Origin: Bacilli bacterium
Lineage (GTDB): Bacteria > Bacillota_I > Bacilli_A > RF39 > UBA660
DNA: 64,000 bases
Assembly (NCBI GenBank): GCA_017484205.1
Contig: JAFUTO010000010.1
Location: 62,001 to 126,000 of the forward strand
Reading direction: 5' to 3'
The notes under the pieces were generated by a model. It saw only the letters and a list, made by a program, of their open reading frames with translations. It did not search any database and was not told the origin of the DNA. The translations under genes and the position numbers were made by a program. Shown piece by piece: positions 1 to 64,000 of this stretch (position 1 is the first letter of the stretch; every line of letters begins with the position of its first letter).

Positions 1-2138
1 TTTGATTTATGAATATTCATTATCTTGACATTATTTCCCATCTTATTATTAACACTATATTTGATGTCGGTATCCATACTATCAATTAAATGTTTACCTA
101 AATCATATGGCGTATATCCTAAATTAGATAGGGACTTAGCCAAACTTATTATGTAATTAATTCTCATAATACTTTTATTAATGTCACCTATTTTAATAGT
201 ATTTTCATAAATGTTAAACTTATCAATTATCATTTTAACAAGCATATCAGGTGATATCTCGTCTAAAATGACACTAATATCATATGCTTTTTGATATAGA
301 CTAGTATCTTTAAAAGTATTATTTTTAAATACATCAAAGATATAAGAATCATCATATTCAAATAAGTATGATCTAGAAATACTAGTAAAATAATATTTAA
401 ACTCAGTATCTAATTCATTATTATGTATTTTGATTATTAAATTAATTATATTTCTAATAACATACATATCTTTTTCTTCATTCATCTTTTCATCTTGATA
501 AATCGCTAGGGGAATACCTAAATATTCAAATATTTTCTTATATGTATCGAATGCTGTACCTCTATCCATAATTATGCAAGCATCACTATATGTAAAATCT
601 CTTAATACCCCATCATCTAAAATTTGATAATGGTTATTTATTTTATTTTTAATGTCATTTGCTATAATAAAGGCTTCTATTTCTTCTTTTGAATACTCAC
701 TATCATCTTCATAATTTAATATTTCAAGATTATAATTTTGATTATCCTTTTTCTTTTTAAAACCAAATATATTACCAAATATCATTCTATGACTTACTCT
801 ATATGCCGCATTTCCTATTTTATCATCCATTACATAGTCAAAAATATTATTTATATTTTTTAAAACTTCATCTCTAGATCTAAAATTATCTAATAAATCT
901 ATCTTATATCCACCATTATTATTACTATAATTATTATATTTATTTCTAAATATTTCAGGATTAGCGTTTCTAAATCTATATATAGATTGTTTTACATCAC
1001 CAACCATATAGACATTATTATTTTCTATTAATGATACAAATAATTCCTGTAAATCATTAGTATCTTGATATTCATCAACCATTATCTCATTATAGTAATA
1101 TTTTAATTCATCTCTAACTTCAGGATTATCCTTAACAACTTTTATAGCCATTTTTGATATATCAATAAATTCATAATTATCATATTCTTGTTTATATAAA
1201 GCTATTTTTTTATCCAACTCTTTTATTATTTTTATTATTACTTCTACATAATCCTTAGTTGATAATACATTTTCTTTTAATGTTGATAAATCATCCTCAA
1301 CTAAAATAGTCATATTATCTAATTTCTTTTTTAAAGTAACTCTTAGTTTCTTTAATTCTTCTGGACTATTATTAGGTAGTTTTGGTATGCTTGAGTTTAA
1401 TATAGCCTCAGCAATTTCTTCATATGTGGTACTACTTATAAGATTATCAAAAGAAGAAAATAACTTACTAGCGTAATTGCTATCATATCCTGCCATTTTA
1501 TTTATGATTTCTATGATTTCTTCTTTTCGGTTAAATATCAATTTTGCATATTCTTGTATAACTTTTTCTATATTACTATCACTATAGTAATTATCAAAAT
1601 AGTTGTCTAAGTATTCTAACTTATCATATTTTAAATCAAGTGATTTATTAATTGTTAATATAAATTTTTTTATATCATCATCATCTTTGACAGTAAATTT
1701 AGATATGAAATCTTCAAACTTCGTATCTCCATACATATTATCAAAAATTTCATCTATTATTTCCCTTCTTTTTATATCAATTATAGATGAATCTATTATA
1801 CTTATATTAGGACTTATATTAAGTAAATAGTGATATTTTTTTACAATTGATAAAGCATAGCTATCAAATGTTGTAATATATGCTTGATCTATATAATCCA
1901 AAGCTTCTTCAATATTATTTTTTATTAATTCTTTTCTTATTTTATTTTTCATATTCAAAGCTGCTTCATTGGTAAATGTTAAAACAAGAAGCCTATTTAT
2001 ATCAATACCACTTTGAATTTTTCTAATAACACGAGCAGTTAAGACAGTAGTTTTACCTGAACCTGCACCTGCAGAAACTATAATATTGGTACCTTCTTTT
2101 GTTATAGCCTCTAATTGATTTTCAGTAGGATTATTCAT
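1..2138 (-). CDS. addA: AddA/RexA helicase-nuclease subunit A (partial, 3' part outside window)
   Basis: ATP-dependent helicase/nuclease subunit of the AddAB (RexAB) complex, which resects double-strand breaks for RecA. About 712 codons are inside the window and the gene runs off its left edge, so the C-terminal nuclease domain (family length about 1,200) is not visible. Seen: UvrD-type Walker A SAGAGSGKT at residues 22-30, DExx box DEYQDTND near 354, and motif III GDVKQSIYRFR near 380. The ATG lies inside the last 8 nt of addB (ATGAATAA), so the pair is probably translationally coupled. The start is supported by the family-typical N terminus (NPTENQLEAI). Assignment is firm; completeness downstream is unknown. 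Confidence 0.93.
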   Translation of the reverse strand, partial: MNNPTENQLEAITKEGTNIIVSAGAGSGKTTVLTARVIRKIQSGIDINRLLVLTFTNEAALNMKNKIRKELIKNNIEEALDYIDQAYITTFDSYALSIVKKYHYLLNISPNISIIDSSIIDIKRREIIDEIFDNMYGDTKFEDFISKFTVKDDDDIKKFILTINKSLDLKYDKLEYLDNYFDNYYSDSNIEKVIQEYAKLIFNRKEEIIEIINKMAGYDSNYASKLFSSFDNLISSTTYEEIAEAILNSSIPKLPNNSPEELKKLRVTLKKKLDNMTILVEDDLSTLKENVLSTKDYVEVIIKIIKELDKKIALYKQEYDNYEFIDISKMAIKVVKDNPEVRDELKYYYNEIMVDEYQDTNDLQELFVSLIENNNVYMVGDVKQSIYRFRNANPEIFRNKYNNYSNNNGGYKIDLLDNFRSRDEVLKNINNIFDYVMDDKIGNAAYRVSHRMIFGNIFGFKKKKDNQNYNLEILNYEDDSEYSKEEIEAFIIANDIKNKINNHYQILDDGVLRDFTYSDACIIMDRGTAFDTYKKIFEYLGIPLAIYQDEKMNEEKDMYVIRNIINLIIKIHNNELDTEFKYYFTSISRSYLFEYDDSYIFDVFKNNTFKDTSLYQKAYDISVILDEISPDMLVKMIIDKFNIYENTIKIGDINKSIMRINYIISLAKSLSNLGYTPYDLGKHLIDSMDTDIKYSVNNKMGNNVKIMNIHKS

Positions 2139-4482
2139 CTATCTCACCCCCTAAAAATTCTAATTTTGTATCTTTTTTAATAGACACTTCATCTTTCCTT
2201 GTTTTATAGCAAATATCTTTAAATTTACAATATTCACATCCTAATAATTTATCATCATATCTTTTTGGATTTATATCAAATTTAGCATTTCCAATTCCAT
2301 CTACTACAGTATCTATCCTCTTGTCAGTTAGTTCAATTAATTTTTTGATTTGGCTATCTGTTAAAACTTTAGAACGCGAGTCAAATCCACCATCTTTTTT
2401 AGCTCTTAATGATTTAATTACTGAACTTTCTTTATAAGTTATGTCAAATAATGATAAATTTTCTTCATTAGTAGTAGAATATCCTTCTAATTTTAAGTGT
2501 TCCCTTTTTAGTTCTTCTAAAGTTTTCTTAGAATCTCTTTTTGGATTTTTTAATAATATCTTTTGCAAATAAAATCCCGCGAATTCGACATTTTTTAAAT
2601 TAGAATTGCTAGCTAAATATAAATAAACTGGTAACTGCATATGTAATCCATATGGGAAATATTCTAAATCTATGTCTGATTTACCTGTTTTATAGTCTAT
2701 CAAAGCAACTACTGTTTTATTATCAAATTCTTTATACAATACTTTATCAATAAACCCTTTAAAAGTAACTTTTATATTTCCCTCTTTATTTATAACTATT
2801 CTATCTTCCATTAATACTTTATCAAGTTTACATAGTTTCATTTGTTCTTTAATCGTTTCCATAATAAATAATAGTTCTTCAGTTAATTTATCAACATAGA
2901 ACTTTTCTTTATTTGATAACTGCCTATCTTTCAAATAATTTTTAACTTCTTTATACACATCAATATCTTTATATAAGCCTATTTCCAATATATGATGAAA
3001 TAATGTGCCTATCATAGTATAAAATGTTTCTTCATATAAATCTAGTTTTAATATATCAGATAGATAGTATCTAAATGAACATTTATTATATAAATCCATA
3101 CTAGAATACGACAAAGTTAAATTATTTCCCAAATAATCTTTTAATAAGTTTTTATCAATTCCTTTAAATTTATTGTCATAATTCATATACGGAATATCGT
3201 AATTACTATTCAAGATATTTAAGTTATCACTTTTAACTCCATATTTTATTAAATTATCAAGTTCACTAGTTAATCTTAATTTGTCATTTAAACTAGAGTA
3301 ACTTTTATGAATATCTATTTTGCCATCTTCTACTTCATATAAACTAATTAAATTAGATGGATAATATACATTAGTATTATCCTTTTCTTTATATGTAATA
3401 GTTAAGTTTTTAATGTTATCAATACTTTTTATTGTTACATCTTTTTCTTTTCTATTTTTATCTATTGTTAACTCAATTGGTAATTCTTCTTTTAAATTGT
3501 CTGTTATATAATCCTCATCTTTATAAATTAAAGGAATACTACTCATATTAAATCCCAATAGAAATACATATTCATCTTTTATCTCATTATCTTTATAATC
3601 GATTATTTCTACAGCATTTTTATACTTAATATCATCTAGATATGTATGTTTTATATCATTTATAATGATATCTTTAAGATCATTAAAGTCATCTTGCATG
3701 CGATATTTGTTGCATATATTTACTAATTTACCATATATAGGGTTATCTTTATACTCTTCTATAGATTCAATGGCTTTTTCAATATTCGCGTCAAAGTTAT
3801 TTAAAAATATTTTTACTATATTTGTACTATAAATAGAAACTTTTCTATCTATATTAATAGGAATATTATACATTTTAAAATATCTATCAATTGTTTCTAT
3901 ATAGTCATTACCTACATTAGCTAATTTTATTTTATTAATATCTACACCAGAATTTATAAGTTCACATATTTTATATGATATATATTCTACTTCTTCATCT
4001 AATGTATTAAATTTTAATACCTTATGTGGATATTTACTGTATTCTTTTTCTATTATTTTTATGTTAGATAAAGTGCTTACCATATTTTTTTGATAACTAT
4101 TTAAATCATATTTATATATAACAATATCTTTATTTTTAATATATTCTTTAAATAAATTATCATATGTTAACAATTCTTTTTCAGCTAATTCATTTTTAAT
4201 TTTTACCAATTTATTTAATTTTTCACTTGAATACTTCTTATTTTCAACATAATAAATATTATCTAGATATACTTTTGCTACTTCATATTTATACCCATAC
4301 TTCTTCATCAAATATAAAATAGTTTTATAATCATAATCAAAATAATATTTTTTTATAAATTCAGACATTGTAATAAATGAAACAGGATATAAAATAGGTG
4401 TCTCATTAAACTTATCTAAAAGTCTTTTTTTATAAACATTTTCACATATAATTATTGTTTCTCTATTAATATCAAAGTTCAT
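2131..4482 (-). CDS. addB: AddB/RexB-like nuclease subunit, short form
   Basis: Partner of AddA with a RecB-type PD-(D/E)XK nuclease. The nuclease core is seen as GFIDKV followed by LIDYKTGK near residues 590-600. Four cysteines are arranged as in AddB iron-sulfur clusters: one near 466 (NKCSFRYYL) and a C-x2-C-x5-C group near 748-757. At 783 residues it is well below the roughly 1,150 of Bacillus AddB, and the N terminus has no Walker A motif, which is usual for RexB-like members. Translation overlaps addA by 8 nt. It lies 56 bp downstream of the RluA-type gene, past a terminator hairpin. The role as AddA partner rests on the Cys/nuclease pattern and gene order. Confidence 0.87.
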   Translation of the reverse strand: MNFDINRETIIICENVYKKRLLDKFNETPILYPVSFITMSEFIKKYYFDYDYKTILYLMKKYGYKYEVAKVYLDNIYYVENKKYSSEKLNKLVKIKNELAEKELLTYDNLFKEYIKNKDIVIYKYDLNSYQKNMVSTLSNIKIIEKEYSKYPHKVLKFNTLDEEVEYISYKICELINSGVDINKIKLANVGNDYIETIDRYFKMYNIPINIDRKVSIYSTNIVKIFLNNFDANIEKAIESIEEYKDNPIYGKLVNICNKYRMQDDFNDLKDIIINDIKHTYLDDIKYKNAVEIIDYKDNEIKDEYVFLLGFNMSSIPLIYKDEDYITDNLKEELPIELTIDKNRKEKDVTIKSIDNIKNLTITYKEKDNTNVYYPSNLISLYEVEDGKIDIHKSYSSLNDKLRLTSELDNLIKYGVKSDNLNILNSNYDIPYMNYDNKFKGIDKNLLKDYLGNNLTLSYSSMDLYNKCSFRYYLSDILKLDLYEETFYTMIGTLFHHILEIGLYKDIDVYKEVKNYLKDRQLSNKEKFYVDKLTEELLFIMETIKEQMKLCKLDKVLMEDRIVINKEGNIKVTFKGFIDKVLYKEFDNKTVVALIDYKTGKSDIDLEYFPYGLHMQLPVYLYLASNSNLKNVEFAGFYLQKILLKNPKRDSKKTLEELKREHLKLEGYSTTNEENLSLFDITYKESSVIKSLRAKKDGGFDSRSKVLTDSQIKKLIELTDKRIDTVVDGIGNAKFDINPKRYDDKLLGCEYCKFKDICYKTRKDEVSIKKDTKLEFLGGEIDE

Positions 4483-4518
4483 AATACCACCACTAATATT
4501 ATATCAAATATATGTTCA

Positions 4519-4544
4519 ATAAAAAAGAATAACTAAGTTATTCC
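4519..4544 (-). terminator. Intrinsic terminator after the RluA-type gene
   Basis: On the minus strand GAATAAC, loop TTA, GTTATTC and then six T. The hairpin starts at the stop codon of the pseudouridine synthase gene. It separates that gene from addB. Confidence 0.7.
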
Positions 4545-5185
4545 ATTAAATTATTAAATACTTTAGGTAATGGTAGTTCCAATCTTAAATGTTCATGTGT
4601 AATTGGATGATCAAATTCTAGAAGGTATGCGTGTAGGCAAAGTCTTCTCAATGGATTAGGTGCTTTACCATATTTTTTATCACCTATTATAGGGTATCCA
4701 ATATGATTTAAACTAACTCTTATTTGATTTTTTCTACCCGTTAATATTTCTATATCAAGCAAATTATATTTACCATTAGTTTTAATTTTATGATAATTTG
4801 TAATAGATAATTTACCATTTGATTCATCAACATAAGTAAGTAAAGTTTTTGTTTCACTGAGTTTAACTTTTATAGTACCTTCTTTTTGCATACCATTCCC
4901 ATAAGAAAGTGCATAATACTTACGTACTACTTTATCCCAATTATTTTGCAACAAATCTTTAACTTTCTCCGATTTTGCAAATAAGACAAGCCCTGATGTA
5001 TCTTTATCCAGTCTATGAACAATAAATACTTTTTGATTTTTCTTTTTTATATACGTATAAACTTTATGGTATAAAGTATTATTCTTTTCTTTTTCAGTAC
5101 CTATTGTAAGTAATCCAGATGGTTTATCTACTACTAAAATATGCTTATCTTCATATATTATATTTAATCTTTCTTTTTTATTCAT
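4538..5185 (-). CDS. RluA-family pseudouridine synthase, no S4 domain
   Basis: Isomerises uridine to pseudouridine in rRNA or tRNA. The family signature HRLDKDTSGLVLF is at residues 57-69 with the catalytic Asp at 60. KPSGLL near 21 and GRKNQIRVSLNHIGYPIIGD in the C-terminal half are also typical. The protein (215 residues) begins directly with the catalytic domain and lacks the N-terminal S4 RNA-binding domain of RluD-type enzymes, so the exact target (23S rRNA or tRNA) cannot be read from the sequence. It follows the alarmone synthetase gene by 12 bp and is probably co-transcribed with it. The ATG is 5 codons before the conserved start of the domain. Confidence 0.9.
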   Translation of the reverse strand: MNKKERLNIIYEDKHILVVDKPSGLLTIGTEKEKNNTLYHKVYTYIKKKNQKVFIVHRLDKDTSGLVLFAKSEKVKDLLQNNWDKVVRKYYALSYGNGMQKEGTIKVKLSETKTLLTYVDESNGKLSITNYHKIKTNGKYNLLDIEILTGRKNQIRVSLNHIGYPIIGDKKYGKAPNPLRRLCLHAYLLEFDHPITHEHLRLELPLPKVFNNLME

Positions 5186-5197
5186 AATACCACAACA

Positions 5198-5791
5198 CTA
5201 ATCTTTATATTTATTCATTATTTCATTTAATTCTACCATTCTAGTATCTAAATCTCTTGCTTTTACTGATATATCATATAATTCATCAGCTACTTCAGTA
5301 GGTATTTCTTCTCCAGGGAATTTGTATTGAATTTTGTGATCTAAGGCAGCCCAGAAATTCATAGCTAAAGTTCTTATTTGTATTTCTGCTGTTATATATT
5401 CAATACCTGTACTCAAATATATTGGTACCTCTACAATTAAATGATAACTTAAATATCCTGAATCCTTTGGATGAGTTATGTAATCTTTTCTTGATATAAT
5501 TCTAAGTTGTTTTGAACTCTCTATTAATTTAACAACATCTTCCACCTCAGACAAGAAATTACATATTATTCTATATCCAACCATATCACGAATTTGCGTG
5601 AATAAATTATCATCAGTTAATTCATAACCCTTTTTTTCTAATTTATCATATGCACTTTTTAATGTTTTAATACGATGTTCAATATGATTAACTGGATTAT
5701 AATTATTTTTATTTACATACTCTTTTATTAACGTATCAATATCATTACATAATACTTCCATAGCCATATTATACTTAAGCATTAAATTCAT
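5198..5791 (-). CDS. Small alarmone synthetase (RelQ/YjbM-type, RelA/SpoT synthetase domain)
   Basis: Predicted (p)ppGpp synthetase using ATP and GDP/GTP. At 197 residues it contains only the RelA/SpoT nucleotidyltransferase domain: FTQIRDMVGYRIIC near 72-85, YLSYHLIVEV near 120 and the signature AEIQIRTLAMNFWAALDHK near 140-158. There is no HD hydrolase, TGS or ACT domain, so this is a RelQ/RelP-type small synthetase rather than bifunctional Rel. I start it at 5791, not at the upstream in-frame ATG, because AAAGGAG precedes this ATG by 7 nt and the predicted promoter -10 and leader hairpin lie upstream of it. The pseudouridine synthase gene follows after 12 bp. Confidence 0.9.
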   Translation of the reverse strand: MNLMLKYNMAMEVLCNDIDTLIKEYVNKNNYNPVNHIEHRIKTLKSAYDKLEKKGYELTDDNLFTQIRDMVGYRIICNFLSEVEDVVKLIESSKQLRIISRKDYITHPKDSGYLSYHLIVEVPIYLSTGIEYITAEIQIRTLAMNFWAALDHKIQYKFPGEEIPTEVADELYDISVKARDLDTRMVELNEIMNKYKD

Positions 5792-5810
5792 AATATCTCT
5801 CCTTTCTAGG

Positions 5811-5836
5811 TAAAAAAGAGGAGTATTAAACTCCCA
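5811..5836 (-). terminator. Terminator-like hairpin in the alarmone synthetase leader
   Basis: Minus strand GGAGT, loop TTAAT, ACTCC, then TCTTTTTT. It lies 40-65 nt past the ynbB stop, so it can end that operon. It also lies downstream of the promoter at 5847-5875, so transcripts of the alarmone synthetase must pass through it. Confidence 0.6.
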
Positions 5837-5846
5837 ACTCACAATA

Positions 5847-5875
5847 ATTGTATTACAATTAATTATAATTGTCAA
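5847..5875 (-). promoter_or_regulatory. SigA-type promoter for the alarmone synthetase gene
   Basis: Minus strand -35 TTGACA (5870-5875), 17-nt spacer, -10 TACAAT (5847-5852). A start near 5840 gives a leader of about 50 nt that holds the hairpin at 5811-5836. Confidence 0.65.
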
Positions 5876-5876
5876 A

Positions 5877-7106
5877 TTACTTAATTATATTATTTATAGC
5901 TTTCATTACACCTAATTTACCATATTCATAAGTAAGGGATCCTTGTTGATATGCAATATATGGTGGTCTCATTGGGCCGTCACATGAAAGTTCTATTGAG
6001 GAACCTTGTGTGAAAGCACCTGAAGCCATAATTACATCATCATCATATCCTGGCATTGGTGCGGGTATTGGCATTGCATCACTATCTATTGGACTATATG
6101 CTTGTATACCTTGTGTATATTTAACTAGTAATTCCGGATCTTCAAAAATAATATTTTGGACTATATCTGCCCTTGTCCCATTATATTTTGGTTCTACTTT
6201 ATAGCCTAGATCTTCCATTACTTTGCTTGTTAATATAGCTGTTTTTAAAGCACTTCCTACTACAGAAGGAGCCATAAATAATCCTTGTAATATTGACTTA
6301 TTTATACCCAATGTAGGACCTACTTCTCTTCCTTCTCCTGGTAGTGTTAGTCTTTCTGCACATAATTCTATTAAATCATGTCTTCCAACAATATAAGCTC
6401 CATTAGGGGCAATACCACCACCTAAATTTTTAATTAATGAACCTACCATTATATCTGCACCTACACCAGTAGGTGTATTCTTTTCTACTAACTCACAATA
6501 ACAATTATCTACCATAATTATTACCTTTTTATCTATGTTTTTGATAAATTTAACTACCTTTTCTATTTTATCCATAGTTAAACTTTTTCTAGTAGAATAA
6601 CCCTTGCTTCTTTGAATTTCTATTACTTTTATTTTTTCACTTTTTAATGTTTTTTCTATTAATTCATAGTCAAAATCATTATCTTTTAAATCAATTTGTT
6701 TATATTTTATACCAAAAGCCGCTAAAGAGCTATCATTATCTCTTATGCCTATTACTTCATCTAATGTATCATATGGCTTACCACTTATACTTAATAATGT
6801 ATCATTTGGTCTAAGTAAACCAAATAGACATACTGTTAAAGCATGTGATCCTGATATAAATTGACTTCTTACTAGGGCATCTTCTGCATCTAGGACCTCT
6901 GCGAATACTTTTTCTATAGTATCTCTACCTAAATCGTTATATCCATACCCAGTAGTACTATTAAAATGGTTTTCACTAATATGATTGTCTACAAATGCTT
7001 TTAGTACTTTTTCACTGTTATATAGACATAATTCATCTATTTTTTTAAATTCATCCTTTAATTCCAATTCTGCTTTTTCTACTAACTCAACTACTTTTTT
7101 ATTCAT
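5877..7106 (-). CDS. ynbB: YnbB-type PLP-dependent enzyme (methionine gamma-lyase/aluminium-resistance family)
   Basis: Fold-type I PLP enzyme of the family often annotated as aluminium resistance protein or methionine gamma-lyase family (B. subtilis YnbB); the true substrate is not established. Seen: FNSTTGYGYNDLGRDTIE near 48-65, SGSHAL at 85-90, IMVDNCYCE near 197-205 with the Asp expected to contact the PLP ring nitrogen, and VGSLIKNLGGG at 221-231 with Lys226 as likely Schiff-base lysine. The 409-residue length fits the family. The start codon overlaps the stop of the upstream dehydrogenase gene by 4 nt (ATGA), so the two genes form an operon. Confidence 0.88.
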   Translation of the reverse strand: MNKKVVELVEKAELELKDEFKKIDELCLYNSEKVLKAFVDNHISENHFNSTTGYGYNDLGRDTIEKVFAEVLDAEDALVRSQFISGSHALTVCLFGLLRPNDTLLSISGKPYDTLDEVIGIRDNDSSLAAFGIKYKQIDLKDNDFDYELIEKTLKSEKIKVIEIQRSKGYSTRKSLTMDKIEKVVKFIKNIDKKVIIMVDNCYCELVEKNTPTGVGADIMVGSLIKNLGGGIAPNGAYIVGRHDLIELCAERLTLPGEGREVGPTLGINKSILQGLFMAPSVVGSALKTAILTSKVMEDLGYKVEPKYNGTRADIVQNIIFEDPELLVKYTQGIQAYSPIDSDAMPIPAPMPGYDDDVIMASGAFTQGSSIELSCDGPMRPPYIAYQQGSLTYEYGKLGVMKAINNIIK

Positions 7107-7834
7107 ATTACCTCGCCACCATCTACTCTTATAATACTATCATTAACATAACTTGCTTCATCACTTGCTAAAAAGCTTACTACATTTGCTATTTCTTCAG
7201 GTTCAGCAAATCTACCAAGTTTAATATATTTTGTTGTATTATCGATAAATTCTTTATCTAGTTCTTTATTCATACTAGTATTAACCCATCCTGGACATAC
7301 TGCATTTACTTTAATATAAGGAGCATATTGTGTAGCTAAATTATGGGTCAAAGATATAATGCCTGCCTTTGATGCATCATAATCTAAACTTTCTGGATAT
7401 GTTGTATTTAATCCATTAGTTGAAGAGATATTAATTATACTACCTTGCTTATCCTTCATCATATAATTTCCTACATATTTTGATACTAAAAATGTACCTA
7501 TTAAATTAACATCTAAAATTTTTCTAAAATGTTCAGGAGTTTTATCTTCAAATGTAGTATCTATTGCAATACCTGCATTATTAACTAAAACATCAATATG
7601 GTTATATTCTCTTATAATTGTTTCCACCATATCTTTTACTTCTAATTCATTTGCTATATCACATTTAATGATAATACCTTTACTATATTTTAATACTTCA
7701 TTTAAAGTATCTTTGGCACCTTCTAAATCACTATTATAATTAACTACTACACTATATCCTTTCTTAGCAAAAGATATAGCAATAGCTCTACCTATTCCTT
7801 TAGATGATCCTGTTATTAATGCAACTTTATTCAT
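7103..7834 (-). CDS. Short-chain dehydrogenase/reductase (FabG-like)
   Basis: NAD(P)-dependent oxidoreductase of the classical SDR family. Seen (243-residue form): cofactor motif TGSSKGIG at 8-15, NNAG near 85, catalytic SS at 137-138, and YDASK with Tyr152 and Lys156. The C terminus IIRVDGGEVI is the usual SDR end. FabG and other SDRs cannot be told apart from sequence alone, and no fatty-acid genes are adjacent. I chose the ATG at 7834 because GGAGG ends 5 nt upstream; an ATG 12 nt earlier overlaps that ribosome-binding site. It overlaps ynbB by 4 nt. Confidence 0.88.
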   Translation of the reverse strand: MNKVALITGSSKGIGRAIAISFAKKGYSVVVNYNSDLEGAKDTLNEVLKYSKGIIIKCDIANELEVKDMVETIIREYNHIDVLVNNAGIAIDTTFEDKTPEHFRKILDVNLIGTFLVSKYVGNYMMKDKQGSIINISSTNGLNTTYPESLDYDASKAGIISLTHNLATQYAPYIKVNAVCPGWVNTSMNKELDKEFIDNTTKYIKLGRFAEPEEIANVVSFLASDEASYVNDSIIRVDGGEVI

Positions 7835-7850
7835 AAATACCTCCATATAC

Positions 7851-7872
7851 TAAAAAACTCTAAATCGAGTTT
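7851..7872 (-). terminator. Intrinsic terminator after the 73-residue protein gene
   Basis: Minus strand AAACTC, loop GATTTA, GAGTTT and T run, directly after the stop. Only about 17 bp separate it from the dehydrogenase start, so that gene may depend on read-through. Confidence 0.55.
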
Positions 7873-8092
7873 ATCTAGTTTTATTTTGTATAGTTATATT
7901 TTCAATGTCATAATTAGGTAAATATGGGTTTTTAGCAACTACCCTACCTTCTTCCCCTTGATATACAACAGATGATAATCTAGGTTTTGATGTTTGTACT
8001 ATATGTTCTTGAGTTGTTTTTATTAGCTCTAAATTAGGTTTTGATACACTAATTTTATTAACAAGCATTGGATTTAAATTCACTTTAACCAT
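7871..8092 (-). CDS. Small protein of unknown function (73 residues)
   Basis: Not recognised. The protein is soluble, without signal peptide, membrane segment or cysteines. It is rich in Val, Asn, Lys and Pro and has a short motif VVYQGEEGRVVAKNPYLPNYD in its second half. It is supported as a gene by a strong ribosome-binding site (GAGGTGAT, 4 nt before ATG), a good promoter just upstream (8117-8144) and a terminator at its stop, so it looks monocistronic. Function cannot be inferred. Confidence 0.6.
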   Translation of the reverse strand: MVKVNLNPMLVNKISVSKPNLELIKTTQEHIVQTSKPRLSSVVYQGEEGRVVAKNPYLPNYDIENITIQNKTR

Positions 8093-8116
8093 TCTATCAC
8101 CTCACCACGCATAAAT

Positions 8117-8144
8117 ATTTTACCACATTTATATTTTTTTTCAA
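8117..8144 (-). promoter_or_regulatory. SigA-type promoter for the 73-residue protein gene
   Basis: Minus strand -35 TTGAAA (8139-8144), 16-nt spacer, -10 TAAAAT (8117-8122). The -35 overlaps the stop codon of the PAP2 gene. Confidence 0.55.
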
Positions 8145-8761
8145 CTTTTGTTATAAACTTTTTTATTTATATAAGAAATAAATATGATTAAATATGCTGA
8201 AGTAAGTAAATAACCACCTATTACATCTGATGGATAATGAACTCCTAAATATAGTCTAGTATAGCCTACTATTAATATTAATAATGATATTAATATCGTA
8301 TATAAAATCTTGTATTTTTTATTAAGATTACTTTTCCATATTAAGAATATAATAAATCCATACACTCCAATTGATAACATGGAATGACCACTAGGGAAAC
8401 TAAAACCATCTTTTTCTATAAGCATATCTAATGGTCTAGGTCTTCTTACAATATATTTAATACCCTTATTAAGTATAGCTATATTAACTAAATTTAATAC
8501 CATCATATAGCCATCTTTCTTTTGATTTAGGAAATACAATATAGTCGCGATTACTACTACCAAAGCAGCTACAAAGTACTTATCTCCTAATAATGTAATT
8601 GTTTTAATTAGTTTTATATTACCTTCAGTAGGATTTCTAAAACTTCTTATAAAGTTAATAATTGCATTATCAATAAACAATTCTCTTCCCATCAAAACAC
8701 TTATAAGTATTATTAAAAATAAAGTTATCAGTATACCACACAAAATCCACTTCTTTTTCAT
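8141..8761 (-). CDS. PAP2-family membrane phosphatase
   Basis: Integral membrane lipid phosphatase of the PAP2 superfamily, probably acting on undecaprenyl pyrophosphate or another lipid phosphate outside the membrane. The three catalytic motifs are visible: KYIVRRPRP near 107-115, FPSGHSM near 126-132, and RLYLGVHYPSDVIGG near 169-183 with the catalytic histidines in PSGH and GVHYPSD. About five or six hydrophobic segments span the 206 residues, the first at 5-24. A promoter lies upstream at 8783-8810. Substrate is inferred from the family only. Confidence 0.9.
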   Translation of the reverse strand: MKKKWILCGILITLFLIILISVLMGRELFIDNAIINFIRSFRNPTEGNIKLIKTITLLGDKYFVAALVVVIATILYFLNQKKDGYMMVLNLVNIAILNKGIKYIVRRPRPLDMLIEKDGFSFPSGHSMLSIGVYGFIIFLIWKSNLNKKYKILYTILISLLILIVGYTRLYLGVHYPSDVIGGYLLTSAYLIIFISYINKKVYNKS

Positions 8762-8782
8762 ACTACTCTCCTAACCTTTATA

Positions 8783-8810
8783 ATTATATCATATTTATTA
8801 ACTATGTCTA
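8783..8810 (-). promoter_or_regulatory. Promoter for the PAP2 gene
   Basis: Minus strand -35 TAGACA (8805-8810), 16-nt spacer, -10 TATAAT (8783-8788), about 22 bp from the start codon. Confidence 0.5.
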
Positions 8811-8830
8811 TTATTCTTTTTATTTATTTT

Positions 8831-8871
8831 CAAAAAAAAGAATTAATCTTTTAATTCTTTGATTAATTCTT
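8831..8871 (-). terminator. Intrinsic terminator overlapping the end of ftsH
   Basis: Minus strand perfect 11-bp stem AAGAATTAATC/GATTAATTCTT with a 12-nt loop, followed by T run. The 5' arm and loop lie within the last ftsH codons. Confidence 0.7.
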
Positions 8872-10804
8872 CTTTAGTCATTTTAGTATAACCTTTTATT
8901 TTCTTTTCTTTTGCCATTTCTTTTAAATCTTCTAAATCAAGATCTTCTAAAGATACTTCTTTTACTTCTTCTGGTAATTTACCATGTTCAACTAAATAAT
9001 CAATTTCTTCTTTAGTAAGAGTTTCTTTAGTAATTAATGTATTAGCTATTAAACTTAATAAATCAGTATTTTCCTTTAATATCTTATGAGCTTTCTTATA
9101 ACATTTATCAATTATTTTTCTTATTTCTTGATCTATTTCGAAAGCAACTTGACTAGAGAAATTTTTACTCTTATTATAATCTCTACCTAAGAATACGCTA
9201 CCATCATTACTTTCATATTGAACAGGACCTAAATCACTCATACCATATTCGGTAACCATTGCTCTGGCAATCTTAGTAGCTTGTTCAAAATCATTTTGAG
9301 CTCCTGTTGTTACTTCACCAAATGTTAATTCTTCAGCAACACGTCCACCAAGTAATCCTGTTATTCTTTCAAGTAATTCATTTTCAGTAGCAGTAAATCT
9401 CTCTTCTTTAGGAAGCATTAAATTATAGCCACCAGCTTGACCTCTAGGGATAATAGTTATTTTTTGTACCACATTAGCATGAGATAATTTAATTCCTATA
9501 ACAGCATGACCTGCTTCATGATAAGCAACTAACTTTTTATCATTTTCAGTATATTTCTTAGTAACTTTAGCTGGTCCCATTAAAACACGATCGTGTGCTT
9601 CATCAATTTCAGCCATTGTTATTAATTTTTTACCTCTTCTAACTGTAAGTAATGCAGCTTCATTTAGTAAGTTTTCTAAATCGGCTCCACTGAAACCTAC
9701 ACTTCTAGTGGCTATATTAGAAAGTGAAACAGATGATGCGAATTTCTTACCTTTTGCGTGTACTTTCAATATTTCTTCTCTACCTTTTGCATCTGGTAAG
9801 TTAACTTGAACTTGTCTATCAAAACGTCCTGGACGAAGTAATGCTGGATCAAGTACATCTGGTCTATTTGTTGCTGCAATGATGATAATTCCTTCATTAG
9901 CACCAAAACCATCCATTTCTGTTAATAATTGGTTTAGTGTTTGTTCTCTTTCATCATGTCCACCGCCTAAACCTGTACCTCTTTGTCTACCAACAGCATC
10001 TATCTCCTCAATGAATATTAAACATGGAGCACTTTGTTTAGCTTGTTTAAACATATCTCTAACTCTTGAAGCACCTACACCTACAAATAATTCAACAAAT
10101 TCAGAACCACTTATAAAATAGAAAGGTACATTTGCTTCACCAGCTACTGCTCTTGCAAGTAATGTTTTTCCTGTTCCTGGAGGACCTACTAACAATACAC
10201 CTTTTGGTATTCTAGCACCCATCTTTTGAAAACGAGATGGGTCTTTTAAGAAATCAATAAGTTCTGCAACTTCTTCTTTCTCTTCAGTTAAACCTGCAAC
10301 ATCATTAAATGTAACTCTATTTTGATTATTTGATAAATGCGCACGGCTTCTACCAAAATCCATAGATTTATTAGCAGCACCTGATTGTCTTGTTAAAATA
10401 AACCAAGCTCCACCTAATAAAATAGCTAATGTAGCAATATTGATTATATAACCAAATATAGCACTTGCATTTGGATCTTCCTTAGTAATCAATTTATAAT
10501 TATATTCTTCTTGTAATGATAATAGTTTTGCAACTACTTCATCTGATAATGGAACGGATACACTAAAAGTTTCATTTGCTGCATATCCTTTTTGAGTTCC
10601 TGTAATCTTATATATACCAGCATTGTCGTTAGGTGTTATAGTAATTTTATCTACTACACCTGAATTTATATTCGTGATAAGTTCATCATAAGTTAAAACA
10701 TTTACCTTACGATCAAATATATCTGCGAATAAAAATACTGACGCAACTACTACCAATATAATTAAATATGGAATTAAGGTTTTTCTAATTGAATTTTTAT
10801 TCAT
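8843..10804 (-). CDS. ftsH: Membrane AAA+ zinc metalloprotease FtsH
   Basis: Membrane-anchored ATP-dependent protease that degrades misfolded and regulatory proteins. Segments at about 9-29 and 113-137 flank an extracytoplasmic domain. Then come the AAA domain with Walker A GPPGTGKT at 207-214, second region of homology [18 protein letters not shown] near 313-330, and the protease zinc site HEAGH at 429-433. Two oddities: Walker B reads IFIEEID (263-269) where FtsH normally has an Asp before the Glu, and the last 34 residues form a SAP/Rho-N-like tail ([16 protein letters not shown]). It sits 12 bp downstream of tilS, as in B. subtilis without hprT. Confidence 0.96.
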
Positions 10805-10816
10805 TTTTTGCCTCCT

Positions 10817-12145
10817 TTAATAATACTTAAGTATTATATCATACTTTTCATCATTTTGTTTATTATATTTTGTTTTTTTTATTCCAGGAATCCATAATAT
10901 ATTATTATCACTATCAGTAACTATTGGCCATGTATTCCTATCCACCATAGGAATTTTTGCATTTATAAATATCTCTTTTACCTTTTTATGACCTTTCATA
11001 TTCATAACAGTTATAATGTCTCCTTCTTGTTTTGTTCTTATAATTATTGGTAATTTTATATCTTTTGTTGATAATCTACATACATAGTTACTATTAGATT
11101 CTTCTCTTTCTACTTTTTCGATAGTTTTTCCATTTGGCAATACTATTTTTTTATCAAATAGATAACTATAATTATCTTTTTCTTTATTATCTATGATATA
11201 AAATTCATTATAACTTTTTATAGCTACTTTATTTTTTGGTAAATTTATTTTACTATTTGATTTATTACTTAATATAAGGTTATGTATATCGGATACATTT
11301 TTATCATCAACACAAACTATATCATCATTATATATAGTGCTCAAGATAAAATTAATTATCCTTACTCTAATTATTTCATCATATTTAATAAATTTACTAA
11401 TATTTAATGTGTTATTTACATAAACTTTTTTTAATGCTTTTTTTGCTTCTTCATCCACGAAATTATTATATTTTATAAGCAAATTACTATATTTTAAGAA
11501 CTTTAAATGTACATTTTCATCTTCTTCTTTTAACTTAGGAAGTATATATTTACGATATCTATTTCGTGTATGAATATCTAAATCATTTGTATAATCATTA
11601 ACATATGGAACTTTATTAAGTTTATTATATTTAATAATATCTTCTTTAGTTACCGTTATTAATGGTCTTAAAATAGAATAATTATCATTTTTTAATATTT
11701 GTTCAAATCCACTATATCCCTTTAGACTTGCCCCACGAACCATACGCATTAAAATTGTTTCCATAAGGTCATCACCATGATGTGCAGTTAAAAGATAATT
11801 CGCTTTATATTTTTTTTGAAGTTTATCGAAAAATTCATATCTTTTATCTCTTGCTTCGCTTTCAAAATTATCCTTCTCATATTTTTCTATCTTCATTGTT
11901 TCAAATATTAAATTATTTTTCTTAGAATATTCTTCTACAAATATTAACTCTTGATCACTTTCTTCGCGAACATTATGATGTACATGAGCAACAATAATAT
12001 TTATATTTACTTTTTCACGATATTTTATTATCAAATCTAATAAACACATAGAATCAGGTCCACCTGATATAGCTAATATCAAAGTATCATCTTTTCTTAT
12101 ATTTTCATTTATAAATTTGTGTACTTCATTAAATTTATCAGGCAT
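10817..12145 (-). CDS. tilS: tRNA(Ile)-lysidine synthase TilS
   Basis: Converts C34 of the CAU anticodon of tRNA-Ile2 to lysidine, using ATP and lysine. The PP-loop motif SGGPDSM is at residues 27-33, with AHVHHN near 75 and LTAHHGDDLMETILMR near 120; the C-terminal TilS domain ends with WIPGIKKTKY. Length (442) fits the family. I place the start at 12145 because AGGTG precedes that ATG by 5 nt. A further ATG at 12160 would overlap the ung stop. ftsH follows after 12 bp, repeating the B. subtilis tilS-ftsH neighbourhood. Confidence 0.94.
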   Translation of the reverse strand: MPDKFNEVHKFINENIRKDDTLILAISGGPDSMCLLDLIIKYREKVNINIIVAHVHHNVREESDQELIFVEEYSKKNNLIFETMKIEKYEKDNFESEARDKRYEFFDKLQKKYKANYLLTAHHGDDLMETILMRMVRGASLKGYSGFEQILKNDNYSILRPLITVTKEDIIKYNKLNKVPYVNDYTNDLDIHTRNRYRKYILPKLKEEDENVHLKFLKYSNLLIKYNNFVDEEAKKALKKVYVNNTLNISKFIKYDEIIRVRIINFILSTIYNDDIVCVDDKNVSDIHNLILSNKSNSKINLPKNKVAIKSYNEFYIIDNKEKDNYSYLFDKKIVLPNGKTIEKVEREESNSNYVCRLSTKDIKLPIIIRTKQEGDIITVMNMKGHKKVKEIFINAKIPMVDRNTWPIVTDSDNNILWIPGIKKTKYNKQNDEKYDIILKYY

Positions 12146-12153
12146 ATTATCAC

Positions 12154-12798
12154 CTACCATTCTATTTTACTTTTATTTTCATTTTCTAGTATTGCATTTA
12201 TTTTTGAAAAAGGTTTACTACCAAAAAAACCTCTTGATGCTGATAAAGGAGATGGATGAACACTTTCTATTACATAGTGATTACCAATAAGTTCACGTTT
12301 AGTTCTTGCATAACTTCCCCAAAGAACAAAGATTACTTTTTCATCCTTTGCTGCTATTTTCTTTATTATTTCATCAGTAAATATTTCCCAACCCTTATTT
12401 TTATGTGATAATGGTGTATCCTTTTCAACAGACATTATTGTATTAAGCATAAGTATTCCTTGTTTTGCCCAATCATCTAACTCTGTATTAGTCCTTTTAA
12501 TACCTAAATCATTATATAATTCTTTAAATATATTTAACAATGACGGAGGACATTTAACTCCCTTACATACAGAAAAACATAAGCCATTAGCTTCATTTTC
12601 ACCATGATATGGATCTTGACCTAATATAACTACTTTAACATCTTTATATGGTGTTAATCTTAAAGCTCTAAATATATTTTCTTTTGCTGGATAACATATT
12701 CTTTTATCATATTCACTGTTAACAAAGTTTAATAACTCTTCAAAATATGGTTTTGAATATTCATCCTTTAATATTTCATCCCAATCATTTCCTATCAT
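12154..12798 (-). CDS. ung: Uracil-DNA glycosylase, family 1
   Basis: Removes uracil from DNA to start base-excision repair. Seen: water-activating loop GQDPYHG at 60-66 with catalytic Asp62, uracil-binding LMLNTIMSVE near 130, and DNA-intercalating loop HPSPLSASRGFFG near 183-195. The 214 residues are close to the family length. The start lies within rsmA, a 14-nt overlap, so translation is likely coupled to rsmA. Finding ung between rsmA and tilS is a local arrangement, not the Bacillus one. Confidence 0.96.
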   Translation of the reverse strand: MIGNDWDEILKDEYSKPYFEELLNFVNSEYDKRICYPAKENIFRALRLTPYKDVKVVILGQDPYHGENEANGLCFSVCKGVKCPPSLLNIFKELYNDLGIKRTNTELDDWAKQGILMLNTIMSVEKDTPLSHKNKGWEIFTDEIIKKIAAKDEKVIFVLWGSYARTKRELIGNHYVIESVHPSPLSASRGFFGSKPFSKINAILENENKSKIEW

Positions 12799-13630
12799 AC
12801 TTCACCAATTCATTTGCTATATCTACAAAAACATTAATAGGTATATTTTCAGCTCTTGTAGATAAATCAAAATTACTTCTTTCTAATACTTTTTCTACTA
12901 TATCTAAATTATATTCTTTTAAATTATTACGTATTGTTTTCCTTTTTTGTTTAAAACTATCACGGACTAATTTAAAAAAATAATCTTTATCTTCTAATTC
13001 ATATATTACATCTTTCTTATCTAAAGATAGAACAATGCTATCAACATTTGGCATTGGCATAAATACATTTCTACTAACATCTAGTACTTTTTTAACGTCG
13101 TAATAATAATTTATAAAAATAGATAATGAGTTATAATCTTTAGTACCAGGCATAGCTTTAAATCTATCACCTACTTCTTTTTGAACCATAACAACTATTC
13201 TATCTACATTTATATTGTCTTCTATAAGCTTAACTATTATTGGTGTAGTAACATAATATGGTAAATTAGCTACTACATATAGTTTAGAGTACCTATATTT
13301 ATTTATATCATCTTTCACATTCCTTTTTAGAAAATCATCAAATATTATTTCTACATTATTACTATCCTTTAAATTAGATTTTAATATATTTTCTAATGTT
13401 TTATCAATTTCATAGCAAACCACATTTTTACTCACTTGACTTAATTTATATGTTAATGCTCCCGCACCTGGACCTATTTCAATAACTAAAGTATCACTAT
13501 CTATATTTGCTTTATTTATAATACTATTTATTGTATTTTCATCAACTATAAAATTTTGACCAAACTTTTTCTTAAAATTGAAATTGTTTGATTCTAATAC
13601 TTCTTTTGTTCCTTTTGGTGAATAATTCAT
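12785..13630 (-). CDS. rsmA: 16S rRNA adenine dimethyltransferase RsmA/KsgA
   Basis: Dimethylates the two adjacent adenines in the 3' hairpin of 16S rRNA using SAM. Seen: KKKFGQNFIVD near 21-31, SAM motif I VIEIGPGAGALTYKL near 49-63, motif IV NLPYYVTTP near 121-129, and a C-terminal helical domain. At 281 residues it is full length. It lies 23 bp downstream of tatD, the tatD-rsmA order also found in Bacillus, and overlaps ung by 14 nt. Confidence 0.96.
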   Translation of the reverse strand: MNYSPKGTKEVLESNNFNFKKKFGQNFIVDENTINSIINKANIDSDTLVIEIGPGAGALTYKLSQVSKNVVCYEIDKTLENILKSNLKDSNNVEIIFDDFLKRNVKDDINKYRYSKLYVVANLPYYVTTPIIVKLIEDNINVDRIVVMVQKEVGDRFKAMPGTKDYNSLSIFINYYYDVKKVLDVSRNVFMPMPNVDSIVLSLDKKDVIYELEDKDYFFKLVRDSFKQKRKTIRNNLKEYNLDIVEKVLERSNFDLSTRAENIPINVFVDIANELVKYDRK

Positions 13631-13653
13631 ACAATTCCTCCAAACTACTGATA

Positions 13654-14403
13654 TTATAACTTTATACCATATATTTCACAAGCATTTTTTGTAGTAACTT
13701 CATAAACTTTTTCTACACTTATACCCTTTAATTCGGCAATCTTTTTAGCAACTAGTGTAATATTATATGGTTCATTTTGCATACCTCTATAAGGTTCTGG
13801 AGTTAGATATGGGCTATCAGTTTCTAACACTAGATTTTCTATATCTATATTTTCAACTACTTCTACTAATTTCTTGCCATTTTTGAATGTTAAAACTCCA
13901 CCTATTCCTAATTTACAACCTAATTCTACAAATTTATATGCCATCTCTAAACTATAACTATAACAATGCATTATTATTTTTAAATCACTATATTTTTTTA
14001 ATATATCATATGTATCACTAGCTGCATCTCTACTATGTATAACTACTGGCATATTATACTTCCTAGCAAGTTCAAGTTGTTTTATAAATAGGTCTTGTTG
14101 CTTTATTTTATCACCATCGTGGTAATAATCCAACCCTATTTCGCCTATTCCTACAATTTTCTTATTAGAAATATTATCCTCTAAATAAGCAAATGATGAT
14201 TCATCTACATTATATATTTCATCAGGATGAAAGCCTATTGTTCCATATATGTTAGAATATTTACTTACAAGTTCTAATGTTGACTCATTATCTTCCATTG
14301 AAGCGCCACTACAAACTATAATATCATTTTCCATATGTTTTATTATTTCATCTAAATTTGCATATTCCTTTTTAGATAAATGACAATGTGTATCTATTTT
14401 CAT
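13654..14403 (-). CDS. tatD: TatD-family metal-dependent hydrolase (DNase)
   Basis: TIM-barrel amidohydrolase-like 3'-5' exonuclease family (YabD/TatD). Metal ligands visible: DTHCHL at 3-8, GEIGLDYYHD near 86-95, VIHSRDA near 121, IMHCYS near 148 and ETDSPYL near 194-200. The start is the ATG at 14403, four codons after an in-frame TTG, because GGTGAT lies at the right distance. The first five residues (MKIDT) match the family start. rsmA follows, consistent with the origin-proximal order of Bacilli. Confidence 0.93.
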   Translation of the reverse strand: MKIDTHCHLSKKEYANLDEIIKHMENDIIVCSGASMEDNESTLELVSKYSNIYGTIGFHPDEIYNVDESSFAYLEDNISNKKIVGIGEIGLDYYHDGDKIKQQDLFIKQLELARKYNMPVVIHSRDAASDTYDILKKYSDLKIIMHCYSYSLEMAYKFVELGCKLGIGGVLTFKNGKKLVEVVENIDIENLVLETDSPYLTPEPYRGMQNEPYNITLVAKKIAELKGISVEKVYEVTTKNACEIYGIKL

Positions 14404-14468
14404 AAGTATCACCAAAAAAATTATACCATTTATCTGATATAATTTCTATTAGTTATATAGTTTTACCA

Positions 14469-14990
14469 TTAATTATCCATGTATTTCCCGAAAAAGTTAC
14501 TTATTATATCAACCAGTCTTATATCATTATCTGTTATAACATCTTTATCAAATGTCATAACAGATCCAATAATATTACCATTAGATACTATGGGAGTTAA
14601 ATAATAATTAACATTGTAAAACAAACCATCTACTATTTCTAAGTTAGACTGATTTCTTAAAGACGTCCTTAAATTCATCATTTCCATAATACTTTTACTT
14701 ATCTTTTTATTTATAAATTTTTCTTTTTCACTTCCTACATAAGCGATTATAGAATTATTATCACTTACTAATATATTTTTATTTAATGTTTTTTGTACAC
14801 TATCCAAAAGATTCTGCGCAATTCCGTTCATATTCTTCATAAAAGAAAACTTCTTTAATATAATCGAATCATCATCTAAAAAGAGTTCTAAATTATCTTC
14901 GTCTAATATTCTTAAAGCATTTCTTATCTCCTTTGGAATAACGATTCTTCCTAATTTATCTATTTTTCTTACAATTCCTGTTGACCTCAT
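14469..14990 (-). CDS. spoVT: Stage V sporulation protein T (SpoVT), AbrB-type regulator
   Basis: Transcription regulator of late forespore genes. The first 50 residues are a swapped-hairpin AbrB/SpoVT DNA-binding domain (STGIVRKIDKLGRIVIPKEI). Residues about 55-173 form the GAF-like domain found in SpoVT and absent from AbrB. The 173 residues compare with 178 in B. subtilis. The gene is near mfd, as in B. subtilis (mfd-spoVT), with ppaC diverging from it. A sequence fitting forespore sigma promoters is at 15008-15036. This is strong evidence for a spore-forming ancestry. Confidence 0.92.
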   Translation of the reverse strand: MRSTGIVRKIDKLGRIVIPKEIRNALRILDEDNLELFLDDDSIILKKFSFMKNMNGIAQNLLDSVQKTLNKNILVSDNNSIIAYVGSEKEKFINKKISKSIMEMMNLRTSLRNQSNLEIVDGLFYNVNYYLTPIVSNGNIIGSVMTFDKDVITDNDIRLVDIISNFFGKYMDN

Positions 14991-15007
14991 ACAACCACTC
15001 CTATCAA

Positions 15008-15036
15008 TATTTTGTTTATTTTTTTAGTATTTATAC
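15008..15036 (-). promoter_or_regulatory. Candidate forespore (SigG/SigF-like) promoter for spoVT
   Basis: Minus strand GTATA (15032-15036), 17-nt spacer, CAAAATA (15008-15014), fitting the SigG pattern GYATA/CAHWHTA. The predicted start would leave only about 11 nt of leader, with GGAG at its 5' end. In this AT-rich setting a chance match is possible. Confidence 0.25.
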
Positions 15037-15049
15037 TTTTTCATTTATA

Positions 15050-15058
15050 TGTTATAAT
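15050..15058 (+). promoter_or_regulatory. Extended -10 promoter for ppaC
   Basis: TGTTATAAT, an extended -10 box 28 bp before the ppaC start, with a poor -35 region. The same TATGTTATAAT string precedes rpmE and the TagO-like gene. Confidence 0.45.
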
Positions 15059-15085
15059 ATTTTAATAGTAGAAGGGATTGGTAAT

Positions 15086-16702
15086 ATGCAAAATGTACTA
15101 GTATTTGGACATAAAAAACCTGATACTGATGCAGTTACTTCTGCAATTGCACTAGCTGAATTAAAAAATAAACTTGGAATTAAAGCTAAGCCTTATGTAT
15201 TGGGAAATATTAATAATGAAACTAAATTTGTCTTAGATTATTTTAAAATGAAAGAACCTAAATATCTAAATGATGTTAAAGTTCAAATTAAAGATTTAAA
15301 TTATGCACATGATGTAGTTGCAGAAAAGAATATATCTATATATCAAGCATACGAATTTATGAGTGATGAAACTATAAGTACATTACCAATTGTTGATAAT
15401 AAAAAATTTATTGGTGCAGTTTCAATGAAAGAAATTGCTAATTACTTAGTTGATAGTGAGCAAGACAAAATAAATACTTCATATGACAATATTCTTAATT
15501 GTTTAAATGGGGAAAAAGTATTACAATTTGATAATGATATTAAAGGTAATGTTATATTCGCGGCTTTCAAATCTACAACTTTTATTGAAACGATTAAACT
15601 TGATAAAGATACTATTCTTGTTTTAGGAGATAGACATAGTATCATAGAATACGCGGTTGAAAAAGGTGTTAAACTTATTATTATTACTGGAAACGGAAAA
15701 ATTAAAGATGAACATTTAGAAATTGCCAAAAAGAATAATGTAAATATAATTAAAACACCTTACTTATCTTATAAAACAACTCGTTTATTACCTTTAACAA
15801 ATTATGTTGATAATGTTATTAATAAAAATATAATAACAGTAAATGAATATGACTATGTTGATGATTTTATAAATATAATGAATAAAAGTAAAAGATCTAA
15901 TTATCCTGTAATAAATAAAAATGGAGAATGTTTAGGTCTAATCAAATATTCTAATATTAATGAAATGAGCAAAAAACAGGTTATATTAGTTGACCATAAT
16001 GAATATGAACAAAGTGTTGATGGGTTAGAAGAAGCTGACATAATTGAGGTAGTAGACCACCATAAAATAGGTTCTGCATCCACATCATATCCTATTAATT
16101 TCAGAAATATGCCTGTTGGTAGTACAAATACAATTGTATTCAAAATGTATAACGAAAATGGAATTGATATTGATAAAGATATTGCAGGAATTATGTTAGC
16201 AGGTATTATTTCTGATACATTGTTATTTAAATCACCAACTACTACTTTTGATGATATTAAAGCAGTTGAAAGTTTAGCAGAAATATGTGATATTGATTAT
16301 AAAGAATTTGCTTCTAAAATGTTTGAAGCTGGTAGTGCTTTAGCAGGTAAAAGTATTGAAGAAATTATTTTTGGAGATTTCAAAAACTTTAATGTTGATA
16401 ATAAAAAGGTTGGTATATCTCAGGTTACTACTACTAATGCTAAAGAAGTATTGAATAACATAGTAGAGTATGAGAAAACTATCGATAATCTTGCTAAAAT
16501 TAATGATTATTATGTATTAGCGTTATTTGTTACTGATATAATAAATGAAGGTTCATATATTATTTACTCTAATAATTCCAAAGAAATAATTGAACAAAGT
16601 TTTAATATCAGTAATTTAAAACAAGGTTATTATGTAGAAAATGTTGTTTCAAGAAAGAAACAAATAATACCTAATATTGTAGAATATATAGAAAAAAAAT
16701 AG
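15086..16702 (+). CDS. ppaC: Manganese-dependent inorganic pyrophosphatase with CBS/DRTGG insert
   Basis: Family II (DHH) pyrophosphatase that hydrolyses PPi. Domains of the 538-residue protein: N-terminal metal site GHKKPDTDAV at 8-17; an inserted regulatory module of CBS (about 70-125), DRTGG (about 140-245, GDRHSIIEYA) and CBS (about 250-305); the DHH motif VVDHHK near 322; and the DHHA2 domain at the end. CBS-containing forms are known to be regulated by adenine nucleotides. Start at 15086 follows AAGGG and gives the conserved VLVFGHKKPD beginning. The gene is on the plus strand left of the origin, opposite to its neighbours and so head-on to replication. Confidence 0.94.
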   Translation: MQNVLVFGHKKPDTDAVTSAIALAELKNKLGIKAKPYVLGNINNETKFVLDYFKMKEPKYLNDVKVQIKDLNYAHDVVAEKNISIYQAYEFMSDETISTLPIVDNKKFIGAVSMKEIANYLVDSEQDKINTSYDNILNCLNGEKVLQFDNDIKGNVIFAAFKSTTFIETIKLDKDTILVLGDRHSIIEYAVEKGVKLIIITGNGKIKDEHLEIAKKNNVNIIKTPYLSYKTTRLLPLTNYVDNVINKNIITVNEYDYVDDFINIMNKSKRSNYPVINKNGECLGLIKYSNINEMSKKQVILVDHNEYEQSVDGLEEADIIEVVDHHKIGSASTSYPINFRNMPVGSTNTIVFKMYNENGIDIDKDIAGIMLAGIISDTLLFKSPTTTFDDIKAVESLAEICDIDYKEFASKMFEAGSALAGKSIEEIIFGDFKNFNVDNKKVGISQVTTTNAKEVLNNIVEYEKTIDNLAKINDYYVLALFVTDIINEGSYIIYSNNSKEIIEQSFNISNLKQGYYVENVVSRKKQIIPNIVEYIEKK

Positions 16703-16727
16703 TTTATGTATCCATAAACTATTTTTA
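16692..16727. terminator. Bidirectional intrinsic terminator between ppaC and the 129-residue protein gene
   Basis: Stem AATAGTTTATG / CATAAACTATT around a TATC loop, with A run on the left and T run on the right. It can end ppaC on the plus strand and the 16776-17165 gene on the minus strand. The ppaC stop codon lies in the stem. Confidence 0.75.
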
Positions 16728-16775
16728 TATAACTACATATTTAATTATAGTATCCGCAATACCAAAATATGTAAA

Positions 16776-17165
16776 TTACTTTTTATATGTTTTTGTTAAT
16801 TGTTTTATCCTATCTTCTATATTGTTTTGTTCTAATTTTAAAACATTACTTTCTTCCTTCGTATCATATATATCCTTTAAAACATACGATGCAAGCAAAA
16901 GACAAGTGATAATAGTTGTTGGCTTGTTTACATCACTATTGTATAAAAAAGCACCTAAAACTGGTATTAACGGTAAAGTTAAACTACTATATATATTATC
17001 TGATTTAATTTGTTTTAATTTTTCCTTTATTTCAATTAAATTTGTCTCTAAATTAGATAATTCAACAATTTCATCTATGTTTTTAGGAATATTACCATTT
17101 TCAAATTCATTATAGTAAAATTCTAAAAAACTGCGATAATTAACTTTTTCCTTTAATAATTCCAT
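16776..17165 (-). CDS. Small putative membrane protein with coiled-coil flanks
   Basis: Not recognised. In the 129-residue protein, Lys/Glu-rich helical segments (about 35-57 and 100-129) flank two hydrophobic stretches, about 58-72 (SLTLPLIPVLGAFLY) and 82-95 (TTIITCLLLASYVL). This suggests a helical-hairpin membrane protein with both ends in the cytoplasm. GAGG precedes the ATG by 8 nt, and an extended -10 (17196-17204) with a terminator downstream supports a single-gene unit. It replaces the genes usually found between mfd and spoVT. Confidence 0.6.
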   Translation of the reverse strand: MELLKEKVNYRSFLEFYYNEFENGNIPKNIDEIVELSNLETNLIEIKEKLKQIKSDNIYSSLTLPLIPVLGAFLYNSDVNKPTTIITCLLLASYVLKDIYDTKEESNVLKLEQNNIEDRIKQLTKTYKK

Positions 17166-17195
17166 ACATAAAACCTCACTTAAATAATTGAAAAT

Positions 17196-17204
17196 ATTAT
17201 ATCA
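17196..17204 (-). promoter_or_regulatory. Extended -10 promoter for the 129-residue protein gene
   Basis: Minus strand TGATATAAT about 30 bp before the start codon; no good -35. Confidence 0.4.
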
Positions 17205-17268
17205 TATTTTCAGCTTTTTTACTTAAATATTTTTTTATCGCATTAGTATTTATATTACAAGCTTTCAT

Positions 17269-20200
17269 CTATTTTTTCATGCAATCTTTTATGATATCTA
17301 ACATATCAATTAAATAATATATAAAATGTTTATCTAATTTAACTGTATCTAAAGTAATGATAAGTTTTTGTAATTTCATAGAAAGCCTAAACATTTTTGA
17401 TAGAGAATATAAATCAATAAATAACTTTTCTCCATCAATTTTTGCTGTTAAATCCTTAGGTAGCAATATTTCTATTGAATTTTTTGTTTGCTTAATTTCC
17501 TTGATCCCTAACTCAGATGCTTTCTTCTCAAACCATGTTTCATACATATAGATTAAGATGCTATCAGGTAATGTTCCAAACCTATCTTCTAAATTTACTC
17601 TTGTCTTTTCTAAATCTTCTAAGTTATTAATATTATTTATATCTTTATGAATTTGAATTTTTAATTCATCTTCACTAACATAGTTATCAGATATATTTGT
17701 CTCTACTTCAACTAATGGCTCAGTAGAATTTACTTTTTCAGCTAATATATCATCAAGATTAGGTTCTTCAGCTACGCCTCTTTTAATTGCATCATCAAGC
17801 ATTTTCATAAACAACTCAATACCTACACTATCAATGTACCCAGATTGTTCACTACCCAAAAGATTACCAGCGCCTCTTATAGATAAATCACGCATGGCTA
17901 TTGAAAATCCACTACCTAATTCAGTAAATTCTTTAATTACTTTTAGTCTTTTTGTTGCCTGCTCTGTTAATATTTTCCCTCTATCATACATTAAATAACA
18001 ATAGGCAATTTTATCACTTCTACCAACTCTACCTCTTATCTGGTATAGTTGTGATAATCCAAAAGAGTCAGCTCCCATTATTATTAATGTATTTACATTA
18101 GGTATATCAATTCCTGTTTCTATTATTGTCGTACATAACAAAACATCATATTCATGATTAATGAAACTAAACATTTTACTTTCTAATTCATTTTTATTCA
18201 TTTGGCCATGTGCCATTACTATTTTTGCCTCTGGAACTAAATTAGATAATTCATGATATTTTGCATCCATATGTTCAACACTATTATACAAAATAAATAC
18301 TTGACCACCACGCGCTAATTCCTTATATATTGCGTCTTTTAAAACCGTATTATTATTTTCCAAGACATAAGTTTGAACAGGATATCTATTTTGAGGTGGA
18401 GTTTCTAGTAATGATAAACTTCGCAAACCTGACATTGACATTTGTAATGTTCTAGGTATTGGTGTTGCTGATAATGTTAAAACATCAATGTTATTCTTAT
18501 ATTCCTTTATTTTTTCTTTATGCTTAACCCCAAATCTTTGCTCTTCATCTATTACTAATAATCCTAAACTTTTAAATTTTACATCATCACTTAATAGGCG
18601 ATGAGTACCTATAATTAAATCTATGTTACCTTTCTCTAAATCATCTATAGTTTTCTTTACTTTTGCAGGAGTTACAAACCTATTTAAAATTGCTATATTA
18701 ACAGGAAATGAACTAAATCTAGAAATAGCATTTTGATAATGCTGTTCTGATAATATTGTCGTTGGACACAATATTGCAGTTTGCTTACCTGACATAATAG
18801 CTTTAAATATAGCCCTAAAAGCAATTTCTGTTTTGCCGAATCCTACATCACCGCATATTAATCTATCCATTGGATGATTACTTTCCATATCCTTTTTTAC
18901 TTCATCCGTTACACGAATTTGGTCAATAGTTGGAACATAAACAAAATCTTTTTCAAATTCTATTTGTTCTTCACCATCTTTTTGGAATGCATATCCTATT
19001 TTCTTTTCTCTTTCAGCATATAATTTTAAAAGTTCATTTGCTATATTTTGAGCTCTTTTTCTAACTTGTAATTTAGTTTTAGCCCATTCAACACCACCTA
19101 ATTTACTTAATTTAGGAATTAGTTCTTGATTAGATGAGTATTTAGTTATGTTATCTATTTTTTCAACAGGTATATATAATTTATCACCGTCTCTATACTC
19201 AATCATTAAATAATCTTTTTTTAAACCATTTTTTGTGAGTACTTTGATACCTAAATACTTACCAATACCATGAATTTGGTGCACTACATAGTCACCTTCA
19301 TTAAGCTTTGTAATATCACGAATTTTAGTACCTATTTTAAACTTTGTATTATAAACATTATCTCTATCAACTCTATTAAATAATTCATTGTCTGAAATAA
19401 CAACCATCTTATTATAAATAAATCCAGAGTTAATTTTTTTTATGATTACATTTATTTTTCCAAAAACAAGATTATCAATATTTGTAAGTATTATATCTTT
19501 ATCTAAATCTAAAATTTTATTAGCTTGATATCTATTATTCGCGCATACAATAACTATCTTATTAGTTTTATTATAATCCTTAAGTCTTCTAATTATTGCC
19601 TCAGTATCTCCCTTAAACGGTTCAATATCTTGGCATTTATATACTTGATGTTGATTTAGTTCCTCATCAAACTCCTCAAAATAATATGGGTCCACATTAA
19701 AATCATTTAAACTAAACATATACTTAGTATCTTTATCTATTTCTTTAGAAATACTATAATCAAACATCTCTTGTTTTAATAAATCATAACTAACTTTTAT
19801 ATCATGATAATTATTAAATATAATAGTCGGGTTATTCAAATATGAAGTAATATTTGATACTTCAATATATTTAGGCATTTCATAATATTCTATTTCTTCT
19901 TTAGTATCAGAGACAATTAATTCTGTATTTGGTTGAACTACTATTTCATCAATATTCTCAATAGTTAACTGTGTATTTACATCAAAAAGTCTTATAGAAT
20001 CTATTTCATCTCCCCAAAATTCTATTCTTATAGGATTATCCATACCTATTGGAAAAAGATCTACTACATATCCTCTTATAGACATATCCCCTGTGGTGTT
20101 AGTTATTGTTTCTCTTCTATAACCTATCTCATACAACTTTTCTGAAAGTTTAGATATGTCATATTGCATGCCCTTATTTAGTTTAATAAAACTTTTATCA

Positions 20201-20559
20201 TATATTTTTTTTGATGGTAAATATCTTAAATATCCCATTAAATTTGTAATAACAATTGATATTTTATTATTTAATAATTGATTCAATGTTTCAAGACGAT
20301 TAGTTTTAAGTTCAGGACTTGCTGCCAAGGCTACACTCGTTAAAAAATCATCCATTGGAAATAAATATGTATCTTTATAATGCTTATTTATACTTTTGTA
20401 TAATGTATTTGCTTCATATAGTGTACTAGTAACCAATAATATAGATTTATTACTTTTTTTAATTAAACCAAGCAAAAATAGTGACTTTAACTCATTATTA
20501 AGGCCACTTATATATTTGATGTCATAACTAAAATTTAATAAATCTATATAATTATCCAT
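17269..20559 (-). CDS. mfd: Transcription-repair coupling factor Mfd
   Basis: Displaces RNA polymerase stalled at lesions and recruits UvrA. In order: UvrB-like N-terminal region (about 1-300, SVALAASPELKTNRLETLNQ), CarD-like RNA-polymerase interaction domain near 416-470 (GDYVVHQIHGIGKYLG), RecG-like translocase with Walker A GDVGFGKTE near 570 and DEEQRFG near 670, and a C-terminal TRCF domain. Length (1,096) is somewhat below B. subtilis (1,177). Start at 20559 follows AGGTGGTG; a GTG three codons earlier is the alternative. It follows pth, as in Bacillus. Confidence 0.96.
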   Translation of the reverse strand: MDNYIDLLNFSYDIKYISGLNNELKSLFLLGLIKKSNKSILLVTSTLYEANTLYKSINKHYKDTYLFPMDDFLTSVALAASPELKTNRLETLNQLLNNKISIVITNLMGYLRYLPSKKIYDKSFIKLNKGMQYDISKLSEKLYEIGYRRETITNTTGDMSIRGYVVDLFPIGMDNPIRIEFWGDEIDSIRLFDVNTQLTIENIDEIVVQPNTELIVSDTKEEIEYYEMPKYIEVSNITSYLNNPTIIFNNYHDIKVSYDLLKQEMFDYSISKEIDKDTKYMFSLNDFNVDPYYFEEFDEELNQHQVYKCQDIEPFKGDTEAIIRRLKDYNKTNKIVIVCANNRYQANKILDLDKDIILTNIDNLVFGKINVIIKKINSGFIYNKMVVISDNELFNRVDRDNVYNTKFKIGTKIRDITKLNEGDYVVHQIHGIGKYLGIKVLTKNGLKKDYLMIEYRDGDKLYIPVEKIDNITKYSSNQELIPKLSKLGGVEWAKTKLQVRKRAQNIANELLKLYAEREKKIGYAFQKDGEEQIEFEKDFVYVPTIDQIRVTDEVKKDMESNHPMDRLICGDVGFGKTEIAFRAIFKAIMSGKQTAILCPTTILSEQHYQNAISRFSSFPVNIAILNRFVTPAKVKKTIDDLEKGNIDLIIGTHRLLSDDVKFKSLGLLVIDEEQRFGVKHKEKIKEYKNNIDVLTLSATPIPRTLQMSMSGLRSLSLLETPPQNRYPVQTYVLENNNTVLKDAIYKELARGGQVFILYNSVEHMDAKYHELSNLVPEAKIVMAHGQMNKNELESKMFSFINHEYDVLLCTTIIETGIDIPNVNTLIIMGADSFGLSQLYQIRGRVGRSDKIAYCYLMYDRGKILTEQATKRLKVIKEFTELGSGFSIAMRDLSIRGAGNLLGSEQSGYIDSVGIELFMKMLDDAIKRGVAEEPNLDDILAEKVNSTEPLVEVETNISDNYVSEDELKIQIHKDINNINNLEDLEKTRVNLEDRFGTLPDSILIYMYETWFEKKASELGIKEIKQTKNSIEILLPKDLTAKIDGEKLFIDLYSLSKMFRLSMKLQKLIITLDTVKLDKHFIYYLIDMLDIIKDCMKK

Positions 20560-20584
20560 ATTCACCACCTAGAAAAGTGATAGA

Positions 20585-21148
20585 TTAACTACCACTATTA
20601 TATTTACTCATTAATTTATCAAATGTCATATTAGAAAAATCAAATATTGCATCTAAAGCTTTAGAAATAGAAATATCTATTACTTCTTTTTCTTCTTTAC
20701 TAAAATGACCTAATACATAATCTTTAGTATCAATTAATTTGTTATTAGCAATTCCAATCTTTAATCTTTTGAAATTAGATGTTCCTAAATGAAGTTCAAT
20801 ATTTTTAAGTCCGTTATGACCACCTGAACTACCACTTGGTTTCAGTTTAACTTTACCTGTTGGCATATCTAAATCATCACTTATTATCAATATATCTTCA
20901 ATACTAATTTTAAAATAATTTACAAATTCTGATACTACTTCACCAGATAAATTCATATATTTTTGAGGACAAAGAAACATATATTTTTCATTATTTATAA
21001 TGGTTTCACCATAATTACCATTAAACTTGGTTTTATTCAAAGAAAAACTATATTTTTTCATACATTTTTCTATTGTCATAAATCCTATATTATGGCGAGT
21101 ATTTTCATATTCCTTGCCGGGATTTCCTAAACCAACTATTAGTTTCAC
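20585..21148 (-). CDS. pth: Peptidyl-tRNA hydrolase
   Basis: Releases tRNA from prematurely dropped peptidyl-tRNA. Seen: LIVGLGNPGKEYENTRHNIG at 3-22 with Asn10 and catalytic His20, KYMNLSGEVV near 63-72, and LIISDDLDMPTGKVKLKP near 86-103 containing the conserved Asp. The 187 residues equal the normal length. It lies between trmN6 and mfd, 25 bp upstream of mfd. Confidence 0.96.
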   Translation of the reverse strand: MKLIVGLGNPGKEYENTRHNIGFMTIEKCMKKYSFSLNKTKFNGNYGETIINNEKYMFLCPQKYMNLSGEVVSEFVNYFKISIEDILIISDDLDMPTGKVKLKPSGSSGGHNGLKNIELHLGTSNFKRLKIGIANNKLIDTKDYVLGHFSKEEKEVIDISISKALDAIFDFSNMTFDKLMSKYNSGS

Positions 21149-21157
21149 ACTATCACC

Positions 21158-21889
21158 TCAATTCACTTTATCAGAAAAATACTTTTCTATTTCTTCTGTA
21201 TACTTATTATCATCATCATACACATATAAAGGTTCTAATATTTTTAATCCTGGTTTGCCGTTTAGTGTACCTTCAATTAACACTATATTGGCATCCTCTT
21301 TATGTTTTGGATACACAAATTGAATTTTTTTAGGTTCTATATTGTTTTGTCTCATAATTGACAATATATCGACAAGTCTTTCAGGTCTATGAACAAGCGC
21401 TAATGTACCATTTGTTTTAAGAAGTGTTCTACTTATTTTTATTAGATTTTCTAAAGTTAAAGCAACTTCGTGTCTAGCAAGTGTCTTATATTCTGAATCA
21501 TTTATATGACTATTACTTGTCACCTTAAAATATGGAGGGTTACATGTAATTATATCATATTTCTGAGAATTTGATTTATCATAATACTTATTTATATCAG
21601 CATTAATTATTTTAATCCTATCATCTAAATTATTTATTTTTACTGATTCTTTTGCCATTTCAGCTACTTCTTTTTGAATCTCTATACCTGTAATATTAGC
21701 ATTAGTATATCTTGATAAAATTAAAGGTATAGGTGCATTACCTGTACCTATATCTAGTATTTCCTTAGTATTCTTATTTATTGTAACGAAGTTAGGTAAT
21801 AAAATAGAATCTAATGAAAACTTAAACATTGATGGATCTTGAACAATGTACATATCTTTATATCCTAAAAGATAATTAGTCATCTTCAT
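21158..21889 (-). CDS. TrmN6-like (YabB) adenine-N6 methyltransferase
   Basis: SAM-dependent methyltransferase of the TrmN6/YfiC family, which in E. coli methylates A37 of tRNA-Val; B. subtilis YabB lies in the same genomic position. Seen: SAM motif I LDIGTGNAPIPLIL at 45-58 and catalytic motif IV NPPYF at 117-121, typical of N6-adenine methyltransferases. The first residues (NYLLGYKDMYIVQDPSMFKF) match the family. The start overlaps ricT by 14 nt. The specific tRNA target is inferred. Confidence 0.85.
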   Translation of the reverse strand: MKMTNYLLGYKDMYIVQDPSMFKFSLDSILLPNFVTINKNTKEILDIGTGNAPIPLILSRYTNANITGIEIQKEVAEMAKESVKINNLDDRIKIINADINKYYDKSNSQKYDIITCNPPYFKVTSNSHINDSEYKTLARHEVALTLENLIKISRTLLKTNGTLALVHRPERLVDILSIMRQNNIEPKKIQFVYPKHKEDANIVLIEGTLNGKPGLKILEPLYVYDDDNKYTEEIEKYFSDKVN

Positions 21890-22667
21890 TCTTTACTACC
21901 TCTACTATTCCTACATCAGGAATTTCTACTTTATATGTTTGCCTTAATATATTAACTGATATTACTTTTCCTGTTCCTTCTTTAGTTGTAACGCGAGAAC
22001 CAATTGTAGGCAAATTAAACTTGTAAGATGAATATGTATCATCTTCATATTTTAAACAGCAAAGTAAACGACCACACGCTCCATTTATTTTAGTTGGATT
22101 CAATGATAAATTTTGATTTTTTGCCATATTTATAGATACAGCATCTAGATCAGTTAAAAAACGTGAACAACAAAGTTTTTGACCACATATTCCACAGCCA
22201 CCTATTTCCTTAGCGCGGTCTCTTACACCAACTTGTCTTAATTCAATACGAGTTTTATATAAAGAAGCTAATTCCTTTACTAAATTTCTAAAATCTATAC
22301 GATTATCAGATATAAATCTAAATACTAATTGATTTCTATCAAAAGTATAAGTAGCTTCTATTACTTGCATATTTAATTTATATTTTTCTACTAAACTTTT
22401 GCATGCATTCAAAGCTTCTTTGGCATCTTCTATATTTTTCAAATGTTTATGATAATCATTTTTAGTTGCTATTCTTATAACTTTTTTTAAATCTCTATTA
22501 AAATTTTTAGATGGTAAACTTTTATTTTCTTCCACAACTGTACCAAATTGAGTTCCTTGTTCTGTCTCTACTATTACAGTTATTCCTGATTTAAGTTTAT
22601 ACTTCCCCGGTGCAAAATAATATACTTTTCCACCTTTTTTAAAACTTATACCTACAACTTCTATCAT
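21876..22667 (-). CDS. ricT: RicT/YaaT (PSP1 domain) cysteine-rich protein
   Basis: PSP1-family protein. In B. subtilis RicT (YaaT), with RicA and RicF, forms a [4Fe-4S] Y-complex that promotes RNase Y-dependent mRNA processing and influences sporulation, competence and biofilm. The conserved cysteines are visible: GGCGICGQKLCC around 157-167 and GACGRLLCCLKYED around 197-210. Length (263) fits. It lies directly after holB (4-nt overlap), the usual Bacillus neighbourhood. Partners RicA and RicF are not in this window. Confidence 0.9.
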   Translation of the reverse strand: MIEVVGISFKKGGKVYYFAPGKYKLKSGITVIVETEQGTQFGTVVEENKSLPSKNFNRDLKKVIRIATKNDYHKHLKNIEDAKEALNACKSLVEKYKLNMQVIEATYTFDRNQLVFRFISDNRIDFRNLVKELASLYKTRIELRQVGVRDRAKEIGGCGICGQKLCCSRFLTDLDAVSINMAKNQNLSLNPTKINGACGRLLCCLKYEDDTYSSYKFNLPTIGSRVTTKEGTGKVISVNILRQTYKVEIPDVGIVEVVKNEDD

Positions 22668-23620
22668 TTTACACCCTCCATTTCTATTAACAAATTATCT
22701 AAATTCAATGATAAGTTAATATTTACTTTATTTTTATCTGATGCTTTTATTATTAAATTAATTTTACTATATAATTTATCTAAAGAATTTTTATTAGCGG
22801 TATTTTTAATAGAATCAATATAGTCATCATAAAATTCTAAAGTTCTGTTTAACTTATAATTAATAACATCTTTATAATATAAAACAAGCATTGTATATCC
22901 TAACACATTACTTTTTTTATCATTAAATATTTCAAACCACAACTTTGATGTATGAGCAAAGGTGTCAATTCCATGGTTTTCGTAATAATTTACAAAATTT
23001 ATTATACCATCAATTGAACAATTTGAATCATCTTGATTAATAAATTCTTGATATTCAGCATCATCTGTATATAATACTTGTCCAATCTTTTCTTTAATAC
23101 TAATATTTTCTATAGAATTTGGTAATAAAGTTAAAACCTGGCATCTTGATATTATAGTAGATATTACATTATTTATATTTTTCGTTAATAAAATAGCTAT
23201 AATATTACTTTCTGGTTCTTCTAAGAATTTTAAAATTGAGTTTGCAGCTGAAGGATGTAAATCTTCAGCATACTTTATAATATAAACTTTCTTATTATTA
23301 TACAAAGATGTTGTTGTAAATTCCTTTTGTAAATCAAGTAATTGATCCTTTTTGATAACCATTCCATCCGGTTCTATTAATACTATATCAGGAAAACTTT
23401 TATCGTCAATACTTTTACATAAGTTACAATTAGAACAAGAATTATTAACTAGTTTTTTTTCTGGGCATAATACACTTTTTATAAAACTATAAATAAAAGG
23501 AAAACTATTATAATTAGATAATACATCAAATAGATATGCATGACTTACTTTATCATTTATTATCTCATTTGATAATATGTCATATACAATCGGTTGTTTT
23601 TTTTGATAATCACCTAACAT
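22664..23620 (-). CDS. holB: DNA polymerase III delta' subunit
   Basis: Clamp-loader subunit with an AAA+ fold. Seen: SHAYLF near 26-31; zinc module cysteines at 52, 62, 65 and 68; KYAEDLHPSAANSILKFLEEP (sensor/SRC region) near 126-146; and IISRCQVLTLLP near 161-172. The Walker A is degenerate, which is normal for delta'. AAAGGA lies 8 nt before the ATG. The 318 residues are usual for the family, and location next to ricT supports the call. Confidence 0.9.
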   Translation of the reverse strand: MLGDYQKKQPIVYDILSNEIINDKVSHAYLFDVLSNYNSFPFIYSFIKSVLCPEKKLVNNSCSNCNLCKSIDDKSFPDIVLIEPDGMVIKKDQLLDLQKEFTTTSLYNNKKVYIIKYAEDLHPSAANSILKFLEEPESNIIAILLTKNINNVISTIISRCQVLTLLPNSIENISIKEKIGQVLYTDDAEYQEFINQDDSNCSIDGIINFVNYYENHGIDTFAHTSKLWFEIFNDKKSNVLGYTMLVLYYKDVINYKLNRTLEFYDDYIDSIKNTANKNSLDKLYSKINLIIKASDKNKVNINLSLNLDNLLIEMEGVK

Positions 23621-23634
23621 GTAAATCTTCCTTT

Positions 23635-23820
23635 CTAAAACAATAACTTAGATATTAATATAATTGCGCAAAAACCTGGAAACCCTAAAAATGTTGTAAA
23701 CAATATTGTATATACATTTATAGGAATGTTTATATTAAAAGTTCCATATAACATATTAAAACCATAAAGTAAAAAAAACGCAAATACTATTTTCTTAAAT
23801 AAGTTAAATATTTTTTTCAT
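23635..23820 (-). CDS. bofA: BofA-family protein (pro-sigma-K processing inhibitor family)
   Basis: Small membrane protein of 61 residues with two hydrophobic helices (about 8-24 and 38-60). The family signature is INIPINVYTILFTTFLGFPG at 30-49, matching the BofA pattern of INIPIN, ITIL and GxPG. In B. subtilis BofA holds the SpoIVFB protease inactive in the mother cell until sigma-K is needed, and bofA lies near recR as here. Whether this compact genome has the SpoIVFB/sigma-K system is not visible. The assignment is by motif and position. Confidence 0.78.
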   Translation of the reverse strand: MKKIFNLFKKIVFAFFLLYGFNMLYGTFNINIPINVYTILFTTFLGFPGFCAIILISKLLF

Positions 23821-23860
23821 ATTATCACCAGTTATATATATGATGATTCTATAAAAATTA

Positions 23861-24472
23861 TTATTCTTTATTTTCTGATATTCTTTTTCTATCTTGAATT
23901 GCTATCTCTAAAGTTAATGAATCCATATATTCCATATCTGAACCTAATGGAATCCCATGGGCTATAGTAGAAACAGTAACTTTTTCTTTTTCAAGTAATT
24001 TTGATATATATAAAGATGTTGTTTCACCTTCTATAGTAGGTTTTACAGCTATAATAACCTCATTAATATTATCATTTTTTATACGTTTTAATAAACTTTC
24101 TATATTTATATCATCTGGTGTAATCCCATCCAATGGAGATATTAAACCATCTAATACATGATATATTCCTTTATAAGTACCTACTTTTTCAAATAAGATG
24201 ACATTTTTAGGATCCTCTACAACACATAATGTAGAGTGATCTCTTCCTTCATCTTGACATACATCACACAAATCATTTTCACAAAATGAGTTACACTTTT
24301 TACATCTTTTTGTATTAGTCTTAACATTTTTAATAGAATCTGTGAAAACATCAATTACTTCATCTGGCAAATTTAAAGTTGCAAGAGCAAGACGTTCTGC
24401 AGTTTTTGAACCTATCCCTGGTAATTTTTTAAAACATTCGATAAGATTATTAATTGTTGTAGGATAATTCAT
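23861..24472 (-). CDS. recR: Recombination mediator RecR
   Basis: Works with RecO/RecF to load RecA on gapped DNA. Seen: helix-hairpin-helix LPGIGSKTAERLAL near 17-30, zinc finger cysteines 57, 60, 69 and 72, and Toprim domain starting LCVVEDPKNV near 82 with HGIPLGSDMEYMD near the end. The length of 203 is typical. Its ATG shares one base with the stop codon of ybaB (TAATG), so the pair is coupled. dnaX-ybaB-recR is the standard Bacillota order. Confidence 0.96.
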   Translation of the reverse strand: MNYPTTINNLIECFKKLPGIGSKTAERLALATLNLPDEVIDVFTDSIKNVKTNTKRCKKCNSFCENDLCDVCQDEGRDHSTLCVVEDPKNVILFEKVGTYKGIYHVLDGLISPLDGITPDDINIESLLKRIKNDNINEVIIAVKPTIEGETTSLYISKLLEKEKVTVSTIAHGIPLGSDMEYMDSLTLEIAIQDRKRISENKE

Positions 24473-24768
24473 TAAAATAATCCTGGAATTCCTTGAGTAT
24501 ATTTACCTAATTTTTGTTCTGTATCTTTATCGATTTGTTTCATTGCATCATTAATTGCTACAACTATTATATCTTGTAACATTTCTATATCATCTTTTGT
24601 TAATTCTTCTTTATTTATAGTAATTGCTTCAATTTCTTTACTTCCCTTTACCTTAACATTTACAAAAGAAGAATTTCCTTCATATATTTTATTATCTATT
24701 TCTTCTTTTGCTTTCATCATTTCCTTTTGTATTGCTTGAGCTTGTTTCATCATTGCTTGTATATTCAT
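24472..24768 (-). CDS. ybaB: YbaB/EbfC nucleoid-associated protein
   Basis: Small dimeric DNA-binding protein of 98 residues encoded between dnaX and recR, as in most bacteria. Seen: N-terminal helix MMKQAQAIQKEMMKAKEEI, central strands VNVKVKGSKEIEAITI and LQDIIVVAINDAMKQI at the C-terminal helix. It overlaps dnaX by 4 nt and recR by 1 nt. Precise function is not established in the family. Confidence 0.93.
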   Translation of the reverse strand: MNIQAMMKQAQAIQKEMMKAKEEIDNKIYEGNSSFVNVKVKGSKEIEAITINKEELTKDDIEMLQDIIVVAINDAMKQIDKDTEQKLGKYTQGIPGLF

Positions 24769-26438
24769 TTTATTTCCTCCTCTGTATATTCTACAATATT
24801 ATCGAACAATTCTGTTATTTCTGACTTTTTTTCTTCAACTTTCTTTTCTACTTTATTTTTTACTTGTTCTTCTACATATTCATATTTTTTCTTTTTATTA
24901 TTAAAATCATCTTTTATATTTTCCCATTCATCATCGGAAACAGCAATAAGTCTATATTTTTCTTTTATTGATTTATATAATAATGCCTCGATGTCATTCA
25001 AAGATTTATTGAATGTTTCAACATCAGTCTCGTTACTATAAACATATATTATATATTCATCACTCGCAGCTTTTATTTTGCCATCTAATAATAATGCCGC
25101 ATATTTACCATATTTATCATCTAATAAATAAAGTCTAATAGATTCACTTTTTTCTTTCAAGTTCATCATTATTTTCTTGTTCAAACGCGCTAAAGTATTA
25201 TTTATTCTAATATCTTTTATAGAATTATCTACTAAAGTTACTTTTTCTGCAATATTTTCACTTTTTAGTGGTACCTCAGAAGAAGTAGAATTATTTTCCT
25301 TTATTTCTTCTCTTATAGGTTCATTGTTTTGCTTTTTTATTTCCTGGGAAATATTTATATTATTTTCAATTCCTAAAAATTTTAATATTTCTATTTCAAA
25401 TAATGTCTTTATATTACTACTATCTTTCATAGTATTCTTTAATTCATTTAGATTTGTTATTAGATTATAAATATCATTATTAGCTATTTCTTTATTTAAA
25501 TTCTTATATGGTTCTATATTAATTTGATGTAAAGTTAAATAATTAGGTGTTGTTTTATACAACAACATATTCCTAAGAAAAAATATTATTTCATCCAACA
25601 ATTTGTAAATATTTTTACCATCATTATTATATTTATCTAATAAATTCAGTGTATTTTCCATATTTTTTGAAAATATTGTATCCATAAATTCACTTAAATC
25701 TTTTTGAGTTATTGTACCATTGACAGAATGAACATCTTCAATTGTTATATTTTCTTGTTTATATGCAACCACTTGATCTAAGATACTTATTGAATCTCTC
25801 ATCCCACCATCAGATATGCGAGCAATTTCATATAAGGCATCTTCTTTAATTTCGATCTTTTCTAATTTACAAATTTCTTCTAGTCTTGTCACTATTTTTT
25901 CATCGGATATACGTTTAAAGTCGAAACGTTGACATCTAGATAAAATAGTTGAAGGTAACTTTTGTGGTTCTGTTGTTGCTAGTACAAATATTACATGTTC
26001 AGGCGGTTCTTCTAATGTTTTTAATAGAGCATTAAATGCGCCTGTACTAAGCATATGCACTTCATCTATAATGTATACTTTATATTTTGAATTGCTTGGC
26101 ACCAATGTGATTTTACTCTTTAAATTCCTTATTTCATCAACACCATTGTTTGAAGCAGCGTCAATTTCTATAATGTCTGTAGATTGTTTATTTTTAATAA
26201 GTGTACAAGATACACAATTGTTGCATGAATGTCCATTTGTATAGTTTTCACAGTTTACATTTTTAGCAAATATCTTAGCAACACTTGTCTTACCAGTTCC
26301 TCTTGGCCCTGTAAATAAATATGCATGGCTGATCTTGTTATTTTGAATTGCATTGGTTAAAGTTTTAATAATTACATCCTGACCAATTACTTCTTCAAAT
26401 TCACTAGGTCTATATTTTCTGTATAATGCCTGATACAT
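24765..26438 (-). CDS. dnaX: DNA polymerase III gamma/tau subunit
   Basis: Clamp-loader ATPase that also organises the replisome. Seen (557 residues): Walker A FTGPRGTGKTSVAK near 43-54, four-cysteine zinc module near 63-77 (CENYTNGHSCNNCVSC), Walker B YIIDEVHML near 115-123, SRCQRFDFKR sensor near 164-173. A variable, charged tau-specific C-terminal half follows. Start at 26438 follows GGAAGGTGATAAT; an earlier ATG at 26453 overlaps that ribosome-binding site. A Noc-site-like palindrome lies inside the gene at 25339-25352. Confidence 0.95.
   Translation of the reverse strand: MYQALYRKYRPSEFEEVIGQDVIIKTLTNAIQNNKISHAYLFTGPRGTGKTSVAKIFAKNVNCENYTNGHSCNNCVSCTLIKNKQSTDIIEIDAASNNGVDEIRNLKSKITLVPSNSKYKVYIIDEVHMLSTGAFNALLKTLEEPPEHVIFVLATTEPQKLPSTILSRCQRFDFKRISDEKIVTRLEEICKLEKIEIKEDALYEIARISDGGMRDSISILDQVVAYKQENITIEDVHSVNGTITQKDLSEFMDTIFSKNMENTLNLLDKYNNDGKNIYKLLDEIIFFLRNMLLYKTTPNYLTLHQINIEPYKNLNKEIANNDIYNLITNLNELKNTMKDSSNIKTLFEIEILKFLGIENNINISQEIKKQNNEPIREEIKENNSTSSEVPLKSENIAEKVTLVDNSIKDIRINNTLARLNKKIMMNLKEKSESIRLYLLDDKYGKYAALLLDGKIKAASDEYIIYVYSNETDVETFNKSLNDIEALLYKSIKEKYRLIAVSDDEWENIKDDFNNKKKKYEYVEEQVKNKVEKKVEEKKSEITELFDNIVEYTEEEIK
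25339..25352. promoter_or_regulatory. Noc-binding-site-like palindrome inside dnaX
   Basis: ATTTCCTGGGAAAT differs at one position from the B. subtilis Noc site ATTTCCCGGGAAAT. It lies in coding sequence, as many Noc sites do. A Noc-type protein is encoded at 48027-49742. Confidence 0.45.
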
Positions 26439-26457
26439 ATTATCACCTTCCATTATA

Positions 26458-26486
26458 ATTATATCATATATTTACAGTAAAGATAA
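26458..26486 (-). promoter_or_regulatory. Promoter for dnaX
   Basis: Minus strand -35 TTATCT (26481-26486), 17-nt spacer, -10 TATAAT (26458-26463), with TG in extended -10 position. Confidence 0.5.
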
Positions 26487-26489
26487 GTA

Positions 26490-26568
26490 ATGTTGCTCGT
26501 GGAACATTTAAATTATGTTGCTCGTGGAACATTGTCCAAAAAAAACGATAATGTTGCTCGTGGAACAT
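26490..26568. repeat. Three-copy parS-like cassette A
   Basis: Three direct copies of TGTTGCTCGTGGAACA at 26491-26506, 26516-26531 and 26552-26567. Each matches the B. subtilis parS consensus (TGTTTCACGTGNAACA) at 14 of 16 positions. The whole cassette recurs at 27123-27199 with nearly the same spacing. The third copy is embedded in the tadA terminator stem. Function as partition site is inferred. Confidence 0.6.
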
Positions 26569-26573
26569 TATCT
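26538..26573 (-). terminator. Intrinsic terminator of tadA, built around a parS-like site
   Basis: Minus strand GATAATGTT ... AACATTATC with the loop region of the 16-mer repeat between, then CG and T run. The left arm begins within the tadA stop codon. Confidence 0.7.
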
Positions 26574-26984
26574 TTTATTTTTAAAAAAATTTTTAATTAA
26601 AGATTCATATTCTTCATTATATATTTGTTTATAACGTATGTTTTTATCCTCTATTTTCGTCAAATAACCATATTTAGGACTTTTAATACAATAATAAACA
26701 TTATTTATGTGTGATTGTACAATTGCTGAGGTACACATCATACATGGTTCTAATGTAACATATAATTCACAATCGTTTAAATAAGTAGTTTTAAGTTTTT
26801 TACAAGCTTTTCTTATAGCAACTATTTCAGCATGAGCGGTTACATCTTTATATCTATATTTTTCGTTTGAAGCTTTTGATATTATCCTATTATTTTTTAC
26901 AATTACAGCTCCAACTGGAATATCTGCATGTTTAGAAGCTTTATAGGCGTATTTTAATGCAATATTCATATATTTTTCTTCCAT
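26568..26984 (-). CDS. tadA: tRNA adenosine deaminase TadA
   Basis: Converts A34 to inosine in tRNA-Arg(ACG). Deaminase zinc motifs: TAHAEIVAIRKA near 50-61 and LEPCMMCTSAI near 80-90. The 138-residue length fits. Start at 26984 follows AGAGGTG; the longer in-frame reading upstream runs into the SRP RNA. The order SRP RNA-tadA-dnaX matches many Bacilli. Confidence 0.93.
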   Translation of the reverse strand: MEEKYMNIALKYAYKASKHADIPVGAVIVKNNRIISKASNEKYRYKDVTAHAEIVAIRKACKKLKTTYLNDCELYVTLEPCMMCTSAIVQSHINNVYYCIKSPKYGYLTKIEDKNIRYKQIYNEEYESLIKNFFKNKR

Positions 26985-27006
26985 ATTAGCACCTCTTAAC
27001 AAAAAA

Positions 27007-27077
27007 GCACACACATTTATTGATTGTTAAGGCTGCTATCTTCCGATTCTGACCTGGTTCCAATATAAATGTTGTGC
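27007..27077 (-). ncRNA. ffs: Signal recognition particle RNA, small (4.5S-like) type
   Basis: The conserved SRP S-domain is plain on the minus strand: ACCAGGTCAG, then ATCGGAAGAT with the GGAA tetraloop, then AGCAGCC. The 5' end GCACAACATTTATATTG pairs with the 3' end CAATAAATGTGTGTGC, closing one long hairpin. A T run follows at 27006-27001 as terminator. Promoter at 27084-27112 places +1 at 27077. At about 71 nt it is shorter than E. coli 4.5S (114 nt) and lacks the Alu domain of B. subtilis scRNA. Position between gyrA and tadA/dnaX is as expected. Confidence 0.92.
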
Positions 27078-27083
27078 ATATAT

Positions 27084-27112
27084 AATATATAATATATATA
27101 TTTAAATTGCAA
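27084..27112 (-). promoter_or_regulatory. Promoter of the SRP RNA
   Basis: Minus strand -35 TTGCAA (27107-27112), 17-nt spacer, -10 TATATT (27084-27089), start 7 nt later at G27077. Confidence 0.65.
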
Positions 27113-27122
27113 GTAAATTTTA

Positions 27123-27199
27123 ATGTTGCTCGTGGAACATTTGAATTATGTTGCTCATGGAACATTGTCACAAAAAAGGTAATGTTGCTCGTGGAACAT
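27123..27199. repeat. Three-copy parS-like cassette B
   Basis: Second copy of the cassette at 26490-26568. 16-mers lie at 27124-27139, 27149-27164 (one change, CTCATGG) and 27183-27198. Intervals between starts are 25 and 34 bp here and 25 and 36 bp in cassette A. Flanks such as AATTATGTTG and ACATTGTC are shared too, indicating duplication of about 80 bp. The third copy forms the gyrA terminator stem. Confidence 0.6.
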
Positions 27200-27205
27200 T
27201 ACCTT
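27172..27205 (-). terminator. Intrinsic terminator of gyrA, built around a parS-like site
   Basis: Minus strand GGTAATGTT ... AACATTACC with the 16-mer core in the loop region, followed by six T, a few bases past the gyrA stop. Confidence 0.7.
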
Positions 27206-27209
27206 TAAA

Positions 27210-29759
27210 TTATTCTTCTGATGTACTTAAATCACTAGTTTCTTCTTTATTTTCAACAATATTCGTATCATTAACTACTTCTTCGTTATTTTCTTCTTCA
27301 TAATGATCCATTATAGCAACAGTACTAACATGTTGATTATCTTTTAAATTAATTAATTTAACACCTTGAGTAACTCTTCCTGTATTAGATACTTGAGCTA
27401 ACGGTAATCTAATAATTATGCCACTATCAGTAACAATCATAAGGTCTTGATTATCTTCAATAATCTTTATACTTACAATATTTCCCGTTTTTTCAGTCAT
27501 ATTTAAAGCTTTTACTCCTTTGCTACCACGATGTGTCATACGATATTCACTGATAATTGTTTTCTTACCATATCCATTTTCTGTAACAACTAATACTTTT
27601 TTATCACCATTACATACTTCACATCCAATAACTTTACCAGTTCCAACATCTATTCCTTTTACACCAGATGCTGTTCTACCCATCTTACGTATTTCAGATT
27701 CACTAAATCTTACCATACGACCATTATCAGCTGCAATTAGTATTTCATCACCCTCGAACGACTTCTTAACTGATATTAATTCATCAGTTTCTTTTAATGT
27801 AATTGCAATCTTTCCATTTGTCCTTATATTTTCAAATTCAGCAAGTGAAGTTTTCTTCACTAAACCACTTTGTGTACAAAATACAAGATTATTGTCTCCT
27901 GTGGCTTCTGAAGGTGTTATTTTTAACATTACCTTTACTAATTCATCACTAGCTAAAGGTAATAAATTAATAATTGGTAATCCTTTTGATTGCCTACTAT
28001 ATAGAGGAACTTCATATCCACGCATTCTGTATACTCTTCCTTTATTTGTAAAGAATAGTATATCGTCATGAGTTGTCATTGATACTATATTTTCTACAAA
28101 ATCTTCTTCATTTGTAGACATTCCCTTGATACCTACTCCACCTCTGTTTTGCGCTTTATAGTTTTCACTATTCATTCTCTTTACATAACCTTTATTTGTT
28201 AATGTAATTACTATATCTTCAACTGGAATTAATGATTCGTCTTCAATATAATCTATTGCTGTCATATCTATATCTGTTCTTCTCTCATCTGCATATTTCT
28301 CTTTTATTTCTAGCATTTCTTTTTTGATTATATCTAACACTTTTTGTTCACTAGCTAAAATAGACTTTAATTCATCAATTTCTGCTAATAATTCTTTTAA
28401 TTCAGCTTCTATTTTATCTCTTTCTAAACCTGTTAAACGACGTAATTTTAATTCTAATATAGCATCTGCTTGAATTTCAGTTAAAGCAAATCTTCCCATT
28501 AAGTTTTGTTTTGCTTCTTCATCACTTTCAGCTGCTCTAATAATTTTAACTACCTCATCTATATTATCTTGAGCTATTTTATAACCTTCTAAGATGTGAA
28601 CTCTTTCTTCATCTTTCTTTAAATCATATTTTGTTCTTCTAATAATAACTTCTTTTTGATGATCTATATATTTACTAATTATATCTTTTAATGGTAGTGT
28701 TCTTGGAGTTCCATTATCAAGCATTAGGAATATTATTCCATAAGATACTTGAAAATTAGTATGTTTATATAAATTATTCAAAACAACTTGTGCATTTGCG
28801 TCCTTTTTTAGAGTTATTGTAATTTTTACACCATCTTTTAAATCTGTATGATAGTCAGATATTCCTTCTATCGTTTTGTTGTGTACTAATTCAGCAACTC
28901 TATCCTTTAATTCACTAGTTTTTACACCATATGGAACTTCTGTAATAACAATATTTGTATGTTGTCCTTCTTCTTCTATCATTGCCTTACTTCTAATAGT
29001 TATTGTTCCTCTACCAGTTTCATAAGCCTTTTTTATTCCTGAATTACCAAGAATAATTCCGCCAGTAGGAAAATCTGGACCTTTAACATATTCCATTAAT
29101 CCTAATGTATCAATTTCAGGATTATCTATATATGCAATACAACCATCTATTACTTCACCTAAATTATGTGGTGGTATGTTAGTTGCCATACCTACAGCAA
29201 TTCCCATGGTTCCATTTACTAAAACATTTGGAAAACGCGCTGGTAATACTTCAGGTTCTGTTGTTGTTTGATCAAAATTTTCTAATTTATTAACTGTATC
29301 TTTTTTTATATCACGTAATAATTCCAATGATATTTTAGATAATCTTGATTCAGTATAACGCATGGCAGCAGCACCATCACCCTCAATATTACCAAAATTA
29401 CCATGACCATCAATAAGCATATGTCTATAACTAAAATCTTGAGCCATTCTAACCATAGCCTCATATATAGATGAATCACCATGTGGATGGTAAGTACCCA
29501 TAACGTTACCTACAGTTGTAGCTGATTTTCTATGTGGTTTATCTGGAGTTAAGCTTGATTCATACATACTCCATAAAATACGTCTTTGAACTGGTTTTAA
29601 ACCATCCCTTAAATCAGGTATTGCTCTTGAAGTAATAACACTTACTGAATAATCAATAAAAGATTTTTTAATTTCATCAACTATGTTATTTTCAGCTAAC
29701 TTATCATGTTTTATTTCTTCAAAACTATTTTCTTCTAATATTTCATTATTTTCTTCCAT
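27210..29759 (-). CDS. gyrA: DNA gyrase subunit A
   Basis: Breakage-reunion subunit of gyrase. Catalytic Tyr is Y135 ([10 protein letters not shown]). The quinolone-resistance region [10 protein letters not shown] (91-100) carries the wild-type Ser96 and Glu100. Compared with E. coli there is a 13-residue acidic N-terminal extension, and the C terminus is an acidic tail. The GyrA box in the C-terminal beta-pinwheel reads QNRGGVG rather than QRRGGKG, a degenerate form. Gene position next to gyrB and the origin argues for gyrA rather than parC. It ends at a terminator containing a parS-like site. Confidence 0.96.
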
Positions 29760-29769
29760 AATATACCTC

Positions 29770-31701
29770 CTAGATGTCTACTTCTGCATATTTTGCATTT
29801 TCTTCAATAAATTGTCTTCTAGGTTCTACTTCTTCACCCATCAATAATTCAAACATTTTATCAGCTGCAATACAATCATCTACTGTAATTTTTCTTAAAA
29901 TTCTTTTTTCTATATCCATAGTTGTTTCATTTAATTCTTCCGCATCCATTTCTCCTAGACCTTTCATTCTAGTAATTATTACTCTACTTTTAATATTTTC
30001 TGGTAATGTTTCTAAATATGTATCTCTTTCTTCCTCGTCTAATACATATTTTCTAGATTTACCATATTGAATTCTAAATAATGGAGGTTGAGCGGCATAT
30101 ACATATCCACCTTCAACAATTGGTCTAAAGAAACGATAGAACAAAGTTAATAATAAAACTCTAATATGTGAACCATCTACATCGGCATCAGTCATTATAA
30201 TTATTTTATGATATCTTAACTTGTTTAAATCAAATTCTTGACCTATACCTGTACCAAATGCAGTTATAATTGTTCTTATTTCTTCGTTAGATAAAGCTTT
30301 ATCTAATCTTGCTTTTTCTACATTCAATATTTTTCCTCTAAGTGGTAATATAGCTTGAGTCATTGAGTTTCTACCTAGTTTTGCAGAGCCTCCAGCTGAA
30401 TCACCCTCGACAATAAATATCTCAGCTTTTGATGGATCTTTTTCCTTACAATCAGAAAGTTTTCCAGCAAAGTTTACGACATCTAAATCACTTTTTCTTC
30501 TCGTTGCTTCTCTTGCTTTTTTTGCAGCAATTCTTGCTCTTGAAGCTAACATTGATTTTTCTACAATAATTCTTGCTTCACTAGGATGTTCTAATAAAAA
30601 TCTTTCAAATCCATCACTAAATACATTATCAGCGATTTTTCTAACTTCTGAATTACCTAATCTTCCTTTAGTTTGACCTTCAAATTGAGGATTTGGATGT
30701 TTACATGAAACTATCATTGTTAATCCTTCTTTAACATCATCACCTGTTAAAGGTTCATCTTTTTCTTTTAATATGTTAGCTTTTTTCGCATAACTATTTA
30801 TTATTCTTGTTAGTGCTCGTCTGACACCTTCTTCATGCGTTCCACCATCATGTGTATTAATATTATTAACAAATGAATAAATTCTTGTATTTTCATCTGT
30901 AGTATATTGCATTGCTACTTCGATAATAATATTATCTTCTTCTCCTTCTAAATGTATAATATCTTCATATAATGGTGTCTTATTATTATTAATATATTTA
31001 ACATATTCACTAATTCCACCTTCATATAAGAAAGTTTCACCAGTAGTATCTTCATCATCTCTATCGTCTCTTAAAGTTATTGATAAACCTTTATTAAGAA
31101 AAGCTAATTCTCTTACTCTTGTTTTTAAAGTATCATAGTCATATACATCAGTATCAAAGATAGTAGCATCTGGTTTAAATGTTACTGTTGTACCTGTTCT
31201 TTTTTCATCACATTTATCTACCACGTGTAATGGTTCTACTGTTTTCCCACCATTTTCGAATCTTATATAATGTACTTGTCCATTTTTATAAACATTAACA
31301 TCTACCCATGAAGATAAAGCATTAACAACAGATGCACCTACTCCATGTAATCCACCTGATACTTTATATCCTCCACCACCAAATTTACCACCAGCATGTA
31401 ATACAGTATAAACTGTTTCTACTGTTGATAATTTTGTTTTTGGATGTATATCCGTAGGAATTCCACGACCATCATCTTTTACTGTTATAGAATTATCTTT
31501 ATTTATAATAATTTCTATATGTTTACAATAACCAGCTAAAGCTTCATCTATAGCATTATCAACAATTTCCCATACTAAATGATGTAATCCTTTCACATCT
31601 GTAGTACCAATATACATACCTGGTCTTTTTCTAACAGCCTCTAATCCTTCTAATACTTGAATGTCAGAAGCTCCATATGAGTGTTCTACTTTTTCTTCCA
31701 T
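29770..31701 (-). CDS. gyrB: DNA gyrase subunit B
   Basis: ATPase subunit of gyrase. Seen in order: GHKL ATPase motifs ([15 protein letters not shown] near 46, DDGRGIP near 76, [14 protein letters not shown] near 116), transducer domain, Toprim domain with [14 protein letters not shown] near 431, and [10 protein letters not shown] near 508. Length of 643 is normal. I place the start at 31701, after AGAGGTGAATAGT; a GTG three codons earlier overlaps the ribosome-binding site. The recF stop TAG is one base upstream, so translation is probably coupled. Confidence 0.97.
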
Positions 31702-31702
31702 A

Positions 31703-32818
31703 CTATTCACCTCTTGTTATACACTTTCCATTTTCTATTTTTATTAAATTAGATTTTTCTAAAATTTTATTATCTATATTTTTTAAATCTGTTGTAGTAA
31801 TTATAGTTTGTATATTATCATCAATTATATTTAATAGATTATTTTTTTTAAAATCATCTAATTCACTAAAAACATCATCTAACAATAAAATCGGAGTATC
31901 ATCACTTTCTTTTGTAAATACCTCTATTTCTGTTAATTTTAAAGATAATATTGCCATTCTTTGTTGACCTTGAGATCCATAATTTTTTAGATTTTTTTTA
32001 TCTAACAAAAATTCTATATCATCTTTTTGGGGACCAATTAAAGTTACTCCACTTTTAAGTTCAGCTTGATATAATTCATCAAATCTTTCTCTTAAAAGTT
32101 TTTTATTATTATCATATTCATAATAATCAACATTTAAATTTGTAATATATTTTAATTTCAAATTTTTAAATGTTGATATTTTTTCATAATAATTACCTAT
32201 TAAATCATTAATTTTTTCTATATATTTATTTCTAATACAATATATATAGCTTGCTTTATCTATTAAATAATTAGTTATAATTTCAAAATATTGCTTATCA
32301 AAGTAATTTTCCTTCAAATTTCTTTTTAATATATCATTTCTTATTTTTAAAAGTTTATTATATTCATTTAAAGTTTTAAAGTAATTCTTATTTAATTGAC
32401 TTATTTGAATATTTAAATATCTTCTTCTTACATCAGGAGATGATTTTATTATTTCTAAATCTTCAGGAAAAAAAATTATTATTTTCAAATTAGATAAATA
32501 TTCATTTAATGATTTTATATAATTACTATCTATTTTATATATTTTCCTATTATTTGCTATTTTAATTTCAAATTTTTTAGGAAAATTATTTAATATAGCA
32601 TCCGCTTCTACCTTGAAACCTTCCTCTTCATTTTTTATTAAATCTTTATCATTTAATGAACGATGTGATTTGGCTAAAGCTAAAAAATATATACTTTCTA
32701 ATAAATTTGTTTTACCCTGAGCATTGTTTCCATATATTATATTTATATTTGGTATTAAATTAATACTTTCTTCTTTATAATTTCTAAAATTATTAACTTT
32801 TATATTTTTTAAATACAT
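31703..32818 (-). CDS. recF: DNA replication and repair protein RecF
   Basis: SMC-like ATPase acting with RecO and RecR in gap repair. Walker [15 protein letters not shown] at about 29-42, ABC signature region [16 protein letters not shown] near 279-294, and Walker [13 protein letters not shown] near 310-321. 371 residues. Start at 32818 follows GAGG and gives the family N terminus [12 protein letters not shown]. It lies between comK and gyrB; an extended -10 at 32895-32903 suggests an additional promoter within the dnaA-gyrA cluster. Confidence 0.96.
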
Positions 32819-32894
32819 ATCCTGCCTCAATTTCTTATTTTAATGCCCATTTTTTGAAAAATATACTTTTCACGGTTACCTATACCTATATAAT

Positions 32895-32903
32895 ATTATA
32901 CCA
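32895..32903 (-). promoter_or_regulatory. Extended -10 promoter for recF-gyrB-gyrA
   Basis: Minus strand TGGTATAAT about 75 bp before recF, downstream of the comK terminator. No good -35. Confidence 0.4.
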
Positions 32904-32933
32904 CAAAATTAGGTATTTTTTAAGTTTTTTAAT

Positions 32934-32957
32934 AAAAAAACACCATTATAATGATGT
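32934..32957 (-). terminator. Intrinsic terminator after comK
   Basis: Minus strand ACATCAT, loop TATA, ATGGTGT (one G-U pair) and seven T, overlapping the comK stop. It would separate dnaA-dnaN-comK from recF-gyrB-gyrA. Confidence 0.6.
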
Positions 32958-33401
32958 ATTTTTAATTCTTATTAATCTTAATAATAATTTTTGTGCTTTT
33001 AAATATTGATTTTCGAAAATTCCATATGAATCTTCTATTTCTATATTTTTTCCATTTTTTAAATATATTAATATTCCTTTGTTCTTTTTTTCAAAATCTT
33101 TTATTTGATTTAAAGAAATTAAATAATTATTATTTGATTCATATGATTTAGTAGGAAATACTATTATATCTCTATATTCATCAACTATTATTGGTAATTT
33201 ATAATTATAACCTAAATAATATTTACTTCCTTCTAATCTTCCATTAAAAGAACTTCCAAAATAATTACAACTTAATTCTATAATTTCTTTTAATGACATA
33301 TTAACTTCAAAACAATCATCTAATTCATAAACCTTACAACATGAACTACCAACTGACATCACTACTACTGTTTCTGCATTAATGACGTAATCGTTTTTCA
33401 T
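32946..33401 (-). CDS. comK: ComK-family competence transcription factor homologue
   Basis: Recognised by the ComK core: SCNYFGSSFNGRLEGSKYYL at 44-63, against SCRFFGSSYAGRKAGT in B. subtilis ComK. It is followed by YKLPIIVDEYRDIIVFPT (67-84) and IEDSYGIFENQYLKAQKL (122-139), which align with the ComK PIMVDP, FLFPT and SYNSFENQ regions. The 151 residues lack about 35 C-terminal residues of B. subtilis ComK (192), the part involved there in tetramer formation. In B. subtilis ComK activates DNA-uptake genes. Here it lies 30 bp downstream of dnaN with its own AAAGAGG site, in the slot usually held by yaaA (S4 domain), which is absent. Confidence 0.82.
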   Translation of the reverse strand: MKNDYVINAETVVVMSVGSSCCKVYELDDCFEVNMSLKEIIELSCNYFGSSFNGRLEGSKYYLGYNYKLPIIVDEYRDIIVFPTKSYESNNNYLISLNQIKDFEKKNKGILIYLKNGKNIEIEDSYGIFENQYLKAQKLLLRLIRIKNTSL

Positions 33402-33430
33402 ATTATTCCTCTTTCTATTCTTTTTATTTA

Positions 33431-34552
33431 TTAATAAGTCCTTATAGGAACTATTAATTGAATTAAATCTTCATTTTCTTTTGATCTTATAATTATAGGT
33501 TTAATATCACCATTAAAACATAATTCTATTTCATCTGAATCAAAAGTTTTTATAGCATCTAACATATATTTGGAACTAAAAGATATATTTATTTCTTCAT
33601 CTTTATTATTTTTAATATTTATTGTTTCTTTGACATTACCAATTTCTGGGATTGTAGAAGATATAATTGCTTCTGTTTTATTACTTTCTAATTTAATTGT
33701 ATTTTTATCAGATTCATTAGTTAATAATGAAGCTCTATCAATTGCATTATAATAATCATTTAAATTTACTGTTAATATTGTTTCAAATTCAGAAGGTATT
33801 AGTTTAGTAGTATCTGGATATGTTCCATTTATTAAACTAGACATCATTATTATATTTTCACTTTTAAATAATATTTTATTATCAAATATATGTAATTCAA
33901 TTTTTTCATCATTATCTTCTATCATTTTTATTAATTCGTTTAGACTTCTAGTAGGTATAATAATATTAATATTTTCATCTACTTTTTTTTCTAAATTAAT
34001 ATATTTTTTAGCTAATCTAAATGAATCTGTTGCTGTACATTCTAATTTAATATCTTCTATTTTTATATTTATACCTGTTAAAGCAGGCCTAGATTCCTGA
34101 GTAGAAGTAGCAAATATAGTTTCATTAATAATATTTCTTAATACTTTATTATTTAATATAATTGGATTTTCTTTTTCATTAAATTTTAAATCAGGAAAAT
34201 CATTCACATCATTACAATTTAAAGTAAAAGAAGATTTTTTTGTTGTAATATATAATTTAGAATCCATTACTTCTTCTATATCAATAATTTCACCTGGTAA
34301 TTTTTTTATAATATCATATATAAATCTACCTGATACTACCATATCTCCTAAACTATCTATACTTTCTATATCTTTAGAAGGTATAAAAGTTTTAATAGAT
34401 ATTTCATTATCTGTACTTGTTAAATATAATCCTTCATCTTTTAAATCAAATTTAATACAATTTAATATAGGTATTAAATTTTTATTAGATACTCCTCTAA
34501 TTGAATAATTTAAATAATTCATTAATATATTTTGTTTAATTTTTAATTTCAT
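33431..34552 (-). CDS. dnaN: DNA polymerase III beta sliding clamp
   Basis: Ring-shaped processivity clamp. The three repeated clamp domains are seen in order, with family motifs ISIKTFIPSKDI near 47, FATSTQESRPALTGI near 148-162, TDSFRLAKK near 174 and the C-terminal VPIRTY end (consensus ends PMR). 373 residues. GGAGG lies 7 nt before the ATG. It is preceded by a promoter whose -35 coincides with a DnaA box (34577-34608). Confidence 0.97.
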   Translation of the reverse strand: MKLKIKQNILMNYLNYSIRGVSNKNLIPILNCIKFDLKDEGLYLTSTDNEISIKTFIPSKDIESIDSLGDMVVSGRFIYDIIKKLPGEIIDIEEVMDSKLYITTKKSSFTLNCNDVNDFPDLKFNEKENPIILNNKVLRNIINETIFATSTQESRPALTGINIKIEDIKLECTATDSFRLAKKYINLEKKVDENINIIIPTRSLNELIKMIEDNDEKIELHIFDNKILFKSENIIMMSSLINGTYPDTTKLIPSEFETILTVNLNDYYNAIDRASLLTNESDKNTIKLESNKTEAIISSTIPEIGNVKETINIKNNKDEEINISFSSKYMLDAIKTFDSDEIELCFNGDIKPIIIRSKENEDLIQLIVPIRTY

Positions 34553-34576
34553 AAAAAACCTCCTATATATTTTATT

Positions 34577-34608
34577 ATTATAATTGTTTTTATTATTAGT
34601 GTGGAAAA
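34577..34608 (-). promoter_or_regulatory. dnaN promoter overlapping a DnaA box; possible unwinding element
   Basis: Minus strand -10 TATAAT (34577-34582), with a DnaA box TTTTCCACA (34600-34608) sitting at the -35 position. Directly after the box comes C and then TAATAATAA (34590-34598), which fits three DnaA-trio units. It may combine DnaA control of dnaN with strand opening. Confidence 0.45.
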
Positions 34609-34689
34609 TGTTAATAACTTTTTTTAATATTTATTTTTAACACTTTTTATATTTTTTAGTTGTTTATTTTTTGTTAATTAAAGTCACTT

Positions 34690-36072
34690 TTACACATTTA
34701 ATTTAGATACTATTTTATCAATTTCTTTAGATAACTCTTTATTTGTTTTTATTTCTTTAGAGATTTTATTTACTGCATGCATTACACTAGTATGATTTTT
34801 TCCACCAAATTCAGTGGCTATTTTTGGATATGATTCATTTATGTGAACTCTAGCTATATACATTGCAATTTGTCTAGGAATAGATATTTCTCTATTTCTT
34901 TTATTTCCTTTTAAATCTTCAATAGTTATATTATAATTGTCACATATAATTTGTTGTAAAAAATCTACTTTATTTTTTGCAATAGTGTTAGAAGATAAAA
35001 TATCTTTCAAAGCTTCTACAGCTAAGTCGTAAGTAATATCAGCTCCACCAGCCATTGTAGCATATGCAAATACTCTTTTAATTGCATTTTCTAAAATTCT
35101 TACATTAGAAGTAAAATTAGAGGCTATATATTCTTTAACGTCTTTAGGATATTTAATATTTAAATCATAGTTTTCTATTTTTTTATCTATTATATCCATT
35201 CTAACATCAAAATCAGGCGGATATACATTAAGAATATATCCCCATGTAAATCTAGTTCTTATTCTGTCTTCTAATTTTTTTAAATCGTCAGGTGATCTAT
35301 CAGAAGCTAAAATTATTTGTTTATGATTATCATGCAATTCATTAAATGTATTAAAAAATTCTTGTTGAAGTTTTCCAACTGTTTCTAGATATTGAATATC
35401 GTCTATTATTAATACATCTAAATCACGATACTTTTTTTTAAATGAAGATACATTTTCATTGAAATTATCATTATCTTCTTTTTTTTGTTTATATAATTGC
35501 ATAAAATCAGTTACAAATTTATCACTTGTTACATATAATACTCTTTTATTGCTATTTGCAGTAATATAATTACCAATTGCATGCATAAGATGAGTTTTAC
35601 CTAATCCACTTGATCCATATATATATAATGGATTCCACATTTGTCCTGGTTTTTCAGCAACAGATAAAGCCATCGTTTTAGCTCTTGCTGATTTTGATTT
35701 TATATTTCCAACTACATAATTATCAAATGTATATTCTGGATTTAAATTAGTTTCAAATATAGCATCAGAAGGAACACCAAATTTATCTGTATCAATTGAT
35801 ATATTTGTAGTTATTTCTTCTTCTGTTAAAAATTCAAATTTAAAATTACTTCCTGAAACATCATTAAATATTTCTTCTATTAAATTAGTATAATCTTGTG
35901 ATGTTAATCTTTTTTTAATAGGTATAGAATCCACTAAAACTTTAGCTTTATTATCTTCCAAGTCGATTAATTTTGTATCTTTAAAATATAATTCAAATAA
36001 AATTGGTTCTATTTCTTTTTCTAATCTATTTAAAAATTCATTCCAAATTGTATTAAGATGATCCGATTTCAA
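34690..36072 (-). CDS. dnaA: Chromosomal replication initiator DnaA
   Basis: AAA+ initiator that binds DnaA boxes and opens the origin. Domain I about 1-85, linker about 85-115, Walker A GSSGLGKTHLMHA near 154-166, Walker B LDVLIIDDIQYL near 213-224, and the DNA-binding domain IV with REISIPRQIAMYIARV near 403 and GGKNHTSVMHAVNKI near 430-444. No ATG start is available. TTG at 36072 is preferred because GGTG lies 6 nt upstream and GGAAAGG 12 nt upstream. GTG at 36081 or TTG at 36093 are alternatives. Transcribed away from the oriC region. Confidence 0.95.
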   Translation of the reverse strand: MKSDHLNTIWNEFLNRLEKEIEPILFELYFKDTKLIDLEDNKAKVLVDSIPIKKRLTSQDYTNLIEEIFNDVSGSNFKFEFLTEEEITTNISIDTDKFGVPSDAIFETNLNPEYTFDNYVVGNIKSKSARAKTMALSVAEKPGQMWNPLYIYGSSGLGKTHLMHAIGNYITANSNKRVLYVTSDKFVTDFMQLYKQKKEDNDNFNENVSSFKKKYRDLDVLIIDDIQYLETVGKLQQEFFNTFNELHDNHKQIILASDRSPDDLKKLEDRIRTRFTWGYILNVYPPDFDVRMDIIDKKIENYDLNIKYPKDVKEYIASNFTSNVRILENAIKRVFAYATMAGGADITYDLAVEALKDILSSNTIAKNKVDFLQQIICDNYNITIEDLKGNKRNREISIPRQIAMYIARVHINESYPKIATEFGGKNHTSVMHAVNKISKEIKTNKELSKEIDKIVSKLNV

Positions 36073-36146
36073 AATTAACACCAACCTTTCCAATATAATA
36101 TATTATAAAAGATTTTTTATAAAAATAAAAGATATTTCTAAAAAAA

Positions 36147-36153
36147 TGTCGAA
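36147..36153 (+). promoter_or_regulatory. Candidate Spo0A box in oriC
   Basis: TGTCGAA, identical to the 7-bp Spo0A box core, 5 bp from the DnaA box at 36159-36167. In B. subtilis Spo0A binds such boxes in oriC and limits initiation during sporulation. No spo0A gene is in the window. Confidence 0.4.
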
Positions 36154-36361
36154 AATAGTTTTCCACAAAAAAATGTGGAAAATTATTTTATTTTATAAAC
36201 ATGTTAATATTTAATATAATAAAATTGTGGAAAAATAAAAAAAGTAATATAAAAAATAAAAAAATAGTTGTGGAAAAAATGTTGAAAAGTAATTTTTATT
36301 AAAAAAAATATAGTAATTATCCACAATAAATAAAAAAAATGATAGATATTCTTTATTTTTA

Positions 36362-36390
36362 TTGACAAAATTAAGAAAAATATATATAAT
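36362..36390 (+). promoter_or_regulatory. Consensus SigA promoter for rpmH-rnpA
   Basis: TTGACA (36362-36367), 17-nt spacer, TATAAT (36385-36390): a full consensus match, as expected for a highly expressed ribosomal protein gene. Confidence 0.85.
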
Positions 36391-36426
36391 TAACTAGTCG
36401 GAAAGAAACTGTGTAGGAGGTGCAAA

Positions 36427-36549
36427 ATGAAAAGAACTTATCAACCTAATAATCATAGAAGATCAAAGAAAATGGGATTTTTTGCTAGAAATAAATCAGG
36501 CGTAGTAGCTCGTCGTAGAAGAAAAGGCCGTAAAGTATTGTCTCGTTAA
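36427..36549 (+). CDS. rpmH: Ribosomal protein bL34 (40 residues, short)
   Basis: Large-subunit ribosomal protein L34. The start [14 protein letters not shown] and end [12 protein letters not shown] are the family signatures. It has 40 residues against the usual 44, because the middle ([13 protein letters not shown]) is four residues shorter than the standard GFRARMSTKNGRKVLAA type. GGAGGTG precedes the ATG by 6 nt and a consensus promoter lies upstream. It opens the rpmH-rnpA-yidC-khpB operon next to the origin, the universal bacterial arrangement. Confidence 0.96.
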
Positions 36550-36555
36550 TCTATT

Positions 36556-36582
36556 GCCACTGTTTTTTTACAGTGGTTTTTA
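36556..36582 (+). terminator. Terminator/attenuator between rpmH and rnpA
   Basis: CCACTGT, T loop, ACAGTGG, then TTTTT. It probably lowers rnpA expression relative to rpmH. Confidence 0.7.
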
Positions 36583-36598
36583 TTTCATGAGGTGAATT

Positions 36599-36946
36599 AT
36601 GAAAAAAATAAATATAATAAAAGAAAGTAAAGAATTTGATAGGATTATCCACAATAATAAACCTATAAAATACAAAGATTATATTATATATATAGAATAT
36701 ATAAATGATAATAATTACCATTTTGGTTTATCAGTAGGAAAAAAAATAGGAAATGCTGTTACAAGAAATAAAGTAAAAAGGCAATTAAAAAGTATAATTG
36801 ATAAAAATATCTATAAAAATGGATTTAATTGTATTATAATAGTAGGCAAGGGAATATTATCTAAATCGTATGAAGATATGAATAATAATTATAATATTGC
36901 CATAAAAGATTTAAATATAATTAAGGAGGATAATAATGAAAAATAA
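36599..36946 (+). CDS. rnpA: Ribonuclease P protein component
   Basis: Protein subunit of RNase P, which matures tRNA 5' ends with the catalytic RNA. Seen: family motif KKIGNAVTRNKVKRQLKSII near 49-68 and a preceding YHFGLSVGKK. The 115 residues are normal. GAGGTG lies 4 nt before the ATG. The 3' end overlaps yidC by 11 nt. A perfect DnaA box (TTATCCACA) lies in the coding sequence at 36645-36653. Confidence 0.95.
   Translation: MKKINIIKESKEFDRIIHNNKPIKYKDYIIYIEYINDNNYHFGLSVGKKIGNAVTRNKVKRQLKSIIDKNIYKNGFNCIIIVGKGILSKSYEDMNNNYNIAIKDLNIIKEDNNEK
36645..36653 (+). promoter_or_regulatory. Perfect DnaA box inside rnpA
   Basis: TTATCCACA at 36645-36653, about 320 bp from the perfect box in oriC. 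It may be an outlying origin or DnaA-titration site, or chance. Confidence 0.4.
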
Positions 36947-37862
36947 AAAAATAATATTTATTATATTATTAGCAATAATGATTTTTCCACTAACGGGATG
37001 TACTAAATATGTTAAAGATGGAAAAACAATTATTACAGAAGAAGAAACTGGTGAAAGATTAGTATCTAATATATTATGTAAACCTACTAAAGAAAGTATG
37101 CTTAACTTATATGAAAAATATGAAATAGATATTAGTAATTTACCAGAGTGTAATGATTTTAAAATAACATCAAATGGATATGAAGGTGTATGGACAACTA
37201 TATTTGTAAAACCATTAGCTTTAGGAATTATTAAATTGACAAGTTTAGTAAAAAATGCAGGTTTAGCAATTATAATAATTACATTTATAATAAGAGGAAT
37301 TTTATTTCCAATAACAAATAAAACAGCAATGCAATCAGAAATGATGAATAAAGCTAAACCAGAAATAGATAAGATAGAAAAAAAATATGCAAATAAAACT
37401 TCTCAACAAGATCAAATGGCGCATTCACAAGAAATAATGATGGTTTATAAAAAATATGGTATTAATCCAATGAGTGGTTGTATATTTGCTTTAATACAAA
37501 TTCCATTATTCTTTGCTTTCTATGAAGCAATGAATAGATTGCCATTAATATTTGAAGGAACATTCCTAGGTTTAGATTTAGGAATGAGTCCATTAAATGG
37601 TATAGCTAAAGGTAATTATTTTTACATATTGATAATTATTTTAGTTGTAATGATGACATTCTTATCATTTAAATTAAATAAAACAGCTAATACAGATGAT
37701 ATAAATGGAATTAGTATGAAAATGATGACAAATATGTCAATTGGCATGATTGCTATTGCGTCATTTACAATATCAACTTCAATAGCAATATATTGGATTT
37801 GTAATAGTAGTTTTACAGTACTACAAAATTTATTAGTAAAGAGAGGTAAGAAACATGCTTAA
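36936..37862 (+). CDS. yidC: Membrane protein insertase YidC/SpoIIIJ
   Basis: Inserts proteins into the membrane alone or with SecYEG. The lipoprotein signal peptide ends in LTGC at 20-23. A short ectodomain follows (about 24-85), then five transmembrane helices with the conserved Arg of the first core helix (IITFIIRGILFP near 118-129) and the cytoplasmic hairpin AMQSEMMNKAKPEIDKIEKK. 308 residues. In spore formers the origin-linked copy (SpoIIIJ) is also needed for forespore signalling. It overlaps rnpA by 11 nt and khpB by 8 nt. Confidence 0.94.
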   Translation: MKNKKIIFIILLAIMIFPLTGCTKYVKDGKTIITEEETGERLVSNILCKPTKESMLNLYEKYEIDISNLPECNDFKITSNGYEGVWTTIFVKPLALGIIKLTSLVKNAGLAIIIITFIIRGILFPITNKTAMQSEMMNKAKPEIDKIEKKYANKTSQQDQMAHSQEIMMVYKKYGINPMSGCIFALIQIPLFFAFYEAMNRLPLIFEGTFLGLDLGMSPLNGIAKGNYFYILIIILVVMMTFLSFKLNKTANTDDINGISMKMMTNMSIGMIAIASFTISTSIAIYWICNSSFTVLQNLLVKRGKKHA

Positions 37863-38454
37863 TGTTAGTTTATTTGAAGGAAAAACAAGGGAAGAGGCAG
37901 TTGAAAAAGCATTAGATTATTATAATTTAGATGAAGAATATTTATTAATAAAAGAATTAGAGTCAGAAGATGATTCAGTAAAAATTGAAGTTATAGATAA
38001 AGCAGATATAAAATTCTTTATTAAAGAATATTTATCTAAATTAAGTGAATTATTAAATATAGATATTAATACTGAAATAAGAGAAGTAGAGGGAAGTTAT
38101 AATGTAAAATTAGTATCATCAAATAATTCTATATTAATAGGTAAAGATGGAAGAACAATAGCGGCAATTCAAACATTACTTAGAAAATCATTAGAAAGTC
38201 AAGCACACCAACCTATTAAGGTAAATGTAGATGTAGCAAACTATAAAGAAAAAAATTTAAGAAGAATGACTTCTGAAATAAAGAAAATAGCATATGAAGT
38301 TAAAAAAACACATGTAGATGTTGAACTAGATCCAATGAATTCATATGAAAGAAGAGAAATACATAATATGGTTGATAAAATACCTAATGTTACTACAGAA
38401 AGTATAGGAGAAGGTCCAGCAAGACATATAGTAATAAAATATGTTGAAGAATAA
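37855..38454 (+). CDS. khpB: RNA-binding protein KhpB/Jag
   Basis: RNA-binding protein with an N-terminal Jag domain (LFEGKTREEAVEKALDYYNL, about 4-24), KH domain (VSSNNSILIGKDGRTIAAIQ near 87-106) and C-terminal R3H domain (MNSYERREIHNMVDKIPNV, about 162-180). With KhpA it binds many small RNAs and affects cell division and elongation in pneumococci. 199 residues, overlapping yidC by 8 nt, and ended by a terminator. Confidence 0.94.
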   Translation: MLNVSLFEGKTREEAVEKALDYYNLDEEYLLIKELESEDDSVKIEVIDKADIKFFIKEYLSKLSELLNIDINTEIREVEGSYNVKLVSSNNSILIGKDGRTIAAIQTLLRKSLESQAHQPIKVNVDVANYKEKNLRRMTSEIKKIAYEVKKTHVDVELDPMNSYERREIHNMVDKIPNVTTESIGEGPARHIVIKYVEE

Positions 38455-38478
38455 GATAGGTTACTATCTTTTTTTTTA
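38453..38478 (+). terminator. Intrinsic terminator of the rpmH-khpB operon
   Basis: AAGATAG, loop GTTA, CTATCTT and eight further T, at the khpB stop. Confidence 0.75.
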
Positions 38479-38499
38479 TAAAATATATATAAAAATAAA

Positions 38500-38528
38500 T
38501 TTACTTATCATAATATAAATGATATAAT
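38500..38528 (+). promoter_or_regulatory. Promoter for the HD-domain protein gene and mnmE
   Basis: -35 TTTACT (38500-38505), 17-nt spacer, extended -10 TGATATAAT ending at 38528. Confidence 0.5.
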
Positions 38529-38551
38529 TATTGTGCTCGTGGAGTGATAAT

Positions 38552-39259
38552 ATGAAAAAAGAATATACAATAAAATTTATAGATTATGATGGAAAATTAT
38601 TAAAAAAAGAAAAGGTAGAAGAAGGTAAAATAGTTCATTTTTTTATACCAAAAAGAGAATTTTATAGATTTATTGGTTGGAAACCTACATTTTTACCTAG
38701 AGCTTTAAAAGATATGGAATATAAAGCTAAATATAAACCAAAAAAAGATTATGACAAAAATGGTGTTCCAGATGAAGTAGAATTTTTAAAAATTGTAGAA
38801 CCTATATTAAATAATAAAGAATTTTTAAAAAGATTAAATTATAAACATCATGGTAAAACTAGTGTTTATGAACATTCATTCGCAGTATCTTATTATGCTT
38901 ATATGATGGCAAAAAAATTGCATTTAAAAGAAGAAAAAGTAAAAAATACAGCAATTGCAGGAATGTTACATGATTTTTATTATAATGATTGGACTAAAAA
39001 TAAAGAAAAAAGACCATTATTTAAAAAACATGGATTTGTTCATGCAGGTGAAGCTAAAGAAAATAGTCTAAAACATTTTCCAAAACTTATGAATAAACGT
39101 ATAACAAATTCAATAGAAAGACATATGTTTCCTTTAAACATAATACCACCGAAGCACATAGAAGGTTGGTTAGTTACTTTATCAGATAAATATGTTTCAT
39201 TAGATGTAATAAGAAATTATAAAATTTTATTATCATTTTTCTTTAAAAAATATCAGTAG
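38552..39259 (+). CDS. HD-domain hydrolase with N-terminal InlB B-repeat-like module
   Basis: A 235-residue protein of unusual composition. Residues 4-61 resemble an InlB B-repeat/MucBP-type beta module (YTIKFIDYDGKLLKKEKV, FYRFIGWKP, YKAKYKP). Residues 67-78 (DYDKNGVPDEVE) form an EF-hand/thrombospondin-3-like calcium loop. From about 95 there is an HD phosphohydrolase domain: YEHSF with His108, MLHDF with His140/Asp141, ERHMF with His191 and SDKY with Asp212. No signal peptide is seen, although the N-terminal modules are usually extracellular. GGAG precedes the start at 38552. mnmE follows after 10 bp, so expression is shared. Substrate unknown. Confidence 0.7.
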   Translation: MKKEYTIKFIDYDGKLLKKEKVEEGKIVHFFIPKREFYRFIGWKPTFLPRALKDMEYKAKYKPKKDYDKNGVPDEVEFLKIVEPILNNKEFLKRLNYKHHGKTSVYEHSFAVSYYAYMMAKKLHLKEEKVKNTAIAGMLHDFYYNDWTKNKEKRPLFKKHGFVHAGEAKENSLKHFPKLMNKRITNSIERHMFPLNIIPPKHIEGWLVTLSDKYVSLDVIRNYKILLSFFFKKYQ

Positions 39260-39269
39260 GAGGTGTTAT

Positions 39270-40619
39270 ATGAATGATACAATAGCTGCAATATCCACAG
39301 CTTTAGGTGTAGGAGCTATTTCAATAATAAGGGTAAGTGGTCCTGATTCTATAAAAATAGTTAATAATATTTTTAAAGGAGAAAATTTGAATAAAGCACC
39401 TACACACACTATACACTATGGGCATATAATAGAGAAGACTAATGTAATTGATGAAGTCTTAGTTTCTATATTTAAATCACCTAAGACTTTTACTACAGAG
39501 GATATAGTAGAAATAAATGCTCACGGAAGTATAGCTACTACTAATAAAATATTGGAATTATTATTGGAAAATGGGTGTAGACTAGCAGAACCTGGTGAAT
39601 TTACAAAACGAGCATATATGAATGGAAGAATAGATTTATTAGAAGCAGAAGGTGTGATGGATCTTATAAATGCTAAAAGTGAAAAGGCAAGAAAACTTGC
39701 TATAAATCAAATGGATGGAAAATTATCATTATTAATTAGAAATTTAAGACAAGATATATTAGAAACGTTGGCTAATATTGAGGTTAATATAGACTATCCT
39801 GAATATGAGGATATACTAGAACTAACAATAAATGATTTAAAACCAAAAATTGATAATATAGAGAAAAAAATAGAAGAATTATTATCTAACAGTGAAAATG
39901 GTAAAATAATAAAAGAAGGAATAAAAGTTGCAATTTTAGGTAAACCGAATGTTGGTAAAAGTAGTTTACTTAATTCGATATTAAATGAAGATAAAGCAAT
40001 AGTTACTGATATAAAAGGAACAACACGAGATTATGTTGAAGGAAGTATTTATTTAAATGGAATACCTCTTAATTTTATAGATACAGCAGGAATAAGAAAA
40101 ACAGAAGATATCGTAGAAAAAATAGGTGTCGATAAAAGTATTAAATTAATAGAAGAAGCTGATTTAATCTTATTTTTATTAAATAATAATGAAAAAGTTA
40201 GTAAAGAAGAAAAAGAGTTAATTGAAAAAATAAAAAATAAAAAACATATTATTATTGTAAATAAAATAGATTTAGATAAAAATATAGATATAGATAATGA
40301 ATTAAATCCTATATACATATCTACTTTGAATAAAAAAGGTATAGAAGAAATACTTAATAGGATAAAAGAATTATTTAATTTAGGAAAATTAGAAACAGAA
40401 GATTTAACATATATTTCTAATGCAAGATCAATATCTATATTAAAAGAAGCATTAAAAAGAATAGAAGATGTAAGAAATGGTATAAAAAATAATATGCCAA
40501 TTGATATGGTAGAAATAGATATAAAAGAAATATGGAATCTATTAGGAACTATTATTGGTGAAACATACGAAGATGAGTTAATAAATCAATTATTTAGTCA
40601 ATTTTGTTTAGGTAAATAG
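39270..40619 (+). CDS. mnmE: tRNA modification GTPase MnmE
   Basis: With MnmG installs the 5-carboxymethylaminomethyl (or aminomethyl) group on U34 of several tRNAs. N-terminal folate-binding domain (AAISTALGVGAISIIRVSG near 5-23), G domain with AILGKPNVGKSSLLNS near 221-236, DIKGTTRDY near 246, DTAGIR near 270 and NKID near 331, and the C-terminal catalytic Cys motif FCLGK at 445-449. 449 residues. Partner mnmG lies 0.9 kb downstream. Confidence 0.97.
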   Translation: MNDTIAAISTALGVGAISIIRVSGPDSIKIVNNIFKGENLNKAPTHTIHYGHIIEKTNVIDEVLVSIFKSPKTFTTEDIVEINAHGSIATTNKILELLLENGCRLAEPGEFTKRAYMNGRIDLLEAEGVMDLINAKSEKARKLAINQMDGKLSLLIRNLRQDILETLANIEVNIDYPEYEDILELTINDLKPKIDNIEKKIEELLSNSENGKIIKEGIKVAILGKPNVGKSSLLNSILNEDKAIVTDIKGTTRDYVEGSIYLNGIPLNFIDTAGIRKTEDIVEKIGVDKSIKLIEEADLILFLLNNNEKVSKEEKELIEKIKNKKHIIIVNKIDLDKNIDIDNELNPIYISTLNKKGIEEILNRIKELFNLGKLETEDLTYISNARSISILKEALKRIEDVRNGIKNNMPIDMVEIDIKEIWNLLGTIIGETYEDELINQLFSQFCLGK

Positions 40620-40628
40620 GTGATTGAA

Positions 40629-41420
40629 ATGTATGATTGGTTTGTTAGCCAAACTATAATTATAAAGACATTACTAGCAAGTTTATTTACTTTTGGTTTA
40701 ACTACATTAGGATCTAGTATTGTCTTTTTCTTTAAAAAAGTAAATAAAACATTTATGGATGGAATGTTATCATTAGCCGCAGGAATAATGTTAGCGGCAG
40801 CCTTTTGGTCATTACTAGAACCAGGAATATCTTTAGCTCAAACATTAAAGTTTAATGGTTGGTTAATAGCATTGATTGGAGTTATGTCCGGTGGTTTATT
40901 ACTTTATTTGGGCGATGCAATATATGATAGTCATAGTATAAGTAGAGATTCTACTAAAAATAAAAGAATAGCAATGCTTATCTTTTCTATAACTATTCAT
41001 AATATCCCTGAAGGATTGGCTGTGGGAGTAGCTTTTGGTTCTTTAAAATATAATATTCCAGGTGCTACATTATTGGCGGCAGTATCTTTAGCAGTTGGTA
41101 TAGGTATTCAAAATTTTCCAGAAGGAAGTGCAATAAGTTTACCTTTAAGAAGAGAAGGTTATTCTAGATTTAAATCATTTATAATAGGATCTTTAAGTGG
41201 TATAGTAGAACCAATTGCTGCTGTTATAGGTGCAATATTAGTTTTAAAAACTAGATATATTTTACCTTTCTTTTTAACATTTGCAGCAGGAGCAATGATA
41301 TATGTAGTTACTAAAGAAATAATCCCAGAGAGTCAACAAAATGAGAAAAAAGATTTGATGACAATATTTACTATTATAGGATTTACAATTATGATGGTGC
41401 TAGATGTTGCGTTAGGATAA
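40629..41420 (+). CDS. ZIP-family metal transporter (ZupT/GufA-like)
   Basis: Predicted divalent-metal (zinc, iron or manganese) transporter in the membrane. 263 residues with about eight hydrophobic segments. The paired metal-binding helices are visible: HNIPEGLAVGVAFG near 121-134 and IQNFPEGSAISLPL near 157-170. No His-rich cytoplasmic loop is seen. I start at 40629 because AGGTGATT sits just before that ATG; the in-frame GTG at 40620 abuts the mnmE stop. It is inserted between mnmE and mnmG, which are usually adjacent. Confidence 0.9.
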   Translation: MYDWFVSQTIIIKTLLASLFTFGLTTLGSSIVFFFKKVNKTFMDGMLSLAAGIMLAAAFWSLLEPGISLAQTLKFNGWLIALIGVMSGGLLLYLGDAIYDSHSISRDSTKNKRIAMLIFSITIHNIPEGLAVGVAFGSLKYNIPGATLLAAVSLAVGIGIQNFPEGSAISLPLRREGYSRFKSFIIGSLSGIVEPIAAVIGAILVLKTRYILPFFLTFAAGAMIYVVTKEIIPESQQNEKKDLMTIFTIIGFTIMMVLDVALG

Positions 41421-41440
41421 GTCGTTTATGCGACTTTTTA
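41419..41440 (+). terminator. Intrinsic terminator after the ZIP transporter gene
   Basis: AAGTCG, loop TTTATG, CGACTT and T run, starting at the stop codon. Confidence 0.7.
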
Positions 41441-41457
41441 TTTTATATAATTTTTCA

Positions 41458-41486
41458 TTGTTAAAAACAAATAATTATAGTATAAT
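41458..41486 (+). promoter_or_regulatory. Promoter for mnmG-rsmG
   Basis: -35 TTGTTA (41458-41463), 17-nt spacer, -10 TATAAT (41481-41486). Confidence 0.65.
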
Positions 41487-41513
41487 ACTTTTGGTTAAAA
41501 AGGAGGTGTATTT

Positions 41514-43406
41514 ATGAATTATGATGTGATAGTAGTAGGCGGTGGTCATGCTGGATGTGAAGCATGCTTAGCAACATCTAAAATAGGGCATAAAACACTA
41601 TTAATAACAGGTAATATCAAAAATATAGCAGATATGCCATGTAATCCATCAATAGGTGGATCGGCTAAAGGAATCGTTGTTAGAGAAATAGATGCTTTAG
41701 GTGGAATGATGGGAAAATGTGCTGATGAAGGTCAAATTCAAATAAAAATGTTAAATTCAGCAAAAGGTCCCGCAGTACAAGCTTTAAGAGCTCAAGCAGA
41801 TAAAGTGACATATCCACAAAAAATGTATGAAAAATTAAAAAATAGTCCTAATTTAGATATAAAAGAATCATTAGTAGAGGACTTAATAGTAGAAAATAAT
41901 GAGATTAAAGGAGTTATTTTAGAAGATGGTACAAAAGTATCTTCTAAAGCAGTTATATTAACTACAGGAACTTATCTTAAAGCAGATATATTAGTTGGAT
42001 CTACAAGAACAAGACAAGGTCCACATGGTGAAAGACCAAGTATGCATTTATCGGATAATTTAGAAAAATTAGGGTTCAAGATTGTTAGACTTAAGACAGG
42101 TACTCCTCCAAGAGTTGAAAAAAATAGTATTAATTATGAGAAAACAAAACTAGAATTAGGTGATGATGTATTTCATACGTTTAGTTTTGATGATAAACCT
42201 AACTATAAAATAGAGGATCAAATACCATGCCATTTAGTTTACACAAATGAAAATACACATAAAATAATAAGAGATAATTTAAGTAAAGCCAGTATGTATG
42301 GTGGATTGGATGATATTAAAGGTGTAGGACCTAGGTATTGTCCATCAATAGAAGACAAAATTGTTAGATTTGCAGATAAAGAAAGGCACCAATTGTTTTT
42401 AGAACCAGAAAGCAAAATATCTAATGATGAAACATATGGAAATACTATTTATATTCAAGGATTTTCAACTTCTATGCCTCATGATATTCAAGAAAAGATG
42501 GTACATAGTTTAGTTGGTTTAGAGAATGCAAAAATATTAAAATACGCATATGCAATTGAATATGATGCAATTTATCCTACTCAACTAAAGCAATCTTTAG
42601 AAACAAAACTAATTAGTGGACTATTTACAGCAGGTCAAATAAATGGTACAAGTGGTTATGAAGAGGCAGCTTGCCAAGGTTTAATTGCTGGTATAAATGC
42701 TTCTTTAAAACTAAAGGGTAAAGACCCATTAATATTAGGTAGAGATGAAGCGTATATAGGTGTTTTAATTGATGATTTAGTAACAAAAGGTGTAAGAGAT
42801 CCTTATAGATTACTTACTTCAAGGGCAGAATATAGATTATTATTAAGACATGATAATGCAGATTTGAGACTTAGAAAATATGGTTATGAGGTAGGGTTAA
42901 TAAATGAAGAACAATATAAAAAATTAAATACTAAAATAGATAATATGGTAAAATTAAAAGAATATTTAAAAAACAATAAATTAACTCCAACTGTAAAAAC
43001 TAATGAATTTTTAAAATCAATTGGTTCAACTATATTAAAAGATGGTATAACATTATATGATTTATTAAGAAGACCAGAAGTAACAATGGATATATTAGAA
43101 CAAGTTATAGAAATTCCATTTGATAATGAAGTAAAAGAGCAAGTAGAAATTAGTATAAAATATGAAGGTTATATTGTTAAGGCACGCAAAGAAGCTGATA
43201 AAATGAAAGATTTAGACAATAAATCTATACCAGAAGATATTGATTATAATAAAATTCATAATTTAGCAAGCGAAGCTAAACAAAAACTCAATGAGGTTAG
43301 ACCAACTTCTTTAGGTCAAGCATTAAGAATTAGTGGTGTTAATCCTACAGATATTTCATTAATAATGATATATTTAAAAAAGGAGTATCATTATGACCAT
43401 AAATGA
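41514..43406 (+). CDS. mnmG: tRNA uridine 5-carboxymethylaminomethyl modification enzyme MnmG
   Basis: FAD-dependent partner of MnmE. Dinucleotide motif VVGGGHAGCEACLA near 7-20, CNPSIGGSAKGIVVREIDAL near 43-62, and TSGYEEAACQGLIAGINA near 379-396. The C-terminal helical domain mediates contact with MnmE. Length (630) is standard. GGAGGTG lies 7 nt before the ATG. It overlaps rsmG by 14 nt, the classic gidA-gidB pair. Confidence 0.97.
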   Translation: MNYDVIVVGGGHAGCEACLATSKIGHKTLLITGNIKNIADMPCNPSIGGSAKGIVVREIDALGGMMGKCADEGQIQIKMLNSAKGPAVQALRAQADKVTYPQKMYEKLKNSPNLDIKESLVEDLIVENNEIKGVILEDGTKVSSKAVILTTGTYLKADILVGSTRTRQGPHGERPSMHLSDNLEKLGFKIVRLKTGTPPRVEKNSINYEKTKLELGDDVFHTFSFDDKPNYKIEDQIPCHLVYTNENTHKIIRDNLSKASMYGGLDDIKGVGPRYCPSIEDKIVRFADKERHQLFLEPESKISNDETYGNTIYIQGFSTSMPHDIQEKMVHSLVGLENAKILKYAYAIEYDAIYPTQLKQSLETKLISGLFTAGQINGTSGYEEAACQGLIAGINASLKLKGKDPLILGRDEAYIGVLIDDLVTKGVRDPYRLLTSRAEYRLLLRHDNADLRLRKYGYEVGLINEEQYKKLNTKIDNMVKLKEYLKNNKLTPTVKTNEFLKSIGSTILKDGITLYDLLRRPEVTMDILEQVIEIPFDNEVKEQVEISIKYEGYIVKARKEADKMKDLDNKSIPEDIDYNKIHNLASEAKQKLNEVRPTSLGQALRISGVNPTDISLIMIYLKKEYHYDHK

Positions 43407-44094
43407 TTTTATTATAGAATTAGAAAAATTAGGAATTAAAATAAATGAAGAAAAATTAAATAAGTTAGAAAGATACTATGAATTATTAGTTGAATGGAAT
43501 GAAAAGATGAACCTTACTGGTATAACAAAAAAAGAAGATGTTTATCTAAAACATTTCTATGATAGTTTAACTTTAATAAAAATAGTTGATTTAAATAGTA
43601 TCCAAACATTATGTGATATTGGAACAGGGGCTGGTTTTCCAGGATTAGTAATAAAAATAGTATTTCCTAGTATTAAAATAACTTTAGTTGATTCACTTAA
43701 TAAAAGAATAACTTTCTTAAATGAAGTAATAAAAGAATTAAAATTAGAAAAAATTGATACAATACATGCAAGAATAGAAGAATATGGTGTTAAAAATAGG
43801 GAATTATATGATTTAGTAGTTGCAAGAGCAGTCGCTAGTTTACCGATGCTTTTAGAATATGCCATACCTTTAGTCAAAGTTAACGGTTATTTTGTAGCAA
43901 TGAAAGGTAATAATGATGAATTTAATAGTATTAATAATTGTTTAAAGAAATTAAATATTAGGATAGATAACAATATTAGTTTTCAATTACCTTATGAAAA
44001 TAGTAATAGATTATTAATATTATTTAAAAAAGAATCAGTTACTAATAAAAAATATCCTAGAAAGTTTGTTGAAATAAAAAATAAACCACTATAA
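43393..44094 (+). CDS. rsmG: 16S rRNA m7G527 methyltransferase RsmG
   Basis: Methylates G527 of 16S rRNA; loss gives low-level streptomycin resistance in other bacteria. SAM motif LCDIGTGAGFPGLVIKI near 74-90, DSLNKRITFLNEV near 100-112 and VVARAVASLPMLLEYAIP near 138-155. 233 residues, normal for Bacillota. Start codon lies within mnmG. The gene ends at a strong terminator, after which the accessory island begins on the opposite strand. Confidence 0.96.
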   Translation: MTINDFIIELEKLGIKINEEKLNKLERYYELLVEWNEKMNLTGITKKEDVYLKHFYDSLTLIKIVDLNSIQTLCDIGTGAGFPGLVIKIVFPSIKITLVDSLNKRITFLNEVIKELKLEKIDTIHARIEEYGVKNRELYDLVVARAVASLPMLLEYAIPLVKVNGYFVAMKGNNDEFNSINNCLKKLNIRIDNNISFQLPYENSNRLLILFKKESVTNKKYPRKFVEIKNKPL

Positions 44095-44124
44095 AGACAA
44101 GGCTTTAACCTTGTCTTTTTTTTT
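44093..44124 (+). terminator. Intrinsic terminator of mnmG-rsmG
   Basis: AAAGACAAGG, loop CTTTAA, CCTTGTCTTT and further T. It overlaps the 3' end of the convergent glycosyltransferase gene. Confidence 0.8.
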
Positions 44125-45019
44125 CGAATTTTTCTAAAAAATTTTTAAACTTGATATCAGGATATTTATCAAATCTTGCATAAATTATTTCATACTTTTC
44201 TTTCTCATAGAATAAACTTTCATATTTTAAATAATCTTTATATAAATCTTTACTCCATTCTATAATTTTATTATTTTTGTTTTCTAAACAATATCTTCTA
44301 AACATAAACCCAAAAGAGTCCAACGCTAAAAAACTTATATTTCTCTTATTAAAGTTTCTTTTTTCTCCCTCAATAATTGCCCAATGCATATTATATGCAT
44401 ACCATTTTAAACTTTCTAGATGATAATTATCATCTTTCCTTGTTATTGAATTTTTATTATTTTTATATAAATATATATCATCATTTGAAAATAATAATTT
44501 AGGATTAGCAAGTAATACTAGCTGATTAAATGCATTGTCTTCACTACTTCTAGTATCATTAAACTTAATTTTATTTTTTTCTAGGAACTCTCTTTTATAT
44601 ATTTTTCCATGTAAGCATCCTTGATGATTATTTGAAATAAAATAACCACCATTTTCTTCTTCATACATCATTCCACAAACCATGTCAGCATCATTATCTT
44701 TAGCAATGTTATATATATTTTCAATAGAAAAAGGATCAAAGAATACATCATTACTATCAATAAATATAATATATTTTCCATTAGAATTATCAATTCCAAT
44801 TTGTCTAGCAGTACCGGGACCACTATTTTTTTCTAGTTTTAATTCTTTAATATTAATTTTATTTTTAAATAATTCTATCTCTTTATGATAATCATTTTCA
44901 GAAAAGTCATTAACTATATATACATTAAACAACTCTTTTATATTTTGTAGACAAATACTTAAAAGAGTTTTATTAATAGTATCATGAGCATTGTATGCTG
45001 GAATAATTATATCAATCAT
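44105..45019 (-). CDS. Family 2 glycosyltransferase (copy 1, altered DxD)
   Basis: GT-A fold glycosyltransferase of 304 residues. N terminus IDIIIPAYNAHDTI is the family-2 nucleotide-sugar start. KNSGPGTARQ near 60-69 and the metal motif region IIFIDSNDVF near 78-87 follow, where the expected DSD reads DSN. The acceptor-side ED of RSSEDNAFN is at about 157-165. No membrane segment, so it is probably cytosolic. The upstream paralogue shares long identical DNA stretches, indicating tandem duplication. It overlaps that gene by 4 nt. Donor and acceptor are unknown; an adjacent Asn/Ser/Thr-rich protein is a candidate acceptor (inference). Confidence 0.85.
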   Translation of the reverse strand: MIDIIIPAYNAHDTINKTLLSICLQNIKELFNVYIVNDFSENDYHKEIELFKNKINIKELKLEKNSGPGTARQIGIDNSNGKYIIFIDSNDVFFDPFSIENIYNIAKDNDADMVCGMMYEEENGGYFISNNHQGCLHGKIYKREFLEKNKIKFNDTRSSEDNAFNQLVLLANPKLLFSNDDIYLYKNNKNSITRKDDNYHLESLKWYAYNMHWAIIEGEKRNFNKRNISFLALDSFGFMFRRYCLENKNNKIIEWSKDLYKDYLKYESLFYEKEKYEIIYARFDKYPDIKFKNFLEKFEKKRQG

Positions 45020-45966
45020 GCTACCACCTTATCTAATAAAACTAGAAAATCATTAAAAGTAATGATAGGATTTAATAAAAAATATTTGTTATCATCATTG
45101 TAGTAATTTTTGTATTGATTGTCTAATAATTCAATTTTCTTGTTATTATCTATATCATATTTTTTAGATATAATTTTAAGCTGTCTTGCTTCTTTTAATA
45201 ATTCCTTAATATCATCTTTTTTATAATATTCTAAATATATAAAATAAATAAATATTAATGACATATAAGAAAGTTCACCTATATATTTTTTATTCCAATT
45301 ATTTTTGATAGCTTTATCAAGGGCCCATTTTATATTAAAAATATAACCTAAAACTCCATTATATCTAAATTCATAATCATTTTTTCTAGTTATAGAACTT
45401 TTATTATTTTTCCATATATATGTCTTAACATCAATATATTTTGTTTTAGCTCCTGCTAATAATATAGTTTGATTGAACCCATTGTCTTCATTTGATCTAC
45501 TATTATTGAACTTGATATTATTTTTTTCTAAAAATTCTCTTCTATATATTTTTCCGTGTAACCAAATAGTATTATTGTTTTTATCTATAAAACCATTATC
45601 TGTCTCTTCTAAGAAATTGCTTATAATAACATCATAATTTGATTTATTAATTTCATTAAATAATGATGAAATCGATATGGGACTTGAAAATACATCATCA
45701 CTATCAATAAATATAATATATTTTCCATTAGAATTATCAATTCCAAATTGTCTAGCAGTACCAGGACCACTATTTTTTTCCAATTTTAATTCTTTAATAT
45801 TTAAAAAATTAGAAAAAAAGTTAATGATGACATCATAATTAGAATCAGATGCATCATTAACAATATATATATTACAATTATTTGCAATATCTTGATATGC
45901 AATAGAAAATAAAGTTTCCTCAATAGTGTTATGGGCATTATAAGCTGGAATAATTATATCTATCAT
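45016..45966 (-). CDS. Family 2 glycosyltransferase (copy 2, intact DxD)
   Basis: Paralogue of the downstream gene, 316 residues. Shared start IDIIIPAYNAHNTIEET, shared KLEKNSGPGTARQFGIDN and intact IFIDSDDVF near 79-87 with the DxD metal site. RSNEDNGFN lies near 156-164. C-terminal half is helical and less conserved between the copies. It lies 26 bp downstream of the Asn/Ser/Thr-rich gene and 4-nt overlapped with copy 1, so all three form an operon on the minus strand, against replication direction. Role unknown; protein or cell-surface glycosylation is plausible. Confidence 0.87.
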   Translation of the reverse strand: MIDIIIPAYNAHNTIEETLFSIAYQDIANNCNIYIVNDASDSNYDVIINFFSNFLNIKELKLEKNSGPGTARQFGIDNSNGKYIIFIDSDDVFSSPISISSLFNEINKSNYDVIISNFLEETDNGFIDKNNNTIWLHGKIYRREFLEKNNIKFNNSRSNEDNGFNQTILLAGAKTKYIDVKTYIWKNNKSSITRKNDYEFRYNGVLGYIFNIKWALDKAIKNNWNKKYIGELSYMSLIFIYFIYLEYYKKDDIKELLKEARQLKIISKKYDIDNNKKIELLDNQYKNYYNDDNKYFLLNPIITFNDFLVLLDKVVA

Positions 45967-45992
45967 ATCTAATTCCTTTCATTATTTTAATT

Positions 45993-47021
45993 TTAAGAAT
46001 TTTTGTTATTTGAATTTATACTATTTAAATCAGTATAACCCATTGCAACACCATCTTCATAGATTAAAGCTGTATTATCATCGACAACTTTATAAGTTAA
46101 GTTTCCATTATCTCCCCAATATTGTTTATGAATAGCATTTTCATTATAGAAATTGCCATTTTGTACATCATATTTGTTACTTGCAATCTTAGAAAAATCA
46201 ATATCTTCTTTATTAATATTACCAGTATCGCCAATACTTTGTGTATCGCCTACACTATTATTATAATTTGCTGTATTTACATTACTTGCACCAGTAGTTG
46301 CATTCGAACCTGAAACTGAGTTTCCTTTAAAATAACTATTGTTTGAATTTGAAACAGTATAGTTATTATTAGAACTATTGTTGCTAGTTGATTTATTTTG
46401 ACTATAATAAGCACTATTTGAACTAACAGTAGAATTATTATTTTGACTTATAGTTGTACTAGCAGAATTATTTGATCTAGCAGTTGAAGTATTACTAGTA
46501 CTATAGTATGATGAGTTATTATTTTGACTTACAGTTGCGCCAGTAGAATTATTTGATCTAGCAGTTGAAGTATTACTAGCGCTATAATATGTTGAATTAT
46601 TACTTTGACCTACAGTTGTATTACCTACATTAGAAGCGGAATAACTTGATGAAGTATTAGGATTAGTTGCAATATTAGCAGCAGAAAATTGTTTATTTAA
46701 AGTATCATTTGCCGCTTCAATTACTCCAATAGTCTCATTTTTAAGTTTTCCTACAGCATTTTCAATACGATGAGTTTGTTGATTATTATTATTTAAATCT
46801 AAATTTAAATTTTTAACTGCATATTCATAAGTATCTTGAGTAACTAGCTTACCTGCATATGTACTATTTGGTGTACTATCAAATTCCATTGTTTCTATTT
46901 TTAGATTAGTCGGCCCATCATTTAAATATGTGTTAGGATTTGTCCAGGAATCTATTTTGCTACTGAATTCTTCCCCACGTAGTTCTTTTATTGCATTTTG
47001 AATAGTAATTTTATCATCCAT
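45993..47021 (-). CDS. Asn/Ser/Thr-rich repeat protein of unknown function
   Basis: Not recognised. 342 residues in three parts. A mixed N-terminal region (1-115, with helical NAIKELRGEEFSSKIDSW) comes first. A low-complexity core of about 155 residues dominated by Ser, Asn, Thr and Tyr follows, with a 27-residue tandem repeat (YYSASNTSTARSNNS, then SQNNNS). The C-terminal region of about 70 residues is more ordered, with YKVVDDNTALIYEDGVAMGY. There is no signal peptide, membrane segment, LPxTG or cysteine. The repeat is also visible in DNA, with an 81-bp period around 46465-46580. GGAG precedes the ATG by 6 nt. Operon with two glycosyltransferases suggests a glycosylated substrate (inference). 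Confidence 0.7.
   Translation of the reverse strand: MDDKITIQNAIKELRGEEFSSKIDSWTNPNTYLNDGPTNLKIETMEFDSTPNSTYAGKLVTQDTYEYAVKNLNLDLNNNNQQTHRIENAVGKLKNETIGVIEAANDTLNKQFSAANIATNPNTSSSYSASNVGNTTVGQSNNSTYYSASNTSTARSNNSTGATVSQNNNSSYYSTSNTSTARSNNSASTTISQNNNSTVSSNSAYYSQNKSTSNNSSNNNYTVSNSNNSYFKGNSVSGSNATTGASNVNTANYNNSVGDTQSIGDTGNINKEDIDFSKIASNKYDVQNGNFYNENAIHKQYWGDNGNLTYKVVDDNTALIYEDGVAMGYTDLNSINSNNKNS
46465..46580. repeat. 81-bp-period coding repeat in the Asn/Ser/Thr-rich gene
   Basis: The string GAATTATTTGATCTAGCAG begins at 46465 and again at 46546, with nearly identical sequence of about 34 bp after each start. It encodes the 27-residue repeat, so copy number could vary between strains. Confidence 0.65.
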
Positions 47022-47051
47022 AATATTCTCCTTTATCTATTAATTAATATA

Positions 47052-47080
47052 ATTATACCAAAATATTTGTTTTTTTTCTA
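47052..47080 (-). promoter_or_regulatory. Promoter for the repeat protein-glycosyltransferase operon
   Basis: Minus strand extended -10 TGGTATAAT (47052-47060), with TAGAAA at -35 (47075-47080). It is back to back with the promoter at 47087-47114. Confidence 0.5.
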
Positions 47081-47086
47081 TATAAT

Positions 47087-47114
47087 TTGACAAATGTATT
47101 TATTGTAATATAAT
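47087..47114 (+). promoter_or_regulatory. Promoter for the internally duplicated protein gene
   Basis: TTGACA (47087-47092), 16-nt spacer, TATAAT (47109-47114), 28 bp before the start codon. Confidence 0.7.
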
Positions 47115-47141
47115 ATTTTTCATAAAAAGGGGGAAAATACT

Positions 47142-47906
47142 ATGAGGATACTAGAAAACTATATAGAAAAACATTACTTGATAAATAATCAATATAATCA
47201 TTTTAAAATAGTAAAGGAACCACTATCAGAAAATCCTCTATCGCAAGAAGAAAACTTAATAAGGGCTCGTTTCTATACTAGAGTTGCTGAGTTGACTGTT
47301 GATGGATTAGTTCATGAAAATAATGAAAATTATTCAAATTATATATATTTTGGTCAAAGGGAAAATACTGAGGAGTACTTAGAAAAAAGTGCAAAAAAAG
47401 AAAATTTAGAAAATTTAAAAAAATTTTTTGCGGGTGCCAAATATTTAAGTGTTAATTCCCTAGGTGATTGTTATGCTATGAAACCAAGTGATGCTATATA
47501 TGATGAACTTATAAAAAATGTTGAAACTAGACATTATATTGAAAAAAAATATATTGATAAGACAAAAAAAGTGGAAGAAATATATGATGATAATTTAGAT
47601 TTAAGCGATGATGGCTTAATAGGTTATAGATTATTTGATAGTAAATATATTAGTTTTAATGGCAAATCATATTTAATAGAAAATTTAGATGTTACGTATT
47701 GGGTATATTTTGGTAAAAGATTATCATATCAGGAAGTGATTTCTTTGAGTAAAGATTATTCTAAATATGATAAAGTGTTAGAAATAATGAAGAAATTCAA
47801 TATTAAAGATGTTTGTGAAGTAGCTGATGGTAAATATTTTCCACTTACATCAATTGATAAGACTTATGATGAGCAAAAAGAACAAAATAAATTGCTTAAA
47901 ATATAA
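47142..47906 (+). CDS. Unknown protein with two copies of an 80-residue module
   Basis: Not recognised. 254 residues, soluble, no signal peptide. Two related segments are visible: about 40-122, with YSNYIYFGQR and DCYAMKPSDAIYDE, and about 160-244, with VTYWVYFGKR and GKYFPLTSIDKTYDE. The common pattern is YxxYFGxR, about 25 residues of Lys/Glu-rich helix, a Gly-x-x-(Y/F) turn and YDE at the end. A good promoter and a terminator frame it as a single-gene unit between the glycosyltransferase operon and noc. It faces away from the repeat protein with a shared intergenic region. Confidence 0.65.
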   Translation: MRILENYIEKHYLINNQYNHFKIVKEPLSENPLSQEENLIRARFYTRVAELTVDGLVHENNENYSNYIYFGQRENTEEYLEKSAKKENLENLKKFFAGAKYLSVNSLGDCYAMKPSDAIYDELIKNVETRHYIEKKYIDKTKKVEEIYDDNLDLSDDGLIGYRLFDSKYISFNGKSYLIENLDVTYWVYFGKRLSYQEVISLSKDYSKYDKVLEIMKKFNIKDVCEVADGKYFPLTSIDKTYDEQKEQNKLLKI

Positions 47907-47907
47907 T

Positions 47908-47930
47908 ACTCGACAAATGTCGAGTTTTTA
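47908..47930 (+). terminator. Intrinsic terminator after the duplicated-module gene
   Basis: ACTCGACA, loop AA, TGTCGAGT and T run. Very stable 8-bp stem. Confidence 0.75.
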
Positions 47931-47965
47931 TTTCCTGGAAAATATTTCCCAAAATATTTCCCAAA
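47930..47965. promoter_or_regulatory. Noc-site-like palindrome plus tandem half-sites upstream of noc
   Basis: ATTTCCTGGAAAAT at 47930-47943 matches the Noc site ATTTCCCGGGAAAT at 12 of 14 positions. Two direct 12-bp repeats ATATTTCCCAAA (47942-47953 and 47954-47965) follow, each containing the left half-site. They end just before the -35 of the noc promoter, suiting autoregulation. Confidence 0.5.
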
Positions 47966-47969
47966 AATA

Positions 47970-47998
47970 TTGCTTTATTTTCAAATATAATGTAATAT
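47970..47998 (+). promoter_or_regulatory. Promoter for noc
   Basis: -35 TTGCTT (47970-47975), 17-nt spacer, -10 TAATAT (47993-47998), about 29 bp from the start codon. Confidence 0.45.
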
Positions 47999-48026
47999 AT
48001 TATTATAAGGATAAAGGGGAGTATGT

Positions 48027-49742
48027 ATGGCTGAGACAGCAAACTCAAGAAAAGTTATAGATTTACCTATTGATGATGTTCTTCCTAATAGGTATCAACC
48101 GCGTATTAAATTTGATGATACTGCGATTTTTGAGTTGAGTGAATCTATTAAAGCTCATGGAGTATTTCAACCTATAATAGTAAGACCAATAGGTGATAAA
48201 TATGAGATTATTGCTGGCGAAAGAAGATATAAAGCAAGTGTCTTAGCTAATAAAGAAACAATACCCGCTATCATAATGAACCTTAATGATAAGGATTCAA
48301 TTGAGATTGCGCTTATAGAAAATGTACAAAGATCTAATTTAACACCTATCGAAGAAGCTATTAGTTATAAGAAAATTTTAGATATGGGATATATTAAGCA
48401 AGAGGATTTAGCCCACAAATTGGGAAAAACCCAATCAACAATAGCAAATAAAATAAGATTGTTAAATTTAGATGAAGATGTTCAAGAAGCTTTGTTAGAA
48501 GGAAAAATATCAGAAAGACATGCAAGATCATTACTTAGATTAAAGAATATAGATAATCAAAAAATAATGTTAAAAAGGATAATTAATGAACGTCTAACAG
48601 TAAGAGTAACAGATGAGGAGATTGAGAAAATGATGAATAATGATATAAATGGTGGTTCGCCAATGATTGAACAACAAAATTCGACTATAATTCCAACTGA
48701 GCAACCAGCTCAAATGTCCCCAGTAGTGGAAGATATTCCATCACAAAATAATAATGTTTTTATGGATGTAAAACCAGTAAATTCTGTTTTTGGGTTTAAT
48801 AGTAATGAGATTATTAATACAAATCCAAATGCAAGTGCTAATACTTCTACAGTAATAGCCTCTACTCCAGCTTCTGAAACACCTAGTATAGAAGCTACAA
48901 AAATGGATATAGAAAAAATAGAAAATGAGGCTTCACCAGTGTTTGAAGAAAAACCATTGGCAAAAATGGATGAGTTACTAAAGTCTGCGACTCCAGTAAT
49001 GCCTACAAATAATGCTTCAATGCAAGAAAATGAAGAACAAGAAGATCCTGCAAGTGTTTTACAACCTGGTAAATTCTTTAATTTCCCAGAGTCAAGCGAA
49101 CCGGCACCAACACCATTAGAAACTCCATCTAATGAAGAAAAAGGATTTGCGTTTAATAATTTTGCTCAACCTGATTCTAATCAACAACAGGAGTATGTTC
49201 AACCAGAACAAAATCAATCAATGTTTAATTCAGTTACACCAGCAACCCCAGAAGTTTCTCCTATCCCAGTAGTGCCAACTGTTGAACCAACTATGCCATT
49301 TGAATCTTCAGTTTCTCAGGAAGTTCAACCAAATATTCCTACAACATCAATTATGCCTGAGGTTAATGCTTCAGTAGAGCCAACACCAATTCAACCGGCT
49401 CAAAATTTTGATAGTTTATTTGCAACTCAAAGCTCAGATAAAATGGACACAGAAGAAGTGGTTATCCCATCAACTATGCCATCTTTTCTTGAGACTAATG
49501 ATAACACTATTCCAGCAGCAATGCCAGCTTTAGAACCAACTATTCCAATGAATTCCAACTTTGCTGTACCATCACAACAACCAGCAACCCCAGAAGTACC
49601 AGCGCCAAGAAATATAATGAGTGCTGTAAGTGTTATTCGTGAAGCAGTTCAAAAGTTAGAACAATTAGGTTATACAGTTGATGTAGATGAAATTGATTTA
49701 GAAGCAATGTATCAATTAATTATAAAAATAGATAAAGATTAG
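48027..49742 (+). CDS. noc: Nucleoid occlusion protein Noc (ParB family) with long disordered linker
   Basis: ParB/Noc CTPase-clamp family, expected to bind specific DNA sites and keep the division septum off the nucleoid. N-terminal domain with GERRYKA at 64-70 and ENVQR at 98-102, then HTH domain about 120-205. The four residues that separate Noc from ParB specificity read Gln136 (KTQST), Lys142 (ANKIRLL), Asn147 and Arg164 (SERHAR), against Q/K/K/R in Noc and R/T/A/G in ParB. The last 43 residues (VIREAVQKLEQLGYTVDVDE, YQLIIKI) match the Noc dimerisation domain. Between lie about 310 residues rich in Pro, Gln, Ser, Thr and Glu. The N-terminal amphipathic helix of B. subtilis Noc is missing. 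571 residues, about twice the norm; near rsmG as in Bacillus. Confidence 0.85.
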   Translation: MAETANSRKVIDLPIDDVLPNRYQPRIKFDDTAIFELSESIKAHGVFQPIIVRPIGDKYEIIAGERRYKASVLANKETIPAIIMNLNDKDSIEIALIENVQRSNLTPIEEAISYKKILDMGYIKQEDLAHKLGKTQSTIANKIRLLNLDEDVQEALLEGKISERHARSLLRLKNIDNQKIMLKRIINERLTVRVTDEEIEKMMNNDINGGSPMIEQQNSTIIPTEQPAQMSPVVEDIPSQNNNVFMDVKPVNSVFGFNSNEIINTNPNASANTSTVIASTPASETPSIEATKMDIEKIENEASPVFEEKPLAKMDELLKSATPVMPTNNASMQENEEQEDPASVLQPGKFFNFPESSEPAPTPLETPSNEEKGFAFNNFAQPDSNQQQEYVQPEQNQSMFNSVTPATPEVSPIPVVPTVEPTMPFESSVSQEVQPNIPTTSIMPEVNASVEPTPIQPAQNFDSLFATQSSDKMDTEEVVIPSTMPSFLETNDNTIPAAMPALEPTIPMNSNFAVPSQQPATPEVPAPRNIMSAVSVIREAVQKLEQLGYTVDVDEIDLEAMYQLIIKIDKD

Positions 49743-49764
49743 GATGATAACTCATCCTTTTTTT
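49741..49764 (+). terminator. Intrinsic terminator of noc
   Basis: AGGATGA, loop TAAC, TCATCCT and T run, beginning at the stop codon. Confidence 0.75.
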
Positions 49765-49878
49765 GTTAAAAAGAGATTTATAATGATATTTTCTTTTATT
49801 TATTAAATAAAAATGATAAAATAATTAAGAATATTAAAATATTAAATAGTTCATTATAAAAAAGAAAGGAGTAAGTCT

Positions 49879-51831
49879 ATGTTTGAATTGGTATCAAAAT
49901 ATAAACCAAGTGGTGATCAACCAAAAGCTATAAATAATTTAGTAAAAGGAATTCAAAATGGTGTAAAAAATCAAGTATTATTAGGTGCTACAGGAACAGG
50001 AAAAACATTTACTATAGCAAATGTTATAAAAGAAGTAAATAAACCAACATTAGTACTTGCTCATAATAAAACCTTAGCGGGTCAATTATACGCAGAATTA
50101 AAAGAATTATTTCCAAATAATCATGTAGAATATTTTGTATCATATTATGATTATTATCAACCAGAAGCTTATGTAGCTAAGTCAGATACATATATAGAAA
50201 AAGATGCTTCAATAAATGATGAAATTGATGAACTTCGTCATTCGGCAACCTCTGCATTACTCAATAATAGAGATACTATCGTAGTTGCATCAGTATCTTG
50301 TATATATGGTATAGGTGAAAAAGAAGATTATGCAAAACATATGCTTACATTAAATTTAAATGATGAGATAGATCGTAATGATGTAATGACAAAACTAATA
50401 GATATGTTATATGAAAGAAGTCCTTTAGATTTAAAAAGAGGTTCTTTCAGGGCTCATGGTGATACTTTAGAAATAGTACCTGCTAATATGCACGACAAAG
50501 GATATAGGATTGATTTTTTTGGTGATACCATAGATAGTATTATTGAATTTGATATAGTAACAGGTAGTGTTATTAATAGAAAAAATAGTGTGTCAATATT
50601 TCCAGCTAGTCACTTCGTTACAAGTGAAGACAAATTAAAAGTAGCAATAGAAAGAATAGAAAACGAGTTAGAAAGTAGATTGGAATATTTCAAAGAAAAT
50701 AATAAATTATTAGAATATCAAAGACTACAAGAAAGAACTAATTATGATATAGAGATGTTGAAAGAAACTGGAACTTGTAGAGGTGTAGAAAACTATTCAG
50801 CACCACTTTCTTTAAGAGGTCCAGGTGAAACGCCAACTACATTAATTGATTTCTTTCCTGATGATTTTTTATTAGTAATAGATGAGTCACATGTCACTTT
50901 ACCACAAGTAAGGGGTATGTATAATGGAGATAGAGCTAGGAAAGAGTCTTTAGTCGATTATGGTTTTAGATTACCAAGTGCATTAGACAATAGACCATTA
51001 AAGTTTCCTGAATTTGAAAAGAAAATAAATCAAGTTATTTATGTATCAGCTACTCCAGGTGATTATGAATTAGAATTGTCAAACAATCATGTTATAGAAC
51101 AAATTATTAGACCAACAGGTTTATTAGATCCAAATATAGAAGTGAGACCTATGGAAGGCCAAATAGATGATTTAGTTAGTGAAATAGATTTTCAGGTTAA
51201 AAAGAATGAAAGAACAATTATTACAACATTAACTATAAGAATGGCCGAAGAATTAACAACTTATTTGAAAAAATTAAATATCAAAGTAGCATATCTTCAT
51301 AATGAGGTAAAGACGTTAGAAAGATTACAAATAATTAGAGATTTAAGACTTGGTAAGTACGATGTATTAGTAGGTATTAATTTGTTAAGAGAGGGTATAG
51401 ATGTGCCTGAAGTTAGTTTAATAGCTATAATGGATGCTGATAAACAAGGTTTTCTTAGAAGCGATAGAAGTTTAATTCAAATAATTGGAAGGGCAGCTAG
51501 AAATGCTAATGGTAGAGTTATTATGTACGCTGATTTAATGAGTGATTCAATGGTAAAAGCAATTAAAGAAACAAACAGAAGAAGAGCAATTCAAGAAAAA
51601 TATAACGAAGATCATAATATAGTACCAAAAACAATTAAAAAAGACATAAAAGAAGTAGTAACAAATAACATCAAAGAAGAGAAGAAAAAACCAGAAAAAA
51701 TAAGTAGAAAAGAAAAAGAAAAACTTATTTTAGAATTAGAAAATGAAATGAGAAAAGCAGCTAAAAACCTTGATTTTGAAAGAGCAATGGAATTAAGAGA
51801 TGCATTGTTTGAAATTCAAAGCGAAAGATAG
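49879..51831 (+). CDS. uvrB: Excinuclease ABC subunit B
   Basis: Damage-verifying helicase of nucleotide excision repair. Walker [10 protein letters not shown] at 35-43, beta-hairpin region [11 protein letters not shown] near 92-102, motif [10 protein letters not shown] near 333, motifs [16 protein letters not shown] near 494 and [13 protein letters not shown] near 533. The C-terminal UVR domain (about 615-650, [20 protein letters not shown]) binds UvrC. 650 residues. AAAGGAG lies 6 nt upstream of ATG. uvrA is not adjacent. Confidence 0.97.
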
Positions 51832-51854
51832 TATAATATAATAGGAGGAAGCGT

Positions 51855-52649
51855 ATGAGTAATATTTTAATTGATTTAGGATTTTTAAAAATATATTGGT
51901 ATTCATTTTTTATATTTATGGCACTATTAGTTGGAGGAACTCTAGCATTAAAGGAAAGCTCTAAATGGGGAATTTCAGAAGATAGTATGATAAATATGTT
52001 TTTCTATTTAATTCCAATATCTTTAATAGGTGCAAGAATATATTATGTTGCATTTAACTGGGGATATTATAGTGAGAATATACCAGAAATATTTCAAATA
52101 TGGGAAGGTGGTTTAGCTATTCATGGTGCCATTCTTGCCGGAGTTATATTTGTTATTCTATATTGTTCGAAAAATGGTATAAATATCTCAAGAATGACAG
52201 ACATATTAAGTGTAAGTCTAATTATAGGTCAGGCTATAGGTAGATGGGGTAATTTCTTTAATCAAGAAGCACATGGGGGAGTTGTTAGTATCGAATTTTT
52301 ACAAAAGATAATACCATTTAATTTTATAATTGAGGGGATGAATATAGATGGTATATATTATCATCCAACATTTTTGTATGAGTCCTTATGGTGTTTGCTT
52401 GGTTTTATAATACTATTAATAGTAAGAAGAATGAGATATACTAAAATTGGTCAAATAACAGGATTATATCTAGTATGGTATGGAGCAGGAAGATACTTTA
52501 TTGAGGCTTTGAGAACCGATAGTTTGATGCTTGGAAATATGAAAATGGCACAGTTAGTTTCAATTGCAATGGTCGTTATTGGTATATTAATTTTCTTCAT
52601 AAAAGGAAGAGGTTTTAAACTAGAAGGTCGATACAATTCATATAGTTAG
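51855..52649 (+). CDS. lgt: Prolipoprotein diacylglyceryl transferase
   Basis: Transfers diacylglycerol to the lipobox cysteine of prelipoproteins, such as the YidC homologue here. Seven hydrophobic segments. Lgt signature GRWGNFFNQEAHGG near 125-138, WEGGLAIHGAI near 82-92, and YGAGRYFIEALRTDSLML near 206-223. 264 residues. GGAGG precedes the ATG. It follows uvrB by 23 bp and precedes whiA by 12 bp. Confidence 0.95.
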   Translation: MSNILIDLGFLKIYWYSFFIFMALLVGGTLALKESSKWGISEDSMINMFFYLIPISLIGARIYYVAFNWGYYSENIPEIFQIWEGGLAIHGAILAGVIFVILYCSKNGINISRMTDILSVSLIIGQAIGRWGNFFNQEAHGGVVSIEFLQKIIPFNFIIEGMNIDGIYYHPTFLYESLWCLLGFIILLIVRRMRYTKIGQITGLYLVWYGAGRYFIEALRTDSLMLGNMKMAQLVSIAMVVIGILIFFIKGRGFKLEGRYNSYS

Positions 52650-52661
52650 TATGGTGATAAA

Positions 52662-53582
52662 ATGTCATTTACAAGTGTTGTAAAGAATGAAATAAGTAAA
52701 CATGAATTTAATGAAGCGGGTAATATTTCTTTGTTATCTGCTTTTATAAGTAATAGTATTTTTGATGATAATCATATAAAAATATCTACAGAAAATGCTT
52801 CAGTTGCAAGATATATATATAATTTAGTCAAAGAATTATACAATCTTCATCCTAAAGTAACTGTTAGAAAAGGATATAACTATAATAAAAAATTTCTTTA
52901 TATAATCGAGATAAATAATAAAGTAGATGTGATTCTAAAAGATGTAGGTTTAGAAAGTGGAAATATTCCAAAATCTTTTGTGATTGATGATACAGAAATT
53001 AAACGTTATTATTTAAAAGGTGTATTTCTATTATCTGGAAGTATAAATGATCCTAAAACATCTAGATATCATTTGGAATTTGTAGTAGACGATAATGAAT
53101 ATGCTTCATTTTTAAGTGATTTGCTTAATTCATTTAATTTAAATAGTAAATATTTAAAACATGAGAATAAGTATATGGTATATGTTAAAGAAGCGGAAAA
53201 AATAGGCGATTTTTTAAGGATTATAAACGCTACAAGTGCTTTATTCTATTTTGAAGATATAAGAATATATAGAGATCATAAAAATATGACTAATAGATTA
53301 AATAATTGCGAGCAAGCAAATGTTGATAAAATGATAGAATCAGCAAATAGAGAATTAAAAGATATAGACTTAATAGAATCAATAGGTGGGTTAGACCTAT
53401 TAGATGAAAAAGTAAAAGAAGTAGCAATATATAGAAAAAAATATCCAGAAGTTTCATTACAGGAGTTAAGTGAGATAATAAGTATAGAAACAGGTAATAA
53501 TATTACTAAGTCTGGATTACATCATAGACTAAGAAAAATAAAGGATTTGGCTGATAAAATTAGGAATAAAGATAACTCATAG
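52662..53582 (+). CDS. whiA: DNA-binding protein WhiA
   Basis: Homing-endonuclease-like N-terminal domain (about 1-215) plus C-terminal HTH (about 220-300). Seen: YLKGVFLLSGSINDP near 111-125, DHKNMTNRLNNCEQANVDKM near 206-225, and KYPEVSLQELSEI near 262-274. In Bacillota WhiA influences cell division and chromosome segregation; in actinobacteria it controls sporulation. 306 residues. Neighbouring yvcJ and yvcK, usual partners of whiA in Bacilli, are absent here; lgt is the upstream neighbour. Confidence 0.94.
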   Translation: MSFTSVVKNEISKHEFNEAGNISLLSAFISNSIFDDNHIKISTENASVARYIYNLVKELYNLHPKVTVRKGYNYNKKFLYIIEINNKVDVILKDVGLESGNIPKSFVIDDTEIKRYYLKGVFLLSGSINDPKTSRYHLEFVVDDNEYASFLSDLLNSFNLNSKYLKHENKYMVYVKEAEKIGDFLRIINATSALFYFEDIRIYRDHKNMTNRLNNCEQANVDKMIESANRELKDIDLIESIGGLDLLDEKVKEVAIYRKKYPEVSLQELSEIISIETGNNITKSGLHHRLRKIKDLADKIRNKDNS

Positions 53583-53596
53583 TAGTTATCTTTTCT
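53570..53596 (+). terminator. Intrinsic terminator after whiA
   Basis: AAGATAACT, loop CATAGT, AGTTATCTT and TT, overlapping the whiA stop. Confidence 0.65.
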
Positions 53597-53598
53597 AT

Positions 53599-53627
53599 TG
53601 TCTTCTTTATGTTATTTTAGTATAATA
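53599..53627 (+). promoter_or_regulatory. Promoter for rplI-dnaB
   Basis: -35 TTGTCT (53599-53604), 17-nt spacer, -10 TATAAT (53622-53627). Confidence 0.6.
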
Positions 53628-53659
53628 TTAAGTAGGTAATTGATGAATGGAGGATATTC

Positions 53660-54100
53660 ATGAAAGTTATATTTATTAAAGACTTAAAAGGCCAAGGTAA
53701 AAGAAATGATATAAAAGAAGTAAAAGACGGATATGCTAGTTTTTTGATCAAAAATGGATATGCTAATGTCGCAAATGAAGATAATGTAAAAGCGCATAAT
53801 AGAGAGTTAGCAAAAGAAGATGCTATAGAACAAGAAAAAATAAAAGAATGTGAAAAGATTAAAGATAAATTAAGTAAAATAGTATTAGAATATAAAGTGA
53901 AAACAGGAGCTGGTGATAAAGTTTTTGGTACAGTTAGTACAAAAGCAATAGCAGAAGAATTAAAAAATAGAGGTTATAATATAGATAAAAAAAATATAAT
54001 GCTTGATAATGCAATTAGTAGTTTAGGCATACATAATGTTAAAATAGAGTTACATAAAAAAGTAATTGCAGAAGTAAAAGTAAGTGTTAGTAAGGAGTAG
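53660..54100 (+). CDS. rplI: Ribosomal protein bL9
   Basis: Large-subunit protein L9 with N-terminal domain [20 protein letters not shown] and [12 protein letters not shown] (3-35), a long connecting helix (about 40-75) and C-terminal domain ending KVSVSKE. 146 residues. GGAGG lies 7 nt before the ATG. dnaB follows after 5 bp, the normal Bacillota pair; the usual upstream gdpP (DHH phosphodiesterase) is absent from this site. Confidence 0.96.
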
Positions 54101-54105
54101 ATAAT

Positions 54106-55452
54106 ATGGCTGAAAGAGTGGTACCACATAATATCGATGCTGAAAAATCAGTATTAGGTTCAATGTTTATATCTAAATACGCTGTTGAAAAATCAATGGA
54201 AACATTAAATGAAGAATCATTCTTTTTAGAAGCAAATGGAAAAATATTTAATACTTTATGTAGTCTGCATAATCAAGGTATTCCTATTGATATGACAACA
54301 GTAACAGCAGAATTGGATAGACAAAAAGTATTAAAACAAGTAGGTGATGTTAAATATTTAACTGAAATAGTGGATTATGTTCCTATTGCAGCAAATGTTG
54401 ATGAATATATTAAAATAGTTCAAGAAAAAGCAGTATTAAGAAAATTGATTGATGTTTCTACAAATATTGCAACAATGGGTTATACATCAACACAAAATCT
54501 AACAGATATATTAGATGAAGCTGAAAGACAAATGTTGGGTGTCGTAAAAGCAAGAAAAGGTAGTGAGTTTAGAACTATTCAAGATGTGTTAGTAAAAACA
54601 CAAGAAAATTTAGAAAAATTATCTCAAGCAAAAGGAGAAATTACAGGAATTTCAACTGGTTATAGAGACATTGATAGAATAACTTCTGGATTACATGGTA
54701 ATGAACTTACAATAGTAGCAGCAAGACCTGCTATGGGTAAAACTGCTTTTGCTGTTAATTTAGCTACTAATATAGCCATTAATAGTGACAAAACAGTTGC
54801 TTTATTTAACTTAGAAATGAGTGGAGAACAATTAGCTTTAAGAATGATAGCTAGTTTAGGTCAAATAAGTCAAACTAAACTTCGTAGCGCTCGTTTAGAA
54901 CATGAAGATTGGAAAGCTGTTAATGAAGCGATGTCAAGACTAGCTGATGCTAAATTATATATTGATGATACACCTGGTATGACAATCAGTGAAATAAGAG
55001 CAAAATGTAGAAGATTGGCTGCATCTAAAGACGGATTAGATGTTGTTATAATCGATTACTTGCAACTTATTACAGGAAATAGTAACTGGGGTGGTAATAG
55101 GCAACAAGAAGTTGCAGAAATATCAAGAATATTAAAACAAATGGCTCGTGAACTAGATGTTCCAGTTATTGCTTTAGCTCAGTTATCACGTGAAGTAGAA
55201 AAAAGAGAAGATAAGCGCCCATTAATGAGTGATTTAAGAGAATCAGGAGCTATTGAACAAGATGCCGATGTAGTAGCTTTCCTATATAGAGATGATTATT
55301 ATAATAAAGCTGCGTCAATAGATGAATATACAAGTAAAAGTGAGTTTATAGTTGGTAAAAACCGTAGTGGTGGAACAACGACAGTAAATTTAATATTTAA
55401 AAGAGATACATCTACATTTACAAATTATAATAATGAAATGAAAGAAGAATAG
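54106..55452 (+). CDS. dnaB: Replicative DNA helicase DnaB/DnaC
   Basis: Hexameric fork helicase (named DnaC in B. subtilis). N-terminal primase-interacting domain (VPHNIDAEKSVLGSMFIS near 5-22) and RecA-like core with Walker A AARPAMGKTAFAVN near 205-218, Walker B VVIIDYLQL near 313-321, and DLRESGAIEQDADVV near 379-393. 448 residues. GGAG of its ribosome-binding site overlaps the rplI stop. No intein is seen. Confidence 0.97.
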   Translation: MAERVVPHNIDAEKSVLGSMFISKYAVEKSMETLNEESFFLEANGKIFNTLCSLHNQGIPIDMTTVTAELDRQKVLKQVGDVKYLTEIVDYVPIAANVDEYIKIVQEKAVLRKLIDVSTNIATMGYTSTQNLTDILDEAERQMLGVVKARKGSEFRTIQDVLVKTQENLEKLSQAKGEITGISTGYRDIDRITSGLHGNELTIVAARPAMGKTAFAVNLATNIAINSDKTVALFNLEMSGEQLALRMIASLGQISQTKLRSARLEHEDWKAVNEAMSRLADAKLYIDDTPGMTISEIRAKCRRLAASKDGLDVVIIDYLQLITGNSNWGGNRQQEVAEISRILKQMARELDVPVIALAQLSREVEKREDKRPLMSDLRESGAIEQDADVVAFLYRDDYYNKAASIDEYTSKSEFIVGKNRSGGTTTVNLIFKRDTSTFTNYNNEMKEE

Positions 55453-55462
55453 AGGTGGTATT

Positions 55463-56911
55463 ATGAAGAAGTCATTATGGATAATTGTAATATCCATAGT
55501 AGCTATTTTAACCTTCTTCTTTGCTTATAATTATCGAGATACAAAAAGTCCAAATACTTATTACAAGATTTATTTAAATGATGAGGTAATAGGTGTCATA
55601 CAATCCAAAGAAAAATTAGAAAAATTTATAGATGCAGAGAGTGAAAACATTAAAAATAAATATAATGTAGAAAAAGTTTATGCACCAGAGGGATTGGTTA
55701 TAGAAGAATTATCATCATATAAGCAAAATGTTTCTGAAGTATCTGATATATATCGTAAAATAATATCAAAATCGGAGTTAACAATAGATGGTTATCAAAT
55801 TTCTATAAAAGGTGATAATGAACCAACAATAATATATGTAACATCAGAAGAAATATTTAAATCAGCAGTTATTGATTTGATTAAAACATATGTTGGTTCG
55901 GACAAATATGCTTTATATAATGATAATTTGCAAAGTGAAATATTGGAAACAGGTAGTATTGTGGAAAATATATATATTCAAAATGAAATAACTATTAAAT
56001 CAACCCATATTCCAGTTAATGAAAAAATATATAGTACTGAATCAGAATTATCTCATTTCCTATTGTATGGTGAAAATGCTGAGACAAATGAATATATAGT
56101 AAAAATGGGAGATACTATTAGTTCGGTTGCTTTAGCAAATGAGATAAGTACAGAAGAATTTTTGATAGCTAATCCTTCTTTTACAGATAAATCTAATTTG
56201 TTATCTGTAGGAGAATCAGTAACAATAGCTATTTTAAATCCTCAAATGGAAGTAGTATTAGAAGAGTATGAAATAGTTGATAAAGAAAGTGCTTTTGCAA
56301 CTGAAGAAAGATATGATTCTTCTATGTATGTAGGAAGAACTCAAGTTATACAAGAAGGACAAAATGGTGTGGTACGTGTCGCACAAAATGTTCAAACAAT
56401 AAATGGTTCAATAACTTACATAGAACCAATATCAAAAGAAGAAATAAAACCATCAGTTACTAGAATTTTATTAAAAGGAACTAAATCAGTTCCTAATATA
56501 GGTGATTTAAGTAACTGGGGATGGCCAACTACATCTGGATATACTATAACTGATGATTTTGAATGGCGTGTAAATCCAATAACAGGAAATCGTGAACATC
56601 ATTCGGGCATAGATATATCAGGAACAGGATATGGATCTCCAGTATATGCTGCAAACAATGGTACAGTAGTAACAAAAAAATATCAATCAGATTATGGTAA
56701 CTATATTTTAATAAATCATAATAATGGCTATTGGACATTATATGCTCATATGTCTAGATTTGCAAATATATCAGTTGGTGATACAGTTGCTCGTGGTGAA
56801 GTAATTGGTTATGTAGGAAGTTCAGGATGGGCAACAGGTCCACATCTTCACTTTGAAGTATGGCAAGGATGTGAACATTGCCGTGTCAATCCATTTATAC
56901 TATATAGATGA
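55463..56911 (+). CDS. Membrane-anchored M23 peptidase with LysM and G5-like domains
   Basis: Predicted cell-wall endopeptidase, anchored by an N-terminal hydrophobic segment (5-23) with most of the chain outside. Order: unclassified region about 25-205, LysM domain 210-256 (EYIVKMGDTISSVALANEIS), G5-like region about 257-337, and M23/LytM domain about 355-480. The zinc ligands are present: HSGIDISG near 379-386 and GPHLHFEVW near 460-468, so it should be active. 482 residues. It overlaps rlmH by 4 nt. In B. subtilis the yycFG-adjacent region before rlmH is different, so a specific orthologue cannot be named. Confidence 0.9.
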   Translation: MKKSLWIIVISIVAILTFFFAYNYRDTKSPNTYYKIYLNDEVIGVIQSKEKLEKFIDAESENIKNKYNVEKVYAPEGLVIEELSSYKQNVSEVSDIYRKIISKSELTIDGYQISIKGDNEPTIIYVTSEEIFKSAVIDLIKTYVGSDKYALYNDNLQSEILETGSIVENIYIQNEITIKSTHIPVNEKIYSTESELSHFLLYGENAETNEYIVKMGDTISSVALANEISTEEFLIANPSFTDKSNLLSVGESVTIAILNPQMEVVLEEYEIVDKESAFATEERYDSSMYVGRTQVIQEGQNGVVRVAQNVQTINGSITYIEPISKEEIKPSVTRILLKGTKSVPNIGDLSNWGWPTTSGYTITDDFEWRVNPITGNREHHSGIDISGTGYGSPVYAANNGTVVTKKYQSDYGNYILINHNNGYWTLYAHMSRFANISVGDTVARGEVIGYVGSSGWATGPHLHFEVWQGCEHCRVNPFILYR

Positions 56912-57360
56912 TAAAAATCATATGCGTAGGTAAAATAAAAGAAAAATTTTTTACTGAAGCCATAGAAGAGTATAAAAAAAGATTAAGTAAATATACCAAA
57001 TTGGAGATTATAGAATTACAAGACCACGAGGGTGAAAAAAATATTGTTCTTAAAAGGGAAAGTGAATTAATCCTAAAAAAATTAAAAGAGAAATCTTATA
57101 TTATTACATTAGAAATAGATGGAAATGAAATTGATTCAGTAGAGTTAAGCAAAAAAATAGATAATACATTGATGAATAATTCAGACATAACATTTATAAT
57201 AGGTGGATCCTATGGATTACATGAAGATGTTAAAAATATAAGTAATTATAAGTTATCATTTTCTAGATTAACATTTCCCCATCAGTTATTTAGAATAATA
57301 TTATTAGAACAAATATATCGTAGTTTTAAAATACTAAATAATGAAACTTATCACAAATAA
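56908..57360 (+). CDS. rlmH: 23S rRNA pseudouridine-1915 N3-methyltransferase RlmH
   Basis: SPOUT methyltransferase acting on pseudouridine 1915 of assembled 70S ribosomes. Start MIKIICVGKIKEKF, knot motif FIIGGSYGLHEDV near 98-110 and the C-terminal FPHQLFRIILLEQIYRSFKI. 150 residues against about 159 in B. subtilis. Stop of the M23 gene overlaps its ATG (ATGA). Confidence 0.94.
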   Translation: MIKIICVGKIKEKFFTEAIEEYKKRLSKYTKLEIIELQDHEGEKNIVLKRESELILKKLKEKSYIITLEIDGNEIDSVELSKKIDNTLMNNSDITFIIGGSYGLHEDVKNISNYKLSFSRLTFPHQLFRIILLEQIYRSFKILNNETYHK

Positions 57361-57410
57361 TTGAATAAAAATATCAAAAATCATTCACTATATATTAGGG
57401 AGTGATTTTT

Positions 57411-57920
57411 TTGAAACGATTTTTAATCAGTTTATTAATTATTGCAGGTATGTTTTATATAATGAAAGATAGAATAGTAATACCAAAAGAAGCAATTAGA
57501 ATTAGAGTAATCGCTAATTCAAATTCAGATGATGATCAAAATATCAAATATAAAGTAAAAGATGCAGTAGAAGATGAATTATATTATCTTTTAAAAGATA
57601 CAAAAGATATAGATAAAGCTAGAGAATTAATAAATAATGATCTTGATAATTTGGATAAAAGAGTAAATAAAGTTTTATTAAGTAATGATTATACAATTAA
57701 CTTTGGTTATAATTATTTCCCAGAGAAAGAATATAAAGGGATTAAGTATGATGCAGGTATGTACGAATCTGTTGTAGTAACAATAGGAGAAGGTAAAGGA
57801 GATAACTGGTGGTGTGTTATGTTTCCTCCATTTTGTCTAATAGAAGCGCATGATAATAATACTACAGATATAGAATATAGATGGTTAGTAAAAGATTTAA
57901 TTAATAAATATTTTAAATAA
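57411..57920 (+). CDS. spoIIR: Stage II sporulation protein R (SpoIIR)
   Basis: Forespore-secreted signal that triggers SpoIIGA-dependent processing of pro-sigma-E in the mother cell. Signal/anchor segment at 3-18, then the family signature IRIRVIANSNSDDDQNIKYK near 27-46 and GEGKGDNWWCVMFPPFC near 125-141. 169 residues, shorter than B. subtilis (224). Best start is TTG at 57411, preceded by AGGGAG; GTG at 57402 overlaps that site. The spoIIR-mntP-rpiB neighbourhood is a compact version of the B. subtilis one. Confidence 0.93.
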   Translation: MKRFLISLLIIAGMFYIMKDRIVIPKEAIRIRVIANSNSDDDQNIKYKVKDAVEDELYYLLKDTKDIDKARELINNDLDNLDKRVNKVLLSNDYTINFGYNYFPEKEYKGIKYDAGMYESVVVTIGEGKGDNWWCVMFPPFCLIEAHDNNTTDIEYRWLVKDLINKYFK

Positions 57921-57950
57921 TATTCACATAAAGTATTATAGGTGATATAT

Positions 57951-58475
57951 GTGGTTATATTATTAGTTGCATTAAGTTTATCAATGGATGCTTTTTCACT
58001 TGCAATTATATATGGTATGTTTGGACTTAATAAAAAAGAGGAAATAACTTTATCATTTATTGTAGGATTATATCATTTTATAATGCCATTAATCGGATCT
58101 TTATTTGGAAATATTATATTTAATTATGTACCAATTAAATTTAATTATGTTGTTTCAATTATATTTATAATAATAGGAGTCCAAATGCTCATAGATTCAT
58201 ATAAACATGAGGATAGTCATATGTTAAATGGTATAATAGAGATGTTGCTATTTGGTTTAGCAGTAAGTATAGATAGTTTTGGAACAGGTATAGGTTTAAA
58301 ATACTTATCTTCTAATATGATTCTATCAGCTTTTACTTTTTCAATAGTAAGTTTATTATTTACCTATATTGGTCTTAATTTTGGTAAAAAAATTGGAGTT
58401 AAAATTGGTAAAATATCCAATATATTGGGTGCTACTATACTAATAATATTAGGTTTTATATACATATTTAAATAA
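57951..58475 (+). CDS. mntP: MntP-family manganese efflux protein
   Basis: Small six-helix membrane transporter. The duplicated signature is seen as ALSLSMDAFSLAIIYG near 7-22 and LAVSIDSFGTGIGL near 104-117, each with the conserved Asp. Family members MntP export Mn2+; the sporulation protein YtaF belongs to the same family and cannot be excluded. Position next to spoIIR matches B. subtilis mntP (ywlD). No ATG: GTG at 57951 is chosen because AGGTGAT precedes it by 4 nt. 174 residues. Confidence 0.85.
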   Translation: MVILLVALSLSMDAFSLAIIYGMFGLNKKEEITLSFIVGLYHFIMPLIGSLFGNIIFNYVPIKFNYVVSIIFIIIGVQMLIDSYKHEDSHMLNGIIEMLLFGLAVSIDSFGTGIGLKYLSSNMILSAFTFSIVSLLFTYIGLNFGKKIGVKIGKISNILGATILIILGFIYIFK

Positions 58476-58484
58476 ATAGTAAAG

Positions 58485-58508
58485 TCTAGTCATATACTAG
58501 ATTTTTTA
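58485..58508 (+). terminator. Intrinsic terminator after mntP
   Basis: TCTAGT, loop CATAT, ACTAGA, six T. Confidence 0.65.
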
Positions 58509-58509
58509 T

Positions 58510-58538
58510 TTGCTTTTATATAATAAAACTTATATAAT
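58510..58538 (+). promoter_or_regulatory. Promoter for murA
   Basis: -35 TTGCTT (58510-58515), 17-nt spacer, -10 TATAAT (58533-58538). Confidence 0.55.
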
Positions 58539-58601
58539 ATTATTAATGGATATGTAACTGGAATTTTAAAGAAGCATATTTATATAGTAGTGGAGGGTAA
58601 T

Positions 58602-59858
58602 ATGAAACAGATAGTTATAGATGGCGGAAAAACATTAAAGGGAACCATAAAAGTAAGCGGTGCAAAAAATAGTGCTGTTGCTTTGATACCAGCTGCTATT
58701 TTATCAAAAGGTGTAGTAAAAATAGATAATGTACCTGATATATCTGACGTTCGTGCTTTAGAAGAAATATTAATATTCTTAGGTGCAAAAGTAAAACGTG
58801 ATGGTAGTATGATGATTATAGATTCATCTAAAATTAGTAACAAAGAAATACCTAGAGAAATTAGTGATAAGCTAAGAGCGTCATATTACTTTATGTCAGC
58901 TTTATTAGGAAGATTTAATAAAGTTACAATGCATTTTCCAGGTGGTTGTTCAATAGGTGCTAGACCAATAGATCAAACATTGAAAGGTTATAAAGCATTA
59001 GGAGCTACAGTAAAGGAAGATGGCGATAAAGTATCCATCAAAGCATCTAAATTAGTTGGCAAAGAAATATATTTAGATATGGCAAGTGTAGGAGCTACTG
59101 TAAATATAATGATTACAGCATGTTTAGCTAAAGGAACAACAATAATACATAATGTTGCCAAAGAACCAGAAATAGTTAATATTGCAACGTTTTTAAATAA
59201 TATGGGTGCTAAAATAAAAGGTGCTGGAACTTCTACTATATCTATAGAAGGTGTAAAAGAACTAGGTGGATGTTATACTGAAGTAATTCCAGATCGTATA
59301 GAAGCAGGTACATATATAATAGCAGGTGCTTTAATGGGTGATAAATTAAAAATAGATAATTTAATTCCTAAACATATAGATTCATTTTTATCTAAATTAG
59401 AAGAGATGGGTGTTAAATTAGAAGTTGGTACAGATTATGTAATAGTATCAAAAAGCAAAAATCTTAAAAGTGTTAATATAAAAACATTAGGATATCCAGG
59501 TTTTGCGACTGATCTACAACAACCAATAACACCATTATTATGTACTTGTAAAGGTGTTAGTAAATTAGAAGAGACAATATATGAAAATAGATTTAAGCAT
59601 GTTCCTTATCTAGGAGATATGGGTGCTAAAATAGAAACTGCAACAAATAGAATAATAAAAATACATGGACCAATTAAATTTAAAGGAAGTCATGTAAGTG
59701 CAACGGATTTAAGAGCAGGTGCTTGTATGGTATTAGCTGCTTTAGCAGCAGATGGAAAAACAACTATTGATAATGCTCATTATATTTTGAGAGGTTATGA
59801 AAATATAATAGAAAAACTAAGAAATGTTGGAGCTTCTATTGATTTGATTGATAATTAA
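58602..59858 (+). CDS. murA: UDP-N-acetylglucosamine 1-carboxyvinyltransferase MurA
   Basis: First committed step of peptidoglycan synthesis, transferring enolpyruvate from PEP. The fosfomycin-targeted catalytic Cys is present near residue 115 in FPGGCSIGARPIDQ. KVSGAKNSAVALIPAAIL near 15-32, AGTYIIAGAL near 230 and DLRAGACMVLAALAADG near 369-385 are typical. 418 residues. Start at 58602 follows GGAGGG. Location upstream of spoIID corresponds to murAA of B. subtilis. Confidence 0.96.
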   Translation: MKQIVIDGGKTLKGTIKVSGAKNSAVALIPAAILSKGVVKIDNVPDISDVRALEEILIFLGAKVKRDGSMMIIDSSKISNKEIPREISDKLRASYYFMSALLGRFNKVTMHFPGGCSIGARPIDQTLKGYKALGATVKEDGDKVSIKASKLVGKEIYLDMASVGATVNIMITACLAKGTTIIHNVAKEPEIVNIATFLNNMGAKIKGAGTSTISIEGVKELGGCYTEVIPDRIEAGTYIIAGALMGDKLKIDNLIPKHIDSFLSKLEEMGVKLEVGTDYVIVSKSKNLKSVNIKTLGYPGFATDLQQPITPLLCTCKGVSKLEETIYENRFKHVPYLGDMGAKIETATNRIIKIHGPIKFKGSHVSATDLRAGACMVLAALAADGKTTIDNAHYILRGYENIIEKLRNVGASIDLIDN

Positions 59859-59877
59859 AAATAATATGCATACAATT

Positions 59878-59904
59878 AAGTAGATTTAAATATCTACTTT
59901 TTTT
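59878..59904 (+). terminator. Intrinsic terminator of murA
   Basis: AAGTAGAT, loop TTAAAT, ATCTACTT and T run, which runs directly into the GGAGG of the next gene. Translation of that gene may need read-through. Confidence 0.65.
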
Positions 59905-59914
59905 GGAGGTTATT

Positions 59915-60577
59915 ATGAAAAAGTTAATAGTTGGAGTTATTGTAGTAGTTGCTGTATTTTGGATATACAATGCATTTAAAGATGATAAAGTATATTATGT
60001 ATCAATAAGTGATAAGACAAGTATAGATCCTAATATAAACTATGGATATAAAAATCATATCGAAGATTATTTAAGTGAACTAGATATTTTAGAAAAATAT
60101 GTTGATATATATAATGAAAATGATAGAATTACAGATATTATTAGAAATATTGACGATAATAAAAAATATGATAATAAAACTTTTAAAAATATTTTAATTA
60201 AAGCAGATATACTTACATTATCTATAGGATATAATGATATAATTAGTAAATTAGATAAATATAGTGATTATGAAATTTATAAATATATTGATACTTATAT
60301 AAATGATTTAGAAAATTTATATAAATTATTAAGGGAATATGATAAAGAAGATATTATAATGATAGGTTATTATAATCCATATGATAATAGCTATGATAAT
60401 ACTATTAATTATATAAATAAAAGGGTAAAAGATTTATGTAATGATTACAAAATAAATTATATAGATATATCAGATATGAAAGAATATATAGATAATGGAT
60501 ATATTATTATAGAAGGTCAACATATTATCTTTGACAAGCTAAGAAGTATAGTAGATGACAATATTTCAAATAAATAA
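59915..60577 (+). CDS. Degenerate SGNH/GDSL hydrolase-like membrane-anchored protein
   Basis: 220 residues with an N-terminal membrane anchor (about 3-19). The remainder resembles the SGNH hydrolase fold: VYYVSISDKTSID near 28-40 corresponds to the block I strand but lacks the GDS serine, block III is present as LTLSIGYNDI near 103-112 (GxND), and block V, normally DxxH, appears as GQHIIFDKL near 201-209. Lys, Asp and Tyr are abundant. If the alignment is right, the nucleophile is missing and the protein may be a non-catalytic binding relative. GGAGG lies 5 nt before the ATG. Between murA and rpmE. Confidence 0.5.
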   Translation: MKKLIVGVIVVVAVFWIYNAFKDDKVYYVSISDKTSIDPNINYGYKNHIEDYLSELDILEKYVDIYNENDRITDIIRNIDDNKKYDNKTFKNILIKADILTLSIGYNDIISKLDKYSDYEIYKYIDTYINDLENLYKLLREYDKEDIIMIGYYNPYDNSYDNTINYINKRVKDLCNDYKINYIDISDMKEYIDNGYIIIEGQHIIFDKLRSIVDDNISNK

Positions 60578-60578
60578 C

Positions 60579-60608
60579 TTGCTTTTTGAAGTATTTCTAT
60601 GTTATAAT
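60579..60608 (+). promoter_or_regulatory. Promoter for rpmE
   Basis: -35 TTGCTT (60579-60584), 18-nt spacer, -10 TATAAT (60603-60608), with TG in extended position. The -35 overlaps the preceding stop codon region. Confidence 0.55.
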
Positions 60609-60627
60609 ACTCTTGCATTAAATTTCT

Positions 60628-60645
60628 ATGGCCTTATTGGACCAT
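60628..60645 (+). promoter_or_regulatory. Leader hairpin upstream of rpmE
   Basis: ATGGCC, loop TTATT, GGaCCAT with one bulged A, ending just before the GGAAGGAG ribosome-binding site. It could be an L31 autoregulatory leader; Bacillota L31 leaders have been described. Small and unproven. Confidence 0.35.
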
Positions 60646-60663
60646 GGCGGAAGGAGATAAGTT

Positions 60664-60888
60664 ATGAAGGCAAATATTCATCCAGAGTATGTTGATACTA
60701 AAGTAACATGTATTTGTGGTAATGAATTCACTGTTAGATCAACAGTTAAGGAATTACATGTTGAAGTATGCGACAAATGTCATCCATTCTATACAGGTGT
60801 ACAAGGAGCTACTAAAAAAACAGGACGTGTTGAAAAGTTCAATCGTAAATATGGATTAAATGAAAACAAAGATAAAGAAGCTGCATAA
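60664..60888 (+). CDS. rpmE: Ribosomal protein bL31, zinc-binding (C+) type
   Basis: Large-subunit protein L31. Zinc cysteines at 16, 18, 36 and 39 (TCICGN and VEVCDKCHPFYTG). Basic C-terminal part ending NRKYGLNENKDKEAA. 74 residues. Strong GGAAGGAG ribosome-binding site. C+ forms are used under zinc sufficiency, and C- paralogues, if any, are not in this window. Confidence 0.97.
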   Translation: MKANIHPEYVDTKVTCICGNEFTVRSTVKELHVEVCDKCHPFYTGVQGATKKTGRVEKFNRKYGLNENKDKEAA

Positions 60889-60899
60889 GCTTCTTTTTT
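60875..60899 (+). terminator. Intrinsic terminator of rpmE
   Basis: AAGAAGCT, loop GCATA, AGCTTCTT and T run, overlapping the last rpmE codons. Confidence 0.75.
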
Positions 60900-60900
60900 G

Positions 60901-60929
60901 TTGATAATAAACTAAATTTATACTATAAT
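60901..60929 (+). promoter_or_regulatory. Promoter for rpiB-ywzB-spoIID
   Basis: -35 TTGATA (60901-60906), 17-nt spacer, -10 TATAAT (60924-60929). Confidence 0.6.
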
Positions 60930-60948
60930 TAAATAGGAGAGTGGAATT

Positions 60949-61386
60949 ATGAAAATAGGTTTAGTTTCAGATCATCATGGTATAGAAAAAAGAGAAAAGA
61001 TAAAAAAATACTTAGAAAATAAGGGATATACAGTTGTTGATTATGGTCCTAATGAAAAAAAGAGTGTTGATTATCCAGAATTTGCATATAAATTAAGTAA
61101 GGGAGTTATTAATAAGGATATTGATGTAGGTATTCTTATGTGTGGGACAGGTATAGGCATGTCCATAGCTGCCAATAAAGTAAAAGGTATTAGATGTGCT
61201 AGGGTTGTATCAAAAGAAGATGCAATGTATGCTTCATTACATAATCACGCAAATGAAATTGCTTTTTCAGCAAACTTACCTTTTATGAAAATTAAAAAAA
61301 TTATTGATACTTATCTAAATACTACTCCTTCAGAAGAAGAAAGACATGTTAGAAGAGTTAACATGATAGATAATTATAATGATTAA
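60949..61386 (+). CDS. rpiB: Ribose-5-phosphate isomerase B (RpiB/LacAB family)
   Basis: Interconverts ribose 5-phosphate and ribulose 5-phosphate. Family motifs: VSDHHGIEKREKIKKYL near 5-21, VVDYGPN near 29, and the catalytic-Cys segment GILMCGTGIGMSIAANKVKG near 61-80; HNHANEIAFSA near 98-108. 145 residues. LacA/LacB cannot be fully excluded, but position in the spoIIR-mntP-rpiB neighbourhood matches ywlF (rpiB) of B. subtilis. Overlaps the next gene by 8 nt. Confidence 0.92.
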   Translation: MKIGLVSDHHGIEKREKIKKYLENKGYTVVDYGPNEKKSVDYPEFAYKLSKGVINKDIDVGILMCGTGIGMSIAANKVKGIRCARVVSKEDAMYASLHNHANEIAFSANLPFMKIKKIIDTYLNTTPSEEERHVRRVNMIDNYND

Positions 61387-61561
61387 ATCAATATTTTATT
61401 TATTAGTTACCCCCATAATTATGTGGGCATTAGATAGTGTCAGAATAAACGAAATATTTAAAAAAAATAAATATATTCAATCTAGAATTGTATATTTATG
61501 TATTACATTAGCTTTATCGTATTTGGTTGTAAACTTTGTATTTGATTTTTTAAGATTATAA
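61379..61561 (+). CDS. Small membrane protein, DUF1146/YwzB-like
   Basis: 60 residues with two hydrophobic helices (about 3-19 and 37-57) and a short basic loop FKKNKYIQSR between them. The pattern of WALDSVRINEIFKK followed by LALSYLVVNFVFDFL matches the DUF1146 (YwzB) family. In B. subtilis ywzB also lies near murAA and spoIID. Function unknown. The ATG overlaps rpiB by 8 nt. Confidence 0.65.
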   Translation: MIKSIFYLLVTPIIMWALDSVRINEIFKKNKYIQSRIVYLCITLALSYLVVNFVFDFLRL

Positions 61562-61573
61562 AGGAGGCCAAAT

Positions 61574-62491
61574 ATGAAAAAGCTTTTTCTTTTGTCTATA
61601 GTTATTATACTAATGTCTTATAGTATTAATGTTGTATTTAAAGAAAAGGTCAAGAACAAACAATTTGATTTTAATGAAAACTCTTATGTTAGAGTAAAAA
61701 GAAATGCAACAGGTGTAATAGAACAAGTCCCTTTTGAAGAGTATATAATAGGAGTTGTTTCAGGAGAAATGCCTGTAAGTTTTGATATAGAAGCTTTAAA
61801 AGCACAAGCAGTTGCCGCTAGAAGTTATGTATTAACAAAAATGATTCAAAATATTAATAATAGCTATGATGTAGTAGATACTGTAAGTAACCAAGTATAT
61901 TTAGATGATGATAAGTTAAGAAGTAATTGGGGTGCTAACTATGAAAATAATATAGCTAAAATAAAAGAAGCTGTGTTAGGTACAAGAGGAGAGTATTTAA
62001 CTTATAATGGAGAAGTAGTAAATGCCTTTTTCTTTTCTACTAGTGTTGGTAAAACAGAAAACTGTGTGGATGTTTTTGGAGGTAATTTGCCTTATTTAGT
62101 TAGTGTTTCATCTACTTGGGATGAAAATGTATCACCAGTATTTAGTGTTAATAACACTTTTACTTTAAATGATTTTTATGCAGGATTAGATTTACCATAT
62201 AATGAAAAAATAAATGTAGAAATAATTAACACTACAAGTACAGGCAGAATAAAAAAAATAAAAATAAATGAAAAAGAATATACAGGCTCAGAGGTAGCTA
62301 AATTGTTATCTTTAAGATCAGCCTTTTTTACGATAGAACAAGATGGTGACAAAGTATATGTCAATACTAAAGGATATGGCCATGGCGTAGGTATGAGTCA
62401 ATATGGTGCTTATGGTATGGCCAAAGAGGGATATAAATATGATGAAATACTAAAACATTACTATACAGGAGTTGAAATATCAAAAATGTAG
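61574..62491 (+). CDS. spoIID: Stage II sporulation protein D (SpoIID), lytic transglycosylase
   Basis: Mother-cell peptidoglycan lytic transglycosylase needed for engulfment, acting with SpoIIM and SpoIIP. N-terminal membrane anchor (3-19). Family core EEYIIGVVSGEMP near 56-68 with the catalytic Glu, LKAQAVAARSYVLTK near 75-89, FFSTSVGKTENCVDVFGG near 153-170, and C-terminal GYGHGVGMSQYGAYGMAKEG near 269-288. 305 residues. GGAGG precedes the ATG. Followed by spoIIQ and spoIIID as in B. subtilis. Confidence 0.95.
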   Translation: MKKLFLLSIVIILMSYSINVVFKEKVKNKQFDFNENSYVRVKRNATGVIEQVPFEEYIIGVVSGEMPVSFDIEALKAQAVAARSYVLTKMIQNINNSYDVVDTVSNQVYLDDDKLRSNWGANYENNIAKIKEAVLGTRGEYLTYNGEVVNAFFFSTSVGKTENCVDVFGGNLPYLVSVSSTWDENVSPVFSVNNTFTLNDFYAGLDLPYNEKINVEIINTTSTGRIKKIKINEKEYTGSEVAKLLSLRSAFFTIEQDGDKVYVNTKGYGHGVGMSQYGAYGMAKEGYKYDEILKHYYTGVEISKM

Positions 62492-62519
62492 TATAAAAAT
62501 TTAATATTTGTTCACACTT
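62491..62519 (+). promoter_or_regulatory. Candidate forespore (SigF/SigG-like) promoter for spoIIQ
   Basis: GTATA (62491-62495), 17-nt spacer, CACACTT (62513-62519). It fits GYATA/CAHWHTA except at the last base. The same layout, with a leader of about 12 nt, is seen before spoVT. spoIIQ is SigF-dependent in B. subtilis. Confidence 0.35.
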
Positions 62520-62537
62520 AAAATAGAGGTGAATAAA

Positions 62538-63152
62538 ATGAAACAAAGGAATATGAAAAAGTATGCTGTTTATGTGTTATCTATCGCGTTACTAGGAGGA
62601 ACATTATTAGGCACATATTTAGTAAACAATAAGCTGGAAAATGATGATACTAAATATGTAAGTGATCCTATATTAGAAAGTGTAGTACCAGTAGTATCAA
62701 CCAGTGATATACTTATAAGACCATATACAGATTCTAATGTGATTATATTAAATAATTACTATGATTATAGAAGTGATGAAGACACTCAAATAAATTCAAT
62801 TATTTTCTATAACAACACTTATATGCAAAATACAGGTGTTATATATGGAAATGATAGTGAATTTGATGTTGTTGCTATAGCAGATGGCGAAGTTATTAAA
62901 GTAGAAGATAGTGAATTATCTGGTAAAGTAGTTGAGATAAGACATAGTAATGATGTAATAAGTGTTTATCAATTCTTAAGTGATGTTAATGTGTCAATAA
63001 ATACATCAGTTAAACAAGGCGATAAGATAGGCAAAAGTGGTATATCTAATTTAGTAGATAATAACAAAAATCAATTATATTTTGAACTTATTATTCGTGG
63101 AGAACTAGTTAATGGTGAAAATTATTTTGGTAAAAATATAAATGAATTATAA
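62538..63152 (+). CDS. spoIIQ: SpoIIQ-like forespore LytM-domain protein (degenerate M23)
   Basis: Forespore membrane protein that docks with SpoIIIAH across the intermembrane space. One transmembrane segment (about 7-26), then a LytM/M23 domain from about 90 (VVAIADGEVIKVE, VRQGDKIGKSG-like VKQGDKIGKSGIS). The zinc ligands are lost: the usual HxxxD position reads NTGVIY and the HxH position reads NQLYFEL. It should therefore be non-catalytic, as in B. subtilis SpoIIQ. 204 residues. Start at 62538 follows GAGGTG. Between spoIID and spoIIID. Confidence 0.85.
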   Translation: MKQRNMKKYAVYVLSIALLGGTLLGTYLVNNKLENDDTKYVSDPILESVVPVVSTSDILIRPYTDSNVIILNNYYDYRSDEDTQINSIIFYNNTYMQNTGVIYGNDSEFDVVAIADGEVIKVEDSELSGKVVEIRHSNDVISVYQFLSDVNVSINTSVKQGDKIGKSGISNLVDNNKNQLYFELIIRGELVNGENYFGKNINEL

Positions 63153-63171
63153 GAGCTTAGGCTCTTTTTTA
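63151..63171 (+). terminator. Intrinsic terminator after spoIIQ
   Basis: AAGAGC, loop TTAG, GCTCTT and four more T, overlapping the stop codon. Confidence 0.75.
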
Positions 63172-63216
63172 GTATAAATTTATATTAAAACTATATACTT
63201 TACTAGAGGTGGAATT

Positions 63217-63468
63217 ATGAATAGAGTAATCATCAGTAGAGTATTGGATGAAGCTAATTATATAATTGATACTAAAGAAACTGTAAGAGAAATAGCAAAA
63301 AAATATAAAGTATCTAAAAGTACTGTTCATAAAGATTTACATGAAAGACTAAAAGAAATTAATCTTGATTTATATAATAAAGTGGATGATATATTAAAAT
63401 ATCATACAGATATAAGACATATAAGAGGTGGCGAGTCAACAAGGCTTAAGTATTTAAACATTAAATAA
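63217..63468 (+). CDS. spoIIID: Sporulation transcription factor SpoIIID
   Basis: Mother-cell regulator of sigma-E genes and of sigK. 83 residues with the HTH VREIAKKYKVSKSTVHKDL at 23-41 and the basic C-terminal helix YHTDIRHIRGGESTRLKY at 62-79, both near-identical to B. subtilis SpoIIID. AGAGGTGG precedes the ATG. Order spoIIQ-spoIIID is as in Bacillus; mbl does not follow. Confidence 0.95.
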   Translation: MNRVIISRVLDEANYIIDTKETVREIAKKYKVSKSTVHKDLHERLKEINLDLYNKVDDILKYHTDIRHIRGGESTRLKYLNIK

Positions 63469-63489
63469 GTTTATTTGTCTTTTTTTTTA

Positions 63490-63498
63490 TGTTATAAT
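63490..63498 (+). promoter_or_regulatory. Extended -10 promoter for the TagO-like gene
   Basis: TGTTATAAT 17 bp before the start codon; no good -35 at the right distance. Confidence 0.4.
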
Positions 63499-63515
63499 TG
63501 ATGTAGGTGAGGTTT

Positions 63516-64000
63516 ATGAACTATACTATATTGAGAGATTCTTTGTTTTATATAATGGTACCAATGATATTTGTGGCGCTATTTACACCAATTATAAAGA
63601 AGGTTGCTTTTCATATAAATGCATTAGATGTGCCAAATGGTAGAAAAGTACACACTAAACCAATTCCAAGATTAGGTGGGCTTGCTATTATGTCAGGTTT
63701 TTTATTAGGATACATATTATTTGGCGAACCTGATAAATTAATGAATTCTATATTAATAGGGAGCTTTATAGTAGTAATTACAGGAATGATAGATGATATT
63801 AATCCTATACCTGCTAAAATAAAATTTATATTTCAATTGTTAGCTGTTATAGTAGTTGTAATATATGGAAATATTAATATGAATAAATTAACAGTATTAG
63901 GTTATTTAATAGATTTTAAATGGTTAACTATTCCATTAACTATATTATTCTTGCTTGCATGTATTAATTGTATGAATTTTATAGACGGATTAGATGGATT
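63516..64000 (+). CDS. MraY/WecA/TagO-family glycosyl-1-phosphate transferase (partial, 3' part outside window)
   Basis: Membrane enzyme that attaches a sugar-1-phosphate (typically GlcNAc-1-P) to undecaprenyl phosphate, starting teichoic acid or polysaccharide synthesis. About 161 codons are visible. Seen: LDVPNGRKVHTKPIPRLGGL near 34-53, the first catalytic DD in TGMIDDINPIPAKIKF near 91-106, and CMNFIDGLDG at the window end. The N terminus is hydrophobic, with several membrane helices. Start at 63516 follows GGTGAGG. TagO/WecA is favoured over MraY by the RKVHTKPIPRLGG segment. Confidence 0.88.
   Translation, partial: MNYTILRDSLFYIMVPMIFVALFTPIIKKVAFHINALDVPNGRKVHTKPIPRLGGLAIMSGFLLGYILFGEPDKLMNSILIGSFIVVITGMIDDINPIPAKIKFIFQLLAVIVVVIYGNINMNKLTVLGYLIDFKWLTIPLTILFLLACINCMNFIDGLDG

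Follow-up and report, generated by a model that had tools for sequence, protein, structure and literature searches.

What might a Noc protein do when it carries no membrane helix of its own? Noc is described as a helix-dependent protein, with binding sites spread chromosome-wide, that blocks division over all but the terminus. The window analysed here (the whole stretch of DNA, 64,000 nucleotides in length) encodes a Noc-like protein (Table 1) for which an earlier, sequence-only reading had suggested that a long disordered linker might stand in for membrane tethering; the order to which it belongs, probably RF39 of GTDB, consists of uncultured and, we presume, gut-associated bacteria.

Identity of the gene product

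We regard the open reading frame as real, given the ribosome-binding site (GGGGAG) that precedes its ATG, the short gap of four in-frame codons between the previous stop and the start, and the terminator-like hairpins on either side. A wrongly assigned start codon, hiding a helix, was considered and rejected, as there is no room for one upstream in the window. AlphaFold and an alignment of 53 orthologs delineate two confident domains (residues ~6-210 and 528-570), joined by a linker of ~317 residues with pLDDT values mostly <50. Pfam matches in the protein are to ParB_N and HTH_ParB; the best Foldseek matches of the N-terminal domain are the Noc structures 7nfu, 7ol9 and 7ng0, and the CTPase + HTH domain is 46-49% identical to solved Noc structures, so that sequence and fold agree in pointing to Noc as the nearest solved structures. 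CTP binding and sliding as a clamp are predicted from the conserved CTP motifs, and would follow from the behaviour of the family, which undergoes CTP-dependent clamp loading at Noc-binding sites (NBS) and then slides (PMC8429893).

In a maximum-likelihood tree of 103 sequences, a 100/98 split divides Noc from ParB, and the orthologs of the order make up a clade of their own (98/96) among the Noc sequences. Gln, Lys and Arg occupy the three decisive DNA-reading positions in 89/94 orthologs. The residues of the window protein were correctly stated by the sequence-only reading, which had thought Asn147 noteworthy; the resulting set, QKNR, is in fact the commonest in the order (47 of 94 orthologs) and also occurs in 6/44 Noc proteins of other taxa. 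A change of specificity through Asn147 was rejected, Asn being ordinary here in about half of the order’s orthologs; moreover, a single Lys at 179 or 184, the permissive positions, is enough for NBS reading (PMC7383237). The C-terminal segment, proposed earlier as a Noc-type dimerisation domain, indeed aligns with canonical Noc C-termini (hhalign 98%, E 2e-13) as against 2% for those of ParB. The best NCBIfam model is TIGR04285 (Noc), matched by 53/53 orthologs; the window protein scores 273 bits, under the curated cut-off of 315 bits, over profile positions 1-197 of 255 only, the match stopping at 197 because the linker separates the C-terminal part. Neither the parS-reading residues (R...G) nor a ParB C-terminal domain was found in the window protein, and the ParA-binding N-terminal motif (LG-R/K-GL), absent from it, is present in the genome’s separate ParB, which belongs to a complete parA-parB operon.

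Judged by its ancestry and its predicted DNA specificity, the window protein is a Noc. The two outcomes named earlier as speaking against this assignment, a ParB phylogeny and parS specificity, were checked computationally and leave it standing, with exact NBS in 50/58 related genomes. We class the protein as a Noc variant and not as a canonical membrane-binding Noc, since the helix is missing, the NCBIfam score falls under the cut-off and the sites lack the usual spread.

Table 1. Features of the noc locus and of the origin region in the window
Feature	Position	Strand	Basis or remark
dnaA	34690..36093	-	oriC beside it
NBS variant ATTTCCTGGGAAAT inside dnaX	25339..25352	+	
Candidate centromere, six copies of parS variant TGTTGCTCGTGGAACA	26491..27198	.	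around tadA and SRP RNA
Terminator-like hairpin 5' of noc	47908..47925	+	
NBS-like site ATTTCCTGGAAAAT upstream of noc	47930..47943	+	2 mismatches
Two ATTTCCC half-sites, possible operator	47944..47962	+	just upstream of -35-like hexamer; kept in the genus’s other genome
-35-like hexamer	47970-47975		3' of ATTTCCC half-sites
noc-like CDS, 571 aa	48027..49742	+	Noc is best family match
ParB_N CTPase + HTH domain, residues 6-210	48042..48656	+	PF02195, PF17762; pLDDT mostly >90; Foldseek
CTP-binding motif GERRYKA, residues 64-70	48216..48236	+	GERR and A70 unchanged across 53 orthologs
CTP-binding motif ENVQR, residues 98-102	48318..48332	+	E98, N99, R102 invariant
NBS-reading residues Q136, K142, N147, R164	48432..48518	+	residue comparison; role per PMC7383237
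Disordered Pro/Ser/Glu/Asn-rich linker, residues 211-527	48657..49607	+	AlphaFold pLDDT mostly <50; composition
Linker motif A, TKMDIEKIENEASPVFEEKPLAKMDELLKS, residues 291-320	48897..48986	+	PSSM leave-one-out; AlphaFold; profile match E 2e-13
Linker motif B, PGKFFNFPESSE, residues 347-358	49065..49100	+	degenerate copy; profile match E 4.6e-6 (profile including the window sequence)
Noc-type C-terminal dimerisation domain, residues 528-571	49608..49739	+	AlphaFold; C-terminus comparison
Terminator-like hairpin 3' of noc	49741..49758	+	

The missing helix and the linker

An N-terminal amphipathic helix was predicted in all Noc homologues examined previously (PMC4331003), and MKxxFS[RK]FFG-like starts, along with short C-terminal parts, are typical of the proteins from named Bacillaceae, Paenibacillaceae, Staphylococcaceae and others. 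In the window protein and in all 94 distinct orthologs of its order, by contrast, the sequence enters the conserved domain after just a few residues, and none of the 94 has such a helix; what had been noticed in one protein is thus order-wide and not peculiar to a single genome. Relocation of the helix into the linker was rejected, as the linkers do no better than shuffled sequences in a membrane-helix test (5 vs 7 of 94 pass). A helix-free Noc can still contact the membrane through a partner, and the absence of the helix is no proof against such contact.

The linker, which had been put at roughly 310 residues, is similarly no oddity of one protein: linkers run from 78 to 471 aa across the 94 orthologs, and most of the 146 genomes covered by an order-level scan contain a Noc-type ORF of ~335-764 aa. 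The canonical ParB of these genomes keeps a length of ~295 aa (289-306 aa in nearly all), and this constancy marks the expansion as specific to Noc.

Two motifs recur within these linkers, when scored by a position-specific matrix in leave-one-out fashion, with shuffled controls, over the 94 orthologs. Motif A (consensus roughly PGFxD[IV][DN]KIxxxAxDI..P.ADIDxLL) is found in 68/94, no copy being recognisable in the other 26/94; for motif B (roughly N[KR]FFNFLEDEAANMNM) the corresponding figures are 49/94 and 45/94. Both motifs stand far above the shuffled controls, and A precedes B in 40 of 41 orthologs. AlphaFold predicts helices in the window linker at residues 295-301 and 315-317 and at no other point, all of them within motif A; the window’s copy of motif B falls below threshold in leave-one-out scoring, and reaches its tabulated E value only with a profile that includes the window sequence. 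When the motif A profile was run against 41 genomes, strong matches were almost exclusively to Noc. Searches of both profiles against solved structures gave nothing credible, and other weak genome matches (Mur-ligase-like genes, a small membrane protein and others) look, on inspection, like chance.

Both motifs are acidic (mean charge -1.8 for A and -1.5 for B) and fail as membrane helices, the discriminant being passed by 0/68 copies of A and 1/49 of B; together with the behaviour of whole linkers against shuffled sequence, this leads us to read motifs A and B as putative protein-docking sites. Motif B does resemble canonical Noc N-termini in its core, [KR]FF in the one and SRFFG in the other. 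Of the ways in which the linker had been imagined to replace membrane tethering, recruitment of a partner therefore gains from the two conserved, ordered motifs, whereas a membrane-binding role of the linker itself finds no echo in its helix scores; a plain spacer role (‘extending reach’) is harder to square with a length that varies so widely while the motifs stay.

DNA sites around the replication origin

In earlier work parS was found to be origin-restricted and NBS widely distributed over the chromosome (PMC7383237). In the present order, the exact NBS core, TTTCCCGGGAAA, occurs 1-20 times per genome in the 50 genomes that have it, against 0 for the reversed control. None of the 46 NBS mapped on dnaA-bearing contigs is more than 26.5 kb away from that gene, 26 further listed NBS being unplaced as their contigs are without dnaA; such dnaA-proximal NBS are present in 17/21 genomes, as compared with 2.8 expected. 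In the single-contig genome G142, NBS with up to one mismatch are found where its parS sites also lie, at a distance of ~8-14 kb from dnaA; 200 kb sampled far from dnaA yielded none. These counts are of exact or 1-mismatch matches in fragmented draft genomes, obtained by pattern search and from sampled stretches; variant sites are undercounted in them, and weak sites in other places may have escaped.

Detailed reading of 20 origin regions places parS in the gyrA-tadA-dnaX interval, with NBS lying between the parS sites in many. G015 has eight parS-NBS pairs, 45-47 bp, and in G023 thirteen NBS alternate with twelve parS; further NBS are found inside dnaX, or in rsmG near noc. Those within dnaX were suspected of being a coding coincidence, an idea rejected because their offsets within the gene differ between genomes. 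Over 19 of these loci, 38/64 NBS have a parS no more than 250 bp away, where uniform placement inside the loci would give 3.9. As the presence of sites was what led to the choice of loci, the figure bears on arrangement only; 21 of the 38 come from two array-rich genomes, and such close NBS occur in 12/19 loci. Exact NBS and parS joined in a composite site (≤35 bp) occur in 11/54 genomes of the order, compared with 0/341 other Bacilli (P 1e-10). The position of the NBS strongly suggests that this Noc would act at the origin, beside ParB; our literature search found no paper describing origin-confined NBS that alternate with parS.

Some genomes of the order (G094, G140 and G157, together with a few others) have ParB but no Noc match. 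As these three share one genus (g81), the loss there may be real.

In the window itself the GC skew switches at about 36 kb, beside dnaA, and its genome holds variants of NBS and parS but no exact copy of either. The dnaX of the genus’s other genome also holds a one-mismatch NBS. Ahead of noc, the half-sites and the NBS-like site suggest possible autoregulation. The parS variant TGTTGCTCGTGGAACA starts at 26491, 26516, 26552, 27124, 27149 (1 mismatch) and 27183, and the candidate centromere so formed is shared with the other genome of the genus (variant recorded also at L251:1568-2293), with other members of the order having parS/NBS at the same place. A small SRP RNA (26991-27088, minus strand) sits within it, between tadA and gyrA. 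The ParB of the genus that uses this variant has R-I-R-S at its specificity positions, and it is possible that ParB and parS have co-evolved there. The window’s NBS variants are not interleaved with its parS variants; the window fits the origin-proximal rule, and not the tight interleaving.

Nor does noc lie directly beside rsmG, as had been thought: 3.9 kb with four ORFs intervene. On its minus strand, the stretch 44105-47906 encodes two glycosyltransferase-2-like proteins and one rich in Asn and Ser; it also holds a 254-aa ORF without a Pfam match. A reversal of GC skew at 44-46 kb suggests that DNA has been inserted where rsmG and noc usually meet.

A proposed function, and comparison with known systems

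Synthesising these observations, we lean towards a model in which this Noc ortholog is an origin-region DNA clamp that does not bind the membrane directly, and is coupled to another process by a partner docked on its linker. Noc would load at NBS with CTP and slide on the same origin-proximal DNA as ParB; the linker, positioned between the clamp and the C-terminal dimeriser, would then dock at least one partner through motifs A and B, a step suggested by the motifs alone. Such partners might belong to the division, replication or segregation machinery, and one could be a membrane protein. Rather than spreading over the entire nucleoid, as its counterpart in Bacillus subtilis does, Noc would then link newly replicated origin DNA to a further process, whether origin-focused occlusion, replication control or segregation.

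We also consider, as possible but rather unlikely, an ordinary nucleoid-occlusion Noc that reaches the membrane indirectly, its motifs binding a membrane-anchored protein so that the Z-ring is blocked at origin DNA. Occlusion in B. subtilis requires both Noc and its recruitment to the membrane, for which a foreign helix suffices (PMC4331003), and Noc acts jointly with Spo0J under a block to early replication (PMC6852036). Motif A is, furthermore, carried by a single-pass membrane protein of G020 (L174:2769-3422; profile E 2.5e-5), although sharing a motif suggests a shared partner rather than direct contact, the sharing is clear in this one case only, and the homologue in the window’s genome (G000:C10:7095-7616, L183) is without motif A. 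A few origin-restricted sites would, in addition, leave most of the nucleoid unprotected. The family of the G020 protein, present in ~20/58 genomes of the order, has acidic disordered tails, many ending DD.WKF, and one member that we tested has no Pfam match.

Less probable again is a replication-control factor acting on DnaA from origin-proximal sites, in the manner of Staphylococcus aureus Noc, which controls initiation (PMC5540599); every mapped NBS is indeed near dnaA, but the sites of S. aureus do not form a single cluster beside parS, and we found no link to DnaA here. That the linker might be a neutral, low-complexity expansion without a role, leaving the folded domains to do the usual work of Noc, we think improbable: its variable length and composition would allow it, as would the tandem repeats of the L009, L014 and L008 linkers (e.g. 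MPSFETPVEQQPMEP units), which point to recent expansion, but two ordered motifs stand far above shuffled controls, and the expansion is fixed across an order whose ParB is unexpanded. A second canonical ParB/Spo0J, binding parS and partitioning via ParA, is highly improbable, for despite NBS lying among parS sites the protein has the residues, C-terminal domain and clade of Noc, lacks the ParA-binding motif, and coexists with a complete parA-parB operon.

How the helix-free state arose is a related matter. It has been suggested that Noc originated by the grafting of a helix onto a duplicated ParB (PMC7333895, a review). Helix-free Noc-like proteins of Clostridia (L112, L119, L140 and others) occupy near-basal positions on the Noc side of the tree or fall between the two families, and the state seen in the order could be either old or a loss. 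We speculate, tentatively and with more doubt than conviction, that a helix-free Noc with NBS inside the ParB centromere constitutes a two-protein centromere, a state not described before, which may date from soon after the duplication of ParB, preceding both the helix and the spread of sites, with NBS derived from parS copies within the array.

Noc in this order may thus depart from its textbook description. A whole order that keeps Noc and exact NBS without the helix, with sites confined to the region of the ParB centromere, would mean that DNA recognition is separable from membrane occlusion; the role of Noc without a membrane, and its possible origin as a second centromere protein, become testable questions, with the linker motifs as a handle for finding the missing partner.

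Set against known systems, the order’s Noc recalls the short Noc-like proteins of Clostridia and Erysipelotrichia (Anaeromonas, Clostridium RGIG206, Eggerthia, Holdemania), which have Noc-type residues and no obvious helix but lack the long linker. It shares with chromosomal ParB/Spo0J and its parS cluster the clamp fold and the clustering of sites near the origin, and differs in its site, residues and C-terminal domain, in having no ParA-binding motif, and in coexisting with a separate canonical ParB. S. aureus Noc, which serves both occlusion and replication control, belongs to the same family and likewise has NBS biased to the origin side; there, however, 41 binding loci are distributed nearly all within the origin-proximal half of the chromosome (PMC5540599), as opposed to the few exact sites per genome recorded here, those mapped lying close to dnaA. 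The Noc of B. subtilis and Geobacillus is matched in its CTPase + HTH domain, NBS-reading residues, NBS sequence, C-terminal domain and mnmG-rsmG-noc neighbourhood; the order’s protein departs from it in the absent amphipathic helix, in the two added linker motifs, and in a C-terminal part far longer than the ~100 aa in all that follow the RHA motif of canonical Noc, while NBS that in those bacteria are spread over the chromosome are here few, origin-restricted and often interleaved with parS.
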